DNA of 64,000 bases from SAR86 cluster bacterium (lineage in GTDB: Bacteria; Pseudomonadota; Gammaproteobacteria; Magnimaribacterales; AG-339-G14): positions 62,001 through 126,000 of the forward strand of contig JAOIHS010000003.1 of NCBI GenBank assembly GCA_028135785.1, read 5' to 3'. Positions 1 through 64,000 of the stretch are shown piece by piece; within the stretch, counting starts at the first letter, position 1, and each line of letters begins with the position of its first letter. The notes under the pieces were generated by a model. That model saw nothing but the letters and a program-made list of their open reading frames with translations. It ran no database searches and had not been told where the DNA came from. Made by a program: the position numbers and the translations under genes.

Positions 1-1693
1 GTGCCACTACCAAAGGAACACGAGAATTTGAAGTTGTTCCAGAATAAGTATAAGGCTTATCATGAATAGAATATCTACCGCCAATAAATAATTCTAAATT
101 ATCATTTAAAGGAATTTTTACATTTGCAAAAATCGCTGTGGATTGGGTCTTTAGACCAACTCTAGCAATATTTTCAAATGACCCAAGCATAGCTGCTGTA
201 AAGTTAGCAACATCTTGGTCAACTATCTTTAAAGCGCCTCGTGCTATTGGTTTAGCTCCACCAGTTACATAAGCCTGACAATTTGCGTCGGTAACACAAG
301 TATTCAGACCTGCTAAAATTGTTGCATAATTCGCACCAGTTGGGTTTAAAGCAGAAGCTCCATTTGTTATTACGCCAGTCGTCCCATCTATCGTTGAGAA
401 ACCATTAGCTATATTGTAAGCAGTCGCGTTAGCAGAAGCCCCGAATAAGACATTTTGAACACTTAAAGGGAAAGAAGTAAAATTATCGCTTCTATAACCT
501 TGATCTCTGGCTCCATAAAGGCCCACTGACCAAGGGTATTTTATAGAATCATCAGAATCAATTCTAATTTCTAGAGTGGTCGTATTGGTAGAGGAATCGT
601 GACTTTGAGTTAAACCAGCAAGACTAGTCGCATCGAAATCTCTTAATTCACCCGAGTTAACTTTATTCGCGCCAAGTATAGCTGTAACTGAAAAGTCATC
701 GTAATCCTTGCTAAGATTTAAGGCAGCTGTCATGCCTTCTGAGAAGTTATATCCTGGAGTGCTTAAAGCTTGAGAATCTTCAGACTTGTAAGAGCTTATT
801 ACCGTAGCATTTGTTTGATTAGTTACTCCGTAAGTATTCTGTGAAGATGCAGCTGCTAAGCTAGAACATACTGCTGCTGGAGTGCCTGCCGAAAACATAG
901 GTAAAAAATGTGATGCAGGGTTTTGTGAATTACAAATAAATTTTTGCTCCATCACAATTGCATCTTGATTTGATTTGCTATGGCTTAAAGAAGCATTCCA
1001 ATCTATACCTGAATCAGTTAATCCATAAAAAGCAGCTCTAAATGAGTTGTAATGAACTCCATTATCTCTTCCGGTGGTTTCTTCAAAACTAGTTCCATCT
1101 TCCTGAGATTCAGACAATGTAAATCTTGCAGAAACAGAATTAGTAATATTAGTTTCGAACATTAAAGCAAGACTTTGGTCGCCGTTGTCACCAGCTTTTA
1201 AAGAAACTTTTCCAGTTTGTTCGCCAGAAGGCTTTTTAGTTACTAAATTTACGATCCCTCCTAAAGCATTAACTCCATAGATAGCTCCTTGAGGACCTTT
1301 TAAAATTTCTAGTCGTTCTAAATCACTAAAAGAGTGCATACTTGTAGAAACTCTTGGCTGAGCAACTCCGTCAATCACAATCGCAACAGATGGGTCAGCA
1401 CCTATGTCGAATCCATAAGTACCAATACCTCTGATTCTAATACCTTTTCTAGAAGCGCCTTCACCACCGATAACTAAATCAGGTGATAGTTGATCTAAAT
1501 CAGATATATTTCTTATACCTCTTTCTTGTAGATCATCACCAGAGATTGCTGCAATAGCTGCAGCCGTATCCATAACAGTTGAAACTCTTTTTTGAGCTGT
1601 AACTGTCACTTCTTCAAATACTGCATTTTGTGCAATAGCTATTGGTGTAAGAGCTAATGATGCAAATATCATTAAATTTTTAAAATTATCCAT
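1..1693 (-). CDS. TonB-dependent outer-membrane receptor (3' end beyond window)
   Basis: Outer-membrane active-transport barrel energised by TonB. The start is the ATG at 1693, with a strong GGAGGGG ribosome-binding site just upstream. A short signal peptide (about residues 1-21, ending PIAIAQ) is followed by a TonB box (EEVTVTAQKR), then a plug domain with the usual IRGIGTYGFD and LKGPQGAIYGVNALGG segments and a GGIVNLVTKKPSG junction into the barrel. About 564 codons are present with no internal stop; the C-terminal strands lie outside the window. It is divergent from the SDR/GST/dioxygenase run, so it is the likely outer-membrane entry route for that locus. The substrate cannot be read from sequence. 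A near-palindrome at 1742-1756 lies 49 bp upstream of the start. Confidence 0.93.
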   Translation of the reverse strand, partial: MDNFKNLMIFASLALTPIAIAQNAVFEEVTVTAQKRVSTVMDTAAAIAAISGDDLQERGIRNISDLDQLSPDLVIGGEGASRKGIRIRGIGTYGFDIGADPSVAIVIDGVAQPRVSTSMHSFSDLERLEILKGPQGAIYGVNALGGIVNLVTKKPSGEQTGKVSLKAGDNGDQSLALMFETNITNSVSARFTLSESQEDGTSFEETTGRDNGVHYNSFRAAFYGLTDSGIDWNASLSHSKSNQDAIVMEQKFICNSQNPASHFLPMFSAGTPAAVCSSLAAASSQNTYGVTNQTNATVISSYKSEDSQALSTPGYNFSEGMTAALNLSKDYDDFSVTAILGANKVNSGELRDFDATSLAGLTQSHDSSTNTTTLEIRIDSDDSIKYPWSVGLYGARDQGYRSDNFTSFPLSVQNVLFGASANATAYNIANGFSTIDGTTGVITNGASALNPTGANYATILAGLNTCVTDANCQAYVTGGAKPIARGALKIVDQDVANFTAAMLGSFENIARVGLKTQSTAIFANVKIPLNDNLELFIGGRYSIHDKPYTYSGTTSNSRVPLVVA

Positions 1694-1741
1694 TGTCCCC
1701 TCCAGGATTTTTTTTTCAGAGAACATATAGTCAGTCAAAAT

Positions 1742-1756
1742 AGTGACAATATGTCA
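1742..1756. promoter_or_regulatory. operator-like near-palindrome upstream of the TonB receptor
   Basis: AGTGACAATATGTCA contains the inverted arms TGACA and TGTCA around ATA. The same 15-mer recurs with two differences at 2718-2732, upstream of the GST gene. The repetition at two promoters of one putative pathway suggests a shared repressor or activator. The regulator is not identified. Confidence 0.4.
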
Positions 1757-1924
1757 TATAGAATGTAACTTACCCCTTTGAAAATTTTTGTAAACCTTTT
1801 TTTAAATTTTTTATAATTATAAAAAACATAATTTGTTTAAAAACGAAAATATATCTAATTAAAAAAGGTTACATTAAAGATCTAAAAAAATAGTAATTTA
1901 ATTAAAAAATCTTCAGGAGAAAAT

Positions 1925-2701
1925 ATGGATTTAGGAATATCAGGTAAAAAGGCAATTGTGTGTGCTTCAAGCAGAGGCTTAGGCAAAGCTTGTGCTGAAG
2001 ATCTAGCAAAAGAAGGAGTGGAAATTGTTATCAATGGGACTAACGAAGAAAATGTTTCGCAAACTGAAACTGAATTTAAAGATAAAGGATACAAAGTATC
2101 ATCTGTTATCGGAGCCATGGAAGACAGTTCTACTAGAGAAGAATTATTAAAAGTATGCCCAGATCCAGATATATTGATAAATAATAGTGGTGGTCCTCCT
2201 CCAGGAGATTTTTTTAAGTGGAGTGAAGAAGATTTTTTAGGAGCTATTAAATCAAATTTTTCTCAATCAGCACTATTAATGCAAAAAGTCATTCCAGGCA
2301 TGAAAGAAAGAAACTTCGGACGCATTATAAATATAACTTCGGCAATGGTTAAAAATCCTCATTTAATTATGGGTCTTTCCACTTCTGCTCGTTCCGCCTT
2401 ACACGGTTTGTCAAAAGCACTTTCTAGAGAGGTTTCTCAATACAATATAACTATAAATAATTTGCTTCCTGAAAGAATTGATACAGACAGGCAAACGAGA
2501 ATAATTAATTTTCAAGCTGATCTAGGAAAAATATCATTTGAAGAGGCTAAATCAATGATGGAAAGTGATTTGGCAGCTAAACGGATGGGAACTGTTGGAG
2601 AGTTTTCTGGAATTTGTATTTTTTTGTGTTCTAAGCAGGCTGCTTATATTTCAGGTCAAAGCATTTCCGTTGATGGTGGAAATTTTGGTGGAATTTTTTA
2701 A
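1925..2701 (+). CDS. SDR-family protein lacking the canonical Tyr-Lys pair
   Basis: Short-chain dehydrogenase fold of 258 residues, preceded by AGGAGA. The Rossmann glycine motif is ASSRGLG (14-20), the NNAG-type segment is NNSGGPPPG (86-94), and Ser139 is present. At the YxxxK position the sequence is STSAR, so Tyr is replaced by Ser152 and Lys by Arg156. This matches, from memory, a FabG-like SDR subgroup with GGPPPG and a Ser/Arg active site, so it is probably not decay. It may be a reductase with altered chemistry or a non-classical enzyme. First gene of the + strand run facing the TonB receptor; the next gene starts 54 bp downstream. Confidence 0.85.
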   Translation: MDLGISGKKAIVCASSRGLGKACAEDLAKEGVEIVINGTNEENVSQTETEFKDKGYKVSSVIGAMEDSSTREELLKVCPDPDILINNSGGPPPGDFFKWSEEDFLGAIKSNFSQSALLMQKVIPGMKERNFGRIINITSAMVKNPHLIMGLSTSARSALHGLSKALSREVSQYNITINNLLPERIDTDRQTRIINFQADLGKISFEEAKSMMESDLAAKRMGTVGEFSGICIFLCSKQAAYISGQSISVDGGNFGGIF

Positions 2702-2717
2702 TCGAATTTTTAATTAA

Positions 2718-2734
2718 AGTGATATTATGTCACT
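2718..2734. promoter_or_regulatory. second copy of the operator-like near-palindrome
   Basis: AGTGATATTATGTCACT has perfect arms AGTGA and TCACT around a 7-bp centre. Its first 15 bases match 1742-1756 at 13 positions. It ends 21 bp before the GST start codon, between the SDR stop and the GST ribosome-binding site, so a bound protein could block transcription or an internal promoter. Confidence 0.4.
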
Positions 2735-2755
2735 ATTAGTTTTTAAAGGTGAAAT

Positions 2756-3556
2756 ATGTCAAAAATAATTCTTTATCACAACGGTCCATCTACTTGTTCA
2801 CAAAAAGTTAGAATGATCCTCGAACTAAAAAATATTAGTTATGAGTCAAAAATCATTGATTTATTAAATGGCGGTCAGCACGATCCGGAATATGTGAAAT
2901 TAAATCCTAATCACGTTGTCCCTACTTTGATTACTAAGGATGGAGTCTTAACCGAATCATCTTTGATCAATGAATATTTAGAAGATACTTTTCCAGAAAT
3001 TCCTGCAAGATCGACTGATCCTTTAAAAATTCATCAAATGAGGTTATGGGCAAAATATGTAGATGCCTATCATCCACAATGCGGTGCTATTACCTATGGA
3101 ATAGGCATGCGAAATATTCTTTTGATGAAATCTAAAGAAGAGTTAGAAGTGGAGCTTGAAAATATTCCCGATCCAATTAAAAGAAATACTAGACGAGATC
3201 TTATTGAGAATGGTTTGGATGCCCCTGTAGTAATTGAAGGTATAAAACAATCAAGAGTTTTCTTGGATAAATTAGAATTTGAGTTAAGTAAATCTGAATG
3301 GCTTTTTAACGATAGTTTTGGCATTGCAGATGCTGCCGCCCTTCCTTACATCATAAGATTGGAGCAACTTGCTTTAGGTGAATTATTTAACGTTAGCACT
3401 CGACCTAATATTTGTGATTGGTATGGAAAAATTAAAATAATGGAAATTTTTACAAAAGCTGTCACTGATTTTATTCCAGAACAACTAATAAGTGTTTTAG
3501 GCAAATTTGGTGAAGATCAAAAAGATCAAGTAATTTCAATCATGGAGAAAAATTAA
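2756..3556 (+). CDS. glutathione S-transferase, LigF (beta-etherase)-like
   Basis: Cytosolic GST of 266 residues. The N-terminal thioredoxin-fold domain carries STCSQKVR (12-19) where the catalytic Ser/Cys is expected, the cis-proline VVPTL (54-58) and the glutathione-contacting ESSLINEYLEDTFPE (67-81). The last segment closely resembles LigE/LigF-type lignin beta-etherases and related GSTs. The rest is an all-helical C-terminal domain. Ribosome-binding site AAAGGTG. Its stop directly abuts the next start (0 bp), so it is translated with the extradiol-dioxygenase-like gene. Possible roles are ether-bond cleavage, glutathione-dependent isomerisation of a ring-cleavage product (maleylpyruvate/maleylacetoacetate type) or dehalogenation. 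GST family is firm; reaction is inferred. Confidence 0.85.
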   Translation: MSKIILYHNGPSTCSQKVRMILELKNISYESKIIDLLNGGQHDPEYVKLNPNHVVPTLITKDGVLTESSLINEYLEDTFPEIPARSTDPLKIHQMRLWAKYVDAYHPQCGAITYGIGMRNILLMKSKEELEVELENIPDPIKRNTRRDLIENGLDAPVVIEGIKQSRVFLDKLEFELSKSEWLFNDSFGIADAAALPYIIRLEQLALGELFNVSTRPNICDWYGKIKIMEIFTKAVTDFIPEQLISVLGKFGEDQKDQVISIMEKN

Positions 3557-4567
3557 ATGCCTGTTATGAAAGCAATCGGAGTGCAGTACTGCACTCTTCA
3601 ATGTCCTGACCTAGATATTCAAGAACAATTTTTAATACATTTCGGTATGCATACAGTTGAAAAAACCAAAGACACGCTAATTATGCGTGGAGATGGATCT
3701 GAACCATTTCTAGAAGTGACTAAAAAAGGCGAAAAGAAATTTCTCGGTGCTACATTCAAAGCTGCCTCAATGGAAGATTTAGAAAAAATCAGTAAAACCG
3801 ATGCATTTTCTAATATCGAAGAATTAAATACGCCCGGCGGTGGATTTATCTCTAGAGGAATTGATCTTGATGGTATTGGTGTAGAAGTTTGTTTCGGCGT
3901 TAAAGACAGAGAAGAATATAACCCTCTTCAACCTCTACCAAGCAATGAAGGCGGACAAGTTAATAGAGTCAATCAAAGAAAGCAGTGGAAGAAAGGCACT
4001 CCTCCTACCATCATTAGATTTGGTCACTATGGAATAAATTCAAACGATATTCCAGCGGCTCTTGAATGGTATAACGAACATTTAGGCATCATTGCTACGG
4101 ATAAATTATTTCCCGGTGATCCGAATGATCCGAACACTCCTATGTTAGGAATTTTTGCTAGATTAGATAAAGGAGCAGAACCAGCCGATCACCATACTAT
4201 TTTTTGGTTACCTGCTCAGATGCAATCTGAAGGTAAGCCTGGTTTAAACCATGTATCGTTTGAAATGCTGCATATTGATGATGTTCTTAGAGGACATGAA
4301 ATATTGCAAAGAAATAAAGAAGAATTTAATTACGAATTGGAATGGGGAGTAGGAAGGCACTATCAAGGCGCACAAGTATTTGATTATTGGAGAAGTCCTT
4401 TTGAACAGACGCACGAACACCAAACTGATGGAGATTATTTTGACAACTCCGTCCCCCCTAATTTAATTGATGTCACCCAAGATGGTTTAGAGTCAGATGG
4501 ACCGGGTCCCTCTCAGTGGGGGCCAGACATTAATTTTGAGACCTTCGGTGATAAAAGAAACGGATAG
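3557..4567 (+). CDS. VOC-family extradiol ring-cleavage dioxygenase-like protein
   Basis: Two-domain vicinal-oxygen-chelate protein of 336 residues. Domain 1 is about 6-115. Domain 2 (about 153-300) carries the Fe(II) triad expected of type I extradiol dioxygenases: His157 (FGHYGI), His232 (LNHVSFE) and Glu287 (in THEHQTDGD), plus the GRHYQG motif near 267-272. With all three ligands intact it is likely an active catecholic meta-cleavage enzyme rather than a structural glyoxalase relative. It starts immediately after the GST stop. A flavin hydroxylase and an FAA-hydrolase-family gene downstream complete a hydroxylate-cleave-hydrolyse order. Substrate unknown. Confidence 0.82.
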   Translation: MPVMKAIGVQYCTLQCPDLDIQEQFLIHFGMHTVEKTKDTLIMRGDGSEPFLEVTKKGEKKFLGATFKAASMEDLEKISKTDAFSNIEELNTPGGGFISRGIDLDGIGVEVCFGVKDREEYNPLQPLPSNEGGQVNRVNQRKQWKKGTPPTIIRFGHYGINSNDIPAALEWYNEHLGIIATDKLFPGDPNDPNTPMLGIFARLDKGAEPADHHTIFWLPAQMQSEGKPGLNHVSFEMLHIDDVLRGHEILQRNKEEFNYELEWGVGRHYQGAQVFDYWRSPFEQTHEHQTDGDYFDNSVPPNLIDVTQDGLESDGPGPSQWGPDINFETFGDKRNG

Positions 4568-4592
4568 CTTAAAAAACATTTAGGAAAACTTT

Positions 4593-6140
4593 ATGATGCG
4601 ATTTATTTTACCCTTGTTTTTAGCATGCTCCGTAAATTTATATGCTTTGAAAAAACCTAATGTCGTAATTATCTTGACAGACGATCTAGGTTGGGGAGAT
4701 GTTTCATATCATGGTAGTTTTATTCCTACTCCTAATATTGATAAATTGGTTAGTCGAGGCATGGAGATGAATAGATTTTATTCAAATCCGGTTTGTAGTC
4801 CTACTCGAGCATCAATGTTAACAGGTTTGCATATTTTCAATCATGGAGTCGTAAGACCGATGATGAATCCGGCTGCCGAACAAGTCGGAATGCCCACAGA
4901 TATAAAGATAATGCCACAATATTTTAAAGAAGCTGGTTACCAAACAGCTTTGTCAGGTAAATGGCACTTAGGCATGTCGAAAAAAGAATTTATGCCTATT
5001 AGCAGGGGCTTTGATACAAGCTATGGTCACATGACAGGCGGTATTGGTTATTTCGATCATACAGCAGCTGGTCGATTGGATTGGCATAGAAATGAAGAGG
5101 CCCTTATAGAAAAAGGATATTCAACAAATTTAATAGCCAATGAAGCCATTAGAATCATTAAAAATAAAGACGATAGACCTTTATTTTTATACGTAGCATT
5201 CAATGCTCCACATACACCTATTCAAGCACCTCAAGAAAATATAGATTCTTTTTCTTACATTGAAAACGAAAGAGATCGCGTTTACGCAGCAAATGTAAAT
5301 GCACTTGACACTCAGATTGGAAAAATCATCAATTCGATTGAAGATCAAGGAATTTTAGAAGAAACGATAATTCTTTTCTTTAGTGATAATGGTCCTGTTT
5401 ATGATATTGATCCTATTGTAAAAGTAATCGCTCCAAATCTTATCAATGCTAAAGGCAACACTGCTGGTTTAAGAGGAAGCAAGACTTCTGCCCTTGAAGG
5501 GGGTATTAGAGTTCCAGCTGCAATTTGGTGGAAAGGAGTTATTGAAGACACTAAATCCGATCAATTTTTCTTTGTTCAAGACATTCTGCCAACACTTTTA
5601 GCTGCCGCCGGAATAAAAATCAAAGATGAAGTTTTTGATGGGAGAAATAAATGGCAAAATTTATTGTCGAATAAAATTCAATCACCTAGAAATGCCTTTA
5701 TTGGTGCAAGAATAATTTCAGATGAAAGAGCTCTATTCAACGATCAATGGAAGCTTTATTACAAAAAACCAGTAATGTTCCCGGTATCTGGTGCTTATAA
5801 TTTATTTAATATCATTGATGATCCTTATGAAAAAAATGATCTTTCAAAAATTGAAGTAGAAATCTTTGAAGCAATGAAAAAGACCCTTCAGGAAATGCCT
5901 GAGAGAGATGTCATTGGTAATATGAATCCAGTTCATGCTTACCTACATGGAGATGATGCTCAAGGCGGTGTTGAACTAGGTTCTCCTTGGTTGGATGGAG
6001 AATATGAATTGAACGAACCGCCATCAGCTCTATACAGCTTCTTTATAATTCTTTGGATTTTGTTACAGGCATTTAAATATCAATTAATTATTTTTTTATT
6101 CTCTACTGGGTTGATTATTTATTTTTTTAAAAGAAAGTAA
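4593..6140 (+). CDS. membrane-anchored type I (formylglycine) sulfatase
   Basis: Alkaline-phosphatase-superfamily arylsulfatase of 515 residues. An N-terminal signal peptide (1-18) is followed by the metal-binding DD pair (30-31), the formylglycine motif CSPTR with Cys68, GKWHLG (122-127, Lys123/His125) and FSDNGP. Enzymes of this class hydrolyse sulfate esters after Cys is converted to formylglycine; no maturase gene is in the window. Unusually, the C-terminus (about 479-515) is one or two hydrophobic helices ending FFKRK, which would tether a periplasmic catalytic domain to the inner membrane. It sits in the middle of the aromatic-catabolism run, so desulfation of an aryl or steroid-like sulfate is plausible. 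A phosphodiesterase or similar is less likely given the CxPTR motif. Confidence 0.88.
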   Translation: MMRFILPLFLACSVNLYALKKPNVVIILTDDLGWGDVSYHGSFIPTPNIDKLVSRGMEMNRFYSNPVCSPTRASMLTGLHIFNHGVVRPMMNPAAEQVGMPTDIKIMPQYFKEAGYQTALSGKWHLGMSKKEFMPISRGFDTSYGHMTGGIGYFDHTAAGRLDWHRNEEALIEKGYSTNLIANEAIRIIKNKDDRPLFLYVAFNAPHTPIQAPQENIDSFSYIENERDRVYAANVNALDTQIGKIINSIEDQGILEETIILFFSDNGPVYDIDPIVKVIAPNLINAKGNTAGLRGSKTSALEGGIRVPAAIWWKGVIEDTKSDQFFFVQDILPTLLAAAGIKIKDEVFDGRNKWQNLLSNKIQSPRNAFIGARIISDERALFNDQWKLYYKKPVMFPVSGAYNLFNIIDDPYEKNDLSKIEVEIFEAMKKTLQEMPERDVIGNMNPVHAYLHGDDAQGGVELGSPWLDGEYELNEPPSALYSFFIILWILLQAFKYQLIIFLFSTGLIIYFFKRK

Positions 6141-6144
6141 AAAT

Positions 6145-7668
6145 ATGGATATTAAATACGATGCAATAATTGTTGGGCTTGGTCCGGTTGGAAGCTTCAT
6201 GGCTTTGCTTCTTGAAAAACAAGGTTTAAAAGTACTGGCTTTCGATAAAGAAAAAGACATCTATCAACTCCCTAGAGCCGTCAGCATGAGTGATCAAGGC
6301 TTAAGAATGCATCAAACATTGAATCTAGAAGATATTTATATTAGAAATAGCGATGCTCCAGAAGGCGCTGGTTTTGTTGATGCAAATTTAGAATTTATTG
6401 GCGATCCTCTAATGGTCAAAGGCTTAGTAACACCAAATGGCTGGGGGCCATTGAATATGTTTCATCAGCCTTATACAGATCGAGAAATGAGAGATAAATT
6501 ATTAAACTCTAGTTGCGATATTTTAGTTGAACATGAATTGGTTGCTTTTACAGAAGAATCAGGTGAAGTTTTCAGCACTATAAAAGATGTAAATACCAAT
6601 GAAATTAAAAAAGTTACTTGTACTTATTTGATTGGTGCAGATGGAGCGAATAGTAAAGTTAGAGAATTAAACGGAATAGAACAAGAAGACTTAAATTATG
6701 ATAGAAACTGGATAATAATTGATCTTGAGGTTTTTGATGACAGCGATCTTAGTAAGATTGCTATTCAGATCTGCGATCCTAAAAGGATAGGAACTTATAT
6801 TCCTACTCATAGTCCTTTTAAAAGATGGGAATTTGAAATCTTTGAGGATGATAATATCGAAGAGTTTTCTTCTGATGCAAATATTCATAAATTAATCTCC
6901 CCTTGGTTACAACCAGATCAATATAAAATTCTTAGAAAAGCTGTCTATCAATTTAATTCAGTTCTAGCTAATGAGTTCCAAAAAGATAATTGTTTTTTAA
7001 TCGGAGATTCAGCTCATCAAAATCCCCCTTTCATGGGAGAAGGAATGATGACTGGTTGTCGCGATGCGATGAATTTATCCTGGAAAATAGGTATGAAACA
7101 TAACTATGCTCTTGATAGAAGTTTATTAAACAGTTATCAGGTTGAAAGAAAGCCACATGCTAAATTTATTGTAGAAAATTCTTTGGGTATTGGACTTTTA
7201 ATGGAAGCTTATGCTCACACTCCTAATATTGAGGACGTGCCACCTGAATTAGTAATGAAAGGATATGCATCTTTTGTTATACCGCCTCTTGATGAAGGTA
7301 TATTTTTTAAAGGTAAATCGGATCCAAGTAACATGTCTGGCGAGCTATTTCCTCAACCGGTTAAATATATTGATGAGCAAGTTGCTGAAAGATGCGATTA
7401 TTTACTGGGTAATAATTTTGCCTTAGTATCTAGGAGCAAAATCAAACTATCTGATGATGAAAGTTCATTTCTTACTAAAATAGGTTCAAAAATAATCACT
7501 CTTGATAAAGACATGGTTGAAAGCAATATATGGATGTCTTCAATGATTGCTGAGGATAGAATTTATATAATTAGACCAGATAAATATGTTTTTGGCTCAA
7601 CGACTGAAGACATTTCTTTGGCCGAATTAATTCAAGATTTAAAATCTAGAATAGGATTTAATAATTAA
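6145..7668 (+). CDS. FAD-dependent aromatic monooxygenase, MhpA/PheA-like
   Basis: Class A flavoprotein hydroxylase of 507 residues. It has the N-terminal dinucleotide fold GLGPVG (11-16), the DG motif in LIGADGANSKVREL, and the GD motif GDSAHQNPPFMGEGM that binds FAD ribityl and shapes the active site. The C-terminal thioredoxin-like tail typical of the MhpA/phenol hydroxylase group is present. Such enzymes ortho-hydroxylate phenolic rings with NAD(P)H and O2, creating the catechol that an extradiol dioxygenase cuts. It begins 4 bp after the sulfatase stop. Cytoplasmic. Family firm; substrate inferred from neighbours. Confidence 0.88.
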   Translation: MDIKYDAIIVGLGPVGSFMALLLEKQGLKVLAFDKEKDIYQLPRAVSMSDQGLRMHQTLNLEDIYIRNSDAPEGAGFVDANLEFIGDPLMVKGLVTPNGWGPLNMFHQPYTDREMRDKLLNSSCDILVEHELVAFTEESGEVFSTIKDVNTNEIKKVTCTYLIGADGANSKVRELNGIEQEDLNYDRNWIIIDLEVFDDSDLSKIAIQICDPKRIGTYIPTHSPFKRWEFEIFEDDNIEEFSSDANIHKLISPWLQPDQYKILRKAVYQFNSVLANEFQKDNCFLIGDSAHQNPPFMGEGMMTGCRDAMNLSWKIGMKHNYALDRSLLNSYQVERKPHAKFIVENSLGIGLLMEAYAHTPNIEDVPPELVMKGYASFVIPPLDEGIFFKGKSDPSNMSGELFPQPVKYIDEQVAERCDYLLGNNFALVSRSKIKLSDDESSFLTKIGSKIITLDKDMVESNIWMSSMIAEDRIYIIRPDKYVFGSTTEDISLAELIQDLKSRIGFNN

Positions 7669-7684
7669 TAACATAGGAGAAAAA

Positions 7685-8590
7685 ATGAGTTATAAACTAG
7701 GAAATATAAATAATAGAGCTGTCCTAATTAAAGCCGATCAGTATTATGATGTTGAGTCTATATCTAAGAATGCTGTCAGCTCCAATACAGTTGAGGCGTT
7801 ATCAAAAGCAAAAGAATTAAATGATTTATCTGCAAACCTAGAAAATGAAAGCCCAACAGGTCATCTATCAGATGTTGTGTTAGGCAATCCAGTCCCGGAT
7901 AGTAAAAACTGTTACGCAGTGGGTTTGAATTACAGAAAGCATGCCGAAGAAAGTGGTATGGAAATTCCAGATGCACCTATGGTATTTACTAAGCATACAT
8001 CTTGTTTCGTTGGACCAACCGCAAATGTTGAAATGAGAAGTGACTTCGTTGATTGGGAGGTTGAGTTAGTTATAGTCATCGGTAAAGAAGGAAAGGATAT
8101 AGCTAAAGAAAATGCTTGGGATCATGTAGCTGGAATGTGTGCAGGACAAGATATTTCCGATCGCCCTGCTCAATTTGTGAGTCAACCGCCAATGTTTAAT
8201 TTAGGAAAGTCTTTTGATACTTTTGGTCCTATGGGGCCTTATCTGACATCCCCAGATTCTTTAAAAAATCCCTCTAGTCTGAATATAGAATGTCAGATTA
8301 ATGGTGAGACTGTTCAAAAAGATAATACCGATGACTTGATATTTGATATCCCGACAATCATAAATTATTTATCAGAAATAGTTACTCTAAAAACGGGCGA
8401 TACTATATGGACTGGTACACCAGCCGGTGTTGGAATTGCTCAAGGTAGATTTCTTAAGGATGGAGATATCATTACTACTTCTATAGAAGGATTGGGAACT
8501 ATGGAAAATAAATGTATCAGAGTTTCAGATCACTCTAGAGCTGATATTATTCCTGAGTTCTTAAAGGGAATGATGAAACCAAAAGAATAA
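7685..8590 (+). CDS. fumarylacetoacetate hydrolase (FAH)-family protein
   Basis: FAH/HpcE/MhpD-type fold of 301 residues with a strong TAGGAGA ribosome-binding site. The catalytic core carries the metal ligands Glu125 and Glu127 (DWEVELVIVIG) and Asp156 (CAGQDISDR), with the signature GDTIWTGTPAGVG towards the C-terminus. Family members hydrolyse C-C bonds in ring-cleavage products, hydrate dienoates or decarboxylate oxalocrotonate. It lies 16 bp after the flavin monooxygenase and is the natural last catabolic step of this run. Which of the three chemistries applies cannot be decided from sequence. Confidence 0.88.
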   Translation: MSYKLGNINNRAVLIKADQYYDVESISKNAVSSNTVEALSKAKELNDLSANLENESPTGHLSDVVLGNPVPDSKNCYAVGLNYRKHAEESGMEIPDAPMVFTKHTSCFVGPTANVEMRSDFVDWEVELVIVIGKEGKDIAKENAWDHVAGMCAGQDISDRPAQFVSQPPMFNLGKSFDTFGPMGPYLTSPDSLKNPSSLNIECQINGETVQKDNTDDLIFDIPTIINYLSEIVTLKTGDTIWTGTPAGVGIAQGRFLKDGDIITTSIEGLGTMENKCIRVSDHSRADIIPEFLKGMMKPKE

Positions 8591-8603
8591 GGTCTGTCTA
8601 ATA

Positions 8604-9158
8604 ATGCTTAAAAATCAAGAAAGAAGTGGTGCTTTTAATTTTGCCTTGAAAGCTATCGATCTGTATGGAAAATTTATGGGCTTTATAATTTTGTGGTCAT
8701 TTTGGGCTGTATTTTTTTCAGGTTTAGAATCAATACTTATAGGAAAAATTATATTCTCTTTTATTGCTATCGGATTATCATTTATGCCATTGTTAGTCGA
8801 TTTTAACGAGTCACACGCAACCAATCCTTTGTGGACTGGACACGCACGATTTCACTTGGTTTGGCAGGTTTGCGCATTGATATTTACTGGATTCAGTATT
8901 TTGACATTGTTATGGATTTTTCCATCATTCAATAATTTATTAATTTCAATCTCGTTAATATTTTTATGGATAATCTGTTTTTTATTGGCTTGGTTTTCAA
9001 TGCCCTTATATGGCGGCAAACTCACTGATGTCAATGGAGTGCCTCCGATGAATATAAACTTGTTTGGAAGAAAATTTGAAATTGATAGAAATGTTCATGG
9101 CATCGTTAGCGCAACAATTTTGTGCACTTACGCATGTATGATTATTTTTCTAAGATAA
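8604..9158 (+). CDS. multi-pass membrane protein of unknown function
   Basis: 184 residues with about five hydrophobic helices (near 25-45, 50-68, 85-106, 111-132 and 162-183). A conserved-looking loop HATNPLWTGHARFH, rich in His, Trp and Arg, connects helices two and three. I recall similar HARFH loops in small uncharacterised membrane families (DUF6640-like), but I am not certain. It starts 13 bp after the FAH-family gene and is convergent with the methyltransferase at 9165, so it closes the catabolic run. A role in substrate passage or redox chemistry is only a guess. Confidence 0.7.
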   Translation: MLKNQERSGAFNFALKAIDLYGKFMGFIILWSFWAVFFSGLESILIGKIIFSFIAIGLSFMPLLVDFNESHATNPLWTGHARFHLVWQVCALIFTGFSILTLLWIFPSFNNLLISISLIFLWIICFLLAWFSMPLYGGKLTDVNGVPPMNINLFGRKFEIDRNVHGIVSATILCTYACMIIFLR

Positions 9159-9164
9159 TCCTTT

Positions 9165-10238
9165 TTAAACTCTTGCCTGAAAAATTATATTGTTTGTAGT
9201 TTCTGCAGCTAATTCAACCTTTCCAAAACCAGCTTCCGACAAAAGCTCCATTAATTTCTTTGGCCCCGCTTGAGGACCCAAGCCAAGCCCCACAGGTTGC
9301 GCCTTAGAAGCTGGAACACAGACTAATGTTCCAAAGCCATACATCATTCCAGAAGCTGGATTATTAGCAATATTATTTGCCATACCATCTAATGCCATTG
9401 GCTCAACTACCATGAAAGTTCCATCTTCCGCCAAAACATCTTTTATCCCTGAAGCAATTCCAACCGGATCTCCCATGTCATGCCAAGCATCAAAAATACA
9501 AGCTAAGTCGTAACCATTTTTAGGAATATCTGCAGCATCAGAAACAAAAAACTCCAAATTGGTTAATCCTTTTTCTTCTGCTCTTTTCTTGGCTTCGTCA
9601 ATCGATGGTCCATGAAAATCAAAAGCATGGATTGTTGAATTAGGATATTGCTCAGCCATCAGCATCGAAGAAGTACCCAGTCCACATCCTATATCTGCTA
9701 CTTTTGCTCCCATTCTTAACTTGTCTTCAGTTCCTTCCAAAGCAGGAATCCACTCTTCGAGTAAATGACTTGCATAAGCAGGACGGAAAAATCTTTCTGT
9801 TCCGCAAAAACAACATTCATGATGCTCACCCCAAGGACGTCCGCGACCCGTTTTGAATACATCTATAGCAACATCCTCTTTTATAAACTGGCCTACTACT
9901 CCCTGCATTAAGCCTTGAATGCAGGTAGGTTCATTTTCACGGGCAAAAACAGAAGCTTGTTCTGGAGATAAACTAAACTCTTCTGTCTCAGCATTAAAAT
10001 TCACATATCCTCTTGCAGCATTTGAAGCTAACCATTCTTGGAGATAACGTTCGTCAACTTTTGCCTCTTTGGCTATAGCAGAAACTGAAGACGATCCAAG
10101 CTTGTCCATGGCTCTGTAAACTCCAGTTTGGTCTCCCAGATAAGACATTAGAATTGCAACCGCTCCTTGAACATCGTTAAAAACATTTCCAAAAAGGGTC
10201 ATAAGTTTTTCATGATCGAGTTGTTCTTCAGTACTCAT
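9165..10238 (-). CDS. class I SAM-dependent methyltransferase with N-terminal winged helix
   Basis: 357 residues. Residues 1-100 form a small dimerisation/winged-helix region as in O-methyltransferase-like (Rv2258c-type) proteins. Residues 170-357 are a Rossmann methyltransferase with the SAM-binding motif VADIGCGLGTSS (180-191) and a motif III-like FMVVEPMALDG. A GERCCFCG-like Cys-rich stretch near 138-147 (HHECCFCG) is notable. AGGAGAAA lies upstream of the ATG at 10238. Eighty bases separate it from the monooxygenase gene upstream on the same strand. Small-molecule O- or N-methylation is the likely role; substrate unknown. Confidence 0.85.
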   Translation of the reverse strand: MSTEEQLDHEKLMTLFGNVFNDVQGAVAILMSYLGDQTGVYRAMDKLGSSSVSAIAKEAKVDERYLQEWLASNAARGYVNFNAETEEFSLSPEQASVFARENEPTCIQGLMQGVVGQFIKEDVAIDVFKTGRGRPWGEHHECCFCGTERFFRPAYASHLLEEWIPALEGTEDKLRMGAKVADIGCGLGTSSMLMAEQYPNSTIHAFDFHGPSIDEAKKRAEEKGLTNLEFFVSDAADIPKNGYDLACIFDAWHDMGDPVGIASGIKDVLAEDGTFMVVEPMALDGMANNIANNPASGMMYGFGTLVCVPASKAQPVGLGLGPQAGPKKLMELLSEAGFGKVELAAETTNNIIFQARV

Positions 10239-10318
10239 ATTTTTCTCCTTAAATTTATTATATTAAGTTAATCATAATTATAAAAATTAACAATGGCTGT
10301 TGTGGAAAAATAATTAGG

Positions 10319-11464
10319 TTACTGGATAGCTTTTTTTATTGACTCTTCTGCATCATAGCTATGGAGTTTTTTTTGAGTTAATTGAGGAATCTTTGAGTAT
10401 TTCATAATTATATTTCTTGAGTTTGTTAGCAGTGGATTGGACAAATGATTTACTTTAGCAATTTGCATGGATAATTTTTGAATGATGCGAACTCTTTTTA
10501 TTCTAATTAAATTGTATAAATTTTGTGCCTTGAAAAAATCCAATTTTAAGTTTTTTAAAAGCATACCGAAAGTAAACCCATCTTCTATAGCCATGCACCC
10601 TCCTTGTCCTAAAAAAGGAACCATTGGGTGAGCAGCATCTCCAAGAAGTGTTATGTTTTCAACAAATAGTTTTTTCAGTGGCGGTCTTATATAAATGCCC
10701 CATTTAAACAAATCCTTAGAATTCTTGAATATAGGAAAAACTGAGTCGTCGAAGCTCTTAAAATCATTTAATACTTCATCGGCAGAACCTTTTCGCATCC
10801 ATGATTCTTCTAAATTATTTTTAGATTTAACAATGCCTATAAAGCATCTATCTAAAGCATTGTTTATCGGATAAGTCACCAAATGAGCATTAGGACCATA
10901 GTGCATTTCAGCCGAATCAATTTTCATCTCTTTGGTTATTCCTCGCCAGGCATTAAAGCCACTAAAAATTGCCTTTTCATTGCTTGCGAAATATTTCTCT
11001 CTAAGCTTTGAATTGATTCCATCACAAGCCAAAACATGACTGACCAAGTATTTGGAATCATTATCGAAAAGTAGTTCTTTTTTATCATTATTAAAATTAA
11101 CAAGATTGTGACTAAAAAGAATCTGACCACCTGATTTGAAGTAATGCTCAGCTAGGATTTCGGTTATTTTTTGCCTAGTGGTATACAAAATATCTGGATT
11201 TAGTTCAGTTATCTTATTTTTACCAGATTTAATTATTATTTTATCCGTTCTAAAGCTTTCTTTTTGTAATTGATCCAATACGCCTAATCGCTCTAATAAA
11301 ACCAATGCATTCTTAGAGACTGTCATTCCAGAGCCATTTTTACTAAGTGCCTCATCTCTTTCAAAGATTATAGAGTCAATGCCTTGTCTAGCTAAAGTTA
11401 TACCTGTGGCTAAACCGGATATGCCCGCACCTATTATTGCTATTGGCTTGATTGAATTAATCAA
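10319..11464 (-). CDS. FAD-dependent monooxygenase, salicylate-hydroxylase-like
   Basis: 381-residue class A flavin monooxygenase: FAD-binding GAGISG (12-17) and FERD at the end of beta-2, a DG motif (ACDGINSKLR) and the GD motif LLGDAAHPMVPFLGQGGCMAIEDG. It resembles salicylate hydroxylase, 6-hydroxynicotinate 3-monooxygenase and zeaxanthin-epoxidase-type proteins. It starts 3 bp from the end of the MAPEG gene, so the two are likely co-translated. With two methyltransferases in the same strand block, oxidation plus methylation of a small hydrophobic compound is a reasonable inference. Confidence 0.85.
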   Translation of the reverse strand: MINSIKPIAIIGAGISGLATGITLARQGIDSIIFERDEALSKNGSGMTVSKNALVLLERLGVLDQLQKESFRTDKIIIKSGKNKITELNPDILYTTRQKITEILAEHYFKSGGQILFSHNLVNFNNDKKELLFDNDSKYLVSHVLACDGINSKLREKYFASNEKAIFSGFNAWRGITKEMKIDSAEMHYGPNAHLVTYPINNALDRCFIGIVKSKNNLEESWMRKGSADEVLNDFKSFDDSVFPIFKNSKDLFKWGIYIRPPLKKLFVENITLLGDAAHPMVPFLGQGGCMAIEDGFTFGMLLKNLKLDFFKAQNLYNLIRIKRVRIIQKLSMQIAKVNHLSNPLLTNSRNIIMKYSKIPQLTQKKLHSYDAEESIKKAIQ

Positions 11465-11467
11465 TAT

Positions 11468-11893
11468 TTAACTCAAAAACATCAAAGCTTCTTTAACAAT
11501 CATCATAATTAGACAAATTCCAGATAAAGCGAAAAATGCTATCCTCCAGGAAACGTCATTAAAAGATAGTTGTATGCAACTATGAATTGTTCTAAAGACG
11601 ACATATCCCCATGCTAAATAAATATGCATTAAATCAGTGTGCCCAATTAAAAAAATATAAATAACAATGGCATAAAATAATGTTGGTTGCTCAAAGAGGT
11701 GATTGTAATTATCAGTAATGTACCTGACCCTTTTAGGAAAATTAGGACGAATTTCTTCGGCATGTCTTCCTTTATTTAATATACCGCCAGCAATTTTTAC
11801 TTTGTAAATCATAATGCTTCTTGAAATATAAAGTGAAATAACAACTAGACATGATAAAAAAATCATTCCAAACATTGGATAGAGAATATTCAT
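11468..11893 (-). CDS. MAPEG-family membrane protein
   Basis: 141 residues, four hydrophobic helices. It contains the family pattern NHLFEQPTLFY in helix 2 and a helix 3 segment with WGYVVFRTIHSCIQ, as in membrane-associated eicosanoid/glutathione-metabolism proteins and their bacterial relatives. Bacterial members often have glutathione transferase or peroxidase activity, but many are uncharacterised. Tightly linked to the downstream flavin monooxygenase gene (3 bp) and 28 bp after the small unknown gene upstream. Confidence 0.82.
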   Translation of the reverse strand: MNILYPMFGMIFLSCLVVISLYISRSIMIYKVKIAGGILNKGRHAEEIRPNFPKRVRYITDNYNHLFEQPTLFYAIVIYIFLIGHTDLMHIYLAWGYVVFRTIHSCIQLSFNDVSWRIAFFALSGICLIMMIVKEALMFLS

Positions 11894-11921
11894 TAGGATT
11901 AAAGCTTGCGGATTAAAATAA

Positions 11922-12152
11922 TCATTTCATCTCCCAAGGAGACGATTTCTTTAATGGAATTTTTTCAATAGCTAGCGCATCATGAAATTCAGTATACGTA
12001 TACCAAATCTCACCTTTCTCATTTGAACCCAGATCGAATTCTTGCTCTACATATGTCCAAAATAAACGTCCATCTTGAATATCAGTTAACAGTCTTTTGT
12101 CGCCTCTTTTAAAAAATTGACCTGTATCTCTATTTATTCTTTCCGATAACAT
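11922..12152 (-). CDS. small conserved-looking protein, function unknown
   Basis: 76 residues, no signal peptide or membrane helix, rich in charged and aromatic residues (FFKRGDKRLLTD, FWTYVEQEF, IWYTYTEFHDAL). It is spaced 19 bp after the upstream methyltransferase stop and 28 bp before the MAPEG gene, and codon use resembles the neighbours, which supports a real gene. I do not recognise a family. Confidence 0.6.
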   Translation of the reverse strand: MLSERINRDTGQFFKRGDKRLLTDIQDGRLFWTYVEQEFDLGSNEKGEIWYTYTEFHDALAIEKIPLKKSSPWEMK

Positions 12153-12171
12153 TATATAAATTATTCTCTGT

Positions 12172-12939
12172 TTAAGGCTTTTTGAATAGCAAGGTAAATC
12201 TATCGCTTTCGCCTATAGCTAAATAAGTTTCTGCATTAACTTCTTTCATCCGCATAGATGGAGGCAACGTCCAAACTCCTTTTGGATATTTTTTTAAATC
12301 TTTTGGGTTAGCATTAATTTCAGATTTAGCGACAAACAGAAACCCATGTTTCTTCGCTTCTTTGATTGCGTATGCCTCTGAAACATAGCCTGATTTTTTC
12401 ATTTCTGATATTGATAACCCCTTTTTACCTCGATGTTCGACAATACCAAATATACCGCCAGGATTTAAGGCATCAAAAGAATTTTTAAAAATTGAATCCA
12501 TTGTTGGACCAACCCAATTATGCAGATTTCTAAAAGTTAAAATTGCATCAATACCTCCTTGATCAGAAAAAACAGAATCTATATTGATAGTCTTCACTTT
12601 AGAAAACGCTTCATTACTATTTATTTTTTTATCAAATGCCAGTCTGGATCGTTTTTGATATACGCCATTTTCTGGATTGAAATGAGCAACTAATAACTCA
12701 CCTTGGTCCAGAAGATATTGAGATAAAATTTCTGTGTACCAGCCACCGCCAGGAGAAAGTTCTAGCACCTTCATATTTGCTTTTATTCCAAAGAAATTGA
12801 GAGTTTCATATGGATTTCTGTAAAAATCTCTTGAGACATTCTGTTCAGATCTGATGTCACTAGAGATTGCCTCTTTTAATGTAATGGCTTCAATTGAAGG
12901 TATTAAAATAAGAAAAAAAAGACTGATAAAAATTTTCAT
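12172..12939 (-). CDS. exported SAM-methyltransferase-like protein (COG4798 type)
   Basis: 255 residues with an N-terminal signal peptide (about 1-18, MKIFISLFFLILIPSIEA). The body is a class I methyltransferase fold with motif I LELSPGGGWYTEIL and a later AILTFRNLHNWVG segment. This is the pattern of the COG4798 group of predicted methyltransferases, many of which also carry leader peptides. A periplasmic location would be surprising for an SAM enzyme, so it may bind another ligand or be retained at the membrane. Part of the minus-strand block; 19 bp before the small unknown gene. Confidence 0.8.
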   Translation of the reverse strand: MKIFISLFFLILIPSIEAITLKEAISSDIRSEQNVSRDFYRNPYETLNFFGIKANMKVLELSPGGGWYTEILSQYLLDQGELLVAHFNPENGVYQKRSRLAFDKKINSNEAFSKVKTINIDSVFSDQGGIDAILTFRNLHNWVGPTMDSIFKNSFDALNPGGIFGIVEHRGKKGLSISEMKKSGYVSEAYAIKEAKKHGFLFVAKSEINANPKDLKKYPKGVWTLPPSMRMKEVNAETYLAIGESDRFTLLFKKP

Positions 12940-12977
12940 AAAATTAACTTACAACATGGTTAAGAGAAATAATAGAT

Positions 12978-13235
12978 TTAATTTCTGAGTAGATTATTCA
13001 TATATGGCTTAAGTAATTTAAATAAGAATTGAATTAAAAATCCAATTAGAAGAATCGTTATCAATAAAGAGCTGATAATCCAAATATAAGTTCCTTGTCT
13101 ATCAGCCTCTAAAAATAATTTTAGAAATTTCTCCATTGAAAAAGATACAGGCTCAGCAATAATTGGAAAGAGGAAAATATAGGAGCTAATAACAATGATA
13201 GCCTTTATAACCCAGACAAAAATAGTTCTAAACAT
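12978..13235 (-). CDS. small two-helix membrane protein, unknown
   Basis: 85 residues with hydrophobic helices at about 6-27 and 50-75, separated by a short charged loop containing EKFLKLFLEADRQGTY. Start ATG at 13235. It lies 38 bp upstream of the exported methyltransferase gene and is probably the first gene of that minus-strand block. No family recognised. Confidence 0.6.
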   Translation of the reverse strand: MFRTIFVWVIKAIIVISSYIFLFPIIAEPVSFSMEKFLKLFLEADRQGTYIWIISSLLITILLIGFLIQFLFKLLKPYMNNLLRN

Positions 13236-13394
13236 AGCTTATTGTACTTAATAATATTTTTTTAATAAATTTTAATATTTAAATTAATTAAATCTAATTC
13301 AAATAACGAGACTCTTGAGCCTCTTTTTATATCAGGCAAAAAATATAAAGATAAAATTTTCAACAAATGAAGTTAATTCGCTAATATAGCAAAT

Positions 13395-13565
13395 ATGATT
13401 ATTCTAGGTCTCTTCATATCGCTTAGCTATATGATTTTTTTTGCAACTTGGTTTGTAAAAAACCGTTATGAAATAGGATCAGTTAATCAATACCTTTACT
13501 CAATGGCTTTTTTATTTGCCCTTGCTTTCGTATATACGTTTTTACCTGGACTTTTTTTAAATTAA
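13395..13565 (+). CDS. 56-residue membrane protein, unknown
   Basis: ATG at 13395 to TAA at 13563-13565. The predicted protein has two hydrophobic helices (about 1-20 and 33-53) around a polar turn, VKNRYEIGSVNQ. It ends 32 bp before the M28 peptidase gene on the same strand. No clear Shine-Dalgarno site, but the amphipathic layout and intact frame through AT-rich sequence argue for a real small gene. Confidence 0.5.
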   Translation: MIILGLFISLSYMIFFATWFVKNRYEIGSVNQYLYSMAFLFALAFVYTFLPGLFLN

Positions 13566-13597
13566 TATAAGTAACCACACCTTAGAAAAAGATAAAT

Positions 13598-15871
13598 ATG
13601 ATAAATAAAAGATTAATTCCTGCTTCTGCAATTGCACTCAGCGTTTTCCTTTTTTTATTTCAGCATATTGGTACCTTACCGCCAACAGCGAAAGGAACTG
13701 AATCACCGTTAAATGATTTTTCTGCAGGAAGAGCTTATGAGAATTTAAAATATTTATTAAAAGAAAATGCTCCGCACCCAGCTGGATCAGCTTTAAATAA
13801 AATCGTAAAAGAAAGGCTCATCGAAAATTTTAAAACTTTAGATATTGAGTTCGAAGAACAAAGAACTTGGTCATGCGCTACAAGATTTGCTAGTTGCATC
13901 GAAGTTGAAAACTTAATAGGTTTTATTCCTGGTAAGTCTGATTTACCTTATTTAGCCCTTATGGCCCATTATGATTCAGTGCCAGTGGCGCCAGGAGCTG
14001 GGGATGATGGAGCTGGAGTTGTTGCAATTCTTGAAGTAGCACGAATATTAAAAGAAGAAGGTCCTTACGAACACCCAATCATGCTTCTGATAACTGATGC
14101 AGAAGAAAATGGACTGGTTGGAGCGGAAGCATTTTTCAATCAACACCCTCTTGCACAAAGCGTCGGGATAGTTTTAAACGTTGAAGGTAGCGGATCATCT
14201 GGTAGCAGCATGATTCTTAGAACCTCTAAAAAAAATGAATTACTCATTAATAGTTATTCTCATGAGCATGACAATCCTTATGGCTTCTCTTTTGTAAAAG
14301 AGATTTTTAAAAGAATGCCCAATGATACTGATTTTAGCGTAGTAGAAAGAGCTGATATTCCTGGCATTGATTTCGCCTTTGCCGGTGAAAGAAATCATTA
14401 CCACACTCCCAATGATACCCTTGAGAATATTGATTTAAGAACTATTCAACATCATGGTGAAAATATTTTAAATACTTCGAGAGGACTCTTATCTTCGAGT
14501 TGGGATGATTTGGGAGAAGAATATGTCTATGGAGGTGAGATATACGGAGTTTGGACTCAATGGAAGTCTAGCAATAGTTTATTTGTTTACTTAATTTCAA
14601 TACTTCTCTTAATAGTCAGTTTAATTAGGTCAAAAGTTAGTGTTAAAAATACTGCTCTAGGTATTATATTTTCTCCAATAACTTTTTTACTTACAGTTTT
14701 GTCGGGTGTCGTTGGATTTTATTTGCTTTTATTGTTTTCAGGTAATGTTATAAGTTGGCCTGGAATAGACTGGCCTTATCGACTTCTTTTAATTGGATCT
14801 ACAGCCACAGGACTTTTGATAGCCACTGCTTTAAGTCGAAAATATATTACAGATCAAGAATTAATATATGGATCTTGGTTTTTTTGGTCGATTTTAGCTT
14901 TAGCCGTAACGATTATCCTACCGGATGCAGCTAATACTTTTATCCTGCCATTTTTATTTGCGAGTTTAATCATATTGTTTTCTACCTTCATAAAAGATGA
15001 TTACAAATTATATTTTTTACTACTGACTTTAGTTGTTACCTTGGCTTCAACCTTGGGGCTTATATTTTCTTTAGAACAAAGTCAGGGTTATAAGTTAGTT
15101 TGGGCAATGCTTCCATTCATTGGTCTTTTTGCATTTATTTTTTCACCATTTTTATACAATCTAAATCTTAAATCAGGGATCGTGTTGACAAGTGTTACAA
15201 GCATTATTGCTATTTTTGCCGGAAGCTACATGAATCTGTATACCGAAAATAGACCCCAACACGTCAATATTCATTTTTATGAAAACATCGATACAGCAGA
15301 GACTTATGTTCATCTTTCAGGGAACTATAAGAATGTTGCAGATTCTGAACCAGAAGCGTTAATAGAGCCTTTAGCCTCATATGTTGATGAAAAAAGTTCA
15401 AAATCAATAATGTCTTTTGCGCCAAGTTATGAAATGAGATATTGGGCGAAATCGGAATCTAGTAATTGGAAAGCGCCTTATATAGAAAATAAAAAAATAC
15501 TAAAAGATAAAAAAAATTCTATCAGACTTAATCTGAAAAGTAGCCGATCGGCCAGCAGATTAGCTATTCTTTTACCTAGAGAATCTAATTTGAAGTCTTT
15601 CAATCTTGGTTCGGTTGAATTTCAGGCTTCACTCAACACTCGCGGAGCTTATAAAGATTATTACGTTATTTATATGAATGGTGTTTATGGTGAAAATATA
15701 GAGTTAACGCTTAATTTTAATGAATACAAGCAAGAAATTGACGCCTTTCTTTTAGACATCAGTACAGAGCTGCCAGAACATTTAAATGGTTTGTATAAAG
15801 CGCGAACTGGAATATTTTCTCCAGTACACAGAGGTGATCAAGCGGTCATAGTTAAGAAAATAAAGATTTGA
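13598..15871 (+). CDS. M28-family zinc metallopeptidase with membrane-spanning C-terminal half
   Basis: 757 residues. An N-terminal signal anchor (about 8-24) precedes an M28 aminopeptidase domain with the di-zinc ligands His124/Asp126 (AHYDS), the DD of GAGDDGAG (136-137), the catalytic EE pair 169-170 (DAEENG) and His269 (YHTPND). From about 330 to 555 there are eight or so hydrophobic helices, followed by a soluble C-terminal domain. This layout resembles vacuolar/ER M28 proteins (Pff1/ERMP1-like) and bacterial homologues. It would present the peptidase domain on the periplasmic side. Probably peptide turnover or scavenging. Confidence 0.88.
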   Translation: MINKRLIPASAIALSVFLFLFQHIGTLPPTAKGTESPLNDFSAGRAYENLKYLLKENAPHPAGSALNKIVKERLIENFKTLDIEFEEQRTWSCATRFASCIEVENLIGFIPGKSDLPYLALMAHYDSVPVAPGAGDDGAGVVAILEVARILKEEGPYEHPIMLLITDAEENGLVGAEAFFNQHPLAQSVGIVLNVEGSGSSGSSMILRTSKKNELLINSYSHEHDNPYGFSFVKEIFKRMPNDTDFSVVERADIPGIDFAFAGERNHYHTPNDTLENIDLRTIQHHGENILNTSRGLLSSSWDDLGEEYVYGGEIYGVWTQWKSSNSLFVYLISILLLIVSLIRSKVSVKNTALGIIFSPITFLLTVLSGVVGFYLLLLFSGNVISWPGIDWPYRLLLIGSTATGLLIATALSRKYITDQELIYGSWFFWSILALAVTIILPDAANTFILPFLFASLIILFSTFIKDDYKLYFLLLTLVVTLASTLGLIFSLEQSQGYKLVWAMLPFIGLFAFIFSPFLYNLNLKSGIVLTSVTSIIAIFAGSYMNLYTENRPQHVNIHFYENIDTAETYVHLSGNYKNVADSEPEALIEPLASYVDEKSSKSIMSFAPSYEMRYWAKSESSNWKAPYIENKKILKDKKNSIRLNLKSSRSASRLAILLPRESNLKSFNLGSVEFQASLNTRGAYKDYYVIYMNGVYGENIELTLNFNEYKQEIDAFLLDISTELPEHLNGLYKARTGIFSPVHRGDQAVIVKKIKI

Positions 15872-15939
15872 GTTATTTTCTTTAATTAATATTTCTTTTC
15901 GACTATTCATAACAGTTCTTTTTTTCTATTTTAAAAGTC

Positions 15940-17382
15940 TTAAATAAAATCTTTTGGCGGTGTAAAACCACCTATTTCTTTGGCTAATAATCGACTAAAT
16001 TCAATTGTTTTTTTATCTTGATAGTGACCACTGACAGCTTGAAGGCCAATAGGCAAGCCTTCACCGGAAAGACCTGTTGGAAATACCGTACTGGGAAGAT
16101 GAGCATTGATAATTAAACCAGCCCAGAAGATTTGCTGAAAGTAAGGCTGTTCTTTTCCATCTACAATTAATTTTCTTTCGCTTATTCTGCCTTGATCATG
16201 ACTAAATGCCGTCGTTGCTTGTTGCGGACATATTAAAATATCCCATTCTTCAAAGAACTTTTGCCATGCAATTTTTATTTGCTCTCTTTGATAGTTAGTT
16301 CTGAGCCAGTTTCTATGAGACAAAACAGTTCCTCTAGCAATTAAAGCCTCAGCAGAAAAATCATTTGGCTTTAAGTTATCGACTATGTTTTGAATTACTT
16401 TAACCTCATCATCAGCCATAGAAACAGTTAAAAGTGATTGCAATAATGTTTGGTAAACAATTTCTTGATGCATGCTGTCGAATGCAGGTCTAGCATTAAA
16501 AGAAACAGTTGCTCCTAAATCATCAAGAGTATTCCCAATCATAGTTGCTCTGTCAGCTATTTCACTCGAAACAGGAGCCATTTCTTCATTTGACCAAATA
16601 GCTACCCTAAATTCCTTCAACTCCTTTAGCTTAGTTTCGGGTAAGTCAAGCTTCCAACCAGTCGCTTCTCGTTCTTTTGGCCCTGCCATTATGTCTAGTG
16701 CCATTCGCAAATCTTCAGCACTTCTCGCCATAGGACCGCACACACTCAAATCTGGTTCTGGAACATTAGGGATTAATTCATGGCCGGCAGAAGGAATTAT
16801 TCCATGAGTTGGTTTGTGACCGTAAATTCCGCAATAATGTGCTGGATTTCTAATAGATCCGCCTATATCAGATCCGGCTTCTAACCCTGTAAAACCTGCT
16901 GCTAGTGCCGCAGCGCTTCCTCCCGATGAACCTCCGGGAGTTTTTGTAATATCCCACGGATTATTGGTAGTACCATAAATCTTGTTGTAGCTTTGAAAAT
17001 CAGACAAATCGAGAGGCACGTTTGTTTTTCCAAGAAAATGGGCGCCCGCTTTTTTTAATCTTTGAACCGCCAATCCATCTTCATCGGCTAAATTACCTTT
17101 AAAACTTTCGTTTCCCCAAGTGGTATCTGTATCTTTTATTTTATAAGACTCTTTGATTGTCATAGGAAGTCCATGCAATGGCCCCCAATAGTCACCTTTT
17201 GCTAAAGCTATGTCTGCTTTTTCAGCGTCTTCTAATGCTTTGTCAAAAATCCTAACTATTACAGAGTTAATAGCATCGTCATACTTTTCAATCCTGTCGA
17301 TATAAAGCTTTGTCAATTCTGTAGACGTAATTTCTTTTGCTTTTATTTTTTTACTTAGTTCTGAAGCGGATAAATGATGCAT
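15940..17382 (-). CDS. amidase-signature family hydrolase
   Basis: 480 residues with the complete amidase-signature triad: Lys77 (TIKES), Ser152 in PGGSSGGS and nucleophile Ser176 in GSDIGGSIR, with the expected 24-residue Ser-Ser spacing. Full length for the family. Cytoplasmic, no signal peptide. The fatty-acid-amide/6-aminohexanoate-type substrate class is possible. GatA is unlikely because no gatB/gatC is adjacent. Last gene of a minus-strand group with DoxX, a small unknown and an S51 peptidase (46 bp after the DoxX stop). Confidence 0.88.
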   Translation of the reverse strand: MHHLSASELSKKIKAKEITSTELTKLYIDRIEKYDDAINSVIVRIFDKALEDAEKADIALAKGDYWGPLHGLPMTIKESYKIKDTDTTWGNESFKGNLADEDGLAVQRLKKAGAHFLGKTNVPLDLSDFQSYNKIYGTTNNPWDITKTPGGSSGGSAAALAAGFTGLEAGSDIGGSIRNPAHYCGIYGHKPTHGIIPSAGHELIPNVPEPDLSVCGPMARSAEDLRMALDIMAGPKEREATGWKLDLPETKLKELKEFRVAIWSNEEMAPVSSEIADRATMIGNTLDDLGATVSFNARPAFDSMHQEIVYQTLLQSLLTVSMADDEVKVIQNIVDNLKPNDFSAEALIARGTVLSHRNWLRTNYQREQIKIAWQKFFEEWDILICPQQATTAFSHDQGRISERKLIVDGKEQPYFQQIFWAGLIINAHLPSTVFPTGLSGEGLPIGLQAVSGHYQDKKTIEFSRLLAKEIGGFTPPKDFI

Positions 17383-17428
17383 TTTAAAATAAAGTTTATT
17401 GGTAATTTTTCGGTTGTATAATTATCTA

Positions 17429-17854
17429 TTAATTTGTAGATGGATTAAACGGTTCAGTGGTAAGAATATATGCCCAATAGAAAGCAATAAATTGAAGTGC
17501 TAATCGAAAATATAAAAGAATAACTGGATATTGAATAAATTCATCTGGATTTAAGGCCATATAAATATTCGCAGGATAAACTGAAATTAGTAAAGCTAAA
17601 AGACCCCATGCCGCAAACTTACGAAGCTTCGGTATTAAGAGACCAAAACCGCCTAAAATCTCAAAAAAGCCACTAATTAATACTGCTTCCAAATGTAAAG
17701 GGAATGGAGGCGGCATAATGGATAAGTAAAATTCTCGATTGGTAAAGTGATCAAGACCTGCAGTAATAAAGAAAAAAGCAAAAGCTAATAAGATAAATTT
17801 TTTCCAGAGTCCTGCTGGTAAATTAAACAAAGCGATAAAGTTACTCAAGATCAT
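17429..17854 (-). CDS. DoxX-family membrane protein
   Basis: 141 residues, four hydrophobic helices, with the DoxX-type segment ISGFFEILGGFGLLIPKLRKFAAWGLLALL. DoxX-like proteins are small quinone/redox-associated membrane proteins, many of unknown role. Its start codon directly follows the stop of the preceding small gene (0 bp), implying co-translation. Confidence 0.8.
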   Translation of the reverse strand: MILSNFIALFNLPAGLWKKFILLAFAFFFITAGLDHFTNREFYLSIMPPPFPLHLEAVLISGFFEILGGFGLLIPKLRKFAAWGLLALLISVYPANIYMALNPDEFIQYPVILLYFRLALQFIAFYWAYILTTEPFNPSTN

Positions 17855-18085
17855 TTAATTAATGCTTCTACTCAGCCATTCATCTAAAAACCCATCATAA
17901 GGCTGTTGAGCATCATGCATAGGCAAGCCACTATCATCAATGGTAACACCGAAAAAAAACCTTACCCCAACGTGAAAGGACTCAAGAATAAATCCTTCTT
18001 CCAAAGCTAATGGAACACCCTCATGATTTGCTCTATATTTTAGATAATCGAGAAACCTAATAATGTTGTAGTCTTCTTTATTCAT
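17855..18085 (-). CDS. small soluble protein, unknown
   Basis: 76 residues, acidic, no signal or membrane helix; it contains GVPLALEEGFILESFHVG and ends DEWLSRSIN. It abuts the DoxX gene with no intervening base and lies 11 bp after the S51 peptidase stop, so it belongs to the same transcription unit. No family recognised. Confidence 0.6.
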   Translation of the reverse strand: MNKEDYNIIRFLDYLKYRANHEGVPLALEEGFILESFHVGVRFFFGVTIDDSGLPMHDAQQPYDGFLDEWLSRSIN

Positions 18086-18096
18086 TTATTACAGTA

Positions 18097-18798
18097 TTAA
18101 ATCAATGTAAGTTTTTTAAAGCTGCATTCAATTAAGTTTCCTTTATTTGAACTTACTGCATATGAGCTTTTGTCTCTTTTGAAGATTACTGATTTAAAGT
18201 ATTTTTCATTTTTAATATGCAAAGCAGCACCACCATCAATAGCAAATATTTTTTTAACTTTATTAGTGAGAATTATTTTTTTGACTGTTGGTTTTCTTTC
18301 TGGTTCCTCGTCGTAATGCGGACAGCAAGTTCCTTTAACGAAATTCATACAAGGCATTATTTTTAAATCAGAGCCCCATGAATCGGTTATTCCACTTTGA
18401 AACCAGCAGATTGCACCGGCACTGACGCCACTCATGACAGTTCCTTTTTTATAGGCTTTTTTAAGAATTTTATCTAACTGCCATTCTTTCCAAACAGCCA
18501 GCATGCTCTTAGTATTTCCACCGCCAACAAAAATAGCGTCTTGCTCAGAGATTAATTTTTTTAAATCTGGAGTTCTTTTAAAGAAATCTAAATGAGTGGG
18601 TTTGCAATTTAATTTAGAAAAAGTTGCATAGTAATTTACTTTATAAGCCTCGTTATCGCCTGTTGCCGTAGGGATAAAACAAATATTTGGCTTCTTTTTT
18701 TTTGTTTGCTTGAGAATGTATTCTTCAATAATACCCTCTCCTGGATTGCGTCCAAAACCACCGCCACCAATCGCAATAATATGTCTTTCCTTAGGCAT
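18097..18798 (-). CDS. peptidase E (family S51)-like protein
   Basis: 233 residues. Glycine-rich IAIGGGGFGRNPGEG at 8-22, VGGGNTKSML (91-100), and the nucleophile elbow GVSAGAICW with Ser126. This is the S51 Ser-dependent, class I amidotransferase-like fold that cleaves alpha-aspartyl dipeptides (PepE) or cyanophycin. The exact substrate is uncertain. Cytoplasmic. First gene of the minus-strand group ending with the amidase; a 192-bp AT-rich gap without evident features separates it from the divergent enoyl-CoA hydratase gene. Confidence 0.85.
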   Translation of the reverse strand: MPKERHIIAIGGGGFGRNPGEGIIEEYILKQTKKKKPNICFIPTATGDNEAYKVNYYATFSKLNCKPTHLDFFKRTPDLKKLISEQDAIFVGGGNTKSMLAVWKEWQLDKILKKAYKKGTVMSGVSAGAICWFQSGITDSWGSDLKIMPCMNFVKGTCCPHYDEEPERKPTVKKIILTNKVKKIFAIDGGAALHIKNEKYFKSVIFKRDKSSYAVSSNKGNLIECSFKKLTLI

Positions 18799-18990
18799 TT
18801 AGCACTCTTTAAAATTAATAAAATTAATTTATCAAACTTTTGATCGTTTAAGGGATTTTATTGCGGCCTTATTAGCAATTAAGAAAATTTAATTAAATTT
18901 ATTTTTAGATTAAATATTCAGCCATCAACCTGTAAATCATTGAAAAATTTATCTGTATAATAATCAAAAATTTAAAATATTTAATTAGTT

Positions 18991-19722
18991 ATGATCAATC
19001 TACAAAAAACGGGTTCAATTTATCTTTTAACAATGGATGCTGGTGAAAATAGATGGAATACATCTTTTGTTAGAAAGTTTTCTGAGGCTATAGATGAAAT
19101 AGATAAAGATGAGGGTCCTGGAGCATTGGTAACCGCCTCTTCAGATCCAAAGTTTTTTTCAAATGGTTTGGATCTTAATTGGATGGATTCTCCTGAAAAT
19201 TTCCCCGATGGAGGAGATAAAGATGTTTTTGGTGAAGAGTTTATGTTTTTAATGGGTAGAATAATTACATTATCTATTCCCACAATTTGTGCAGTCAATG
19301 GGCATGCTTTCGGAGCTGGTTTTATGTTGGCAATGGCTCATGATGTAAGAATTATGCGAGAAGATAGAGGATTTCTTTGTGCTAATGAAATTCAACTTGG
19401 TATGAAAATACCTAGACCTGAGTTGGCATTATTTCGTCATAAAATTCCGGCTAATTCTTTTTTTGAAACGGTTCAGCTGTCAAAACGATGGAGTGGATCT
19501 GCAGCTTTCGATGCAGGAATAGTTCAAAGCATAGAATCTGTTGATGAATTGTCTGACGCAGCATTAAAAAAAGCTGAAGAACTTGCTCCTTTAGCAAATG
19601 ATAGAAAAAACTTTGGAGCTCAAAAAGAGATGCTTTATGGGAAAAATGCAGCCATAAACTCAAATCATGGGCCTGCACACATGCTGAAACATTCAAAAGA
19701 ATTTGGGGAATTGATTTATTGA
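18991..19722 (+). CDS. enoyl-CoA hydratase/isomerase family protein
   Basis: 243-residue crotonase-fold protein. Oxyanion-hole segments FFSNGLDL and NGHAFGAGFMLA are intact, and the acid/base region NEIQLGM carries one Glu. The short N-terminus with TMDAGENRWN resembles plant and bacterial delta3,delta2-enoyl-CoA isomerases more than hydratases. A role in beta-oxidation of unsaturated fatty acids is likely. No strong ribosome-binding site is visible. Convergent with the lipoprotein gene 8 bp downstream. Confidence 0.85.
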   Translation: MINLQKTGSIYLLTMDAGENRWNTSFVRKFSEAIDEIDKDEGPGALVTASSDPKFFSNGLDLNWMDSPENFPDGGDKDVFGEEFMFLMGRIITLSIPTICAVNGHAFGAGFMLAMAHDVRIMREDRGFLCANEIQLGMKIPRPELALFRHKIPANSFFETVQLSKRWSGSAAFDAGIVQSIESVDELSDAALKKAEELAPLANDRKNFGAQKEMLYGKNAAINSNHGPAHMLKHSKEFGELIY

Positions 19723-19730
19723 TTCAGTAG

Positions 19731-19961
19731 CTAATTTATTTGTTCCAGTTCGCATTTCGAATCGGTAAATGCCCTGCTGATTGATAGTCTATATTTTTCA
19801 CAGTCTGCCAAACTATTAAATCTATCTCCTCTAATCCATTCATCAAAAGTATCTGGATAATTTCTTTCATCTAATATTTTGTAATTAAATACATACTTAG
19901 GCTCTTGCGAGCAATTAGAAAAAATTATTCCAAATAAAAATATAACAATAATTTTTTTCAT
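19731..19961 (-). CDS. small predicted lipoprotein
   Basis: 76 residues. Signal peptide 1-16 ends in a lipobox (FSNC, Cys17). The mature part is short, charged and contains two further Cys (DCEKY, SKCELE) that could form a disulfide. Membrane-anchored periplasmic protein of unknown function. Confidence 0.68.
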   Translation of the reverse strand: MKKIIVIFLFGIIFSNCSQEPKYVFNYKILDERNYPDTFDEWIRGDRFNSLADCEKYRLSISRAFTDSKCELEQIN

Positions 19962-20005
19962 TTTTCTAGTATAAGATTTATAGATTAAAATTGTAAAATT
20001 AACAA

Positions 20006-21055
20006 ATGGATAAATGGTCTATCGAAAGCATCTCCAATTGGCACGAGGATATCGGCTGGCTTGTTGGTGCTAATTTTTTACCCAGTTCAGCAATAAATCA
20101 GTTAGAAATGTTTCAACAAGAAACTTACGATGAAAAGACAATCGCTAGAGAACTAGATTGGGCTAAACAATTAGGTTTTAACTCCATGAGAGTTTATTTG
20201 CATGATCTTCTCTGGGAAGATAAGAAGAGTTTTATTAATAACTTTAATTCATTTCTTGATTGTTGTTTTGAAAAAAATATTCGTTTATTAGTAGTTTTAT
20301 TTGATGATTGTCACAGACCAAATCCACAATCAGGTATACAGCCATTACCTTTAAGAGGCCTTCACAATTCAGGATGGGCTCAAAGTCCGGGGCATAAAAT
20401 TGTTAATGATATTAATCAAAATATGAATTCGGAAATTCCAAGGCTTAAGTTGTTTGTGCAAGATGTTTTAGATCTTTATAGAAATGATGAAAGGATATTT
20501 ATGTGGGATATATATAACGAACCAGGCCAATTTGGAATTGGAGATAACTCATTGAAATTATTAACACATGCTTGGGACTGGGCTAAAGAAGTAAGACCTA
20601 GCCAACCTTTAACATCCTGTCTTGAAGGATCAGTCGGAAAAGAAATCATTTCCTTAAATAAAAAAAATTCAGACGTCATTACTTTTCATACCTATGAATC
20701 TGTAAAATTAGAATCTACCATTAGTGAATTAAAAGAAATTGGTAGACCTCTCATGTGTACAGAATATATGGCAAGAGAATTTGGAACTACTTTTGAATTT
20801 AGCTTGCCAATTTTTAAAAAAAATAATGTCTCATGTTTTAACTGGGGATTCGTTGCTGGTAAGAGCCAAACTCATTTTGGATGGGAAACTATAATGAAAA
20901 TCCAAGAGCTAATGGATGCAAAGGATTATTTAAAAGAAGATGAACAGATTCCTGAGCCAGAGCTTTGGTTTCACGATATTTACAGAAAAGACGGCACTCC
21001 GTTTGACGCAAAAGAAACTGATTTTATTAAGAATTTTTTGAAATCAAATGCTTAG
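20006..21055 (+). CDS. GH5-like (cellulase-superfamily) glycoside hydrolase
   Basis: 349 residues, TIM-barrel clan GH-A features: IYNEPG with the proposed acid/base Glu172 and CTEYMA with the proposed nucleophile Glu253, plus an early FNSMRVYLHDLLWE and LFDDCHRPNPQSG. It resembles cytoplasmic proteins annotated as cellulase-family or beta-xylanase-like. There is no signal peptide, so it would act on imported oligosaccharides rather than polymers. Stand-alone, with no transporter beside it. Substrate not predictable. Confidence 0.8.
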   Translation: MDKWSIESISNWHEDIGWLVGANFLPSSAINQLEMFQQETYDEKTIARELDWAKQLGFNSMRVYLHDLLWEDKKSFINNFNSFLDCCFEKNIRLLVVLFDDCHRPNPQSGIQPLPLRGLHNSGWAQSPGHKIVNDINQNMNSEIPRLKLFVQDVLDLYRNDERIFMWDIYNEPGQFGIGDNSLKLLTHAWDWAKEVRPSQPLTSCLEGSVGKEIISLNKKNSDVITFHTYESVKLESTISELKEIGRPLMCTEYMAREFGTTFEFSLPIFKKNNVSCFNWGFVAGKSQTHFGWETIMKIQELMDAKDYLKEDEQIPEPELWFHDIYRKDGTPFDAKETDFIKNFLKSNA

Positions 21056-21073
21056 TTTTTTACTAAGACGATT

Positions 21074-22000
21074 TTAATTTAAGTTTTCGATTAAGAAATT
21101 AATACTGTCTATCATAGAGGCGTTTCGCGCTTTCCAATTACATCCTAAATGCGCTCCTATAGGAACTACTCCAGATTCAATGAGCTTCATTCTTTCTTCA
21201 GGTGCGTTCATATTGAATCTATTCCCATCATTGTCTTCATAATAAAGAATACCTTTGGTATCTATTATCCCAGGACGATCACTTAAAGCTATTGCATCGG
21301 GTAAATATTTTACTGGATCAATTCGGTCAAATGAGTGATGACTTCCTTCATAAAGAATTACATTACTGTTGCCACCAGATTCATTGATTGCATCTGATAA
21401 ATTTTCAATCAAAATCGAAGGAGTATAATCATCATCTTTACCAATAAGACTAAGAATAGGATTTTTATTCCACCTCATTTCTTCAGGCCAAACATATGCT
21501 CCTGGATAAAATGCTAGAACTGCCTTGAATCTCTCCCCATTAGGCGCTAATTTTTCTGCAAGTGGCTCCCATGATGAGTATATTGCTGTTGAACCACCAA
21601 AACTCCATCCTGCTATGAAAATATTGTCTTTTTCTATATCTGGATGCGAAGATAAAATCTTTAACCCTTCGTAACAATCAGTTAATGACATAGAAACAGT
21701 AACCTGCATTTGATCTTGATAGATCGAGGAAACATTTCTCGAGGCAAAACTTTCGACTTTAAAAACAGCGAAGCCATTTTTGAGGAAATTAACAGCTTGA
21801 TCCTGAGAACTTGTACCCCATCCCATGCTGCCATGCATACATAGAACTAAGGGATATGAAGCCTTTTTCTCTTCCGGAAAGATTAAAGTTCCAAATACTT
21901 CTTGCTCCTCTTGAGATGAAGAATTGATAATTTCAATAAATTCAAAAGGATTTGAAGATTTGTAAAAAATATCGCCCTGATCGCCAGATTTAAAGTTCAT
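21074..22000 (-). CDS. dienelactone-hydrolase-like alpha/beta hydrolase
   Basis: 308 residues. Nucleophile elbow GWSFGG with Ser133, oxyanion segment CMHGSMGWG (54-62), an acid in SLIGKDDDYTP and a His in YEGSHHSFDR. No leader peptide in the chosen frame. The start ATG at 22000 overlaps the stop of a preceding 11-codon reading frame (21997-22032), which has a better ribosome-binding site. Likely hydrolyses an ester or lactone; convergent with the GH5-like gene. Confidence 0.82.
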   Translation of the reverse strand: MNFKSGDQGDIFYKSSNPFEFIEIINSSSQEEQEVFGTLIFPEEKKASYPLVLCMHGSMGWGTSSQDQAVNFLKNGFAVFKVESFASRNVSSIYQDQMQVTVSMSLTDCYEGLKILSSHPDIEKDNIFIAGWSFGGSTAIYSSWEPLAEKLAPNGERFKAVLAFYPGAYVWPEEMRWNKNPILSLIGKDDDYTPSILIENLSDAINESGGNSNVILYEGSHHSFDRIDPVKYLPDAIALSDRPGIIDTKGILYYEDNDGNRFNMNAPEERMKLIESGVVPIGAHLGCNWKARNASMIDSINFLIENLN

Positions 22001-22032
22001 TTTTTTAAATCTTCACAATATATTTTTTTCAT
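21997..22032 (-). CDS. 11-codon reading frame coupled to the DLH-like gene
   Basis: Preceded by AGGAGAG at ideal distance, ATG at 22032 opens an 11-residue frame (MKKIYCEDLKK) whose TGA overlaps the hydrolase ATG as ATGA. It ends in an A-run. Either a short leader that couples translation, or the true N-terminus shifted by a one-base indel in the A-run. Gene status unproven. Confidence 0.3.
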   Translation of the reverse strand: MKKIYCEDLKK

Positions 22033-22234
22033 ATTTCTCTCCTAAAAGACCTATTTTTACATATATAAGTAAATATTCTAGGTTTTTGGGGAATATGCTC
22101 TCAAAGGTCTAACTAAAATTGATTTTTATGGATTTGCTAAAAAATAAGGATTCAGAAAATAAATCCGACTTTTAAATTTTTCTGATTGGACCGGAACTTT
22201 TGAATGGCAAAGTTTTTGCTTCTTTATCTAAAAA

Positions 22235-23272
22235 CTAATTAATTTTTTTAAAGTCGTTGCAAAACTTAATGATTGAGTCGTTAACGCCTTTGACCATTTC
22301 CATATTAATAAAGCCATGAATATAACCTTGGTATTCATGATAATAAGTTTCTACATCGAAACTTTTAAGTAACTTGGCGTAGGCTGCTCCCTCGTCTCTT
22401 AAAACATCAAATCCAGCCGTTACAACTACTGCAGGAGGCTGATGGGATAAATCTTTAGCAAACAAAGGCGAAATTAATGGATCTTTAAATGATTCTTCAG
22501 CTTCAAGATATTTATCTCTAAACCAATACATTACTTCTTTGGTTAAGAAAAAACCTTCGGCAAGTTCTTCTATAGAATCTGAGGAGAAAGTCAGATCTGT
22601 AACTGGATATATCAATAATTGTGCTTTTGGCAGTCTTTTGCCTTCGGCTTGTCTTCTTATCGAGATACAGGCAGATAAGTTTCCTCCAGCGCTATCTCCT
22701 CCAACTGAAATTCTTTGGGGATCTATACCTAAATCAGCATGATTAAGCTCTAACCAGTCAAAGACTGCATCAAAATCGTTTAAAGCAGCAGGATACGGAT
22801 TTTCGGGCGCTAATCTATAATCAACTGAAAAAACTTTTGCCTCAAGAGTCTTACATAAAAATCCAGTAAAAGTATGATGACTTTCAATATCAAATAAAAC
22901 CCAACCTCCACCATGAAAATAAATCAAAGCAGGTGCATTTTTGCTTAGTTCATTGTTTGTATATTCTCTGACCCTAATTAATTCGCCTTCACTAGTTACT
23001 TGATGATCTATATAACTTACACCTTTAGCTAAAGGTGCTTCTAATGCTTTCATGGAATCCTGAGCTTTAAAAAGGATATCTCTGATATCTGACGCAGGCA
23101 GAGATAAATTAATTTTAGATGGATCAACCTCTCCTATATGATTTAAAAGAAATTGAAATCCTGGGTCTAGTTTTCTATTTCCTTTTGTAGTTATTTGCCT
23201 CTTTCCAGAAAGCCAAATCAAAAAAAATTGTGGGAGATTTAATAATAATCTCGTTAGATATAAATAAATCAT
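22235..23272 (-). CDS. hormone-sensitive-lipase-family esterase
   Basis: 345-residue alpha/beta hydrolase. HGGGW oxyanion motif (120-124), nucleophile Ser194 in GGDSAGG, DYRLAPENPYPAALND after strand 4, and a C-terminal HGFINM with the catalytic His. The first 20 residues are hydrophobic, suggesting membrane association. Esterase or lipase for short acyl esters; substrate unknown. Separated from the DLH-like gene by 234 bp of AT-rich sequence that holds the 11-codon frame and nothing else I can support. Confidence 0.87.
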   Translation of the reverse strand: MIYLYLTRLLLNLPQFFLIWLSGKRQITTKGNRKLDPGFQFLLNHIGEVDPSKINLSLPASDIRDILFKAQDSMKALEAPLAKGVSYIDHQVTSEGELIRVREYTNNELSKNAPALIYFHGGGWVLFDIESHHTFTGFLCKTLEAKVFSVDYRLAPENPYPAALNDFDAVFDWLELNHADLGIDPQRISVGGDSAGGNLSACISIRRQAEGKRLPKAQLLIYPVTDLTFSSDSIEELAEGFFLTKEVMYWFRDKYLEAEESFKDPLISPLFAKDLSHQPPAVVVTAGFDVLRDEGAAYAKLLKSFDVETYYHEYQGYIHGFINMEMVKGVNDSIIKFCNDFKKIN

Positions 23273-23376
23273 TTTTTAATTAATTATTTTTTAAATAGTT
23301 TAATAGATAAAACAGAAGATATCATTTTCATATACACAAAGTATGACCCAAATTATTTTATATGGGGGAGAACATA

Positions 23377-23552
23377 ATGGTTTTCTTAATAGTAAACAAT
23401 CAAATGTATGAATCTATTAAATAAATATTAAGAGGTAATAAATGAAAATAAATTGGGGTGATAAGAGTAGAGAAAAATTAATCCAGGCTTGAAGGATTAA
23501 GGAATATCAGAATGAATCTTTAAAGCGTGAGTTAGAAGTGATGGTGGTTTGA
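23377..23552 (+). other. two tandem micro reading frames, the second with an in-frame TGA
   Basis: Within the 325-bp gap 23273-23597. ATG at 23377, after GGGGGAG, opens 15 codons to TAA at 23424. ATG at 23442, after AAGAGGT, opens 16 codons to TGA at 23490-23492; the same frame then stays open for 19 more codons to TGA at 23550-23552. Both starts have good ribosome-binding sites. They may be tiny peptides or relics of a gene broken by stop codons. Nothing else is visible in the gap. Confidence 0.25.
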
Positions 23553-23597
23553 TAAAAATTTTATATAATGAATAATTAAATCTATTGGAGAAATAAA

Positions 23598-23924
23598 ATG
23601 AAAAAATACTTTGTTCTAGGGGTTGCTTTAATGTTTTGTAATATCTCACAAGCAGCTGTCTACATGATTGATTTCAAATGCAATCAAGAGGCTTATAAAG
23701 TTTTTGCTACCATGACGTTGGATGAGCTCGATGATGAATTCCTAGAGGGCTCTAAAAAGCTTGCTAGATATCATGACCTCACGACTGGCAATGGGATAGT
23801 TATAGTTGAGGCTGATGATCCGACTCTTGTAATTGAATTCGCCAATGGATGGAGCGCAGTGTGCGAGTCTGCAATAGTCCCTGTAGTAGACGATAAAAAG
23901 GCAATGGAGATTTTGACCAGATAA
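23598..23924 (+). CDS. DUF3303-like small secreted protein
   Basis: 108 residues with a signal peptide (1-19, ending SQA) and ribosome-binding site TTGGAG. The mature part matches the DUF3303 pattern from memory: HDLTTGNGIVIVEADDP, a WSAVCESAIVPVVDD segment and a short C-terminal helix. DUF3303 is a ferredoxin-like fold without known function and is usually cytoplasmic; the leader here is an unusual addition. Stand-alone gene. Confidence 0.68.
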   Translation: MKKYFVLGVALMFCNISQAAVYMIDFKCNQEAYKVFATMTLDELDDEFLEGSKKLARYHDLTTGNGIVIVEADDPTLVIEFANGWSAVCESAIVPVVDDKKAMEILTR

Positions 23925-24041
23925 CTAAGCGACAGCAAAGGCTATAGAGCCTGAAATCCCCTGACTTTCAACAGACACTTGGTTTGTTAAAAAATAAGGG
24001 TTTAAGAAATGCTCTTAAACCCATATGTTTACTGACTTTTT

Positions 24042-24117
24042 TGGTGGAGCTACGCGGGATCGAACCGCGGACCTCTTGCGTGCCACGCAAGCGCTCTCCC
24101 AGCTGAGCTATAGCCCC
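24042..24117 (-). tRNA. tRNA-Ala (GGC)
   Basis: Complete 76-nt cloverleaf with encoded CCA: acceptor GGGGCTA/TAGCTCC, D arm GCTC/GAGC, anticodon stem CTTGC/GCAAG with loop GTGGCAC (anticodon GGC), T arm CGCGG/CCGCG. Discriminator A. Confidence 0.95.
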
Positions 24118-24122
24118 TAAAA

Positions 24123-24296
24123 TTAACTTTTGGTTTTAGTCCAAGCTTCGAAGACGTCTGGATCGCCGCCAGCCCCAATATGAAACTCTAAAGAAGTTTT
24201 TAGCTTATCATTTTCCTTATAGAAATATATTCCGGTGCCAGCATCTTCATAGATTCCGCCATCCGGAATTTTCTCCCACCACTTCTTGTCTTCCAT
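24123..24296 (-). CDS. 57-residue protein translationally coupled to thiolase
   Basis: ATG at 24296, two bases after the thiolase stop, reading to TAA at 24123-24125. Charged, soluble, with GGIYEDAGTGIYFYKEND and a C-terminal DVFEAWTKTKS. The tight spacing and non-repetitive composition support a real gene. Its end lies 5 bp from the tRNA-Ala gene. Function unknown; a thiolase-associated accessory protein is only a positional guess. Confidence 0.62.
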   Translation of the reverse strand: MEDKKWWEKIPDGGIYEDAGTGIYFYKENDKLKTSLEFHIGAGGDPDVFEAWTKTKS

Positions 24297-24298
24297 AA

Positions 24299-25477
24299 TT
24301 AGTCTAGACGTTCAATGATCATAGCGTTGGCAGTTCCGCCGCCTTCACAGATAGCTTGAAGGCCGTATTTTACTTCGCGCCTTTCCATTTCATGAAGCAA
24401 AGTAGTCATTAACTTAGCACCCGTGCCGCCTAATGGATGACCTAGAGCCATAGCTCCACCATTCACATTAAGTTTTGATTCATCCGCATTTAGCTCTTTA
24501 GCCCAAGCTAAAGGAACCGGGGCAAAGGCTTCATTGACTTCGTATAAATCCATATCATCAATCGATAAGTTGGCTCTGTTTAAAACATTCTTAGAAGCAG
24601 GAATTGGACCTGTCAACATAATAACTGGATCGTCTCCAGCTAAAGCCAAAGCCACAATTTTTGCTCTTGGCTTGATGCCTAATTTTTTTAATCCTGCATC
24701 GTTGACAATCATAATTGCTGCCGCACCATCACAGATTTGACTTGAACTTCCAGCTGTTAAAACACCATCTTCTGATAATGCCTTCAAACCGGACAAGCTT
24801 TCAATCGACGCATCGAATCTGATGCCTTCATCAACTGTGACAATTTCTTTTTCACCGGAAGGCAAATCTCCTTCAACTGGAACAATTTCTTTATCAAAGA
24901 ATCCAGCTTCAGTAGCAGCCTTGGCTTTTTGATGACTAGCTAAAGCAAATGAATCCAATCTTTCTCTAGAAAGTTCCCATCGGTTAGCCATCATTTCTGC
25001 GCCTGCGAATTGACTGAATTGCACACCCGGATATCTAGCTTCCATTCCTTTGCCATTGAAAGGTTGACCATGCCCTGCTTTGAAACTATCAATAATTGCG
25101 GCGCCAATTGGTACTTGGCTCATTACTTCAACACCACCGGCGATCACAATATCTTGAGTTTCTGACATTACTGCTTGCGCTGCAAAATGAATCGCTTGTT
25201 GCGAAGATCCACACTGTCTATCGACAGTTGTACCTGGTACTGATTCGGGTAGCGATGAACCTAAAACTGCATTTCTCGCTACATTTCCAGATTGAGCCCC
25301 TGATTGACTGACACATCCAAAAATTACGTCATCAATCATTTCACCCTTAGCACCTGTTCTCTCAACTAGTTCATCTAAAACTAAAGCACCCAAGTCTGAA
25401 GGATGCCAGTTTCTTAATTTTCCATCTTTTCTTCCACCTGGAGTTCTTACTGCTCCAACGATATATGCGTTTCCCAT
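24299..25477 (-). CDS. acetyl-CoA C-acyltransferase (thiolase)
   Basis: 392 residues, full length for a degradative thiolase. Nucleophile Cys89 (DRQCGSSQ), His347 in NGGAMALGHPLGG and the second Cys377 (ICEGGGTANA). Strong ribosome-binding site AAAGGAGAAAA. Catalyses CoA-dependent thiolysis of 3-ketoacyl-CoA (or the reverse). A 6-bp-armed palindrome at 25504-25519, 26 bp upstream, may be its operator. The enoyl-CoA isomerase at 18991 could supply the same pathway. Confidence 0.92.
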   Translation of the reverse strand: MGNAYIVGAVRTPGGRKDGKLRNWHPSDLGALVLDELVERTGAKGEMIDDVIFGCVSQSGAQSGNVARNAVLGSSLPESVPGTTVDRQCGSSQQAIHFAAQAVMSETQDIVIAGGVEVMSQVPIGAAIIDSFKAGHGQPFNGKGMEARYPGVQFSQFAGAEMMANRWELSRERLDSFALASHQKAKAATEAGFFDKEIVPVEGDLPSGEKEIVTVDEGIRFDASIESLSGLKALSEDGVLTAGSSSQICDGAAAIMIVNDAGLKKLGIKPRAKIVALALAGDDPVIMLTGPIPASKNVLNRANLSIDDMDLYEVNEAFAPVPLAWAKELNADESKLNVNGGAMALGHPLGGTGAKLMTTLLHEMERREVKYGLQAICEGGGTANAMIIERLD

Positions 25478-25503
25478 TTTTTCTCCTTTTTAAAACATTG
25501 TTA

Positions 25504-25519
25504 TTGAAACATATTTCAA
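25504..25519. promoter_or_regulatory. palindromic operator candidate upstream of thiolase
   Basis: TTGAAACATATTTCAA: perfect 6-bp arms around CATA. Fatty-acid regulators of the TetR class (PsrA/FadR-like) bind GAAAC-type palindromes, so this is a reasonable site for control of the thiolase gene. The regulator itself is not in the window. Confidence 0.4.
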
Positions 25520-25525
25520 AACAAA

Positions 25526-25540
25526 TGATAATAATTCTCA
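25526..25540. promoter_or_regulatory. Fur-like box upstream of the NiSOD operon
   Basis: TGATAATAATTCTCA matches the 7-1-7 Fur consensus TGATAATNATTATCA at all but one defined position. It lies 21 bp before the first gene of the sodN operon and 48 bp before the thiolase start. Fur is most likely; the nickel homologue Nur is an alternative given the target. Confidence 0.55.
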
Positions 25541-25561
25541 ATCAATTAAAGGAATATACAT

Positions 25562-25744
25562 ATGAAGTTAATGATAACTATGGTTTTAACTATTGGCTCG
25601 CCAGCAGTTTTCGCACACAATATTTTTGATCAACACGCTCATGCAATAATTGGTCCGGAAATAGGATTTTTGGTAATGATGTTTGGAATTGCCCTTGCTT
25701 CAATACCGATTAATTACTTTACATCTAATAAGGAGAAAAAATAA
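25562..25744 (+). CDS. 60-residue exported or membrane protein of the NiSOD operon
   Basis: Signal peptide about 1-18 (ends AVFA), then HNIFDQHAHA with three His, then one membrane helix (about 31-52) and a basic tail SNKEKK. Ribosome-binding site AAAGGAA. Its TAA overlaps the sodN ATG (TAATG), so translation is coupled. The His cluster on the periplasmic side suggests metal binding, perhaps nickel handling; this is inference from position and composition. Confidence 0.65.
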   Translation: MKLMITMVLTIGSPAVFAHNIFDQHAHAIIGPEIGFLVMMFGIALASIPINYFTSNKEKK

Positions 25745-26199
25745 TGAATATAGAAATAGCCAAAGCTCACTGCGATATACCCTGCAAAGTATATGATCCG
25801 GCAATTGCGCAATTTGGAGCGCTCAGCGTCGTAAGACTAATGGATTTAATTAATGAATTAGAAGACATTACTTCCGTTAAGAATGCAGCTCAATTAACTA
25901 GGCTAGTAGCCCAAAAGGAAGAGCATGCTCAGGCAGTAAAAAATGATGTCGCTACTATTTGGGGAGATTATTTTAAAGGGCCGCAAATAGAAAAATACCC
26001 TGATGTTCATTCACTTGTGCACAATATTATGCAAGCAGCTTCTAAGTGCAAGCAAGGCATAGACAGAAATGATGGCTTGGCATTGATGACAATGGTTAAT
26101 GATTTCGCTGGAATGTTTTGGGGTTCTAAAGATATGGAAATAGAAACAATTGTTTCTCCAAACCTTCCGAATCTGGATGTAGTTAGACCCAAAAGTTAA
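25744..26199 (+). CDS. sodN: nickel superoxide dismutase
   Basis: 151 residues. The nickel hook HCDIPCKVYDP (residues 9-19; His9, Cys10, Cys14) matches the NiSOD signature HCxxPCxVYDP, preceded by an 8-residue leader that must be removed so that His becomes the N-terminus. The rest is the four-helix bundle core. Converts superoxide to O2 and H2O2 without iron or manganese. sodX, its maturation protease, starts in the overlapping TAATG. Typical of marine bacteria sparing iron. Confidence 0.95.
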   Translation: MNIEIAKAHCDIPCKVYDPAIAQFGALSVVRLMDLINELEDITSVKNAAQLTRLVAQKEEHAQAVKNDVATIWGDYFKGPQIEKYPDVHSLVHNIMQAASKCKQGIDRNDGLALMTMVNDFAGMFWGSKDMEIETIVSPNLPNLDVVRPKS

Positions 26200-26468
26200 T
26201 GTTCAGAATATTTAAGGTTTCTGGCGAGAGTATGAAACCTAATTTTAAAAACGATCATTTTGTTTTAACTAGAAAAACTAAGAACATCAAAGAAAATGAT
26301 GTTGTGGTTATTAATTTAGACCATTATGGGAATATTCTCAAAAGAGTAAGTTCAATAGGTCAAAATGGCGTTATGCTTAAAAGCGATAATCCAATTTATG
26401 AGTCAACCCCTACTTTAGGGTTACACGAAGTCTCAAAAATAGTTGGAAAAGTTATTTTTAAAATTTAA
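26199..26468 (+). CDS. sodX: NiSOD maturation protease (S26 signal-peptidase-like)
   Basis: 89 residues, minimal S26/LexA-like Ser-Lys protease: Ser11 in SGESMKP and Lys48 in ILKRV, with DNP and a C-terminal IVGKVIF strand. No membrane anchor, as expected for the SodX type, which acts in the cytoplasm to remove the NiSOD leader. Its start overlaps the sodN stop; the pairing is the usual sodN-sodX arrangement. Confidence 0.92.
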   Translation: MFRIFKVSGESMKPNFKNDHFVLTRKTKNIKENDVVVINLDHYGNILKRVSSIGQNGVMLKSDNPIYESTPTLGLHEVSKIVGKVIFKI

Positions 26469-26478
26469 GGAGCCTAAG

Positions 26479-26922
26479 ATGAAATATTTAATTAAATTAA
26501 TTTCTATAAACATACTTTTTATCAGTTTTTCTATCTCTGCTGCTGAACATGAAGTAAAAATGCTAAATATGGGAACTGATGGCACCATGGTTTTTGAACC
26601 TGCAGTTCTAAAGGTAAACAAAGGCGATACTATTCATTTCAAAGCTACTGACATGATGCATAACTCAGAATCTATTACAGGAATGATCCCAGCAGGAGCA
26701 GAAAATTGGTCTGGTGCAATGAGTGCTGATGTAAGTATTACGCTAAATACCGAGGGTGTTTATGTATACAAGTGCACACCTCATACTATGATGGCGATGG
26801 TAGGAGTAATTCAAGTTGGAAATGCCTCCAATATAGATACCGTTAAGGCAGCTGCAAGCACTTTAAAAAATTCTTTTGTTGTAAACAAAGAAAGGTTAAC
26901 TCAATATCTTTCTCAATTATAA
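26479..26922 (+). CDS. pseudoazurin-type blue copper protein
   Basis: 147 residues starting at the ATG after AAGGAGCC; a longer frame upstream overlaps sodX and is not used. Signal peptide about 1-22, then a cupredoxin domain with the pseudoazurin copper ligands His61 (MMHNSE), Cys99, His102 and Met107 (KCTPHTMMAM) and the family GMIPAGAE segment. A periplasmic one-electron carrier. It is 10 bp after sodX, so it is probably co-transcribed with the NiSOD genes, an unusual partnership; no nitrite or nitrous-oxide reductase is present. Confidence 0.9.
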   Translation: MKYLIKLISINILFISFSISAAEHEVKMLNMGTDGTMVFEPAVLKVNKGDTIHFKATDMMHNSESITGMIPAGAENWSGAMSADVSITLNTEGVYVYKCTPHTMMAMVGVIQVGNASNIDTVKAAASTLKNSFVVNKERLTQYLSQL

Positions 26923-26925
26923 ATT

Positions 26926-27756
26926 TTAACTGATAGTTATTCTATGGAGTAATCGATCGTGCCCATCATATCCGCCTTCAGCTTGGTGAATCACTGTTCG
27001 GTTATCCCACATCACCAACATATCTTCTGACCATTTATGGCGATAAATATATTTTTCCTGTGTCATGTGTTCATACAAAAAACTTAAAAGTAAAAATGAA
27101 TCTTCTTTTGACATGCTTTCTATATAGCTCGTATAGACAGGATTTATAAACAAACATTCTTTATTCGTTTCAGGGTGAATTTTTACCAAGGGATGCGATT
27201 GAATCTCCTTAGCCTTTTTTGAGGGTAGAATTTTCATCGATCTCTCTTCGGTCTCTGTGGCATAAAATCCATCATCTGCATAAGGCAATTCGGCGCTATG
27301 TATTACAGTTAAATCTTTAATTTTATTCTTAGTTTCATCATCTAAATCCTCATAAGCTTTCTGAGTGTTAGCAAATAAAGTATCGCCGCCAACTGGAGGG
27401 ATAACTTTAGAATGAAGAAAAGTTGCTGAAGGAGGTTGAACTTGGAATGACCAGTCGGAATGCCAAGAGCCGCCAAAGGGAGTTGCTTTCTCATTTGCAG
27501 ATCTTTTAACTTCTACTATGTTCGGTCTATCTTTCAAGGAAGACAAATACGGATCATCTCCGAATTTACCAAACAACAATGAAAAATTTTCTAAATCTTC
27601 ATGCGATAGTTCTTGATTTGGAAAGACTGCAACGCCTCTTTTTAACCAAAGATTTCTTATGACCTTAATCTCTTCTTGAGACAAAGAAGATCCTAAATCT
27701 AATTCAGATAATTCAACTCCTAACTCTGCTTCACATTCCAAAAACTTCGATTGCAT
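26926..27756 (-). CDS. TauD/TfdA-family 2-oxoglutarate dioxygenase
   Basis: 276 residues. Fe(II) facial triad His99/Asp101 (SWHSDWS) and His257 (RTVIHQ), with a distal Arg (RLLHRIT) for 2-oxoglutarate. Full length for TauD, TfdA or AtsK. Family members release sulfite or sulfate from taurine or alkyl sulfates, or hydroxylate other small acids. It is divergent, across 101 bp, from a beta-lactamase-fold alkylsulfatase-like gene, which makes an organosulfur substrate attractive but unproven. Confidence 0.87.
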   Translation of the reverse strand: MQSKFLECEAELGVELSELDLGSSLSQEEIKVIRNLWLKRGVAVFPNQELSHEDLENFSLLFGKFGDDPYLSSLKDRPNIVEVKRSANEKATPFGGSWHSDWSFQVQPPSATFLHSKVIPPVGGDTLFANTQKAYEDLDDETKNKIKDLTVIHSAELPYADDGFYATETEERSMKILPSKKAKEIQSHPLVKIHPETNKECLFINPVYTSYIESMSKEDSFLLLSFLYEHMTQEKYIYRHKWSEDMLVMWDNRTVIHQAEGGYDGHDRLLHRITIS

Positions 27757-27857
27757 GAGATTAAGAATAAAATAATTAAATCTAAAGTAAAGACTAAATT
27801 TTAAGACGTAAAATATTTCTAAGTACTATCGCGCATCTTTTAGATAGAATTATCAAC

Positions 27858-29159
27858 ATGAAAGACAATAAAAATTTAAAAGAACTTGCTGAATTGGCCT
27901 GGAATGGTGAAATAGATCTCCAATTTGATCACCACCCTGTTCATACATCTTACAAAGGAGCTACAAAAATTAATGACAACTTATTAGCTATGAAAGGTAT
28001 AGCTGGCTTCTATGCTATTGATTCTGGCGATGGCATAGTCATGATAGATGCTGGAAGTTTTTTGGATATCGAAAGATGCTATGAAGAAATAAGAAGGTGG
28101 AGACCTGATACACCAGTCAAAGCTGCAATATTCACTCATCATCATGTAGATCATATCTTTTCTGTTTCAAAATTTGATCAGGAAGCTGAAGAGAAAGGAT
28201 ATCCTGCTCCTATAGTCTACGGACATAATCTGATGCCTGATCATTTTGATAGATATATTCATACCAATGGATGGAATACAGCAATTAATCGTCGCCAATT
28301 CGCAATTGATATAGATAAATATAAATGGCCGGATAAATACAGGTATCCAGACGTAACTTATGAAAGTGAAATCTCATTTAAGTCAGGGAATTTAACCTTC
28401 AATCTTTATCATGCTCGTGGTGAAACCGATGATCATACATGGGTGCACATACCTGAGGAAAAAATTATAGCTCCAGGTGATTTATTTATTTGGGCAGTTC
28501 CAAATGGCGGAAACCCACAAAAGGTTCAGAGGTATATTTCAGATTGGGCAATGGCTTTGAATAAAATGATCGAGCTTGAAGCTGAAACTCTAATACCGGG
28601 ACACGGATTTCCAATTTTTGGGAAGGATAAAATAAAAAAAGCATTAGAGACAACATCGCAATTCTTAACTTCAATTGAAGAGCAAACTTTAGAATTCATG
28701 AATCAAGGAAAAAGTCTTAATCAAGTTTTGCATGAAGTCATAATTCCTAACGATTTAATGGAGCATCCTTGGCTCAAACCTATTTATGATGATCCAAAAT
28801 TTTTAATAAGAATGATCTGGAGAAGATATGGCGGCTGGTGGGACGGGGAATACGATCGACTTTTACCATCTCCAAGGAAGGAAGAAGCAGTCGAATGGGT
28901 CAGTCTGTCAGGTGGAATTGAGAATATTATTGCAAAAGCTCTTGAGTTATCAGCAAGTAATAAAAATAGTATCGCTGCGAATTTAATTGAAACTGCTTAC
29001 CATGCTGATCCTCAAAACGAAGCGGTTCATAATGCGAGAGCTCAAATATATAGTGAGTTCTCTAAAGAACAATCTTCTTCAATGGGAAGAAATATTTTAA
29101 ACCATGCCAGTTTAGCTAGCAGCAAAGGGAAAAGAGATATGGCCGAGACGGAAGATTAA
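27858..29159 (+). CDS. metallo-beta-lactamase-fold hydrolase, alkylsulfatase (SdsA1)-like
   Basis: 433 residues. The MBL metal motif HHHVDH (94-99), [18 protein letters not shown] and the GHGFPI segment bind two metals. Residues from about 320 on ([13 protein letters not shown], then helices with [24 protein letters not shown]) resemble the alkylsulfatase dimerisation domain. The C-terminal SCP2-like domain of SdsA1 is missing, so it is shorter than that enzyme. Likely hydrolysis of a sulfate ester or related bond. No signal peptide. Its TAA shares a TTAA with the stop of ycaR. Confidence 0.82.
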
Positions 29160-29338
29160 CTATCTTCTAGTTCAGTATCAGCTAATTTTCTAGCTTCTGT
29201 TTCAAGCATAACGGGAATGCCATCTCTTATTGGGTAAGCTAATTTACTTTTGTAAGATAAAAGCTCTTCGCCAACTAATTTTAAAGAAGATTTTGATTTT
29301 GGACAGACTAAAATGTCTAATAATTTTTCATCGATCAT
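29156..29338 (-). CDS. ycaR: Trm112/YcaR-family small protein
   Basis: 60 residues with the family core [16 protein letters not shown], a [11 protein letters not shown] segment and an acidic tail. Only one of the CxxC-type metal Cys is present (ILVCPKSK), as in many proteobacterial copies. Trm112-like proteins activate methyltransferases; the bacterial role is less clear. In enterobacteria this gene sits between lpxK and kdsB; neither intact gene is here, though a lpxK-like tail may precede it (29341-29430). Confidence 0.85.
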
Positions 29339-29340
29339 TA

Positions 29341-29430
29341 TTAATTATATAGTGTTTCTAGCATTGTTTTAATATTAAGAGGATTTTCTAGTTCTGAGCT
29401 CGAAACTATTATAGGTAAGATTGAAAGGCA
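29341..29430 (-). pseudogene. possible relic of an upstream gene tail (lpxK-like?)
   Basis: An open frame of 29 codons ending TAA two bases before ycaR, with protein-like text LPIIVSSSELENPLNIKTML. It has no start and is closed upstream by TGA. The position matches lpxK in enterobacteria, but the similarity is weak and from memory. Confidence 0.2.
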
Positions 29431-29461
29431 TCAGCTGCTTACATATTTACAAGACAACTTT

Positions 29462-30826
29462 TTATAGAAAAGAGGCTATTCTTTTACTAGTTTCTTTTTT
29501 TCCTAGAAGATAAATTAATTCAGAAATAGATGGAGCATTTTCTCTTCCAGAAAGAATTATTCTTAAAGGCTTACCAATTTGCGGAAATTTTAAATCATTG
29601 TCTTTAATGTAATTTTTAACATCTGCTTCTAGAGTTTCGTGACTTTCAAAAGAGAATGAACCCAAATTAGCATTAAAATTTTCTAGAATATTTTTACTAT
29701 CCTCAATTATTGATCTATTTATTTCTTTGTAGTCTGGGACGATATAAAAAAATTCTGATATATCTATTAATTCGATCAGTGTTTTAACTCCTTCGCGCAT
29801 TAAATTAAATATCTCACTTGTTTTGTTGTTTGTATCTAAATTATATGAAATATTATAGTCATTTCTAATTAAAGTTACTAAGTCATTGATTTTCATATCT
29901 TTAATATAATAATTATTATACCAATTTAATAATTCTTCTGAATATTTAGAAGGTGAGGAATTTACTGAATCTAGTGAAAAAAACTTTATCAGCTCATTTT
30001 TTGAAAAAATTTCTTGATCTGAGTAAGACCATCCTAGTTTAACTAAATAATTAATTATTGTTGGCTCTAAATACCCCATATTTTTATATTCAAATAAATC
30101 TAATGCTCCATCCCTTTTTGAAAGCCTCTTGCCTGACTCAGATAAAACCATAGGCAAATGAGCAAATCTTGGAATTTTATAGCCTAGCGCATTAAAAACA
30201 TTGATTTGTTTCAAGGTATTAGTGAGATGATCGTCCCCTCTAACTACTGTAGTAATACCCATGTCCATGTCATCTACTGCAGCGGAAAAATTATAAGTAG
30301 GATTCCCATCTCCTCTTAAGATAATAAAATCATCTAACTCAATATTATTTACCTTAATTTCTCCTAAAACCTCATCATCAAATGAAGTATAGCCAGAATC
30401 TGGCATCTTAAACCTAATAACGTTACCTTGCTTGTGCTCTAAATTATCATTTCGATGTTTCCCATCATACTTAGGCTTTTGTTTATTTTTTTGTTGCTCT
30501 GTTCTAATTTCAGCAAGTCTTTCTTCTGAGCAATCACAAGAATACGCAAAACCTTTTTCTAAAAGCTCATATGCTAACTTTGTATGTCTTTCAATATTTT
30601 GACTTTGATAAACGGGTTCGCTGTCTATATCTATACCAAGCCAATCAAGACTATTTAAAATTGATTCGCAATACTCATCTTTAGATCTCTCTTTATCTGT
30701 ATCTTCAAATCTTAATAAAAATTTACCATCTTTAGATTTGGCGTATAGCCAAGAAAATAATGCTGTTCTTGCCCCGCCAATATGCAAGTGGCCTGTTGGG
30801 CTTGGTGCGAATCGAGTAATTTCCAT
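29462..30826 (-). CDS. gltX: glutamyl-tRNA synthetase
   Basis: 454 residues, class I synthetase. HIGH-type motif GHLHIGG (12-18) and KMSKS-type motif KRLSKR (233-238); Rossmann fold with the inserted acceptor-binding domain containing CDCSEERL (98-105), then an anticodon-binding C-terminal half. Charges tRNA-Glu for translation and for 5-aminolevulinate synthesis. Starts 4 bp after the dnaQ stop. Confidence 0.95.
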   Translation of the reverse strand: MEITRFAPSPTGHLHIGGARTALFSWLYAKSKDGKFLLRFEDTDKERSKDEYCESILNSLDWLGIDIDSEPVYQSQNIERHTKLAYELLEKGFAYSCDCSEERLAEIRTEQQKNKQKPKYDGKHRNDNLEHKQGNVIRFKMPDSGYTSFDDEVLGEIKVNNIELDDFIILRGDGNPTYNFSAAVDDMDMGITTVVRGDDHLTNTLKQINVFNALGYKIPRFAHLPMVLSESGKRLSKRDGALDLFEYKNMGYLEPTIINYLVKLGWSYSDQEIFSKNELIKFFSLDSVNSSPSKYSEELLNWYNNYYIKDMKINDLVTLIRNDYNISYNLDTNNKTSEIFNLMREGVKTLIELIDISEFFYIVPDYKEINRSIIEDSKNILENFNANLGSFSFESHETLEADVKNYIKDNDLKFPQIGKPLRIILSGRENAPSISELIYLLGKKETSKRIASFL

Positions 30827-30830
30827 AAGT

Positions 30831-31511
30831 TTAATTGGCTAATTTGAGTTTAATTTTATCTAGATATTCTTTATGTGAAATTTCGTCTTCATCAGATGCT
30901 TTGATTTTAAATATAGAAGTTGAGTTATTTTTAAAATTATCTCTTAAAGTTTTTTCTTCAGCTTCAATAGCGTCATTAAAGCTTAATTTAGTTTGACCTC
31001 CGGTCATAGCTAAAAAAACTTCTCCTAAGATCTTAGAATCTAACAATGCTCCATGATAAGTTCTATCGTAACCTTGGATCATGTACCTTGAAGTCAACAC
31101 ATCTAAACTATTTCGTTGCCCTGGATGCATCTGCCTAGCTAAGGCCAAAGTATCAGTTATTTTTCCAGCATGCTCTTCAATTGTTGTTGAAATACCATTA
31201 ATTTTTAATTCATTATTTAGGTGACCGATATCAAACTCAGCATTGTGGATTAATAGTTCTGCTCCTTTAATAAAGTTTAAAAAATCTTCATAAACATCTA
31301 TAAATTTTGGCTTATCAGATAAAAATTTTTCTGTTCTTCCGTGAACATTTAGAGCACCTGGTTCGCTTGCTCTCTCAGGATTTAAAAAGGTTTGATATTC
31401 ATTGCCAGTAAACTTTCTATCAACTATTTCAACACAACCAATCTCAATTATCCTATGACCAGACTCGACATGAATGCCTGTTGTTTCCGTATCTAAAATT
31501 ATTTGTCGCAT
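30831..31511 (-). CDS. dnaQ: DNA polymerase III epsilon subunit (3'-5' proofreading exonuclease)
   Basis: 226 residues. ExoI motif ILDTETTGIH (Asp7, Glu9), ExoII HNAEFDIGHLN and the HxD ExoIII region YHGALLDSKIL, i.e. a DEDDh exonuclease. The C-terminal linker that binds the alpha subunit is short. Lies 3 bp after rnhA, as in most gammaproteobacteria. Confidence 0.94.
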   Translation of the reverse strand: MRQIILDTETTGIHVESGHRIIEIGCVEIVDRKFTGNEYQTFLNPERASEPGALNVHGRTEKFLSDKPKFIDVYEDFLNFIKGAELLIHNAEFDIGHLNNELKINGISTTIEEHAGKITDTLALARQMHPGQRNSLDVLTSRYMIQGYDRTYHGALLDSKILGEVFLAMTGGQTKLSFNDAIEAEEKTLRDNFKNNSTSIFKIKASDEDEISHKEYLDKIKLKLAN

Positions 31512-31514
31512 CTT

Positions 31515-31946
31515 TTATAAAGCGTCTATTCCTAAATTAGCTAATTGATCTGCTTTTTCATTACCCTCATCTCCACTATGACCCTTTACCCAGTGCCAAT
31601 TAACATGACGAGATAAATTTAGTTTATCTAATTGAATCCAAAGCTCTGAATTTTTAACTGGCTTTTTAGCTGCGGTTTTCCAGCCATTATTCTTCCAATT
31701 TTGTATCCAAGAATTTATTCCATCCATTACATACTTGGAGTCAGTATAAAGATCTATAATAATTTCAGTCGAAGTTGATTCCAAAGCCCTTATTGCGGCC
31801 ATTAATTCCATTCTATTATTTGTTGTGTTCAGTTCGCCGCCATAAAGTTTTTTTTCTTCTTTATCAGAGATTATTAAAACGCCCCATCCGCCTATACCAG
31901 GGTTTCCTCGACAAGCTCCATCTGTATAAATTTTAATATTACTCAT
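31515..31946 (-). CDS. rnhA: ribonuclease HI
   Basis: 143 residues. Catalytic Asp9 (YTDGACRGNPG), Glu47 (RMELMAA) and Asp69 (YTDSKYV), the basic handle WKNNGWKTAAKKPVKN and the C-terminal GHSGDEGNEKAD with His and the fourth acidic residue. Removes RNA from RNA-DNA hybrids. Divergent from gloB across a 48-bp gap. Confidence 0.95.
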   Translation of the reverse strand: MSNIKIYTDGACRGNPGIGGWGVLIISDKEEKKLYGGELNTTNNRMELMAAIRALESTSTEIIIDLYTDSKYVMDGINSWIQNWKNNGWKTAAKKPVKNSELWIQLDKLNLSRHVNWHWVKGHSGDEGNEKADQLANLGIDAL

Positions 31947-31954
31947 TTTTAATG

Positions 31955-31995
31955 TTACCTAATGCTTATCTCGGATGCTAAAATTATTTAGGTAA
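31955..31995. promoter_or_regulatory. inverted repeat spanning the rnhA-gloB divergent promoter
   Basis: TTACCTAA at 31955-31962 and its exact complement TTAGGTAA at 31988-31995, 25 bp apart; the second copy overlaps the gloB start codon. The gap is only 48 bp, so both promoters must overlap this element. Confidence 0.3.
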
Positions 31996-32765
31996 TGAAC
32001 AGTATAATTCCTCTTTCAGCATTTACAGATAACTATATATGGGTAATTGTATACGGTAATTCAGCTATTGTGGTTGATCCTGGAGATGCTGCTCCTGTAA
32101 AGAAGTTTCTAAGTGAAAACAACTTAAATTTAATAGCTATTTTAATTACTCATCATCACTTTGATCATACAGGCGGTTTATTGCAATTGGTCGAAGAGAA
32201 TAAATGTTCAGTATTCGGACCAAAAGGAGATCATATAGATGGCATTACAGACGCCCTATCAGAAGGTGATAAATTTAGCGTTTTAAACTTAAATTTTTCT
32301 GTGTTGGAGACACCCGGACACACATTAGATCATATTGTTTTTTATTCAGAAAATACTGATCAGAAAATTTTGTTTAGCGGTGATACTTTGTTTTCAGGAG
32401 GTTGCGGAAGGCTCTTTGAAGGATCACCTTTGCAGATGAATGAATCTCTGCAAAAAATTAGCTCCCTACCTGATACAACTATCATTTATTGTGCTCATGA
32501 ATATACCCAGAGTAATTTATCTTTTGCTCTCGCGACAAATCCCTCTAATAGAAAATTAATTTCTCATTCGAAAACAGTTAACGACCTAAGGTCTAGGAAT
32601 GAAATAACACTTCCTACTACTTTAATAATAGAAAAAGAAATAAATCCATTCTTAAGATTGCATGATAAGGAGATAGTAAAAAATGCAGAATTGTTTCATG
32701 ATTTAAAATTAAATTCTAAACAAGAAGCTTTTGCCGCAATAAGATCATGGAAGGATTCGTTCTAA
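31995..32765 (+). CDS. gloB: hydroxyacylglutathione hydrolase (glyoxalase II)
   Basis: 256 residues. Binuclear metal motif THHHFDHTGG (His53, His55, Asp57, His58), GHTLDHI and FSGDTLFSGGCGRLFEG, plus a C-terminal glutathione-binding domain ending AAIRSWKD. Hydrolyses S-D-lactoylglutathione in methylglyoxal detoxification. Stop overlaps the mltD start (TAATG). Confidence 0.94.
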   Translation: MNSIIPLSAFTDNYIWVIVYGNSAIVVDPGDAAPVKKFLSENNLNLIAILITHHHFDHTGGLLQLVEENKCSVFGPKGDHIDGITDALSEGDKFSVLNLNFSVLETPGHTLDHIVFYSENTDQKILFSGDTLFSGGCGRLFEGSPLQMNESLQKISSLPDTTIIYCAHEYTQSNLSFALATNPSNRKLISHSKTVNDLRSRNEITLPTTLIIEKEINPFLRLHDKEIVKNAELFHDLKLNSKQEAFAAIRSWKDSF

Positions 32766-34171
32766 TGAAAAAAATATTTTTTATATTTCTAATTTTATTA
32801 AGCAATATTGCTTCGACTCAAAAAGGAAAAGATTCAAATTTATGGAACGAAATCAGAGAGAATAGTCGACTTCCTTATGACTCCCTTCATCCAAAAATTC
32901 AAAAAGCATCATTAAAATACGATTCCCATCAATATTTAATTAATAGATTAACTAAAAATGGACAAAGGTATCTTTTCTACACATTCACGAAAGCCTTAGA
33001 AAGAGATTTACCAGTAGAATTAAGTTTAATACCATTCATAGAAAGTCAATTTAATCCATATGCTCAATCTGCTAACGGAGCTTCTGGTATTTGGCAATTT
33101 ATCGCTAGTACTGGAAGAGAAAATGGTTTGAAGAAAAACTGGTGGTACGATGCCAGAAGAGACATTGTTGCTTCTACAGATGCTGCTTATAATTTTTTAG
33201 AAAAGCTTTACTCAGAGCACAACGATTGGCTGATTGCCATAGCGGCATACAACGCAGGACCTTCTCGTGTAAGAAAAGAAATTAGGAAGAATAAAGCCAA
33301 AGGCTTGCCGACTGATTTTTGGTCATTAAATTTACCTAAAGAAACAAAAGCCTATGTGCCTAAAATTTTGGCTTTAGTTGAGGTTATTAGAGATCCTAAA
33401 AAATTCAATATTGAATTGCCTTACTTGGCTAATAGACCTTATTTTGAAATCGTTGATCTCCCTTCTCAAGTTGATCTAATGCAAGTTGGAAAGTTAGCAG
33501 GATTAAAATTAGAAACGGTATATGAATTAAATCCTGGATTCAATCAATGGGCTACTGACCCCAATGGACCTTTTAGAATATTACTGCCTGTTGGTATTTC
33601 GGATAGATTTCGGGTTGTTTTGTCTGATATAAATCCTTCTGAATTAGTTCAGTGGGATAAATACTTAGTACAAAAAGGCGATAGTCTTACTTCAATCTCA
33701 ATGAAATATATGATCGATTATGAGTTACTTAAAGAAATAAATGATTTGGAAGATAATCTTATATACGAAAATGAAGAGCTTATAGTTCCAAGAGGACCAA
33801 GCTGGATAAAAGATTATCTAAATAGGCCAGATGTTTATTATGTTAAAGCTGGAGATAGCTTGTCGTCTATTGCAAATGCATTCGCGGTAACTATCAGTGA
33901 CTTATCCTTGTGGAATGATGTAAACCCTTCCAATTATTTATTGATTGGAACTAAGATATTAATCTATCCAAAGTATTTAAAGCCCTCAAAGATTATAAGC
34001 GCTAATAAAAGTGATATTGCTTACCCAATTAAGCGTGGCGATACCATAAGTAAAATAGCAATCAAGTTTGGAATAGATAAAGACTGGATTATCAAATGGA
34101 ATAAAATTGAAAATGACTCATTAATTTATCCTGGCGATATAATTAAATTAAACCTTTCTGAATTAAATTAA
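32765..34171 (+). CDS. mltD: membrane-bound lytic murein transglycosylase D
   Basis: 468 residues from the ATG in the TAATG overlap with gloB; a longer start at 32747 lies inside gloB. Signal sequence MKKIFFIFLILLSNIAS, an SLT domain with the catalytic Glu in LIPFIESQFNPYA and the GIWQFI and AAYNAGPSRVR motifs, then three LysM repeats (starting near YLVQKGDS, YYVKAGDS and YPIKRGDT). No lipobox Cys, so perhaps secreted or signal-anchored rather than a lipoprotein. Cleaves peptidoglycan glycan strands. Overlaps the convergent glk by 29 bp. Confidence 0.92.
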   Translation: MKKIFFIFLILLSNIASTQKGKDSNLWNEIRENSRLPYDSLHPKIQKASLKYDSHQYLINRLTKNGQRYLFYTFTKALERDLPVELSLIPFIESQFNPYAQSANGASGIWQFIASTGRENGLKKNWWYDARRDIVASTDAAYNFLEKLYSEHNDWLIAIAAYNAGPSRVRKEIRKNKAKGLPTDFWSLNLPKETKAYVPKILALVEVIRDPKKFNIELPYLANRPYFEIVDLPSQVDLMQVGKLAGLKLETVYELNPGFNQWATDPNGPFRILLPVGISDRFRVVLSDINPSELVQWDKYLVQKGDSLTSISMKYMIDYELLKEINDLEDNLIYENEELIVPRGPSWIKDYLNRPDVYYVKAGDSLSSIANAFAVTISDLSLWNDVNPSNYLLIGTKILIYPKYLKPSKIISANKSDIAYPIKRGDTISKIAIKFGIDKDWIIKWNKIENDSLIYPGDIIKLNLSELN

Positions 34172-35069
34172 AATAATTCAAATTTCCATATAAAGACATA
34201 TGTTCTTTTGTCACCACGCATATCTCAATAGCATTTAATATTTCTAAATGGCTATTACTTTTTTTAAAAAGAAACATTTCATTAAATTCCTTTAGTTTTA
34301 TAAATTCCACGAGCGATCTTGCCAAGCTTCCCACTATATAAATACCTTTTCCTGGAAGAAATGTCAGGGAAAGATCAGAAAGAACGTTTGCTAAAGTTTT
34401 TATAAATGCTGAAATAATATCAATTGATATTTGATCGCCCTTCCTTGCTAGTTCAAATATTTCTTCCGAACTAATGCTTTTATTATGCAAATAGCTGTAA
34501 ATTTTAGAAAGCCCTTTTCCTGATAGAGCATCTTCAAGATTATTTAAATTACTATAATTTATTAATTCATAATTTTTTAATAAGGCATCTGTAGATAAAT
34601 TTGTATTGCCAAGTTCGGTAGCTAATACTGTCTTGCCATCGATTAAAACTGAAGCTCCTAAACCCGTTCCTGGACCTATAAAAAGTGAATTATTATTAAA
34701 CTGATTTCCTTTTTTTATAATTGTGGAATCTTTGTCAGATATTTGAGCAAAACTATAAGCAATTGCTTCCCAATCATTAAGAATATGAACGCTCTCTATC
34801 CCGTATTTGCTTTTTAAATGTTCTGAATCTATAGAATAATCTCTATTAGTCATCTTTATAGAATTATTAAATTTGGGACCAGCAGCAGAAATAACTAAGG
34901 CTGAAATATCTGCTTCTTTGGGGGCTAATAGATTAAAAAGAGCCTTATCAAGTTCATTTGTATTCTCAATAGGCTCTTGTTTTGCTTCAGTCAACTTGAA
35001 ATCCAAATCATTAGAATAAGCATATCTAATATTTGTACCGCCTATATCTACAAGAAGAACTTTTTTCAT
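34143..35069 (-). CDS. glk: glucokinase (Glk family)
   Basis: 308 residues. ATP-binding VDIGGTNIRYA (8-18), LNDWEAIAYSF with the catalytic Asp, FIGPGTGLGAS and ATELGN. Matches the bacterial Glk family rather than ROK. Phosphorylates glucose. It starts 12 bp after the stop of the TonB receptor gene on the same strand, so the two are likely one operon, pointing to a glucoside substrate for that receptor. Confidence 0.87.
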   Translation of the reverse strand: MKKVLLVDIGGTNIRYAYSNDLDFKLTEAKQEPIENTNELDKALFNLLAPKEADISALVISAAGPKFNNSIKMTNRDYSIDSEHLKSKYGIESVHILNDWEAIAYSFAQISDKDSTIIKKGNQFNNNSLFIGPGTGLGASVLIDGKTVLATELGNTNLSTDALLKNYELINYSNLNNLEDALSGKGLSKIYSYLHNKSISSEEIFELARKGDQISIDIISAFIKTLANVLSDLSLTFLPGKGIYIVGSLARSLVEFIKLKEFNEMFLFKKSNSHLEILNAIEICVVTKEHMSLYGNLNYFNLIQKGLI

Positions 35070-35081
35070 TTATTAAAAATA

Positions 35082-37865
35082 TTAATATAAATCTAAAGAT
35101 ATCTTAAGAAAAATAAACCTTCCTAGAGAATCATAAAAGGCAGGATATGTATTAGCATTTCCCGGCACATAACCAATATAACCATTTACTGGAGGATCTC
35201 TATCTAATAAGTTATTTATTCCAAAATAGACTTTCAGTTCATCTTTGATATTTACATTAAAATTTGCATCTAAATAGGTGAAACTACTGAACGGAATATT
35301 TAAAGAAGTTCCTAAGCTTTTTGCATCTTTAACATCGTCTATATATCTGACTGTCAAACCTGAAACAATAGGCTTATTTAGAATATTTGAACTCAAGCTT
35401 ATGTTTAAAATATTTTGTAATTTTGGTGAAGGTTGATAGCACAAACCTGATTCATCTCCATTTCTATAAAAGCCTCTACAATTTATTATTGCTTTTGATG
35501 CCTCTTCTTGAAAAGATTTTTTTGAAATAAAATTAGTTAAATTTGAAAGAGAAACTTCTCCTATCGAAGAGTTAAAGCTATATCCAAGAGTGAGATCAAA
35601 ACCCTTAGTTGAAAACTTAGAAAGATTATAGTTTGGTGTTGATACAAAGCTACCACTTGTAGACAAAGTCATATCTGAAGCTCGATTAATTAAAGAACAC
35701 CAATATCCAGTGCTATCGGCACTGGCAACACAATTATCTAAAACAGTTGCGATACTCAATGAAGATATTTGGTTATCCATATTTATTTCGAAAAAATCAA
35801 GTTTTGTTATTAATCCATTACCGAAGTCAGCCTCTAAGCTCAGGGTATTTGATATTGCTTCTTCTGGGTCTAAATTCAGATTTCCGGACCCTTGTGCATA
35901 TAGCTGAGCAGAAGTATCGTCTATTGATCCATATAAGCTAGTCACGCCTGTATAAGAACACTTGGTTGAATCTAATGACGGAGATGATCCAGCACATGGA
36001 TCAACCGCATATCTTAATTCTATCTCTTCTGGATCAAATAGTTCATGAAGATCAGCAACTCTAAGAGATTTCTGATGCGAAGCTTTTAAGGTTAAATAAT
36101 TATTTATTTGATAAATAAGACCATAGTCGTAAGTGAAAGCTTCTTTTCCAAGTGAATAATCAGAAAATCTAACACTCGCATTAATATCCAAGCCAGATTT
36201 AAAAGGTAAGTTGATTTGTGTAAAAATATCATTTACATCTTGAGAGCCAATCATCGTGTCATGAAAAATTTGTTGGCCTGCTCCGTCTTGATTTAAAAAG
36301 CTTTCATCAGGATTTTTATTCAATCGCTGATCTCTTCTTTCAATTCCATATAGCAAAGAGAATGATTCTAAGATGGGAGAATTCAATTCAAACTCTTTTG
36401 AAAACGATAAAAAATATTGTTTATCTGTCAATTCACCACGCATCTTCAGATTAAGATGAATGTAATCTAAGGCTGCTTGAGTTATTCCTTGTGATGCATT
36501 TGCAGAAACTGAATTAGAAGTTGTAAATAAATTTAAAGGAACACATCCAGAATCATTGCTTACACATGCTCCTGATGAACTAATATTTAAAGAATTTCTA
36601 ATTTTTGATAATGAAAGATCATTAAGATAGCTATAATCGATAGAAGTATGGGAGTTTTGAAAGGAAAAAGAATACTGCCAATTATTATTTAATTTTCCAT
36701 CTAATTTAATAACTCCTCGAGATGACGATGTCTTGAATAATTGCGCCCTATTTAAAGAGTTTTCGACGAAACGTTTACTAAGCGTTGAAGATATAATATC
36801 TGAATTTGAGGTACACCCAATACTTGAGTATTGCGAACTTGATAAATATGGATTGGAACAGGGAATAGGTACTATTTGTCTAAAGATTAATGGAGCGCCT
36901 ATTTGCGCTGTACTTTCGCTAGATGTATTAAAAAAATCAATAGAAAGTAAAGAATTTTTAGAAATCTTATTACTTAATAAAAAGCCAATACTTCTTTTTT
37001 TATCTGGTCGTTGTAAAAAATTTGCTGCTCCGAAATTAAAGCCATTGCTAGCTGAAGAAAAACCTGAATTTGAAACATATCCACCATTAGAGCCATTTTG
37101 AACTCTTGCCATGTACGTTGCTGAACTCAATCTACATGAAGCATTACCTCTAAAAGCACACACTCCTATATCTCTATCATCCCAACGAATTGAGTCGATA
37201 GATTTATAATCAATATAGCCCACAAAATGAGTGTTTTGAGCAACTTCATCACCTACCACTATAGAATAAGAAGAATTAAGGCCATCTAAAACTGATCCTT
37301 TTGCAGAGTCATTAATTGATCTTAAAGGCTTATTATTATTTTCGTGCTGATAAATTCCTTGGTGCATAGATATATTCGCTCCAGAAAAATTTCTATCTAA
37401 AATGAAATTAATAACTCCTCCAATTGCATCGGAGCCATACAGAGTGGATTTACCTCCAGTCAAGATTTCAACTCTTTTAATCAGACTATCTGGAATTTGA
37501 TTTAAATCTTGTTCTGCATGACCATCTAAAGGTGATCCTAATGGCAATCTTTTTCCATCAACCAATATAAGTGATCTATCTCCTCCTAAGCCCCTTATGC
37601 TGACCGATGCCGTTCCTGAAGCAAAGTTAGAATGAAGTGTAGAGTTTCCTGGATTAATTTGTGGCAAATGATTTAAGAAATCTTCAATTCGAAAAGATCC
37701 GCGTCTTTTTAATTCTTCATCCGACACTAGGTACACAGGACTAGCAATTCGAGTATTCTCTATAAGCGATCCGGTAATGATCAGCTCTTCCTGAATATTA
37801 GATTGAGCTATTAAGGTATTGAAAAAAAATATTAGTAAAAAGGAAAATATTCTTAGAATTATCAT
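35082..37865 (-). CDS. TonB-dependent receptor with Cys-paired loops
   Basis: 927 residues. Signal peptide 1-20, TonB box EELIITGSLI, plug domain with SIRGLGGDRSLILVDGKR and LTGGKSTLYGSDAIGG, barrel ending in the aromatic RFIFLKISLDLY. Twelve Cys occur as six close pairs (spacings of 6-14 residues), probably disulfide-stapled surface loops. Followed by glk after 12 bp, and divergent from fabI. Likely carbohydrate uptake; the ligand is inferred only from glk. Confidence 0.92.
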   Translation of the reverse strand: MIILRIFSFLLIFFFNTLIAQSNIQEELIITGSLIENTRIASPVYLVSDEELKRRGSFRIEDFLNHLPQINPGNSTLHSNFASGTASVSIRGLGGDRSLILVDGKRLPLGSPLDGHAEQDLNQIPDSLIKRVEILTGGKSTLYGSDAIGGVINFILDRNFSGANISMHQGIYQHENNNKPLRSINDSAKGSVLDGLNSSYSIVVGDEVAQNTHFVGYIDYKSIDSIRWDDRDIGVCAFRGNASCRLSSATYMARVQNGSNGGYVSNSGFSSASNGFNFGAANFLQRPDKKRSIGFLLSNKISKNSLLSIDFFNTSSESTAQIGAPLIFRQIVPIPCSNPYLSSSQYSSIGCTSNSDIISSTLSKRFVENSLNRAQLFKTSSSRGVIKLDGKLNNNWQYSFSFQNSHTSIDYSYLNDLSLSKIRNSLNISSSGACVSNDSGCVPLNLFTTSNSVSANASQGITQAALDYIHLNLKMRGELTDKQYFLSFSKEFELNSPILESFSLLYGIERRDQRLNKNPDESFLNQDGAGQQIFHDTMIGSQDVNDIFTQINLPFKSGLDINASVRFSDYSLGKEAFTYDYGLIYQINNYLTLKASHQKSLRVADLHELFDPEEIELRYAVDPCAGSSPSLDSTKCSYTGVTSLYGSIDDTSAQLYAQGSGNLNLDPEEAISNTLSLEADFGNGLITKLDFFEINMDNQISSLSIATVLDNCVASADSTGYWCSLINRASDMTLSTSGSFVSTPNYNLSKFSTKGFDLTLGYSFNSSIGEVSLSNLTNFISKKSFQEEASKAIINCRGFYRNGDESGLCYQPSPKLQNILNISLSSNILNKPIVSGLTVRYIDDVKDAKSLGTSLNIPFSSFTYLDANFNVNIKDELKVYFGINNLLDRDPPVNGYIGYVPGNANTYPAFYDSLGRFIFLKISLDLY

Positions 37866-37875
37866 TTATTATTTT

Positions 37876-37946
37876 ATTTGAGAGTTAGGTTGGTTATTAA
37901 ATTTTAACATAAGATTTTTTTATAAAATAATATTAGTCTCTCAAAT
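37876..37946. promoter_or_regulatory. 9-bp inverted repeat flanking the receptor/fabI promoters
   Basis: ATTTGAGAG at 37876-37884 and its exact complement CTCTCAAAT at 37938-37946, 53 bp apart (about five helical turns). The pair brackets AT-rich promoter sequence between the divergent genes and could allow looping by one regulator. Confidence 0.35.
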
Positions 37947-37961
37947 TAAAAAAATGATTTG

Positions 37962-37975
37962 AGGATTTAAATCCT
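37962..37975. promoter_or_regulatory. 14-bp perfect palindrome upstream of fabI
   Basis: AGGATTTAAATCCT, perfect over 14 bp, 38 bp before the preferred fabI start. Possible operator of a fatty-acid regulator; the regulator is not identified. Confidence 0.35.
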
Positions 37976-38013
37976 TAAGATGCTTAATGAATTTAAATGT
38001 TAGAATTATTTGT

Positions 38014-38808
38014 ATGGGTTTTTTAGATAATAAAAAAATATTAATTGTTGGGGTTGCAAATAAATTTTCAATTGCAGCTGGAATTGCCGAAGCAATGCAT
38101 AATCAAGGTGCGGAAATTATTCTTTCTTATCAATCAGAGAGATTAAGAAATAAAGTTGTTCAACTTGGTGAAACATGGAACTGTAAAACCTATATAGAGT
38201 GTGATGTTACAAGCGACGAATCGATCTCTTCGATGATGGATATAATTAAAAAAGAATGGGGCTGCCTTGATGGAATAATCCACGCTGTTGGATTTGCTCC
38301 TGCAAATGAATTAGATGGAAATTTTGTTGATGTTGCCACTAGAGAAGGTTTTTTGATAGCACATGATATAAGTGTTTACAGCTTCACTGCTTTAGCTAAA
38401 GCTGGAAAAAAATTGATGACGGGCAGAAATGCTTCAATGTTGACTCTTTCTTATTTAGGCGCTGAAAGAACTCTGCCTAACTATAATGTTATGGGTGTGG
38501 CTAAGGCTGCACTTGAATCAACAACTAGATATCTTGCTAATAGCATGGGTCAGGATAATATAAGGGTTAATGCAATTTCAGCTGGACCTGTGAAAACTCT
38601 AGCTGCGTCGGGTATAAAAAGTTTTAGAAAAATGCTCAGTTATAATGCAGATCGTTCACCCTTAAAAAGGAATATTACGTCAAAAGAAGTTGGAAATGCG
38701 GCAGCTTTTTTATGTTCTGATTTAGCTAGTGGAATCACCGGAGAAATTTTATACGTTGATGCTGGTTTTAATATCACAGCAATGGGTGATCTTTCTCAAA
38801 ACGATTAA
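38014..38808 (+). CDS. fabI: enoyl-ACP reductase (NADH)
   Basis: 264 residues from the second Met; a start at 37987 would add nine residues that do not fit the family N-terminus. Cofactor motif [15 protein letters not shown], catalytic Tyr147/Tyr157 and Lys164 with the FabI spacing Tyr-x6-Lys (NYNVMGVAK). Last step of each fatty-acid elongation cycle. It follows the gammaproteobacterial order lon-hupB-ppiD-fabI but is convergent with ppiD; the two stops share one TTAA. Confidence 0.93.
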
Positions 38809-40604
38809 TTAATTTTTGCGCTAGCCTTTAGCATCTCATTAAAATTATCTGAGACTATACTCTTAAAAGTGCTATCCAAATAAATTTTTGAGTTTTCTAC
38901 TTCCTCGGAAGAAACAATATCATTAAATTTATTTATTTTATCGAGCTTGATAATGTAAATATCGCCATCTGAACTTTTTACTGAAACAGCTGAGTCACTC
39001 TGAAAAGTGAGTTTAAAAATTTTATCCGTAACATCATAAGGCAACAAACTATTTCCTCTTTGCAATTCAGCATAAGAAGTAAAGCTTTTTGGACTTGATA
39101 AGAGCTCTATTTTTTTAATATTTATAATCTCATCTAATTTATCTAGAAATTTATTTTTCTTGATCTCTTCGTTAACAAGGCCTTTAACCTCTGCCAGAGA
39201 AAGGAAAGATTCATCTTCAATATCAGTGAAATTAAAAAAATAAAAACTTTCTTCTATCTCGTAAGGACCGTATGTAAGTGTTAAATCAAGATTGTTAGAT
39301 TTTATATCTTCAAGAATCTCTAAACTTTCATATTTAAGTTCGAAATTAGCAATAGACTCGCTATTAATATTTGATTTATTTAAATTTAGATCTGATGAAA
39401 TTTTTTCTATATTTAAATTTTCTATACTAGACTCAACATCTGATAAAAAAAGATCTAATTTTTCATTGGACTTTACAAAATTTATTTTTTCTTTTATCTC
39501 TTCATCAGAAGAAGAATTTTTATTTCTTTTGGTTACTTTTAAAATATGAAAAGAGGAACCTAAATCTATTATTTTAGAAAACTCGCCAACAGCAAGAGAA
39601 GGTATTACATCCTCGAATTCATTTGGGAATAGCGTGCCATCTGTAAATCCTAAATCACCACCTATATTTTTTGATCCTATATCCGAAGAAAATTCTTTTG
39701 CTAAATCAGAAAACCTATCAGGAGATTCATTGATTAATTTCATTATGTCTTCTAGTTGGGATAAAGATGACTGTCGATTTCCACTAGAATAAGATATTTC
39801 TATGTGACTAATTCTAGTTTGAATCTTATTCGCCTGGTTTAAAGCTTCTTTTTCTAAAAGAATTTCTTCGTCTGTAATATCCTCAGTTCCAAATGAATCA
39901 GAATTTACCTTAAGAAATGAATACGAAACTTTTTTAGGATCCAAATATAGATATTTATTATCTTTATAAAAACTCTCAATTTCTAGGTTAGAGACATTTT
40001 CTTTTTTTGCCTCTGCTTCAGGTGATAATTTTATAAAAGTAATATCTCTTGATTGTTTGCTTGCCCTAATAAAATCTCTTGAATACTTGTTTGTCAAAAA
40101 AGAGGTTTCTTCTAAGAAGTTAGATAATTCAATAGCCATAGATCTAGATTTAATTAACTCTCTAAAATCTGCTGGAGTCATACCTAATCTGCTCAAAAAT
40201 CCTCTAAATAAGCCAGTATCAAATTTTCCATCTATAAAGAAAGTCTGATCACTTTTGATAATTTTATTTATTCGATCATCATCAAAGTTGAGCCCAGCAT
40301 TTATCGAAGATTGATAACTTAATTCTTTGAGTGAAATAGATTCTTTGGTAATTTGATCCACTAGATTAGGGTCGATAGAATCTTGCTGATCAGCAATGAT
40401 TTTATCAATTCTATTAAACTCTAAAGAATATTCGCCTTGTGATATTGATTTTCCATTTACGGAGAAAACATCATTTCCAATTAATGATCCACTAGATCCT
40501 ACGAATCCGCCGAAAGTAGCTACCAATCCAAAAATCAAGATGCCTACAATTATTGAGGATCCAGATGAGTTTAAACCGTTACGAATATTAGATAATGCTG
40601 ACAT
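38805..40604 (-). CDS. ppiD: periplasmic folding chaperone / prolyl isomerase PpiD
   Basis: 599 residues. One N-terminal membrane helix (about 16-36) with a cytoplasmic [15 protein letters not shown] start, a SurA-like chaperone region, a parvulin domain near 260-365 ([37 protein letters not shown]), then a second half of SurA-like helices. Assists outer-membrane protein folding. Transcribed just after the hupB terminator; the ribosome-binding site is weak. Confidence 0.92.
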
Positions 40605-40612
40605 ATTTTTCT

Positions 40613-40646
40613 AAAAAAAACGCGCCTATTAAAGACGCGTTTTTTA
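40613..40646 (-). terminator. intrinsic terminator of hupB
   Basis: Stem of A6CGCG against CGCGT6 (40615-40624 with 40636-40645), 11-nt loop, and T-runs on both strands. On the minus strand it follows the hupB stop by 12 bp. It ends only about 8 bp before the ppiD start codon. Confidence 0.85.
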
Positions 40647-40657
40647 TGTAGATAAGT

Positions 40658-40927
40658 TTATAAGCTTTCTTTTAGAGCTTTACCTGGTTTAAAACCAACT
40701 CCTTTAGATGCTGCTATTTGTATAGCTGCTCCTGTTTGAGGATTTCTTCCCATTCTTGCTGCTCTTTCACGAACTAAGAAAGTTCCGAAACCAACAAGGG
40801 CTACTTGGTCACCGCCGCTTAGGGCACCGGCAATTCCATCTAACACTGCATCTAATGCTCTTCCTGCTTCTGCTTTAGACATATCTGTTGATGTTGCTAC
40901 TGATTCTATAAGATCTGCTTTATTCAC
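40658..40927 (-). CDS. hupB: HU-family DNA-binding protein
   Basis: 89-residue HU/IHF protein. The dimerising helices are followed by [25 protein letters not shown], the DNA-bending arm, then FKPGKALKE. Position directly after lon matches hupB of gammaproteobacteria. Nucleoid structuring. Confidence 0.95.
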
Positions 40928-41048
40928 TATCTCTCTCCCGATAATTAATTTAAATGATAATTACATTTTTAAATGTAATAAATACTATTACTTTATATCC
41001 TAAGTTTTTAGGAAATCAAAGCTATTTTTTTTTCTAAATTCAGGCTTA

Positions 41049-43433
41049 TTAGTGCGTTTCAAGCTTATTTTTAATATTCTTCTTCTTTTTACTTACTTTG
41101 TTTTGCTTACTTTTATCTTCGTTCCATGGTTTTGGTACTTCTGAAAGGACAATTTTGAAAACATCATCAATCCATCTAACAGGTTTGATTTGAAGATTTT
41201 TTGTTATATTTTCAGGAATTTCTTTTAGATCTCCTAAATTATCTTCTGGAATTAAAACGGTTTTTATTCCTCCTCTTCTTGCGGCAAGCAACTTTTCTTT
41301 TAAGCCACCGATCTTAAGAACCTCTCCTCTAAGAGTTATCTCACCAGTCATGGCGACATCCGCCCTCACAGGAATATTTGATAAAATAGATGCAACTGCT
41401 GTTGCCATTGCTGCTCCAGCACTTGGGCCATCTTTCGGAGTAGCTCCTTCTGGCACGTGAATATGAATATCGGTAATATCAGCAAAATCTGGATTTATTC
41501 CCAATGATTCTGATCTTGTTCTTATTACAGATATTGCTGCTTGAATTGATTCTTGCATTACTTCGCCAAGGCGGCCGGTTTTGATGATTTTTCCTTTTCC
41601 CTTAAAAGAAGCTGCTTCTATTGTCAGAAGTTCACCTCCTACTTGAGTCCAGGCCAAACCTGTAACTTGACCAATTTTATCCTTCTCTTTTGCCTCACCA
41701 AAGTCAAACTTCTTGACGCCAAGATAATCTTCAATATTTTTTGAGTTTATTATTTGAATTGTTTTTTTCTTTAAATCAGCAATTTTTTTAATAGTTTTTC
41801 TACAGATTTTTGCTATCTCTCTTTCTAAAGATCTAACACCAGCTTCTCTTGTAAAATATCTAATCGCATCTAAGAGACCTGAATCTTGAAAATCAATTTC
41901 TTCGATTTTGAGACCATTATTTTTTAGCTGCTTTGGAACCAAATAGTTTTTAGCAATACTTAGTTTTTCATCTTCCGTATAACCAGGAAGCCTTATAATT
42001 TCCATTCTGTCTAAAAGTGGACCAGGAATATCTAATGAGTTTGCTGTGCATACAAACATAACATCTGATAAATCGTAATCAACTTCCAGAAAATGATCAT
42101 TAAAAGTATGATTTTGCTCTGGATCTAAAACTTCTAATAATGCTGAAGAAGGATCACCCCTGTAATCTGCACCCATCTTATCTATCTCATCTAAAAGGAA
42201 AAGAGGATTCTTAACACCTACTTTTGACATTTTTTGAAGAATTTTACCAGGCATCGAACCAATATATGTTCTTCTGTGCCCTCTTATTTCTGCCTCGTCT
42301 CTTACTCCACCTAAGGAAACTCTTGTAAACTCCCTGCCAGTAGCTTTTGCAATAGATTCACCTAATGATGTTTTTCCTACTCCTGGAGGTCCAACTAAAC
42401 AAAGCACTGGTCCTTTTATCTTGGTAACTCTTTTTTGGACAGCTAAGTACTCTAAAATTCTTTCTTTCACTTCTTCTAAACCGTGATGATCCTTATCCAA
42501 AGTTTGACTAGCTTTTTCAATATTTTTTTGAACTTTAGATTTTTTCTTCCATGGAATTTTAACCATCCAATCTACATAACCTCTAACCACTGATGCTTCA
42601 GCTGACATTGGAGGCATCATCTTAAATTTATTTAATTCAGCATTAACTTTTTCTTCTGCTTCCTCTGACATTCCAGATTCGGCAATCTTTTTTTCTAAGA
42701 CTTCTATTTCATCATCAGATTCGTCACCTTCACCCATTTCTTTTTTAAGAGCTTTCATTTGCTCACTCAGGTAATACTCCTTCTGACTTTTTTCCATTTG
42801 TTTTTTAACTCTATCTCTAATGGTTTTTTCCATTTGAGTAAGATCTAATTGATTCTCTAACAAACTAACTAAGTTCTTAGCTCTTTCTTCTAAAACATCT
42901 TGCTCTAAAAGTTTTTGTCTATCCTCTATAGAAAGTGATAGGTGCCCTACCAATGTATCAATCAACTTTTCTAGTTTTTCTATGGCTCTAACCTGACTAA
43001 TTATTTCTGGTCGTATTTTTGAAGAGCTTTTGGATAAATCTTTAAATTGCGCTTGAAGAGTATTTAGATAGCTTCTCTGTAAATCATCATCCATTTCAGT
43101 GCTTTCTATGACGTCAACCTCAGCTTCTAGGAATTCTTTTTTATTTTTGCAGCTAACTATGGATGCTCTTTTGATGCCTTCTACTAAAACTTTGAAGGTT
43201 CCATCAGGAAGCTTTATCAGTTGCAATATAGTTGAAACAGTTCCAATTGAATAAATATCCGATATGGAGGGATTTTCTTCATTTGGATTTTTTTGAGCAA
43301 CCAGCATGACTGATTTATCTTCAGACATGGCTTTTTGCAAAGCGCTTATCGATTTTTCTCTGCCTACAAACAATGGAGTAACAACTCCTGGAAAAATAAC
43401 AACATCTCTAAGGGGGACTAATGGTAACAACAT
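41049..43433 (-). CDS. lon: ATP-dependent protease La
   Basis: 794 residues. N-terminal substrate domain (LPLVPLRDVVIFPGVVTPL), coiled coil, AAA+ module with Walker A GPPGVGKTS and Walker B FLLDEIDKM, and a C-terminal Ser-Lys protease domain with DGPSAGAAMATA. Basic Lys-rich tail. Degrades misfolded and regulatory proteins. 50 bp after clpX. Confidence 0.97.
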   Translation of the reverse strand: MLLPLVPLRDVVIFPGVVTPLFVGREKSISALQKAMSEDKSVMLVAQKNPNEENPSISDIYSIGTVSTILQLIKLPDGTFKVLVEGIKRASIVSCKNKKEFLEAEVDVIESTEMDDDLQRSYLNTLQAQFKDLSKSSSKIRPEIISQVRAIEKLEKLIDTLVGHLSLSIEDRQKLLEQDVLEERAKNLVSLLENQLDLTQMEKTIRDRVKKQMEKSQKEYYLSEQMKALKKEMGEGDESDDEIEVLEKKIAESGMSEEAEEKVNAELNKFKMMPPMSAEASVVRGYVDWMVKIPWKKKSKVQKNIEKASQTLDKDHHGLEEVKERILEYLAVQKRVTKIKGPVLCLVGPPGVGKTSLGESIAKATGREFTRVSLGGVRDEAEIRGHRRTYIGSMPGKILQKMSKVGVKNPLFLLDEIDKMGADYRGDPSSALLEVLDPEQNHTFNDHFLEVDYDLSDVMFVCTANSLDIPGPLLDRMEIIRLPGYTEDEKLSIAKNYLVPKQLKNNGLKIEEIDFQDSGLLDAIRYFTREAGVRSLEREIAKICRKTIKKIADLKKKTIQIINSKNIEDYLGVKKFDFGEAKEKDKIGQVTGLAWTQVGGELLTIEAASFKGKGKIIKTGRLGEVMQESIQAAISVIRTRSESLGINPDFADITDIHIHVPEGATPKDGPSAGAAMATAVASILSNIPVRADVAMTGEITLRGEVLKIGGLKEKLLAARRGGIKTVLIPEDNLGDLKEIPENITKNLQIKPVRWIDDVFKIVLSEVPKPWNEDKSKQNKVSKKKKNIKNKLETH

Positions 43434-43483
43434 AATTTAACCTCTTGTTTAGTAGATTGGGATTAAAAAATAAATTACAAGAC

Positions 43484-44752
43484 TTAACTAGATTTGTTCT
43501 GAGATTTATTTCCTGTTCTGTAAACCATGAGAGGTTTAGACTCTCCTCTAATAGAAGATGCTTCAACCACTACTTTTTCTAACTCAGGTTCAGAAGGAAC
43601 TTCATACATACTATCCAGAAGAGTATTCTCTATAATGGATCTTAAACCTCTAGCACCAGTTTTCATCTCAATTGCTTTCTTTGCAATTTCTTTTAAAGCA
43701 TCTTCTCTGATATCAAGCTCAACAGATTCCATTTCAAATAATTTATTGAATTGTTTAATTAGAGAGTTTTTTGGAGCAGTCAAGATGGTCACTAATGCCT
43801 CTTCATCTAGTTCCTCTAGAGATGCGGTTACAGGTAGACGTCCAATGAATTCTGGAATCAATCCATACTTTATTAAATCCTCTGGTTTAACTTTTTTCAT
43901 TGTTTCGGCAATACTTTTGGATTCTAATTTCTTCACCACAGATGCTTCGAAACCCATTCCTTTTTCTTCTGAACGATTTCTAATAATTTCATCTAAACCA
44001 GAGAATGCACCGCCGCAAATAAATAAAATGTTTGAGGTATCTACCTGAAGAAATTCTTGTTGGGGATGTTTTCTTCCACCTTGAGGAGGGACAGACGCCG
44101 TCGTTCCTTCTATCAATTTTAATAACGCTTGCTGAACCCCTTCACCAGAAACGTCTCGTGTAATGGATGGGTTATCTGATTTTCTGGCAATTTTATCAAT
44201 CTCGTCAATATAAACAATTCCTAGTTGAGCTTTTTCAACATCATAATCACATTTTTGTAAAAGTTTTTGAATAATATTTTCAACGTCTTCACCAACATAA
44301 CCTGCTTCTGTCAAAGTTGTTGCATCAGCAATAGTGAATGGAACATCTAGCAATCTAGCTAAGGTTTGTGCCAACAAAGTCTTACCGCTTCCAGTAGGCC
44401 CTAATAAAAGAATATTACTTTTACCTAATTCGACATCATCATTATCACTGGCGTTTCTTAATCTTTTATAGTGGTTATAAACCGCGACAGCTAATATTTT
44501 TTTTGCTTGATTTTGACCAATCACATACTCATCTAATATTTCCTTTATTTCTGCAGGAATCGGTAGATCTTGTTCTTCAGAGTCATTTTTATCCTCTGAT
44601 AAATCTTCCTTAATAATATCATTGCAAAGTGAGACACACTCATCACATATATATACAGAAGGTCCAGCTATTAATTTCTTAACTTCGGCTTGATTTTTTC
44701 CACAAAAGGAACAAAACAATTGTTTATCTTTACTATCAACTTCTTCAGTCAT
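43484..44752 (-). CDS. clpX: ClpXP unfoldase ClpX
   Basis: 422 residues. Zinc finger with two CxxC pairs (FCSFCGKN and [10 protein letters not shown]), AAA+ domain with Walker A GPTGSGKT and Walker B VYIDEIDK, and sensor 2 GARGLR. Feeds substrates to ClpP. Starts 2 bp after clpP. Confidence 0.97.
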
Positions 44753-44754
44753 TT

Positions 44755-45357
44755 TTATTTACTTCTTTTTGAAATTACCTTGTCAATTAATCCATATTTG
44801 CAAGCTTCTTCGCCAGACATAAAATTATCTCTTTCTGTATCTTCTTCAATTTTTTCAATTTTTTGACCTGTATGATTTGACAAAATTTCATTCAATTTAG
44901 TTCGAATTTTTAACATCTCTTTGGCATGAATTTCTATATCTGATGCTTGTCCTTGAAAACCACCTAACGGCTGATGAATCATTATTCTTGAATTCGGCAA
45001 TGCAAATCTTTTCCCTTTTGTTCCGCCCGTTAATAAAAGAGCACCCATACTTGAAGCTTGCCCAATACAAAGAGTGCTGATATCAGGTTTGATATAAGAC
45101 ATGGTATCGTAAATAGACATTCCAGCAGTTACCGATCCACCTGGCGAATTAATATATAAATTAATATCCTTATCTGGATTATCTGCCTCTAAAAAGAGAA
45201 GCTGAGCAACTATTAAATTAGCCATATAATCTTCTACCTGGCCGGTAATAAAAATTACTCTTTCTTTAAGCAACCTTGAATATATGTCATAAGATCTTTC
45301 TCCACGAGGAGTTTGCTCAACAACCATTGGAACTAATTGATTTGAAATTTTATTCAT
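44755..45357 (-). CDS. clpP: ClpP protease subunit
   Basis: 200 residues. Catalytic Ser103 (GQASSMGA), His128 (MIHQPLGG) and Asp177, with the N-terminal [20 protein letters not shown]. Forms the tetradecameric chamber used by ClpX. Starts 9 bp after tig. Confidence 0.97.
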
Positions 45358-45366
45358 AGTATTAAT

Positions 45367-46662
45367 TTAACTCATTGTCATAACTTCTTCAAAATTTAGA
45401 TTCTCATCTTCGGCTTTGGCTTCGTTAATTAAAAATTCAGTAACTTGTTCTTCAAGAGCCAAAGACTCCATATTTTTTAGTTGCTCTTCGCTACTATAAA
45501 TCCAGTTCTTATATTGTTCTGGATCTTTAAATCCTGAAGCTCGCTCTTCAATTAACTCTTTTACCATCTCATCTTGAGATTTCATCTGTTTATCTTCTAT
45601 AATTTTATTTAAAATTACTCCAAGCCTAACTCGCTTAGTTGCATTTTCATTAAAATTTTCTAAGGGCAAATCAGCATCAGTTATTTTAGATACGTCCATT
45701 CCCATTTGCTGAGCTGCGGCTTTTCTTAAATTATCAGCTTCAGCTGAAACCATTGCTGCAGGTATCTCTATAGGATTCAAAGTTTCTAAAGCATCAAAGA
45801 CTCTTTCTTTAATTTTTCTTTTTAAAGTGACATCTAAATCCTTTTGCAGCTTATCTTCTAAATCTTTTTTGAAATCTTCTATTGTCTCTACTTCTATTCC
45901 CACTTTTTCAAAAAATTCTTTATTTAATTCAGGTAAATTAGTATCTAAAACTTCGTTAACTTTTATCTTAAACATTACGGGTTTGCCTTTTAAATCTTCT
46001 GCATGATAGTCATCAGGAAAATTAATATTAATTTCTTTTTCATCCCCTTCTTTCATACCAATTATTCCATCCTCAAAACCAGGAATCATATTATTAGAAC
46101 CAATTTCTATAAGGTAATCTTTTGACGCTCCTCCTTCAAAAAGTTCTCCATCCATATAACCTTCGAAATCAATTTTCGAAAACTTGCCCTTAGATGACGC
46201 CTCTTCAATTTTTTCTAAATTACCAAATCTCTTTTGCATTTTTTTAATTGTTTCATCAACATCTTCTTCTGAAATAGATGAAATTGGTCTCTTATACTTG
46301 ATGCTTGAAAATTTTTTGAGACTAAATTCTGGATACACTTCAAATATTGCCTCGAAGGAAACGTCTTTACTGATATCCATAGATTTTGGATTTAGTGCAG
46401 GCTGACCAACTACTGAAATTTTATCCTCAGAAACTTTTTTATAAAAAGTATTCGTCATAGCTTCATAAATGACTTGGCCAGTTATTTGTTCCCCATACAG
46501 TTGTTCAATAACGTCTTGAGGAGCTTTCCCTTTTCTGTAACCTTTTAAGTTTGAAGAATCTTGTTGTTGTTTTACTTTTTTATCAAATTCAGTTTTAAGG
46601 TCTGCTGAAGATAGTTTAAAAGTTAATTTTTGTTCTGAGCCTTTCTTTTTTATACCAAACAT
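45367..46662 (-). CDS. tig: trigger factor
   Basis: 431 residues. Ribosome-binding N-domain (its usual GFRKGK loop is GYRKGKAPQDV), a central FKBP-like PPIase domain (KIDFEGYMDGELFEGG) and a helical C-domain. Ribosome-associated chaperone. The start codon lies only 14 nt after the 3' end of tRNA-His, with AAGGAA as ribosome-binding site, so it is expressed from a tRNA-mRNA transcript or a promoter inside the tRNA genes. Confidence 0.95.
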   Translation of the reverse strand: MFGIKKKGSEQKLTFKLSSADLKTEFDKKVKQQQDSSNLKGYRKGKAPQDVIEQLYGEQITGQVIYEAMTNTFYKKVSEDKISVVGQPALNPKSMDISKDVSFEAIFEVYPEFSLKKFSSIKYKRPISSISEEDVDETIKKMQKRFGNLEKIEEASSKGKFSKIDFEGYMDGELFEGGASKDYLIEIGSNNMIPGFEDGIIGMKEGDEKEININFPDDYHAEDLKGKPVMFKIKVNEVLDTNLPELNKEFFEKVGIEVETIEDFKKDLEDKLQKDLDVTLKRKIKERVFDALETLNPIEIPAAMVSAEADNLRKAAAQQMGMDVSKITDADLPLENFNENATKRVRLGVILNKIIEDKQMKSQDEMVKELIEERASGFKDPEQYKNWIYSSEEQLKNMESLALEEQVTEFLINEAKAEDENLNFEEVMTMS

Positions 46663-46676
46663 AATTTATTCCTTAA

Positions 46677-46753
46677 TGGGGTGGACGATGGGGCTTGAAC
46701 CCACGACAACCGGTACCACAAACCAGTGCTCTACCAACTGAGCTACGCCCACC
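46677..46753 (-). tRNA. tRNA-His (GTG)
   Basis: 77 nt including encoded G-1 and CCA. Acceptor GTGGGCG/CGTCCAC, anticodon loop TTGTGGT (GTG), T arm GTGGG/CCCAT. The G-1:C73 pair, the tRNA-His identity element, is present. Confidence 0.96.
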
Positions 46754-46758
46754 ATTAA

Positions 46759-46835
46759 TGGCCTCCCGGGCAGGATTCGAACCTGCGACCCTCTGCTTAG
46801 AAGGCAGATGCTCTATCCAGCTGAGCTACCGGGAG
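46759..46835 (-). tRNA. tRNA-Arg (TCT)
   Basis: 77 nt with encoded CCA. Acceptor CTCCCGG/CCGGGAG, anticodon stem TCTGC/GCAGA with loop CTTCTAA (TCT), T arm GCAGG/CCTGC. Reads AGA/AGG, fitting the AT-rich codon use. Five bp from tRNA-His. Confidence 0.96.
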
Positions 46836-46956
46836 TAGCAAGAGGCTATTCTATATAAAAGGTATTGATTAGTCTTTAATCTTATTTATTTTTTCGGGCC
46901 CGAGAGACGGATTTCAAGCTAATCGGATAAGGTCTCAAGAGAGATAAAAAGAAAGC

Positions 46957-47033
46957 TGGTCGGAGTGAAAGGATTCGAACCTTCGACATCCTGCTCCCAA
47001 AGCAGGCGCGCTACCAGGCTGCGCTACACTCCG
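46957..47033 (-). tRNA. tRNA-Pro (TGG)
   Basis: 77 nt with encoded CCA. Acceptor CGGAGTG/CACTCCG, anticodon stem CCTGC/GCAGG with loop TTTGGGA (TGG). First gene of the Pro-Arg-His-tig run; separated from tRNA-Arg by 121 bp. Confidence 0.96.
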
Positions 47034-47092
47034 AAAAAAACTTGATACTTTATAAACTTGATTTAAAAGCGGTGGTATCATATCAAAAATTT

Positions 47093-47935
47093 ATGACAAT
47101 AATACTAAATGGTAAAGAATTAGCTTTAAAATCTGAAGAAGATTTTTCTAATAGAGTTTCAGCTATAAAAAAAACCTCTGGAATAACTCCAATTTTAGCT
47201 ACTATTCTAGTAGGCGATGACCCTGCATCAGAGACTTATGTAAAAATGAAAGGTAACGCTTGTAAAAGAATCGGTATGGAATCTTTACGAGTCGAATTAT
47301 CTAAAGAAACCTCTACTGATGAATTATTAAAAAAAATATCAGAGCTAAATGCCAACGAGGCCGTATCTGGAATTTTATTGCAACACCCTACCCCTTCGCA
47401 AATTAACGAACGCCTTTGCTTTGATAATATTGATTTATCTAAAGATGTGGATGGAGTTACTAGTTTAGGTTTTGGTAAAATGTCTATGCAAGAAAATGCT
47501 TTTGGATCTTGTACTCCTTTTGGAATAATGAGGCTTTTAGAGCACTATGAAATTCCTCTATCTGGCAAACACGCAGTAGTGATTGGAAGAAGCCCCATTC
47601 TTGGCAAACCGATGGCTATGATGCTTCTTAACTCAAATGCCACGGTAACTATTTGTCATTCAAAAACTCAAAATCTTGCTTCTATAATTAATTCTGCTGA
47701 TATTGTTGTTGGAGCTGTTGGCATACCAAAATTCATTAAAGCAGAATGGGTTAAAGAAAATGCCGTTGTGGTTGATGCTGGCTATCATCCTCAAAAATGT
47801 GGAGATATAGATTTAGAACCGTTAATAGATCGATGTTATGCCTATACTCCAGTTCCAGGAGGAGTTGGCCCAATGACTATTAATACTCTGATAATGCAAA
47901 CTATCGAAAGTTGCGAAAATAAAATTAAAAACTAA
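47093..47935 (+). CDS. folD: methylene-THF dehydrogenase/cyclohydrolase
   Basis: 280 residues from the ATG at 47093; the frame runs back to a TTG at 47042 but those residues do not fit the family. Conserved [13 protein letters not shown] (catalytic Tyr/Lys), [15 protein letters not shown] and [11 protein letters not shown]. Interconverts one-carbon folates. Divergent from the tRNA-tig run, as folD often is near tig. Its TAA shares CTAA with the convergent ligase stop. Confidence 0.95.
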
Positions 47936-49470
47936 TTCCAATATTCGTCTTTTAAAAGTCTTTTATATAACTTGCCAGTAGGATGTCTAGGTAACTCGCT
48001 TCTAAAATCGATACTTTTAGGACATTTAATATGAGAAATATTTTCTCTACAGTAGGCCATTAGTTCTTCTGCTAAAGATTCGTTAACTAATTCCATATTA
48101 ATCGGTTGCACTACCGCTTTAACTTCTTCTCCCATTTCTTCATTAGGCACACCAAAAACAGCTACATCAGCAACTTTAGGATGCATAACTAACAAATCTT
48201 CAGTTTCTTTAGGATATATATTTACGCCCCCTGAAATAATCATAAAAGCCTTTCTATCTGTTAAATATAGGTATTCTTCTTTATCCAGATAACCTACATC
48301 ACCTAAGGTTGTATACCCCTGTTTAGATGTTGCACTCTTCGTTTTTTCTTTGTCGTTATGATAAGAAAACCCATTAGATGTTGGCCCTTCAAAATATACA
48401 GTTCCCTCTTCTCCAGTTGGCAGTTCATTTTGATCATCATCTAAAATATGGATTGGACCCAATAGAGATTTACCGACTGTTCCTTTATGAGCTAACCATT
48501 CATCTGAATTGCAGGCTACAAATCCATTGAATTCAGTCCCGGCATAATACTCATGGATTATTGGGCCCCACCAATCAATCATTTTGTCTTTAACTTCAAT
48601 TGGACAAGGAGCTGCAGCATGAATGGCAACTTTGTGAGAACTTAAATCGTAATTATCAAAAATTGAATGGTCACTCTTTAAGAACCTGATAAACATTGTT
48701 GGCACCCATTGACTATGAGAGACCTTGTATTTCTCTATTGCTTGAAGAGCTGCCTCCGGATCAAATTTTTCTAAAACAATGCAAGTTGCACCTAATGCTA
48801 AAAACCCTGTATTGAAACCCATTGGTGCTGAGTGATAAAGAGGAGCAGGAGACAGATAAACAGAATTTTCTTCAGCTCCGTATAATCCTTGAACAACTCT
48901 GGTAAGACCTAAATCGTCATCTTCAGGTTTATATGGCAAAGGATCTAATTTAATTTCTCTGCTAACGCCTTTTGGTTTTCCTGTAGTTCCGGAAGAATAA
49001 AGCATTGCAGCTCCTTGGCATTCATCAGAAATTGAAGTTTTAGGCATTTTATTTATTTCTTCTTCGAAGGATTTAAAATCTTTAAATGAGCCGTCCAACA
49101 TAAATTTACTCACGCCAACTAAAGATTCCGATAAAAGGCCAGCAGACTCCTCTAAGAACTTTGAGGTTATGAATACTTTTGCATTGCAATCTTTAACAAT
49201 ATATTCAACTTCATTTGGCTGTAGCCTCCAACTTATAGCAGTGTATTTAAGCCCGCATCGGTATGCAGCAAAGGCAATAGGAAAAAATAGCTTATGATTT
49301 TCCATCATAAATGCCATGCTATCTCCGGGCTTAAGCCCTAAGGATCTAAATAATTGAGCGCCTTGATTAGAAAGCTCATTTAATTCTTGATGAGATATAA
49401 CATCACCGCTTCCGGCCATAATGATTGCTGGTTTCTCTTTATATTTGGGGCCATTGATTCCTGGATGCAT
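47932..49470 (-). CDS. AMP-dependent acyl-CoA synthetase/ligase
   Basis: 512 residues, ANL superfamily. P-loop [14 protein letters not shown]5-type [24 protein letters not shown] hinge and C-terminal PTGKLYKR with the catalytic Lys. Activates a carboxylic acid as acyl-AMP then acyl-CoA. The CaiC/long-chain or aryl-CoA ligase class is possible; the substrate is not clear. Divergent from fabY across 48 bp. Confidence 0.87.
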
Positions 49471-49518
49471 TTTTCCTCTCTTTTGTATGATGTAGAATAA
49501 TATCTAATAAAAAAAAAT

Positions 49519-51177
49519 ATGCCAAATTTAAAAAAATTACCTGTTATTTGTTCCATTGGAGGAATTAACTCTGCTGGTATAACATCGTCAAATCTTGCTT
49601 ACCAAAGATTGGTTTACGAAACTCTTTCTAAAAGTGAAAAAGACAATGTTTTAAAAAATTTAAATGCTTTATCTGGTTTAGAAAGAACAGAAGACCAAAT
49701 CTTAAATGGGACCTTAGTTAGACAAATAAATAAAGTTTCTTATGATCCCGATGGATTGATGACAGAAGTAATGGGAGTCAATGCAGCAGCGCAATTACCT
49801 GACTTTTTTGACCTTTCAAAACTTTATAACTCTAGACAGCATCCAAAAGGAATTCAAATGACTATTTTTGGTGTTTCTGATGCAATTGCAAATATGGGTA
49901 TTGATTGGGAAACTAAAATAAAACCGTTATTAGACCCAAATCGAATAGCTGTTTATGCGGGTCCAGCTATTGGTCAATTAGACAAAGAAGGCATGGGTGG
50001 CCTTATGCAATCTAGATTAAGAGACAGCAGATCATCTTCAAAACATCTTTCTATGTCGTTAATTGAAATGTCTGCAGACTTTATTAATGCATACATTTTA
50101 GGCTCGGTAGGAAAAACTGGTTTGGTTGCAGGGGCTTGCGCAACATATCAATATAATTTGCATGCGGCTTTGAGTTTAATTAAAAATGATGAAATTGATT
50201 TTGCGGTTGTTGGCTCTTCTGAAGCTCCTATAAATGCAGAAGTTACTGACGGTTTCATGGCTACTAAAGCTATTGCTGATGATAAAAAAATCATTGCAAT
50301 GCAAGAAAGGTTGGGTGAATTTTCTGAATCTGCTAATTTAAATCATGCTTGTCGACCTTTTGGTGATAATTGTGGAATGATTTTAGGTGAATCTGCTCAA
50401 TTTTCTATTGTAACAACATTAGAATTTGCGCTAGAAATTGGTGCTGATATTCTTTGTGCTGTACCTGAGGTTCATATAAATGCAGACGGCATAAAAAAAT
50501 CTATTAGTTCACCGGGTATTGGTAATTACATTACGATGGCTCAATCAGTAGCAAAAGCGAAGAAAGATTTTAATAATTTACAAGAGTCTTTGGTGATTGC
50601 TCATGGAACTGGCACATTGCAAAACAGAAGTACCGAATCTGATGTCTTTAGCAAGGTTGCTAGCTCTTTGAATCTGAATAATTTACATGTTACGGGTATC
50701 AAAGGTTACATAGGACACAGTATGGGACCTGCAGGTGGAGATGAGTTATTAACTGCAATTGGAATTTGGAATAAAGGCATTATTCCTGGCTTAAAAACCA
50801 CTCCTGCTTTGGCTGATGATGTGAATACTGAGTCATTAAACTTCTGTCTAGATCATACTGAAATAGATCCTAAAAATTTAGATGTAGTCTTCCTAAATGC
50901 CAAGGGTTTTGGCGGGAACAATGCTACTTGCCCTGTCTATAGCCCCTCATATGTTCAAAACATGATCAAAGAAACATTTTCGGATAAAGAGATAACCGCT
51001 TATGAAAAGAAAAAAGAAAATACAATTTTAAATAAAGAAAAATATTATAACGATACTGCTCAGGGAAATTATGATTTGATATATCGCTTTAATGAATCTG
51101 TATTAGATCCAAAAACTGACTTAGAAATAACTGATAGTTCGATTAAACTCAAAGGCTACAAAAAAATAGATATTTAA
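49519..51177 (+). CDS. fabY: beta-ketoacyl-ACP synthase, FabY type
   Basis: 552 residues, decarboxylating thiolase fold: Cys207 (VAGACATYQ), His362 (AHGTGTLQNR) and His400 (IKGYIGHSMGPAGG). The N-terminus (LPVICSIGGINSAGITSS, then a long insertion before the core) matches Pseudomonas FabY, which condenses acetyl-CoA with malonyl-ACP to start fatty-acid synthesis in place of FabH. The C-terminal 60 residues are extra. Abuts the stop of the convergent SDR with no gap. Confidence 0.85.
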   Translation: MPNLKKLPVICSIGGINSAGITSSNLAYQRLVYETLSKSEKDNVLKNLNALSGLERTEDQILNGTLVRQINKVSYDPDGLMTEVMGVNAAAQLPDFFDLSKLYNSRQHPKGIQMTIFGVSDAIANMGIDWETKIKPLLDPNRIAVYAGPAIGQLDKEGMGGLMQSRLRDSRSSSKHLSMSLIEMSADFINAYILGSVGKTGLVAGACATYQYNLHAALSLIKNDEIDFAVVGSSEAPINAEVTDGFMATKAIADDKKIIAMQERLGEFSESANLNHACRPFGDNCGMILGESAQFSIVTTLEFALEIGADILCAVPEVHINADGIKKSISSPGIGNYITMAQSVAKAKKDFNNLQESLVIAHGTGTLQNRSTESDVFSKVASSLNLNNLHVTGIKGYIGHSMGPAGGDELLTAIGIWNKGIIPGLKTTPALADDVNTESLNFCLDHTEIDPKNLDVVFLNAKGFGGNNATCPVYSPSYVQNMIKETFSDKEITAYEKKKENTILNKEKYYNDTAQGNYDLIYRFNESVLDPKTDLEITDSSIKLKGYKKIDI

Positions 51178-52086
51178 TTATCTGTCTAAGGGTTTGTCTC
51201 TTGGGAATAATCTTCTGATTAAGGGAATTAATGGCAAGAAATAAATATACTTTTTTGGAAAAAGTCTTTGTACTCTGTCATACCAACGAGCATCTGCTCC
51301 GACCATAATTCTTTTATTTTTTTTCTTAATATTTTTTAAAATAATTTTTGCAGCAGTATTCGCATTGATTGGAGCTTCATTTTTAAACATCTGCCCTGCT
51401 TCTTTTGATGATTTTGCTTTTGGGCCAAATAAATTAGATTTAGATTCTTCACTATCTCCGAAAGTAGTCTCGTCAAATTTGCCTGCTTCGGCTGCAAGAT
51501 TTGCAATATTGGTTCCAATATGGCCAGGATGAACAGAGTAAACCTCAACTGGTGAGTTATCCATTTTCATTTCCAAAGCCAAGCTTTCTGTAAAAGCTCT
51601 GACACCAAATTTTCCAACATGATAAATAGATTGAGTTGGAACACTAAGCAAACCAAAGATTGATGAAGTGTTAACAATTGCTGCTTCTGGTCGTTCTTTT
51701 AAATATGGCAAAAAAGCACGTGTTCCATTAATTACACCGTGTAAAAGAATTCCTAAGCCCCAATCCCAATCTTCATCTGTTGAATCCTCTATGGTAGAAG
51801 ATAAAGCCACACCTGCATTATTAAAAACTATATCTACCGAGCCATGCTCTTCAATTACTTTTTCTGGCAAAGCAAAGACTGCTTTTTTATCACTTACGTC
51901 AACTATATGTTTTGAGACTCCAACATTATAGGATTTAAGAAGTTCTGCCGTTTCATTTAAGGTCGCTTCATTCCACTCGACCAGAGCAATATTCGCACCA
52001 GATTGAGCTAATTCGATAGCTAACTCTCTTCCCATGCCAGATCCAGAACCGGTTATAACTGCAACTTTTCCTGTAAAATTCTTCAT
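51178..52086 (-). CDS. classical SDR oxidoreductase with basic C-terminal extension
   Basis: 302 residues. TGSGSGMG (13-20), NNAGVA, Ser of NTSSIFG, and the intact YxxxK in YHVGK. The C-terminus adds about 50 residues with a hydrophobic stretch (YIYFLPLIPLIRRLF) and many basic residues, suggesting membrane association. Substrate unknown; retinol/steroid or acyl-type reduction possible. Confidence 0.87.
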   Translation of the reverse strand: MKNFTGKVAVITGSGSGMGRELAIELAQSGANIALVEWNEATLNETAELLKSYNVGVSKHIVDVSDKKAVFALPEKVIEEHGSVDIVFNNAGVALSSTIEDSTDEDWDWGLGILLHGVINGTRAFLPYLKERPEAAIVNTSSIFGLLSVPTQSIYHVGKFGVRAFTESLALEMKMDNSPVEVYSVHPGHIGTNIANLAAEAGKFDETTFGDSEESKSNLFGPKAKSSKEAGQMFKNEAPINANTAAKIILKNIKKKNKRIMVGADARWYDRVQRLFPKKYIYFLPLIPLIRRLFPRDKPLDR

Positions 52087-52122
52087 ATACTCTCTGTTTT
52101 AATTAACATTACTAATATAAAA

Positions 52123-52728
52123 CTAATCATTCAACAAAAATTTATTCTGTCTTAAAAAATCCATTAACTTATCGATATCAAGTCCTTGAATGGTAAAAAT
52201 AGAACCTACAACTGAATTAAATAAGTTTTTACCATTCAATTCATATTTATAACCACCGCAAGAATTAAATGGTTCATCTAAATCGATATAGTCATTGAGT
52301 TCCTCGTCAGAAAATTTCTTCATATCAAGCGAGGCTACTGATGACTCAGACCAAATAATTTTATTGTTGAGAGCAATAGCCATACCGCAGTTTTGTTTGT
52401 GATTTTTACCTGATAATTTTTTAAGAGTCTTCAAACAATTTTTTTTATTACCTGGCTTACTGAGAATTTCATCATTGAACTGACAAATTTGATCCACACC
52501 CAATACATAAAAACCTTTTTTTATTTTACTGATATCTAGAGCTTTTTCTGATGCCAGCTTTATTGCTAAATCTGAAAATGAAATATCAAGATTATTACTT
52601 TTAATTGCATCTTCATCCACCTTAGAAGATAAAAATTCACACTCCAAACCTGCGTTAAAGATTATCTCTTTTCTAATGCTAGAGGCTGTTGCTATTAATA
52701 ATGGTTTTGCTAAAGCTACTTTACTCAA
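52123..52728 (-). CDS. Maf-like nucleotide pyrophosphatase
   Basis: 201 residues. The N-terminal LLIATASSIRKEIIFNAGLEC corresponds to the Maf SxSxRR segment, with VDED and VLGVDQICQFNDEILSKP following. Maf/YhdE enzymes hydrolyse (d)NTPs, including modified ones. The signature is more divergent than E. coli YhdE or YceF, so subtype is not assigned. 5 bp after folE. Confidence 0.8.
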   Translation of the reverse strand: MSKVALAKPLLIATASSIRKEIIFNAGLECEFLSSKVDEDAIKSNNLDISFSDLAIKLASEKALDISKIKKGFYVLGVDQICQFNDEILSKPGNKKNCLKTLKKLSGKNHKQNCGMAIALNNKIIWSESSVASLDMKKFSDEELNDYIDLDEPFNSCGGYKYELNGKNLFNSVVGSIFTIQGLDIDKLMDFLRQNKFLLND

Positions 52729-52733
52729 AAAGA

Positions 52734-53306
52734 CTAAGAATCTGACTTAATTAAGTTAAGGAATTCAGTTCTTGTTGCAATGTCTCTAAAATCTCCTAAC
52801 ATTCTACTAGTAACTGTACTAGTGTTGGTTTTATGAATGCCTCTAGTAGTCATGCATTGATGAGCAGCATCAATGATTACTCCAACGCCTTTAGGCTGAA
52901 GAACTTCTTGAATTGAATCAGCTATCTGAGCTGTCATCGTTTCTTGAGTTTGAAATCTTTTTCCAAAAATATCTACAACTCTAGCAAGTTTACTAATTCC
53001 TAGAACTCTATCATTTGGTATGTAGCCAACGTGGGCAACTCCTAAAATTGGAGCCATATGATGCTCGCAGTGAGACTCAACCCTAATTCCTTTTACGATG
53101 ACCATTTCATCATAGCCTTCTACTTGTTCAAAAGTTTTTGATAGTGCCGCTTCTGCATCAGCATCATATCCAGAAAACCATTCTCTATATGCCTTAATAA
53201 CTCTCTTTGGAGTATCTAATAGGCCTTCTCTTTCAGGATTATCGCCAGCAAATGCTAACAGAGTTTTTACAGCTTGAAGCGCTTCTTGTTCCGTGGGTTT
53301 TGTCAT
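52734..53306 (-). CDS. folE: GTP cyclohydrolase I
   Basis: 190 residues. Zinc and active-site residues Cys80 and His83 ([11 protein letters not shown]), the later [18 protein letters not shown] and CMTTRG segments complete the FolE active site. First step of tetrahydrofolate/tetrahydropterin synthesis. Full length. Confidence 0.95.
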
Positions 53307-53391
53307 AACAAAATCTCTTAGATTGGTTTATTTATTCATCAGGAATCGCAATTATAGATAGAAAACTATGGGTTTACAATTAATCTATAAA

Positions 53392-53730
53392 TTAATTCTC
53401 GTCGCTTTCTGGAAAAGGATTAAAAGGGAAAGGTCTCTCTTCCGAAGCATATGTAACATAGCTAATAATTTGAGAAAGATAAGTTCCTAATTTTTTTGAA
53501 AAAGATACTAAATTTAAATTAGGCTTTCTCGTGACAAGGGTAAACAGAACTTGTACCGCTGTTATGAACCACAAAAATGAAGCAATGAATGAAAATAAGA
53601 TTAGAAACACTATAACTAATACAAGATTTGCCCATAAAGATGGCTCTTTTATATTTTCAACAATTGATTCAGGATCAATCTCAAAATCTTTCTGAATCTC
53701 TGTAGAGTCTTTATTTTTTTCTTCATTCAT
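53392..53730 (-). CDS. DUF4389 membrane protein
   Basis: 112 residues. Acidic N-terminus, one or two hydrophobic helices (about 32-62), then VLFTLVTRKPNLNLVSFSKKLGTYLSQIISYVTYASEERPFPF, the DUF4389 core, and a short polar tail. Function unknown. Starts 2 bp after the gpsA stop, so co-transcribed. Confidence 0.82.
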   Translation of the reverse strand: MNEEKNKDSTEIQKDFEIDPESIVENIKEPSLWANLVLVIVFLILFSFIASFLWFITAVQVLFTLVTRKPNLNLVSFSKKLGTYLSQIISYVTYASEERPFPFNPFPESDEN

Positions 53731-53732
53731 AA

Positions 53733-54734
53733 TTAACTATCTATATTATTACTCTCATGAAAAATATTAGCAAAACAATCTTTTGGATTTGAGTTATTAA
53801 AAATTATTTTATGAAGCTCTTCTAGAATAGGCATTGATAGATTTAGCTCATTTTTTTTATTAAAAACTGTATCTAGAGTATTTATTCCTTCAACAACTTG
53901 TCCAATAGAATTAATTGCATCTTCTTTAACTTCTCCCTGACCTATTTTAAAACCAAATGAATAATTTCTGCTGTTACTTGAACTAGAGGTAGCTATTAGG
54001 TCACCAACTCCCGCTAGTCCTAATAACGTCATGGGATTAGCGCCAAGAGCTTCAAATAAGATAGACATTTCAGAAAGACTTCTAGTCAGAATCATTGCTT
54101 TAGTGTTGAATTTGCTTCCTAGACCATCTGAAAGCCCTGCAGAAATTGCATATATATTTTTTAAAGCACCAGCCAGTTCGACTCCTTTTTTATCATCACT
54201 CAAAAAAATCTTAAAAGTATCCGTGTTAAAAGAAGTCGCAATGTCTTTTATTGAATCTATTGAGGACCCTGCTAAAACAGAAGCAGCTGAGTAATTATCG
54301 CTAATTTCTTTAGCTAAGTTAGGGCCTGATAAAACAAATATATTATTTTCAGATACATTAGAATTTTCACTGAATATTTCTGACATAGTTCTAAAAGAAT
54401 TTCCATCTATGCCTTTGGATGCCAGAATGAATTTATTTGATTGCAATGCTAGGCTTGAGACTTCTTCGGAAAGTTCCTTTATACCTCTTGAAGGTATAGC
54501 AATTAAAATTAATTCATTTTCTTGAAAGCACTCTTTTAATTCTAGGGTTACATTTATAGAAGAATTAAGTTTAAGTTCGGGTAGATATTTTTCATTTAAA
54601 TTCTTATTTTTTATCGAGTTAAATATATCAATATTTTTTGTCCATAAATTTACTTTATTACCGTTATTAGCTAGTAGATTAGCCAGCACTGTGCCCCAAG
54701 AACCAGATCCTAAAACTGAAAAGTTTTTATTCAT
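53733..54734 (-). CDS. gpsA: glycerol-3-phosphate dehydrogenase (NAD(P)+)
   Basis: 333 residues. N-terminal VLGSGSWGTVLA, IPSRGI, the catalytic Lys in KGIDG and the GALKNIYAIS helix, LAGVGDLIAT and SRN. Makes sn-glycerol-3-phosphate for phospholipids. Followed by DUF4389 and preceded by the patatin gene, all minus strand. Confidence 0.93.
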   Translation of the reverse strand: MNKNFSVLGSGSWGTVLANLLANNGNKVNLWTKNIDIFNSIKNKNLNEKYLPELKLNSSINVTLELKECFQENELILIAIPSRGIKELSEEVSSLALQSNKFILASKGIDGNSFRTMSEIFSENSNVSENNIFVLSGPNLAKEISDNYSAASVLAGSSIDSIKDIATSFNTDTFKIFLSDDKKGVELAGALKNIYAISAGLSDGLGSKFNTKAMILTRSLSEMSILFEALGANPMTLLGLAGVGDLIATSSSSNSRNYSFGFKIGQGEVKEDAINSIGQVVEGINTLDTVFNKKNELNLSMPILEELHKIIFNNSNPKDCFANIFHESNNIDS

Positions 54735-54740
54735 ATTGAA

Positions 54741-55613
54741 TTAATCGGTAGATATAAAGTTGATTGTTTTTTTTCCATAATTTTTCCACCAAACTTTACC
54801 CATGTCTTTACAAGCAAGTAAATTTTTACCTGATGTGTCATCAAATTCATGATTAACATATACAAGACGAGAGTTTATCCTCATATAATTATTAGGGTAC
54901 AAAGAGTTTGCAATTAAATGCTCGCTATTTGATTCCATGAGTACTTGCATAATACCTCCCTTTAGCCAAGAAAATATTCCCCAATTTTTAGTTTTAATTC
55001 CATTGAAACTTTTAGAATCATAACCCGTGCCTATACTTAAAACTTTTATGTTTTCATAAGGCCAAAGCTTTTTTGCTTCGGAAAAAGCAATCAAGACAGG
55101 GTTATTTGTTGAAATTGATCCATCAACATACCAATTTTCACTAATTTGAACTGCTGGAAAATATGTTGGAGCAGCGGAAGTAGCAGCTGCAACCTTCCAA
55201 GCATCTACATATACGTCTTCATATGAAGCAAACAACTTAGTTGATCTATTTTTTAAATCATAAGTAACTGCAACTGTCGCTGTCGCTGCGTCACTAAGTA
55301 ACAATTTTCCAAAATACTCAATGAGAACGTCATTCTTTTTTGAAGCGCCATACTTTGCTCCAAAAATTCTTAGTGTTTTTTTACTAAAAATTCTTTTTAA
55401 ATTTTCACTCGAATAAAGATCAGCCAGACTACTACTATCCAAGTTTAATACTGAAAGAGCTATTGCTAAAATTCCTCCAGTAGAGGATCCACAAATTAAA
55501 TCAAATTTTTTATTTATGGGTTCGCCTAATTCGTCTTCAAGGTTTTTTAAGAAGGTTGCAGAAGAAAGACCTCTCACTCCTCCGCCATCGAGAGATAAAA
55601 CATATTTTGTCAT
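54741..55613 (-). CDS. patatin-like phospholipase/acyl hydrolase
   Basis: 290 residues. Oxyanion DGGGVRGLSS (9-18), nucleophile Ser44 in CGSSTGG and the Asp of DGSIS complete the Ser-Asp dyad. No signal peptide. Lipid acyl hydrolase; being next to gpsA it may act in lipid turnover. Begins 6 bp after gpsA. Confidence 0.86.
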   Translation of the reverse strand: MTKYVLSLDGGGVRGLSSATFLKNLEDELGEPINKKFDLICGSSTGGILAIALSVLNLDSSSLADLYSSENLKRIFSKKTLRIFGAKYGASKKNDVLIEYFGKLLLSDAATATVAVTYDLKNRSTKLFASYEDVYVDAWKVAAATSAAPTYFPAVQISENWYVDGSISTNNPVLIAFSEAKKLWPYENIKVLSIGTGYDSKSFNGIKTKNWGIFSWLKGGIMQVLMESNSEHLIANSLYPNNYMRINSRLVYVNHEFDDTSGKNLLACKDMGKVWWKNYGKKTINFISTD

Positions 55614-55683
55614 TAGATTAAATTTTTTTGCTCATTTGATTTAGGTGATAACATTCTCTCAAAAGCAAGACTGGATTAATACT

Positions 55684-57114
55684 ATGGAATTAAAGAAAAT
55701 TGGATTTTGGTTGGGAGTTTTTTCTTTTTTATTAGTTTTAAATCTCCCAAATCCTGAAGGTTTATCAGATGCAGGCAGATTGACTGGTGCGGTATTCCTT
55801 CTAATGGGAATATGGTGGGCTTTTGAAGCAATCCCCCTTCAAGTTACAGCTCTTCTTCCTCTTATTCTTTTTCCTTTATTGGGTGTTTTAGAAATTGGCA
55901 CTATTAGTAAAGAGTATATGAATAAAGTTCAATTCCTTTTCGCTGGTGGATTTATTATAGCGATAGCAATTCAAAAATGGGGTCTCCATAAAAGAGTTGC
56001 TTTAAATATTTTAAAATTTAGCGGCTTAAATGCTAAAGGAATAATTGCTTCTTTTATGATTGCCAGTGCCGTTTTGAGCATGTGGGTTATGAACACTTCT
56101 ACGGCTATTATGCTTTTACCAGTAGGAATTTCCGTTATAAAAGTCATCACCGATACAGTCGATTATATTTCTAAAGAACAAAAATTTAATTTTCAATTAT
56201 GCCTTCTTCTTGGAATTGCATATGCTTCAACCGTTGGAGGAATTGCTACTCCAATTGGCACTTCGCCTAATGGTGTTTTGATTCAGTTTGCTAGTGACAA
56301 TTACAATACAGATATTGGATTTGCTACTTGGATTTCAATTGGCTTGCCAATAACTTTGGGCTTAGGTCCTATAATTTGGTTTCTTCTAACTTGTATAATT
56401 TTTCCTGTAAATTTCATAGCAAATCAAGAATCTAAAATTAAGCTTAATTCAATGCTCAATGATTTAGGTCCAATGAGTAATGAAGAAAAAAAAGTCATAT
56501 TAATATTTTCTTTTACAGCCTTTTGCTGGATTTTCAGACAGCTCTTAGACAATTTGCCGGGGTTAAATTTTTTAGATGATTCTGTAATAGCTATGGTTGG
56601 AGCAATCTCCTTATTCTTTGTTAGTCAAAAATCTAAAACCGAAAAATTACTCAATTGGGATGATGTGCAAAATGGTTTTCCATGGGGCTTAATTTTTTTA
56701 TTTGGTGGCGGCATGGCTCTAGCCTATGTTGTGAATGATTCTGGACTAGCCCTTTGGCTGGCTTCTTTAATTCCATCTAAAGCAGCTTTTATGTTGATAC
56801 TTTTAGTGGTGATAGTAATGGTTATTCTTTTAACAGAGTTAACCAGCAATTTAACTACGACGGTAACATTTCTTCCTGTTGTAGCTAGTGTCGGTTTAAA
56901 TTTAGGCATAGATCCTCTTTTATTAATATTGCCTCTAACAATTGCAGCAAGCTGTGCATTTATGCTACCTGTAGCGACGCCTCCAAACTCTATCGTTTAT
57001 GCCTCTAATTTAATTCCTATTCAAAAAATGGTTAAAGCTGGAATTTTTATAAACTTAACGAGTATTGTTTATGTCTTTCTAATTTCTTACTACTTAATAC
57101 CAAATTTGATTTAA
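55684..57114 (+). CDS. SLC13/DASS-family sodium-anion symporter
   Basis: 476 residues from the ATG at 55684; a GTG start 39 bp upstream is possible. About 11-12 helices, with the paired substrate motifs STAIMLLP and TPIGTSPNG in the first half, and SNLTTTVTFLPV and PVATPPNSIVYAS in the second. Typical of dicarboxylate (or sulfate) uptake by inner-membrane DASS transporters. Divergent from patatin. The downstream region carries a candidate RNA. Confidence 0.88.
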   Translation: MELKKIGFWLGVFSFLLVLNLPNPEGLSDAGRLTGAVFLLMGIWWAFEAIPLQVTALLPLILFPLLGVLEIGTISKEYMNKVQFLFAGGFIIAIAIQKWGLHKRVALNILKFSGLNAKGIIASFMIASAVLSMWVMNTSTAIMLLPVGISVIKVITDTVDYISKEQKFNFQLCLLLGIAYASTVGGIATPIGTSPNGVLIQFASDNYNTDIGFATWISIGLPITLGLGPIIWFLLTCIIFPVNFIANQESKIKLNSMLNDLGPMSNEEKKVILIFSFTAFCWIFRQLLDNLPGLNFLDDSVIAMVGAISLFFVSQKSKTEKLLNWDDVQNGFPWGLIFLFGGGMALAYVVNDSGLALWLASLIPSKAAFMLILLVVIVMVILLTELTSNLTTTVTFLPVVASVGLNLGIDPLLLILPLTIAASCAFMLPVATPPNSIVYASNLIPIQKMVKAGIFINLTSIVYVFLISYYLIPNLI

Positions 57115-57153
57115 ACGATTGTTTGATAAAAAAAAGAAGGGTAATATAAATTC

Positions 57154-57383
57154 AGTTGTCGTATTTGTGAAATAAAAATTCAGGGCATTCATAAATACAT
57201 AATTTAAATATTCCCTGTTCAGGAGGTGATCAAAATTAGTATTAACAATTTATCAGGAATTTCAGGGGTTACCATCTGACAAGGGCATACCCTTATTCCG
57301 ACTAATAGCCGTTTCGACCGCTATTAGAAAAATATAGCTGAGATGCTTATTTTTGAGAAAACCCCGTAAATACGGGGTTTTTT
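57154..57383 (+). ncRNA. candidate structured small RNA
   Basis: Between convergent genes. Upstream a promoter-like TTGTTT (57119) and TAATAT (57142), 17 bp apart. Downstream: CAGGG/CCCTG arms, AGGAGGTGATC at 57221-57231, GGAAT/ATTCC enclosing an AAGGG-CATA-CCCTT hairpin (57281-57294), an 8-bp CTAATAGC/GCTATTAG hairpin (57302-57327) and a strong terminator. No protein frame. Start of transcript is inferred. Confidence 0.4.
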
Positions 57384-57385
57384 TT
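57358..57385. terminator. strong intrinsic terminator, probably bidirectional
   Basis: AAAACCCCGTA paired with TACGGGGTTTT, then a T-run on the + strand. It follows the SLC13 gene or candidate RNA, and on the minus strand overlaps the SDR stop codon at 57384-57386. Confidence 0.85.
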
Positions 57386-58187
57386 ATTCAGTTATTAACG
57401 CGTGACCTGAAGCACAAACAGCTCCGCCATCGCAAGTAATAGTTTCTCCAACTGTATAACAACCAGCTCTCGAGGAAAGATACAAAGCTAGTCCTCCTAT
57501 ATCTTCGGCAGTACCAATTCTTTTTACTGGATTAGTTTTTTCAATATAGCTGTAATCATGACCCACAGCTGCGCCAAGCATATTGCTTGGGAAAGCACCT
57601 GGAGCTATTGCATTAACTAAAATATTGTCTTTAACTAATCTGGCGGCTAATACTCTAGTCAAATGATGAACCGCTGCTTTTGATGAGCTATACACATAAC
57701 TTTCATAAAAAGGCGTTCCAATACCATCAATTGAACCAATATTTATAACGCGTGTTGGATTTTCTTGTGTACCAGCTGCTCTTAAAAGAGGTAGGCACTT
57801 TTGCGTCATATAAAACAGACCTTTTACATTGATATCCATAACTTTATCCCAGCCACTTTCAGAGAATTCATCTATTGGTTCTCCCCAAGATGCTCCGGCA
57901 TTATTGACTAGAAAATCAATTTTTGGCTCATAAGCTGTGAGCTCTTCTACTAGTTTTTCAATTCCTTCTAACGTAGATCCATCACCAGGAATTGAAATGC
58001 ATTCTGCTGAGTATTTTTCAGATAATTCTATTGCTTTAGCATCGCAAGCATCTGCCTTACGTGCAGATATATAAACTTTAGCTCCATTTGCTAAATATGC
58101 TGAAGCAATCATTTCCCCTATTCCTCTTGAACCTCCAGTTACAAAGGCAACTTTTCCTTCCACTGAAAAGATATCATTTATTTTCAT
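57384..58187 (-). CDS. classical SDR oxidoreductase
   Basis: 267 residues. TGGSRGIG (17-24), NNAGAS, catalytic Ser in NIGSIDG and YxxxK in YSSSK; C-terminal GETITCDGG. FabG/gluconate-5-dehydrogenase-like. Twelve bp after panD on the same strand. Substrate unknown. Confidence 0.88.
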   Translation of the reverse strand: MKINDIFSVEGKVAFVTGGSRGIGEMIASAYLANGAKVYISARKADACDAKAIELSEKYSAECISIPGDGSTLEGIEKLVEELTAYEPKIDFLVNNAGASWGEPIDEFSESGWDKVMDINVKGLFYMTQKCLPLLRAAGTQENPTRVINIGSIDGIGTPFYESYVYSSSKAAVHHLTRVLAARLVKDNILVNAIAPGAFPSNMLGAAVGHDYSYIEKTNPVKRIGTAEDIGGLALYLSSRAGCYTVGETITCDGGAVCASGHALITE

Positions 58188-58199
58188 TATTTTTTCCTC

Positions 58200-58529
58200 T
58201 TATTTAATTGTCAAAACTTTAGGTGTGTGTATTGAACTTTCTTCATCTTTAATTTGACCATATGCTGCAATAATTACCAAATCTCCAATACTAGCCTTCA
58301 AAGCAGCTGCTCCATTCATAGAAATTATTTTTGAACCTCTTTTAGCTTCAAAAGCATAGGTAATTAATCTTTCACCATTATTTAAATTGTATATATGAAT
58401 TTGTTCATTTGGTTTGATTCCAGTTTTTTCTAAGTAGTTAATATCAATGGCGCAAGAGCCTTCGTAATCTATTTCGGTATGAGTAACTGGAACTCTATGA
58501 ATCTTTGCTTTTAAAACTGTAATTATCAT
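58200..58529 (-). CDS. panD: aspartate 1-decarboxylase
   Basis: 109 residues. The self-processing site Gly24-Ser25 (YEGSCAID) gives the pyruvoyl group; Lys9 (KAKIHR), the central YAFEAKRG and NGAAA motif match PanD. Makes beta-alanine for pantothenate. The C-terminus has about 10 residues beyond the core. Other pantothenate genes are not in the window. Confidence 0.93.
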   Translation of the reverse strand: MIITVLKAKIHRVPVTHTEIDYEGSCAIDINYLEKTGIKPNEQIHIYNLNNGERLITYAFEAKRGSKIISMNGAAALKASIGDLVIIAAYGQIKDEESSIHTPKVLTIK

Positions 58530-58548
58530 TAGAAGCTATATTTAACAA

Positions 58549-58627
58549 TGGCGGACCGGACGGGACTCGAACCCGCGACCTCCGCCGTGACAGGGCGGCG
58601 TTCTAACCAAAACTGAACTACCGGTCC
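58549..58627 (-). tRNA. tRNA-Asp (GTC) with an enlarged D-loop
   Basis: 79 nt with encoded CCA. Acceptor GGACCGG/CCGGTCC, D arm GTTC/GAAC with an 11-nt loop AGTTTTGGTTA, anticodon stem CCGCC/GGCGG with loop CTGTCAC (GTC), T arm GCGGG/CCCGT. Two nt longer than E. coli tRNA-Asp. Confidence 0.95.
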
Positions 58628-58683
58628 ACAAGAAAAATGATTATACATAAAGATCATGTAAAAAATTTAATTCATTGTAAAAG

Positions 58684-58759
58684 TGGTGGGCGATACAGGA
58701 CTTGAACCTGTAACTTCCACCGTGTAAAGGTGGCACTCTACCAATTGAGTTAATCGCCC
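58684..58759 (-). tRNA. tRNA-Val (TAC)
   Basis: 76 nt with encoded CCA. Acceptor GGGCGAT/ATCGCCC, anticodon stem CCACC/GGTGG with loop TTTACAC (TAC), T arm ACAGG/CCTGT. 56 bp from tRNA-Asp, same strand. Confidence 0.96.
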
Positions 58760-58849
58760 TTCTTTTAAATTCTGCATTATACATAGAGATTTACAAATCA
58801 AAATGGACATTGAGATAAAAATCAGGCATATTTTTTATCCTTAAACATT

Positions 58850-60484
58850 ATGTATAAATTAGAATCCCAACCTTTCATTTCAAAACTCCAAACAGGTACA
58901 GATGATTTTAAAAAAAATAAATCTTCTATGCTTGGTATGTTGGATGAAATAGATACCCTGTTAGACGAAGCTGAGGCTGGCGGTGGTCCCGATCATCACA
59001 AGAGATTAGCTGCTAGAGGAAAACTTCCAGTTAGGGAAAGAATTTTTCATTTTTTAGATTCTGATAGTCCTTTTCTAGAGATTAGCAGTCTTGCTGGTTA
59101 TAAATCTGATTATCCTGTCGGCGGAGGAGCTGTAGCTGGTGTTGGAGTTAGCGCAGGTGTTGAGTGCATTGTGTTTGCAAATGATCCAACAGTTTTAGCG
59201 GGGGCTATGCATTTTTACTCTGTAAAAAAATGGATGAGAGCAATGCAAATTGCAAGAGATTGCAGAATTCCATTTATACAATTTGTTGAATCTGCTGGTG
59301 GAGATTTAAGACCCAGAGGTGGAATGTCTTCTGCTGTAGGAACAACACATTTTGCGGAATCAGGAAGACAATTCTATGAAATAACAGAATTATCAAAATT
59401 GAATATTCCTACAGTAACGGTTGTTTTTGGAACAGCAACTGCTGGAGGAGCATACCAACCTGGTATGTCTGATTATAATATTTTTGTTAAAGATCAGGCT
59501 GATGTTGCTTTAGGTGGCCCTCCTCTAGTAATGATGGCTACGGGTGAGGTTTCTAGCAGAGAAGATATTGGTGGCGCCAAGATGCATGCAGAAAAATCAG
59601 GTCTTGCAGAATATCTTGCAGATGATGACCTTGATGGAGTAAGAATTGCTCGAGAAGTTATGTCTCATCTTAACTGGGATAAAGAAGGAAAATTACCGAG
59701 GTTTCAAATTAAACCTCCTCTTTACAAACAGGCAGATTTATTAGGTTTAATTGAACCAAGCTTAAAAACTCCTTTTGATATTAAAGAAATTATAGGAAGA
59801 ATTGCTGATGGATCTCAATTTGAAGAATTTAAACCGCTATTTGGTCCAACTGTTGTTTGTGGGTTTATTTCTATTCATGGCTATCCAGTCGGTGTTCTTG
59901 GCAATAACGGAATGCTCTTTCCTGATGCATCTCAAAAAGCGGCTCATTTTATTCAGCTCTGCAATAAAAGAAATTTACCGTTAGTTTTTCTACAAAATAT
60001 TACCGGCTTTATGATCGGGAAAGAATATGAGCAAGATGGTTCGATAAAAAAAGGTTCTCAGTTAGTTAATGCAGTATCCAATTCAGATGTTCCGCATTTA
60101 ACAGTAATTGTAGGAAATTCCTATGGCGCAGGTACTTATGCAATGTCTGGCAGAGAATTTGGAAATTCATTTACATTTCTTTGGCCTACAGCAAAAATTG
60201 CTGTTATGGGTGGTGAGGTGATTGCTGGTGTCATGTCTTTGGTTAGGCGAGGTCAAGCTGCTAGGAAAGGATTAAAGTTTAATGAAAAAGCTGATGCTGA
60301 GATAGTTAAAAATCAGCAAATTGGACATGACAAAGGCTCTGTTGCTCTTAAAGCTACTAGCGTTTTAAGTGATGATGGAATTATAGATCCAAGAGATACA
60401 AGAGAAATTCTTGGAATGTGTTTGTCAATCGTTAATAACAAAGAAGTTAAAGGATCTGATGGATTCGGGGTGTTCAGATTATGA
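58850..60484 (+). CDS. acyl-CoA carboxylase carboxyltransferase subunit
   Basis: 544 residues, two crotonase-like halves. N half: RLAARGKLPVRERI, FVESAGGDLRPRGG and GTATAGGAYQPGMSDY; C half: FLQNITGFMIGKEYEQDG and GNSYGAGTYAMSGR. Closest in layout to methylcrotonyl- or geranyl-CoA carboxylase beta subunits (the ITGFMIGK segment). Transfers CO2 from carboxybiotin to an acyl-CoA. Stop overlaps the start of the biotin subunit by 4 bp. Confidence 0.9.
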   Translation: MYKLESQPFISKLQTGTDDFKKNKSSMLGMLDEIDTLLDEAEAGGGPDHHKRLAARGKLPVRERIFHFLDSDSPFLEISSLAGYKSDYPVGGGAVAGVGVSAGVECIVFANDPTVLAGAMHFYSVKKWMRAMQIARDCRIPFIQFVESAGGDLRPRGGMSSAVGTTHFAESGRQFYEITELSKLNIPTVTVVFGTATAGGAYQPGMSDYNIFVKDQADVALGGPPLVMMATGEVSSREDIGGAKMHAEKSGLAEYLADDDLDGVRIAREVMSHLNWDKEGKLPRFQIKPPLYKQADLLGLIEPSLKTPFDIKEIIGRIADGSQFEEFKPLFGPTVVCGFISIHGYPVGVLGNNGMLFPDASQKAAHFIQLCNKRNLPLVFLQNITGFMIGKEYEQDGSIKKGSQLVNAVSNSDVPHLTVIVGNSYGAGTYAMSGREFGNSFTFLWPTAKIAVMGGEVIAGVMSLVRRGQAARKGLKFNEKADAEIVKNQQIGHDKGSVALKATSVLSDDGIIDPRDTREILGMCLSIVNNKEVKGSDGFGVFRL

Positions 60485-62400
60485 CAATAAAGAAACTCCT
60501 TATTGCAAATCGAGGAGAGATTGCTAGCAGAATAATTCTTAGTGCTCATGATATGGGGATAAGCTGTGTTGCTATTTATACTGAAGCAGATGCTTCTTCT
60601 CCTTACGTAAGGCAATCTGATCAAGCTTACAAACTTTCTGATTCTTATTTAAATGCAAAGGAAATTATTGAAATAGCAAAAAATTCAGGAGCTGATGCCG
60701 TTCATCCCGGCTATGGTTTTCTCTCGGAAAATGCCTCTTTTGCTAACCAAGTCAAAAAGGCCGGAATTAAATGGGTTGGTCCTTCAGCAAATGCCATAAA
60801 AAAAATGGGAGACAAACTAACTGCAAAAGAATTAGCTGAAAAAGCAAATGTCCCCACTCTTCCGATGACTTCTGATCCTAAAAAAGCAGATACTATTGGA
60901 TATCCCATTCTTGTAAAAGCTGCTGCCGGTGGTGGTGGAAAAGGAATGAGAATAGTAAAAAAAGCCAAAGATCTTAAAGAAGCTATCAAATCTGCTGAAC
61001 GAGAAGCTGAAGGTGGTTTTGGTGATAAAAGAGTTTTTTTAGAAAGATATATCGCTAGATCTAGGCATATAGAAATACAAATATTAGGTGATTCTCATGG
61101 AAATATAGTTCACCTTGGAGAGAGAGAATGCTCTATACAGCGAAGACATCAAAAAGTTGTTGAAGAATCTCCATCGCCAATGGTCGATGAGGAAATGAGA
61201 TTTACTATGGGTGAAGCTGCGATCAAATTAGCTTCGAAGCTTAAATATGAGTCTGCGGGAACTGTAGAATTTTTGGTGGATGAAAAAACAAAAGAATTTT
61301 GGTTTTTAGAAGTCAACACAAGACTGCAAGTAGAACACCCCGTCACTGAAGAAGTCACTGGTATCGATTTAGTAAAAGAACAGTTAAGAATTGCAGACGG
61401 CGAAGAGCTTGAATATGATCAATCTGATATAGATTTCTTTGGCTCTTCTATTGAGGTTAGGCTTTATGCTGAGGATCCTGGGAATGATTTTCTTCCAGTT
61501 ACTGGAAAACTAATTGCATTCGAACCAGCTAACGATCCTCTTGTTCGATGGGATATCGGTATTGAGAGCGGGTCTGTTATCACTTCTAACTTTGATCCGA
61601 TGCTCGCTAAAGTAATTTCATTTGGAGAGACGAGAACTGAAGCAGCTAATAAATTAGCTCTTGCTTTGGAGAACAGTCATTTTGGTGGAATGAAAACCAA
61701 TAGAGATTATCTGGTTTCAATTCTAAGATCTGAAGAATATTTAGCAGGTAATACCACTACTGATTTTATTGATAGAGTTGAATTGAACTCAGAAATTAAC
61801 TTAACGAACGAAGAAATAGAAAACTATGCAACAGTGGGTGCAATGTGGATACAAGGCAAAAATAGAAACGAAGCAAATGTCTTGAGTAGTGTCAGCTCAG
61901 GCTGGAGCAATGGAAGACTGCCCCATCAAGAAATAAAATTTGATTACAACGATAAAGAACTATTAATTAGATACAAGCCGCAAAGAGATGGTAGTTTCAT
62001 TACTAATAATAATAAAAATTTAAATATATTTGATTGGAATGAAAGTTTTATCGATATAGAAATATCAAATATCAGATATAGATCTAAAGTAACGCTTGAA
62101 AATGAAAAGCTCTTAGTTCACACGCATAAAGGAGATATCCTTTTAAATATTCTTCCAAAATTTAAATTAGCTGAAGAAGTAGAAATAGAGGGAGGATTAA
62201 CAGCTCCTATGCCAGGGAAAGTTGTAGAGATAAAAGTTAAAAAAGGATCCACTATAAAAAAAGGAGACACTCTTGTTATTTTAGAAGCGATGAAAATGGA
62301 ACATAAAGTTTCAGCTCCTGCCAATGGCAAGATAACAGAGATCTTAGTAGAAAAAGGTGAACAAGTAGAAAATGGGACGACTTTGGTAGTCGTTGATTAA
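60481..62400 (+). CDS. acyl-CoA carboxylase biotin carboxylase/BCCP fusion
   Basis: 639 residues. Biotin carboxylase (IANRGEIASRII, ATP-grasp glycine loop AAGGGGKGMRIV, EVNTRLQVEHPVTE) to about 445, a linker/BT-like domain, and a C-terminal biotinyl domain with the target Lys in LEAMKMEH. Forms the alpha subunit of an MCC/PCC-type enzyme with the gene upstream. Leucine degradation is the likeliest pathway, but no other leucine genes are nearby. Stop shares TTAA with the next gene. Confidence 0.92.
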   Translation: MTIKKLLIANRGEIASRIILSAHDMGISCVAIYTEADASSPYVRQSDQAYKLSDSYLNAKEIIEIAKNSGADAVHPGYGFLSENASFANQVKKAGIKWVGPSANAIKKMGDKLTAKELAEKANVPTLPMTSDPKKADTIGYPILVKAAAGGGGKGMRIVKKAKDLKEAIKSAEREAEGGFGDKRVFLERYIARSRHIEIQILGDSHGNIVHLGERECSIQRRHQKVVEESPSPMVDEEMRFTMGEAAIKLASKLKYESAGTVEFLVDEKTKEFWFLEVNTRLQVEHPVTEEVTGIDLVKEQLRIADGEELEYDQSDIDFFGSSIEVRLYAEDPGNDFLPVTGKLIAFEPANDPLVRWDIGIESGSVITSNFDPMLAKVISFGETRTEAANKLALALENSHFGGMKTNRDYLVSILRSEEYLAGNTTTDFIDRVELNSEINLTNEEIENYATVGAMWIQGKNRNEANVLSSVSSGWSNGRLPHQEIKFDYNDKELLIRYKPQRDGSFITNNNKNLNIFDWNESFIDIEISNIRYRSKVTLENEKLLVHTHKGDILLNILPKFKLAEEVEIEGGLTAPMPGKVVEIKVKKGSTIKKGDTLVILEAMKMEHKVSAPANGKITEILVEKGEQVENGTTLVVVD

Positions 62401-63542
62401 ATCTCCCAGGATCTTGATATCTCTATTGGATGATCAGCTATTAATGGAAAAAAATCGTCAGGATTTATTGCGCCGCCTTCAGGAGCAAAAACTCCTTTTT
62501 GAGTTATTTTATTTTCCAAAAAGAGTTTAAGTCCAAACGCAAGGGGAAATCCAGTTGCTTCTCCCATACCAGAGATGTTAGTTAAATCCTCAACCGACAA
62601 AGTTGCTGCTACAGATGCGGTCTTTTGATTTTTAGTACCTGTTGCTAAACCGTATATTGCTGGCAATCCTTTGATCTGTTTTTCTTCAGAAGGCGCGCCT
62701 TGTTTTCTTTCCATCCATTCTAAAATATATGCTCCTCGTTTTGAGCTAATTACTTTTTTGTCAACAAGCCATCGTAAAGTTCTAAGCACATAGATATCAA
62801 TTTCACTACTTCCGTGACAGACATTCAACGACTCTTTTAAATCTCTAAAATGATGAGGAAAAGACACCGCTTCCGGATGACCAAAAACATAAACATTATG
62901 CTTTCCTCGTCCTGGATAATGGATATTAATTTTTTCCAGAGGTTTAGTCATTTTATACTTATTATCTTTATAAACTTTTATTTCTCCTGTTATTTGTTGT
63001 AAGCCGTGTTCAATTGCAGCATTATTTCCTACTTGTGATGACTCATCTTCAGGTTTGGCGCTACTCATATCCCATCCAGTAATAATCGAAGAAACCTTAT
63101 CTAGCTCATTAATAGCTTTGAGACCTAATAGGTTGCTTATTCCAGGACTAGCGCCTAATCCAACTATTGCCGTTACATCGTTTTTAGAGGCTTCGTCACT
63201 TAGTTTAAGCATTTCCATTGTTGGCTCCCAATCATCACAAATATCAAAATAATGACATTTACATTTAATAGCAGATTTCAAAATGGAAACGCCGTATTTA
63301 AAAAATGGACCAGTTGTATTAATAACAACATCATGGTCTTTCATAACTTTTTCAAGCTTATCTATATCCGAAACATCTAGCCCGGTGCCGATAAAACGAT
63401 CATCAAAATTATTAGCAAATTCAACCGCATCATTCTCATTTAAGTCAGCTATCGTAACTTTAGATATATTTTGAAAAGCAGAGATTGCAAAGGAAGAAAA
63501 TCTACCCATACCGCCACTGCCTCCTAATGCTAATATTCTCAT
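62397..63542 (-). CDS. saccharopine-dehydrogenase-like oxidoreductase
   Basis: 381 residues. N-terminal Rossmann LALGGSGGMGR (4-14), TGPFFKYG near 78-85, then GASPGISNLLG and a C-terminal catalytic-like domain with SGMGEATGFPLAFGLKLF. A family of lysine-pathway and lipid-related oxidoreductases; the specific reaction is unknown. Convergent with the carboxylase, 15 bp after the enoyl-CoA hydratase-like gene. Confidence 0.82.
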   Translation of the reverse strand: MRILALGGSGGMGRFSSFAISAFQNISKVTIADLNENDAVEFANNFDDRFIGTGLDVSDIDKLEKVMKDHDVVINTTGPFFKYGVSILKSAIKCKCHYFDICDDWEPTMEMLKLSDEASKNDVTAIVGLGASPGISNLLGLKAINELDKVSSIITGWDMSSAKPEDESSQVGNNAAIEHGLQQITGEIKVYKDNKYKMTKPLEKINIHYPGRGKHNVYVFGHPEAVSFPHHFRDLKESLNVCHGSSEIDIYVLRTLRWLVDKKVISSKRGAYILEWMERKQGAPSEEKQIKGLPAIYGLATGTKNQKTASVAATLSVEDLTNISGMGEATGFPLAFGLKLFLENKITQKGVFAPEGGAINPDDFFPLIADHPIEISRSWEI

Positions 63543-63557
63543 ATAAAAATTTTGAAT

Positions 63558-64000
63558 CTACTCATCCCAACTTGGTTTTCTTTTTTCCAGAAATGCAGCA
63601 ATGCCTTCTTTAGCATCTGGGCCTTCAAAAGTTTTAGCAATCTGTTTCTGCAAAAATGGTAAAGCTTCGTCAAAAGCTAATGCGTCTTGTTTTTCATATG
63701 CTTCTAAACCAAATTGCATAGTCCCAGGCGCTAAACTTGCTAATTCTTTTGCTAAGTCATCTACTTCAGAGCTAAGATTGTTAGCTTTTACAGATTTATT
63801 AATCAGACCCCATTCTTCTGCTTTTTTTGAGTCGATAGGTTGACCACGCATTACAAAATCAAGCCCTGCTCTTTTAGGCATAACTCTGAATAAACCTGCC
63901 ATCACCATATGCGGCCATAGTCCTCTTAAAATTTCGGGAGCAGAGAATTTTGCTTCTTCTACAGCCACAGCATGAGTTGAGTTTGTAACCATCAATAATG
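63558..64000 (-). CDS. enoyl-CoA hydratase/isomerase family (5' end beyond window)
   Basis: Crotonase-fold C-terminal part of about 147 codons. It starts mid-gene with LLMVTNSTHAVAVEEAKF, a strand/helix normally well inside the family, so the TTG/ATG codons near 63990-63995 are not the real start. SAPEILRGLWPHMV, a GQPIDSKKAEEWGLIN segment and KRKPSWDE tail are typical. Probably beta-oxidation or leucine/acyl-CoA related, with the neighbouring carboxylase. Confidence 0.85.
   Translation of the reverse strand, partial: LLMVTNSTHAVAVEEAKFSAPEILRGLWPHMVMAGLFRVMPKRAGLDFVMRGQPIDSKKAEEWGLINKSVKANNLSSEVDDLAKELASLAPGTMQFGLEAYEKQDALAFDEALPFLQKQIAKTFEGPDAKEGIAAFLEKRKPSWDE

Follow-up and report, generated by a model that had tools for sequence, protein, structure and literature searches.

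SAR86 is a major, largely uncultured lineage of the surface ocean, and the structured RNAs of uncultured ocean bacteria include the small RNAs of marine metatranscriptomes and the IMES motifs, which two reports from 2009 are said to describe. tmRNA is a structured RNA with a short translated frame; the RNA discussed here differs from it (RF00023) in having a Shine-Dalgarno (SD) sequence and a start codon and in showing no tRNA-like domain. Among leaders, toiL of E. coli has a uORF that senses stalled initiating ribosomes (PMC12121999) and the vmlR uORF is another example (PMC9226507) of such attenuators placed ahead of resistance genes or others. The likeness lies in a short SD-bearing frame within a structured leader, with downstream expression that depends on ribosomes at that frame, and the arrangement in two SAR86 families (f3 and f4, below) invites the comparison. 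Unlike toiL and vmlR, the SAR86 RNA combines an AUU start, an 11-base complement to the tail of 16S rRNA, a fixed length of 14 codons and a freely varying peptide, and in the family f1 it has no downstream gene. Extended SD sequences with conserved noncanonical starts are described in S. aureus, at cvfC1 (AUU) and infC (AUA), according to the accessible part of that report (PMC13009471); what is shared is a very strong extended SD with a conserved AUU or AUA, and the difference is that the S. aureus cases direct the synthesis of proteins, whereas the SAR86 frame comprises 14 codons within a structured RNA of a gammaproteobacterium. Finally, IF3 represses noncanonical starts, as in infC autoregulation and at sigR (PMC5472188, seen in part). 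The SAR86 start likewise falls outside AUG, GUG and UUG and is of the kind that IF3 discriminates against, but the product is neither IF3 nor a sigma factor, and a response to IF3 remains hypothetical.

Our best reading is that this RNA founds a family of its own and engages ribosomes, whether as a leader or as a small RNA; its general kind is known, its features are unusual. We found no description of it in the literature on SAR86 noncoding RNA, small RNAs and metatranscriptomics, and one review mentions small RNAs from station ALOHA without using the word SAR86 in the part accessible to us (PMC13414033). An earlier sighting without a host, for example under another name in the 2009 marine small-RNA reports, cannot be excluded.

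The window is a stretch of 64,000 nucleotides of SAR86 DNA from a small and fragmented genome assembly, G000 (946,968 bases in 20 contigs, 64.9% complete). Our genome search covered four families of the SAR86 order, here called f1 to f4, and the window belongs to f1. The RNA lies between a symporter-type gene on its 5' side and a short-chain dehydrogenase (SDR) gene on its 3' side, and its parts are as follows.

Ending at 57114, + strand: sodium:sulfate-symporter-type gene (PF00939), upstream of the RNA.
57119-57124, + strand: -35-like TTGTTT, weak (3/6 match), 17 nt ahead of the -10-like box; several aligned relatives have ATTGTT here.
57142-57147, + strand: -10-like TAATAT; similar A/T-rich hexamers occur at the aligned f1 position.
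About 57154, + strand: predicted transcription start, inferred from -10 spacing.
57154-57385, + strand: whole structured RNA, about 232 nt, supported by fold z-score, covariance-model matches and G-U excess.
57161-57198, + strand: P1, 5' hairpin, GTATTTGTGAA (57161-57171) with TTCATAAATAC (57188-57198), supported by an arm-permutation test.
57181-57217, + strand: possible pseudoknot, CAGGG in the P1 loop (57181-57185) with CCCTG (57213-57217), suggestive only.
57221-57231, + strand: AGGAGGTGATC, complement of the 3' tail of 16S rRNA (extended SD), matched to the genome's own 16S tail.
57235-57279, + strand: frame of 14 codons, AUU to UGA, of fixed length and without in-frame stops across loci.
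57256-57299, + strand: P2, closing helix of a three-way junction, GGAAT (57256-57260) with ATTCC (57295-57299), supported by covariation.
57262-57279, + strand: P2a, TCAGGGG (57262-57268) with CCATCTGA (57272-57279), containing the UGA stop, supported by covariation.
57281-57294, + strand: P2b hairpin, AAGGG (57281-57285) with CCCTT (57290-57294), supported by covariation.
57302-57327, + strand: P3 hairpin, CTAATAGC (57302-57309) with GCTATTAG (57320-57327), supported by covariation.
57328-57354, + strand: P4 hairpin, AAAAATATAGC with GCTTATTTTT, with both-side changes in f1.
57358-57385, + strand: intrinsic terminator, AAAACCCCGT (57358-57367) with ACGGGGTTTT (57372-57381) and a U run (57378-57385), inferred from sequence and fold.
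57384-58187, - strand: SDR gene (PF00106/PF13561), convergent, downstream of the RNA.

A preliminary description of this DNA, made from the letters alone, had proposed a structured intergenic RNA with nested inverted repeats and a terminator, and the repeats it named, GGAAT/ATTCC, AAGGG/CCCTT and the two arms of P3, all lie where it had placed them. That the RNA is structured has held up well: over 57150-57390 the computed folding energy of the + strand is -63.8 kcal/mol, compared with -44.9 (sd 4.5) for shuffled versions, a z-score of -4.20 with none of 200 shuffles as good. The - strand of the same stretch also folds well (z -3.95), and a minus-strand transcript was considered and rejected, since G-U pairs outnumber A-C mismatches by 117 cells to 19 when the alignment is read on the + strand, which marks this as the folding strand.

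The compensatory base changes that the preliminary description had asked for as a check are present. They were sought in an alignment (A3) of 55 of 60 loci, 50 of them distinct, with L010, L011, L014, L016 and L020 omitted as near-duplicates; the model used to fit it came from f1, so that it leans towards that structure. Across its core 90.0% of cells are paired and 20 of 25 pairs have changed on both sides, with a covariation score of 0.461 as against 0.195 for shuffled versions and at most 0.131 when partners are slid by one to three columns. Helix by helix, both-side changes occur in four of the six modelled pairs of P2 (91.3% of cells paired), five of seven in P2a (84.2%), all three modelled pairs of P2b (88.5%) and six of seven in P3 (94.9%). 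P4 shows them at alignment columns 183/205, 185/203, 186/202 and 191/198 among the 20 f1 loci; by eye it looks absent from f3 and f4, where the rows run directly into the terminator. P1 lies outside A3, and we located its arms relative to a G-run anchor, following our own rule, which differs for f2; in 58 distinct loci of the 60 its arms pair with their own partners at a score of 17.1, compared with 12.7 when permuted, and none of 5000 permutations reached as high, nor did any of 5000 restricted to within families. The compensatory changes thus back a conserved fold, and, as far as comparison of predicted structures can carry us, we hold both the fold and its conservation to be firm.

The pseudoknot fares less well. 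Its partners stay complementary in f2 (GAGGG/CCCTC) and f4 (CAGAGAG/TTCTCTG), but the permutation test on 51 distinct loci of the 60 was not significant (626 of 5000 permutations as high, and 4894 of 5000 within families), after which we rejected it as a proven element.

The flanking signals called in the preliminary description have had a mixed fate. Its promoter-like boxes gain some support from relatives, in that a perfect TATAAT ends 67-70 nt 5' of GGAGG in 18 of 19 f3 loci; a perfect TATAAT was seen in only one of the 40 non-f3 loci tested, at a different distance, so the -10 element is weaker there, the window included, and a consensus promoter scan gave no support (10 promoter-like matches, against a mean of 15.1 in shuffles). 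The terminator stands in so far as its stem runs into eight T residues (57378-57385) and a terminator-like hairpin with a T run is visible by eye in the aligned relatives, with stems of differing sequence; a consensus terminator scan did not list 57358-57385, we guess because the stem takes in part of the T run.

How widely is the RNA distributed? A BLAST-type DNA search matched it in 28 of 41 genomes. A covariance model of the core, built on the 20 f1 loci (R1, E <= 0.01), found matches in 128 of 203 genomes of the SAR86 order, and a second model built on 55 loci (R2, E <= 1e-4), many of which came from the very genomes searched, raised this to 136 of 203 genomes in 21 of 22 genera, with a single match in each matched genome and with 35 of the 40 genomes of at least 90% completeness represented. 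Both large searches were run with Infernal's stricter filters, and for the order genomes without a match we have not distinguished incomplete assemblies from true losses. Among 369 genomes sampled across the class, R2 matched three, all of them SAR86; one further SAR86 genome in the sample, G027, was missed. A scan of named contigs with a sequence pattern, which needs an exact match and may omit the window's own genome, returned 106 stretches, of which 88 are labelled SAR86, 18 Gammaproteobacteria or gamma proteobacterium, and none anything else. Viral origin was also considered and set aside, as the RNA pattern was unmatched in viral contigs and a search there for the neighbouring symporter turned up no relative. 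What comparison within the order demonstrates, then, is a predicted structured RNA gene, found once in each matched genome and read from the + strand, with P1, the P2/P2a/P2b junction, P3 and a terminator.

The preliminary description could put no family name to this RNA, and neither can we: a scan of 57150-57390 against Rfam 15 gave no family at the gathering score, and at relaxed thresholds it gave only weak matches, which lie mostly at the terminator end (sroB, for example, at 29.4 of the required 44 bits), so that the known families were rejected. An order-wide RNA with one match per genome and GGA motifs does bring to mind a divergent housekeeping RNA (6S, tmRNA, RNase P or SRP) or a sponge for CsrA of the CsrB/RsmY type, and yet we find this barely credible. 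Besides the lack of a gathering score, G000 has matches to 6S RNA and tmRNA elsewhere, namely RF00013 at C16:21000-21171 (35.4 bits, cut-off 46.4) and RF00023, over its cut-off, at C1:215345-215695, and both identities were rejected; the sponge was rejected too, in that CsrA was not found in any of the 10 f3 and f4 genomes searched, seven of which carry the RNA.

Two side observations belong here. CsrA was found in 24 of 25 f1 and all six f2 genomes searched and in none of five f3 or five f4 genomes, so that this regulator is apparently absent from two of the order's four families. Matches to 6S RNA were obtained in 39 genomes, over the Rfam cut-off in 21 and below it in 18, which means that annotation by that cut-off would miss the latter; one genome has two equal-scoring matches on opposite strands (G003:C10:5876-6047 and 24185-24356), either a duplication or an assembly artefact.

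Two features absent from the preliminary description bring the ribosome into the picture. The first is AGGAGGTGATC at 57221-57231, which is the complement of 11 bases of the tail of G000's own 16S rRNA gene. This tail reads GGATCACCTCCTA (L212; the mature end has not been mapped) and was located with a shorter pattern, the tail pattern of other bacteria being found in none of 41 genomes. AGGAGGTGRTC occurs twice in the available G000 sequence, once in the RNA and once antisense to the 16S tail; across the 41 genomes there are zero to four copies of the 11-mer per genome; a reversed control pattern is about as frequent, and for this reason the rarity of the 11-mer counts for less than its invariance at the RNA site. 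The one common change within it, A to G, keeps the pairing as G-U.

The second feature is the short frame. AUU stands 2-4 nt after GGAGGTGRTC and is followed by 13 codons and UGAC at all 60 loci (one with AUC), loci that were picked by BLAST or covariance model and not by the frame. The distance from AUU to UGA is constant at all 60 even though the spacer between SD and AUU varies from 2 to 4 nt. Of 44 distinct sequences, 43 have AUU as the putative start, whose use as such is inferred, and the remaining one has AUC; none of the 44 has an internal in-frame stop, compared with 29 that have stops in frame 1 and all 44 in frame 2. Adding the 106 named stretches, for which the selecting pattern fixes the AUU and the length and leaves the intervening codons free, takes this to none of 68 distinct sequences. 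When columns were shuffled within families, a mean of 6.2 sequences acquired a stop, and none of 5000 shuffles reached zero; when triplets were instead linked out of frame, zero stops came up in none and in three of 2000 shuffles. In addition, we transplanted observed changes into other observed backgrounds along a minimum spanning tree (67 of the 68 frames, one with an N being dropped; some edges span up to 13 differences), and found that 11.85 stop-creating changes would be expected in frame 0, where none is seen, while stops were gained or lost 28 times in frame 1 and 29 times in frame 2. Because the sequences share ancestry, all these open-frame tests look nominally stronger than they are. 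The claim that there is no coding frame here is thus probably only partly right: there is no ATG, GTG or TTG ORF of at least 60 aa, and there is a 14-codon AUU frame.

If the frame is read, is it for the peptide? A messenger for a functional 14-residue peptide would account for an open frame with SD and terminator, and an ISI start and a glycine at position 8 are common; the changes within the frame, however, number 40 synonymous to 100 nonsynonymous, counts on which we disfavoured a functional peptide, and fall without bias on codon positions 1, 2 and 3 (46, 45 and 49). The 68 distinct frame sequences encode 61 different peptides, and those residues that are conserved fall where the nucleotides are conserved as well, so that we think such a messenger very unlikely. 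An open frame with a freely varying peptide suggests that the passage or parking of ribosomes is what matters, and selection appears, from substitution patterns alone, to keep the frame open without constraining its product.

An unconserved peptide is equally what one would expect if nothing were translated at all and the RNA merely bound 16S rRNA, holding or inhibiting 30S subunits, with the open frame an accident of structure. The length of the complement and the survival of its pairing through the common A to G change speak for such an untranslated RNA. Against this, codons 4-7, which carry 10.35 of the 11.85 expected stop-creating changes, are open and yet unpaired in the covariation-supported structure (the single-sequence fold does pair part of this region), and the distance from AUU to UGA is identical at 60 of 60 loci. 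We therefore consider an untranslated 16S-binder unlikely, and regard translation from AUU as well supported and not proven, there being no transcript or ribosome footprint data.

Would ribosomes find the site accessible? In computed ensembles, which leave the pseudoknot out of the model, the 16S complement is mostly paired, with mean probabilities of being unpaired, over 57 loci, of 0.23-0.34 for the full RNA and 0.20-0.42 for a nascent piece. When the window's RNA is folded by itself, the minimum-energy structure joins the 16S complement to the 3' strand of P2a and does without P2 and P2a. The minimum-energy and comparative pairings are mutually exclusive, which by inference from the models would suit a switch; the low predicted accessibility suits one too, yet it may also be read as plain evidence against easy initiation.

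What lies downstream varies among families. All 20 f1 loci have the symporter upstream and the convergent SDR downstream, and at none of them, the window included, is there a + strand ORF of at least 150 aa within 150 nt of the RNA. The SDR stop codon (gene 57384-58187, - strand) falls within the T run of the RNA's terminator, an observation that would have the convergent transcripts overlap or share 3' ends. At all six f4 loci an ORF that is on the + strand and no shorter than 150 aa begins 0-20 nt past the terminator T run, as one does 6-91 nt past it at 18 of 20 f3 loci, and the same-strand downstream protein belongs to one BLAST cluster at 19 of 20 f3 and five of six f4 loci; the two members of this cluster that were scanned are both EamA (PF00892). 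Only four of 14 f2 loci have such an ORF within 150 nt, none of them in the EamA cluster.

With EamA sitting 3' of the terminator at most f3 and f4 loci, and the gap at the f4 loci and some f3 loci so short as to leave little room for a promoter, it is tempting to see an attenuator or riboswitch that acts on EamA purely in cis (with no evidence of a ligand) and has become decoupled and is drifting in f1 and f2. We think this quite improbable as the whole story, given that f1 and f2 retain the sequence, fold, frame and terminator without an adjacent EamA, while several f1 and f2 genomes have relatives of EamA at other sites. That of G000 is at C14:47497-48327, about 71 kb from the RNA, with 30% identity and orthology not established. 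The RNA's presence in several gene contexts argues that it is not solely an EamA leader, and the absence of a downstream ORF in f1 that an attenuator role is not general.

The reading that we prefer is that of a ribosome-engaged RNA with an AUU-started, content-free frame, which has a cis role in f3 and f4 and is a free RNA in f1, and to this as a whole we assign a probability of about one half. Under it, 30S subunits would dock where the RNA is complementary to 11 bases of the 16S tail and would initiate at AUU, and the ribosome would read 14 codons to the UGA inside P2a. Its occupancy, we infer, would melt P2/P2a and so set the downstream fold. In f3 and f4 the RNA might then serve as a translated attenuator that tunes read-through into EamA and reports on the ease of ribosome initiation; a translated attenuator calls for a short frame with an SD upstream of a terminator, and this is what we have, with translation itself not observed. 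In f1, the window included, there is no same-strand downstream gene and the RNA would consequently act as a free small RNA, through trans targets or, as may also be inferred, by holding 30S subunits.

With one match per matched genome, in 21 of 22 genera, and no entry in Rfam 15, the RNA looks like one of the core RNA genes of SAR86, and its signature, an open frame without peptide conservation combined with complementarity to 11 bases of the 16S tail and a start outside AUG, GUG and UUG, is unusual and directly testable in E. coli. AUU frames of this kind escape any gene finder that admits no starts besides ATG, GTG and TTG.

The most specific version of these ideas is a clade-wide initiation sensor, in which capture of 30S subunits is followed by fidelity gating at an obligatory AUU, by IF3 or by the supply of initiator tRNA, and passage of the ribosome refolds the RNA, with an output in cis, on a transporter, for some families and in trans for others. 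We put this forward tentatively, as possible rather than probable. The noncanonical AUU would confer sensitivity to initiation fidelity (IF3), and a start gated by IF3 should be a conserved one outside AUG, GUG and UUG, which holds here in so far as its use as a start is inferred. The evidence from infC itself lends the IF3 idea mixed support. It comes from L222, L223, L225, L226, L230, L234, L238 and L245-L247; the start codon of infC is ATG in the g1, g2 and g3 loci among the matches listed, and since it thus reads ATG in the window's genus, the IF3 part is weakened. For g4 (f1) and f2, infC appears to start with ATA at the loci among the matches listed, as it does at one f3 locus of the two.
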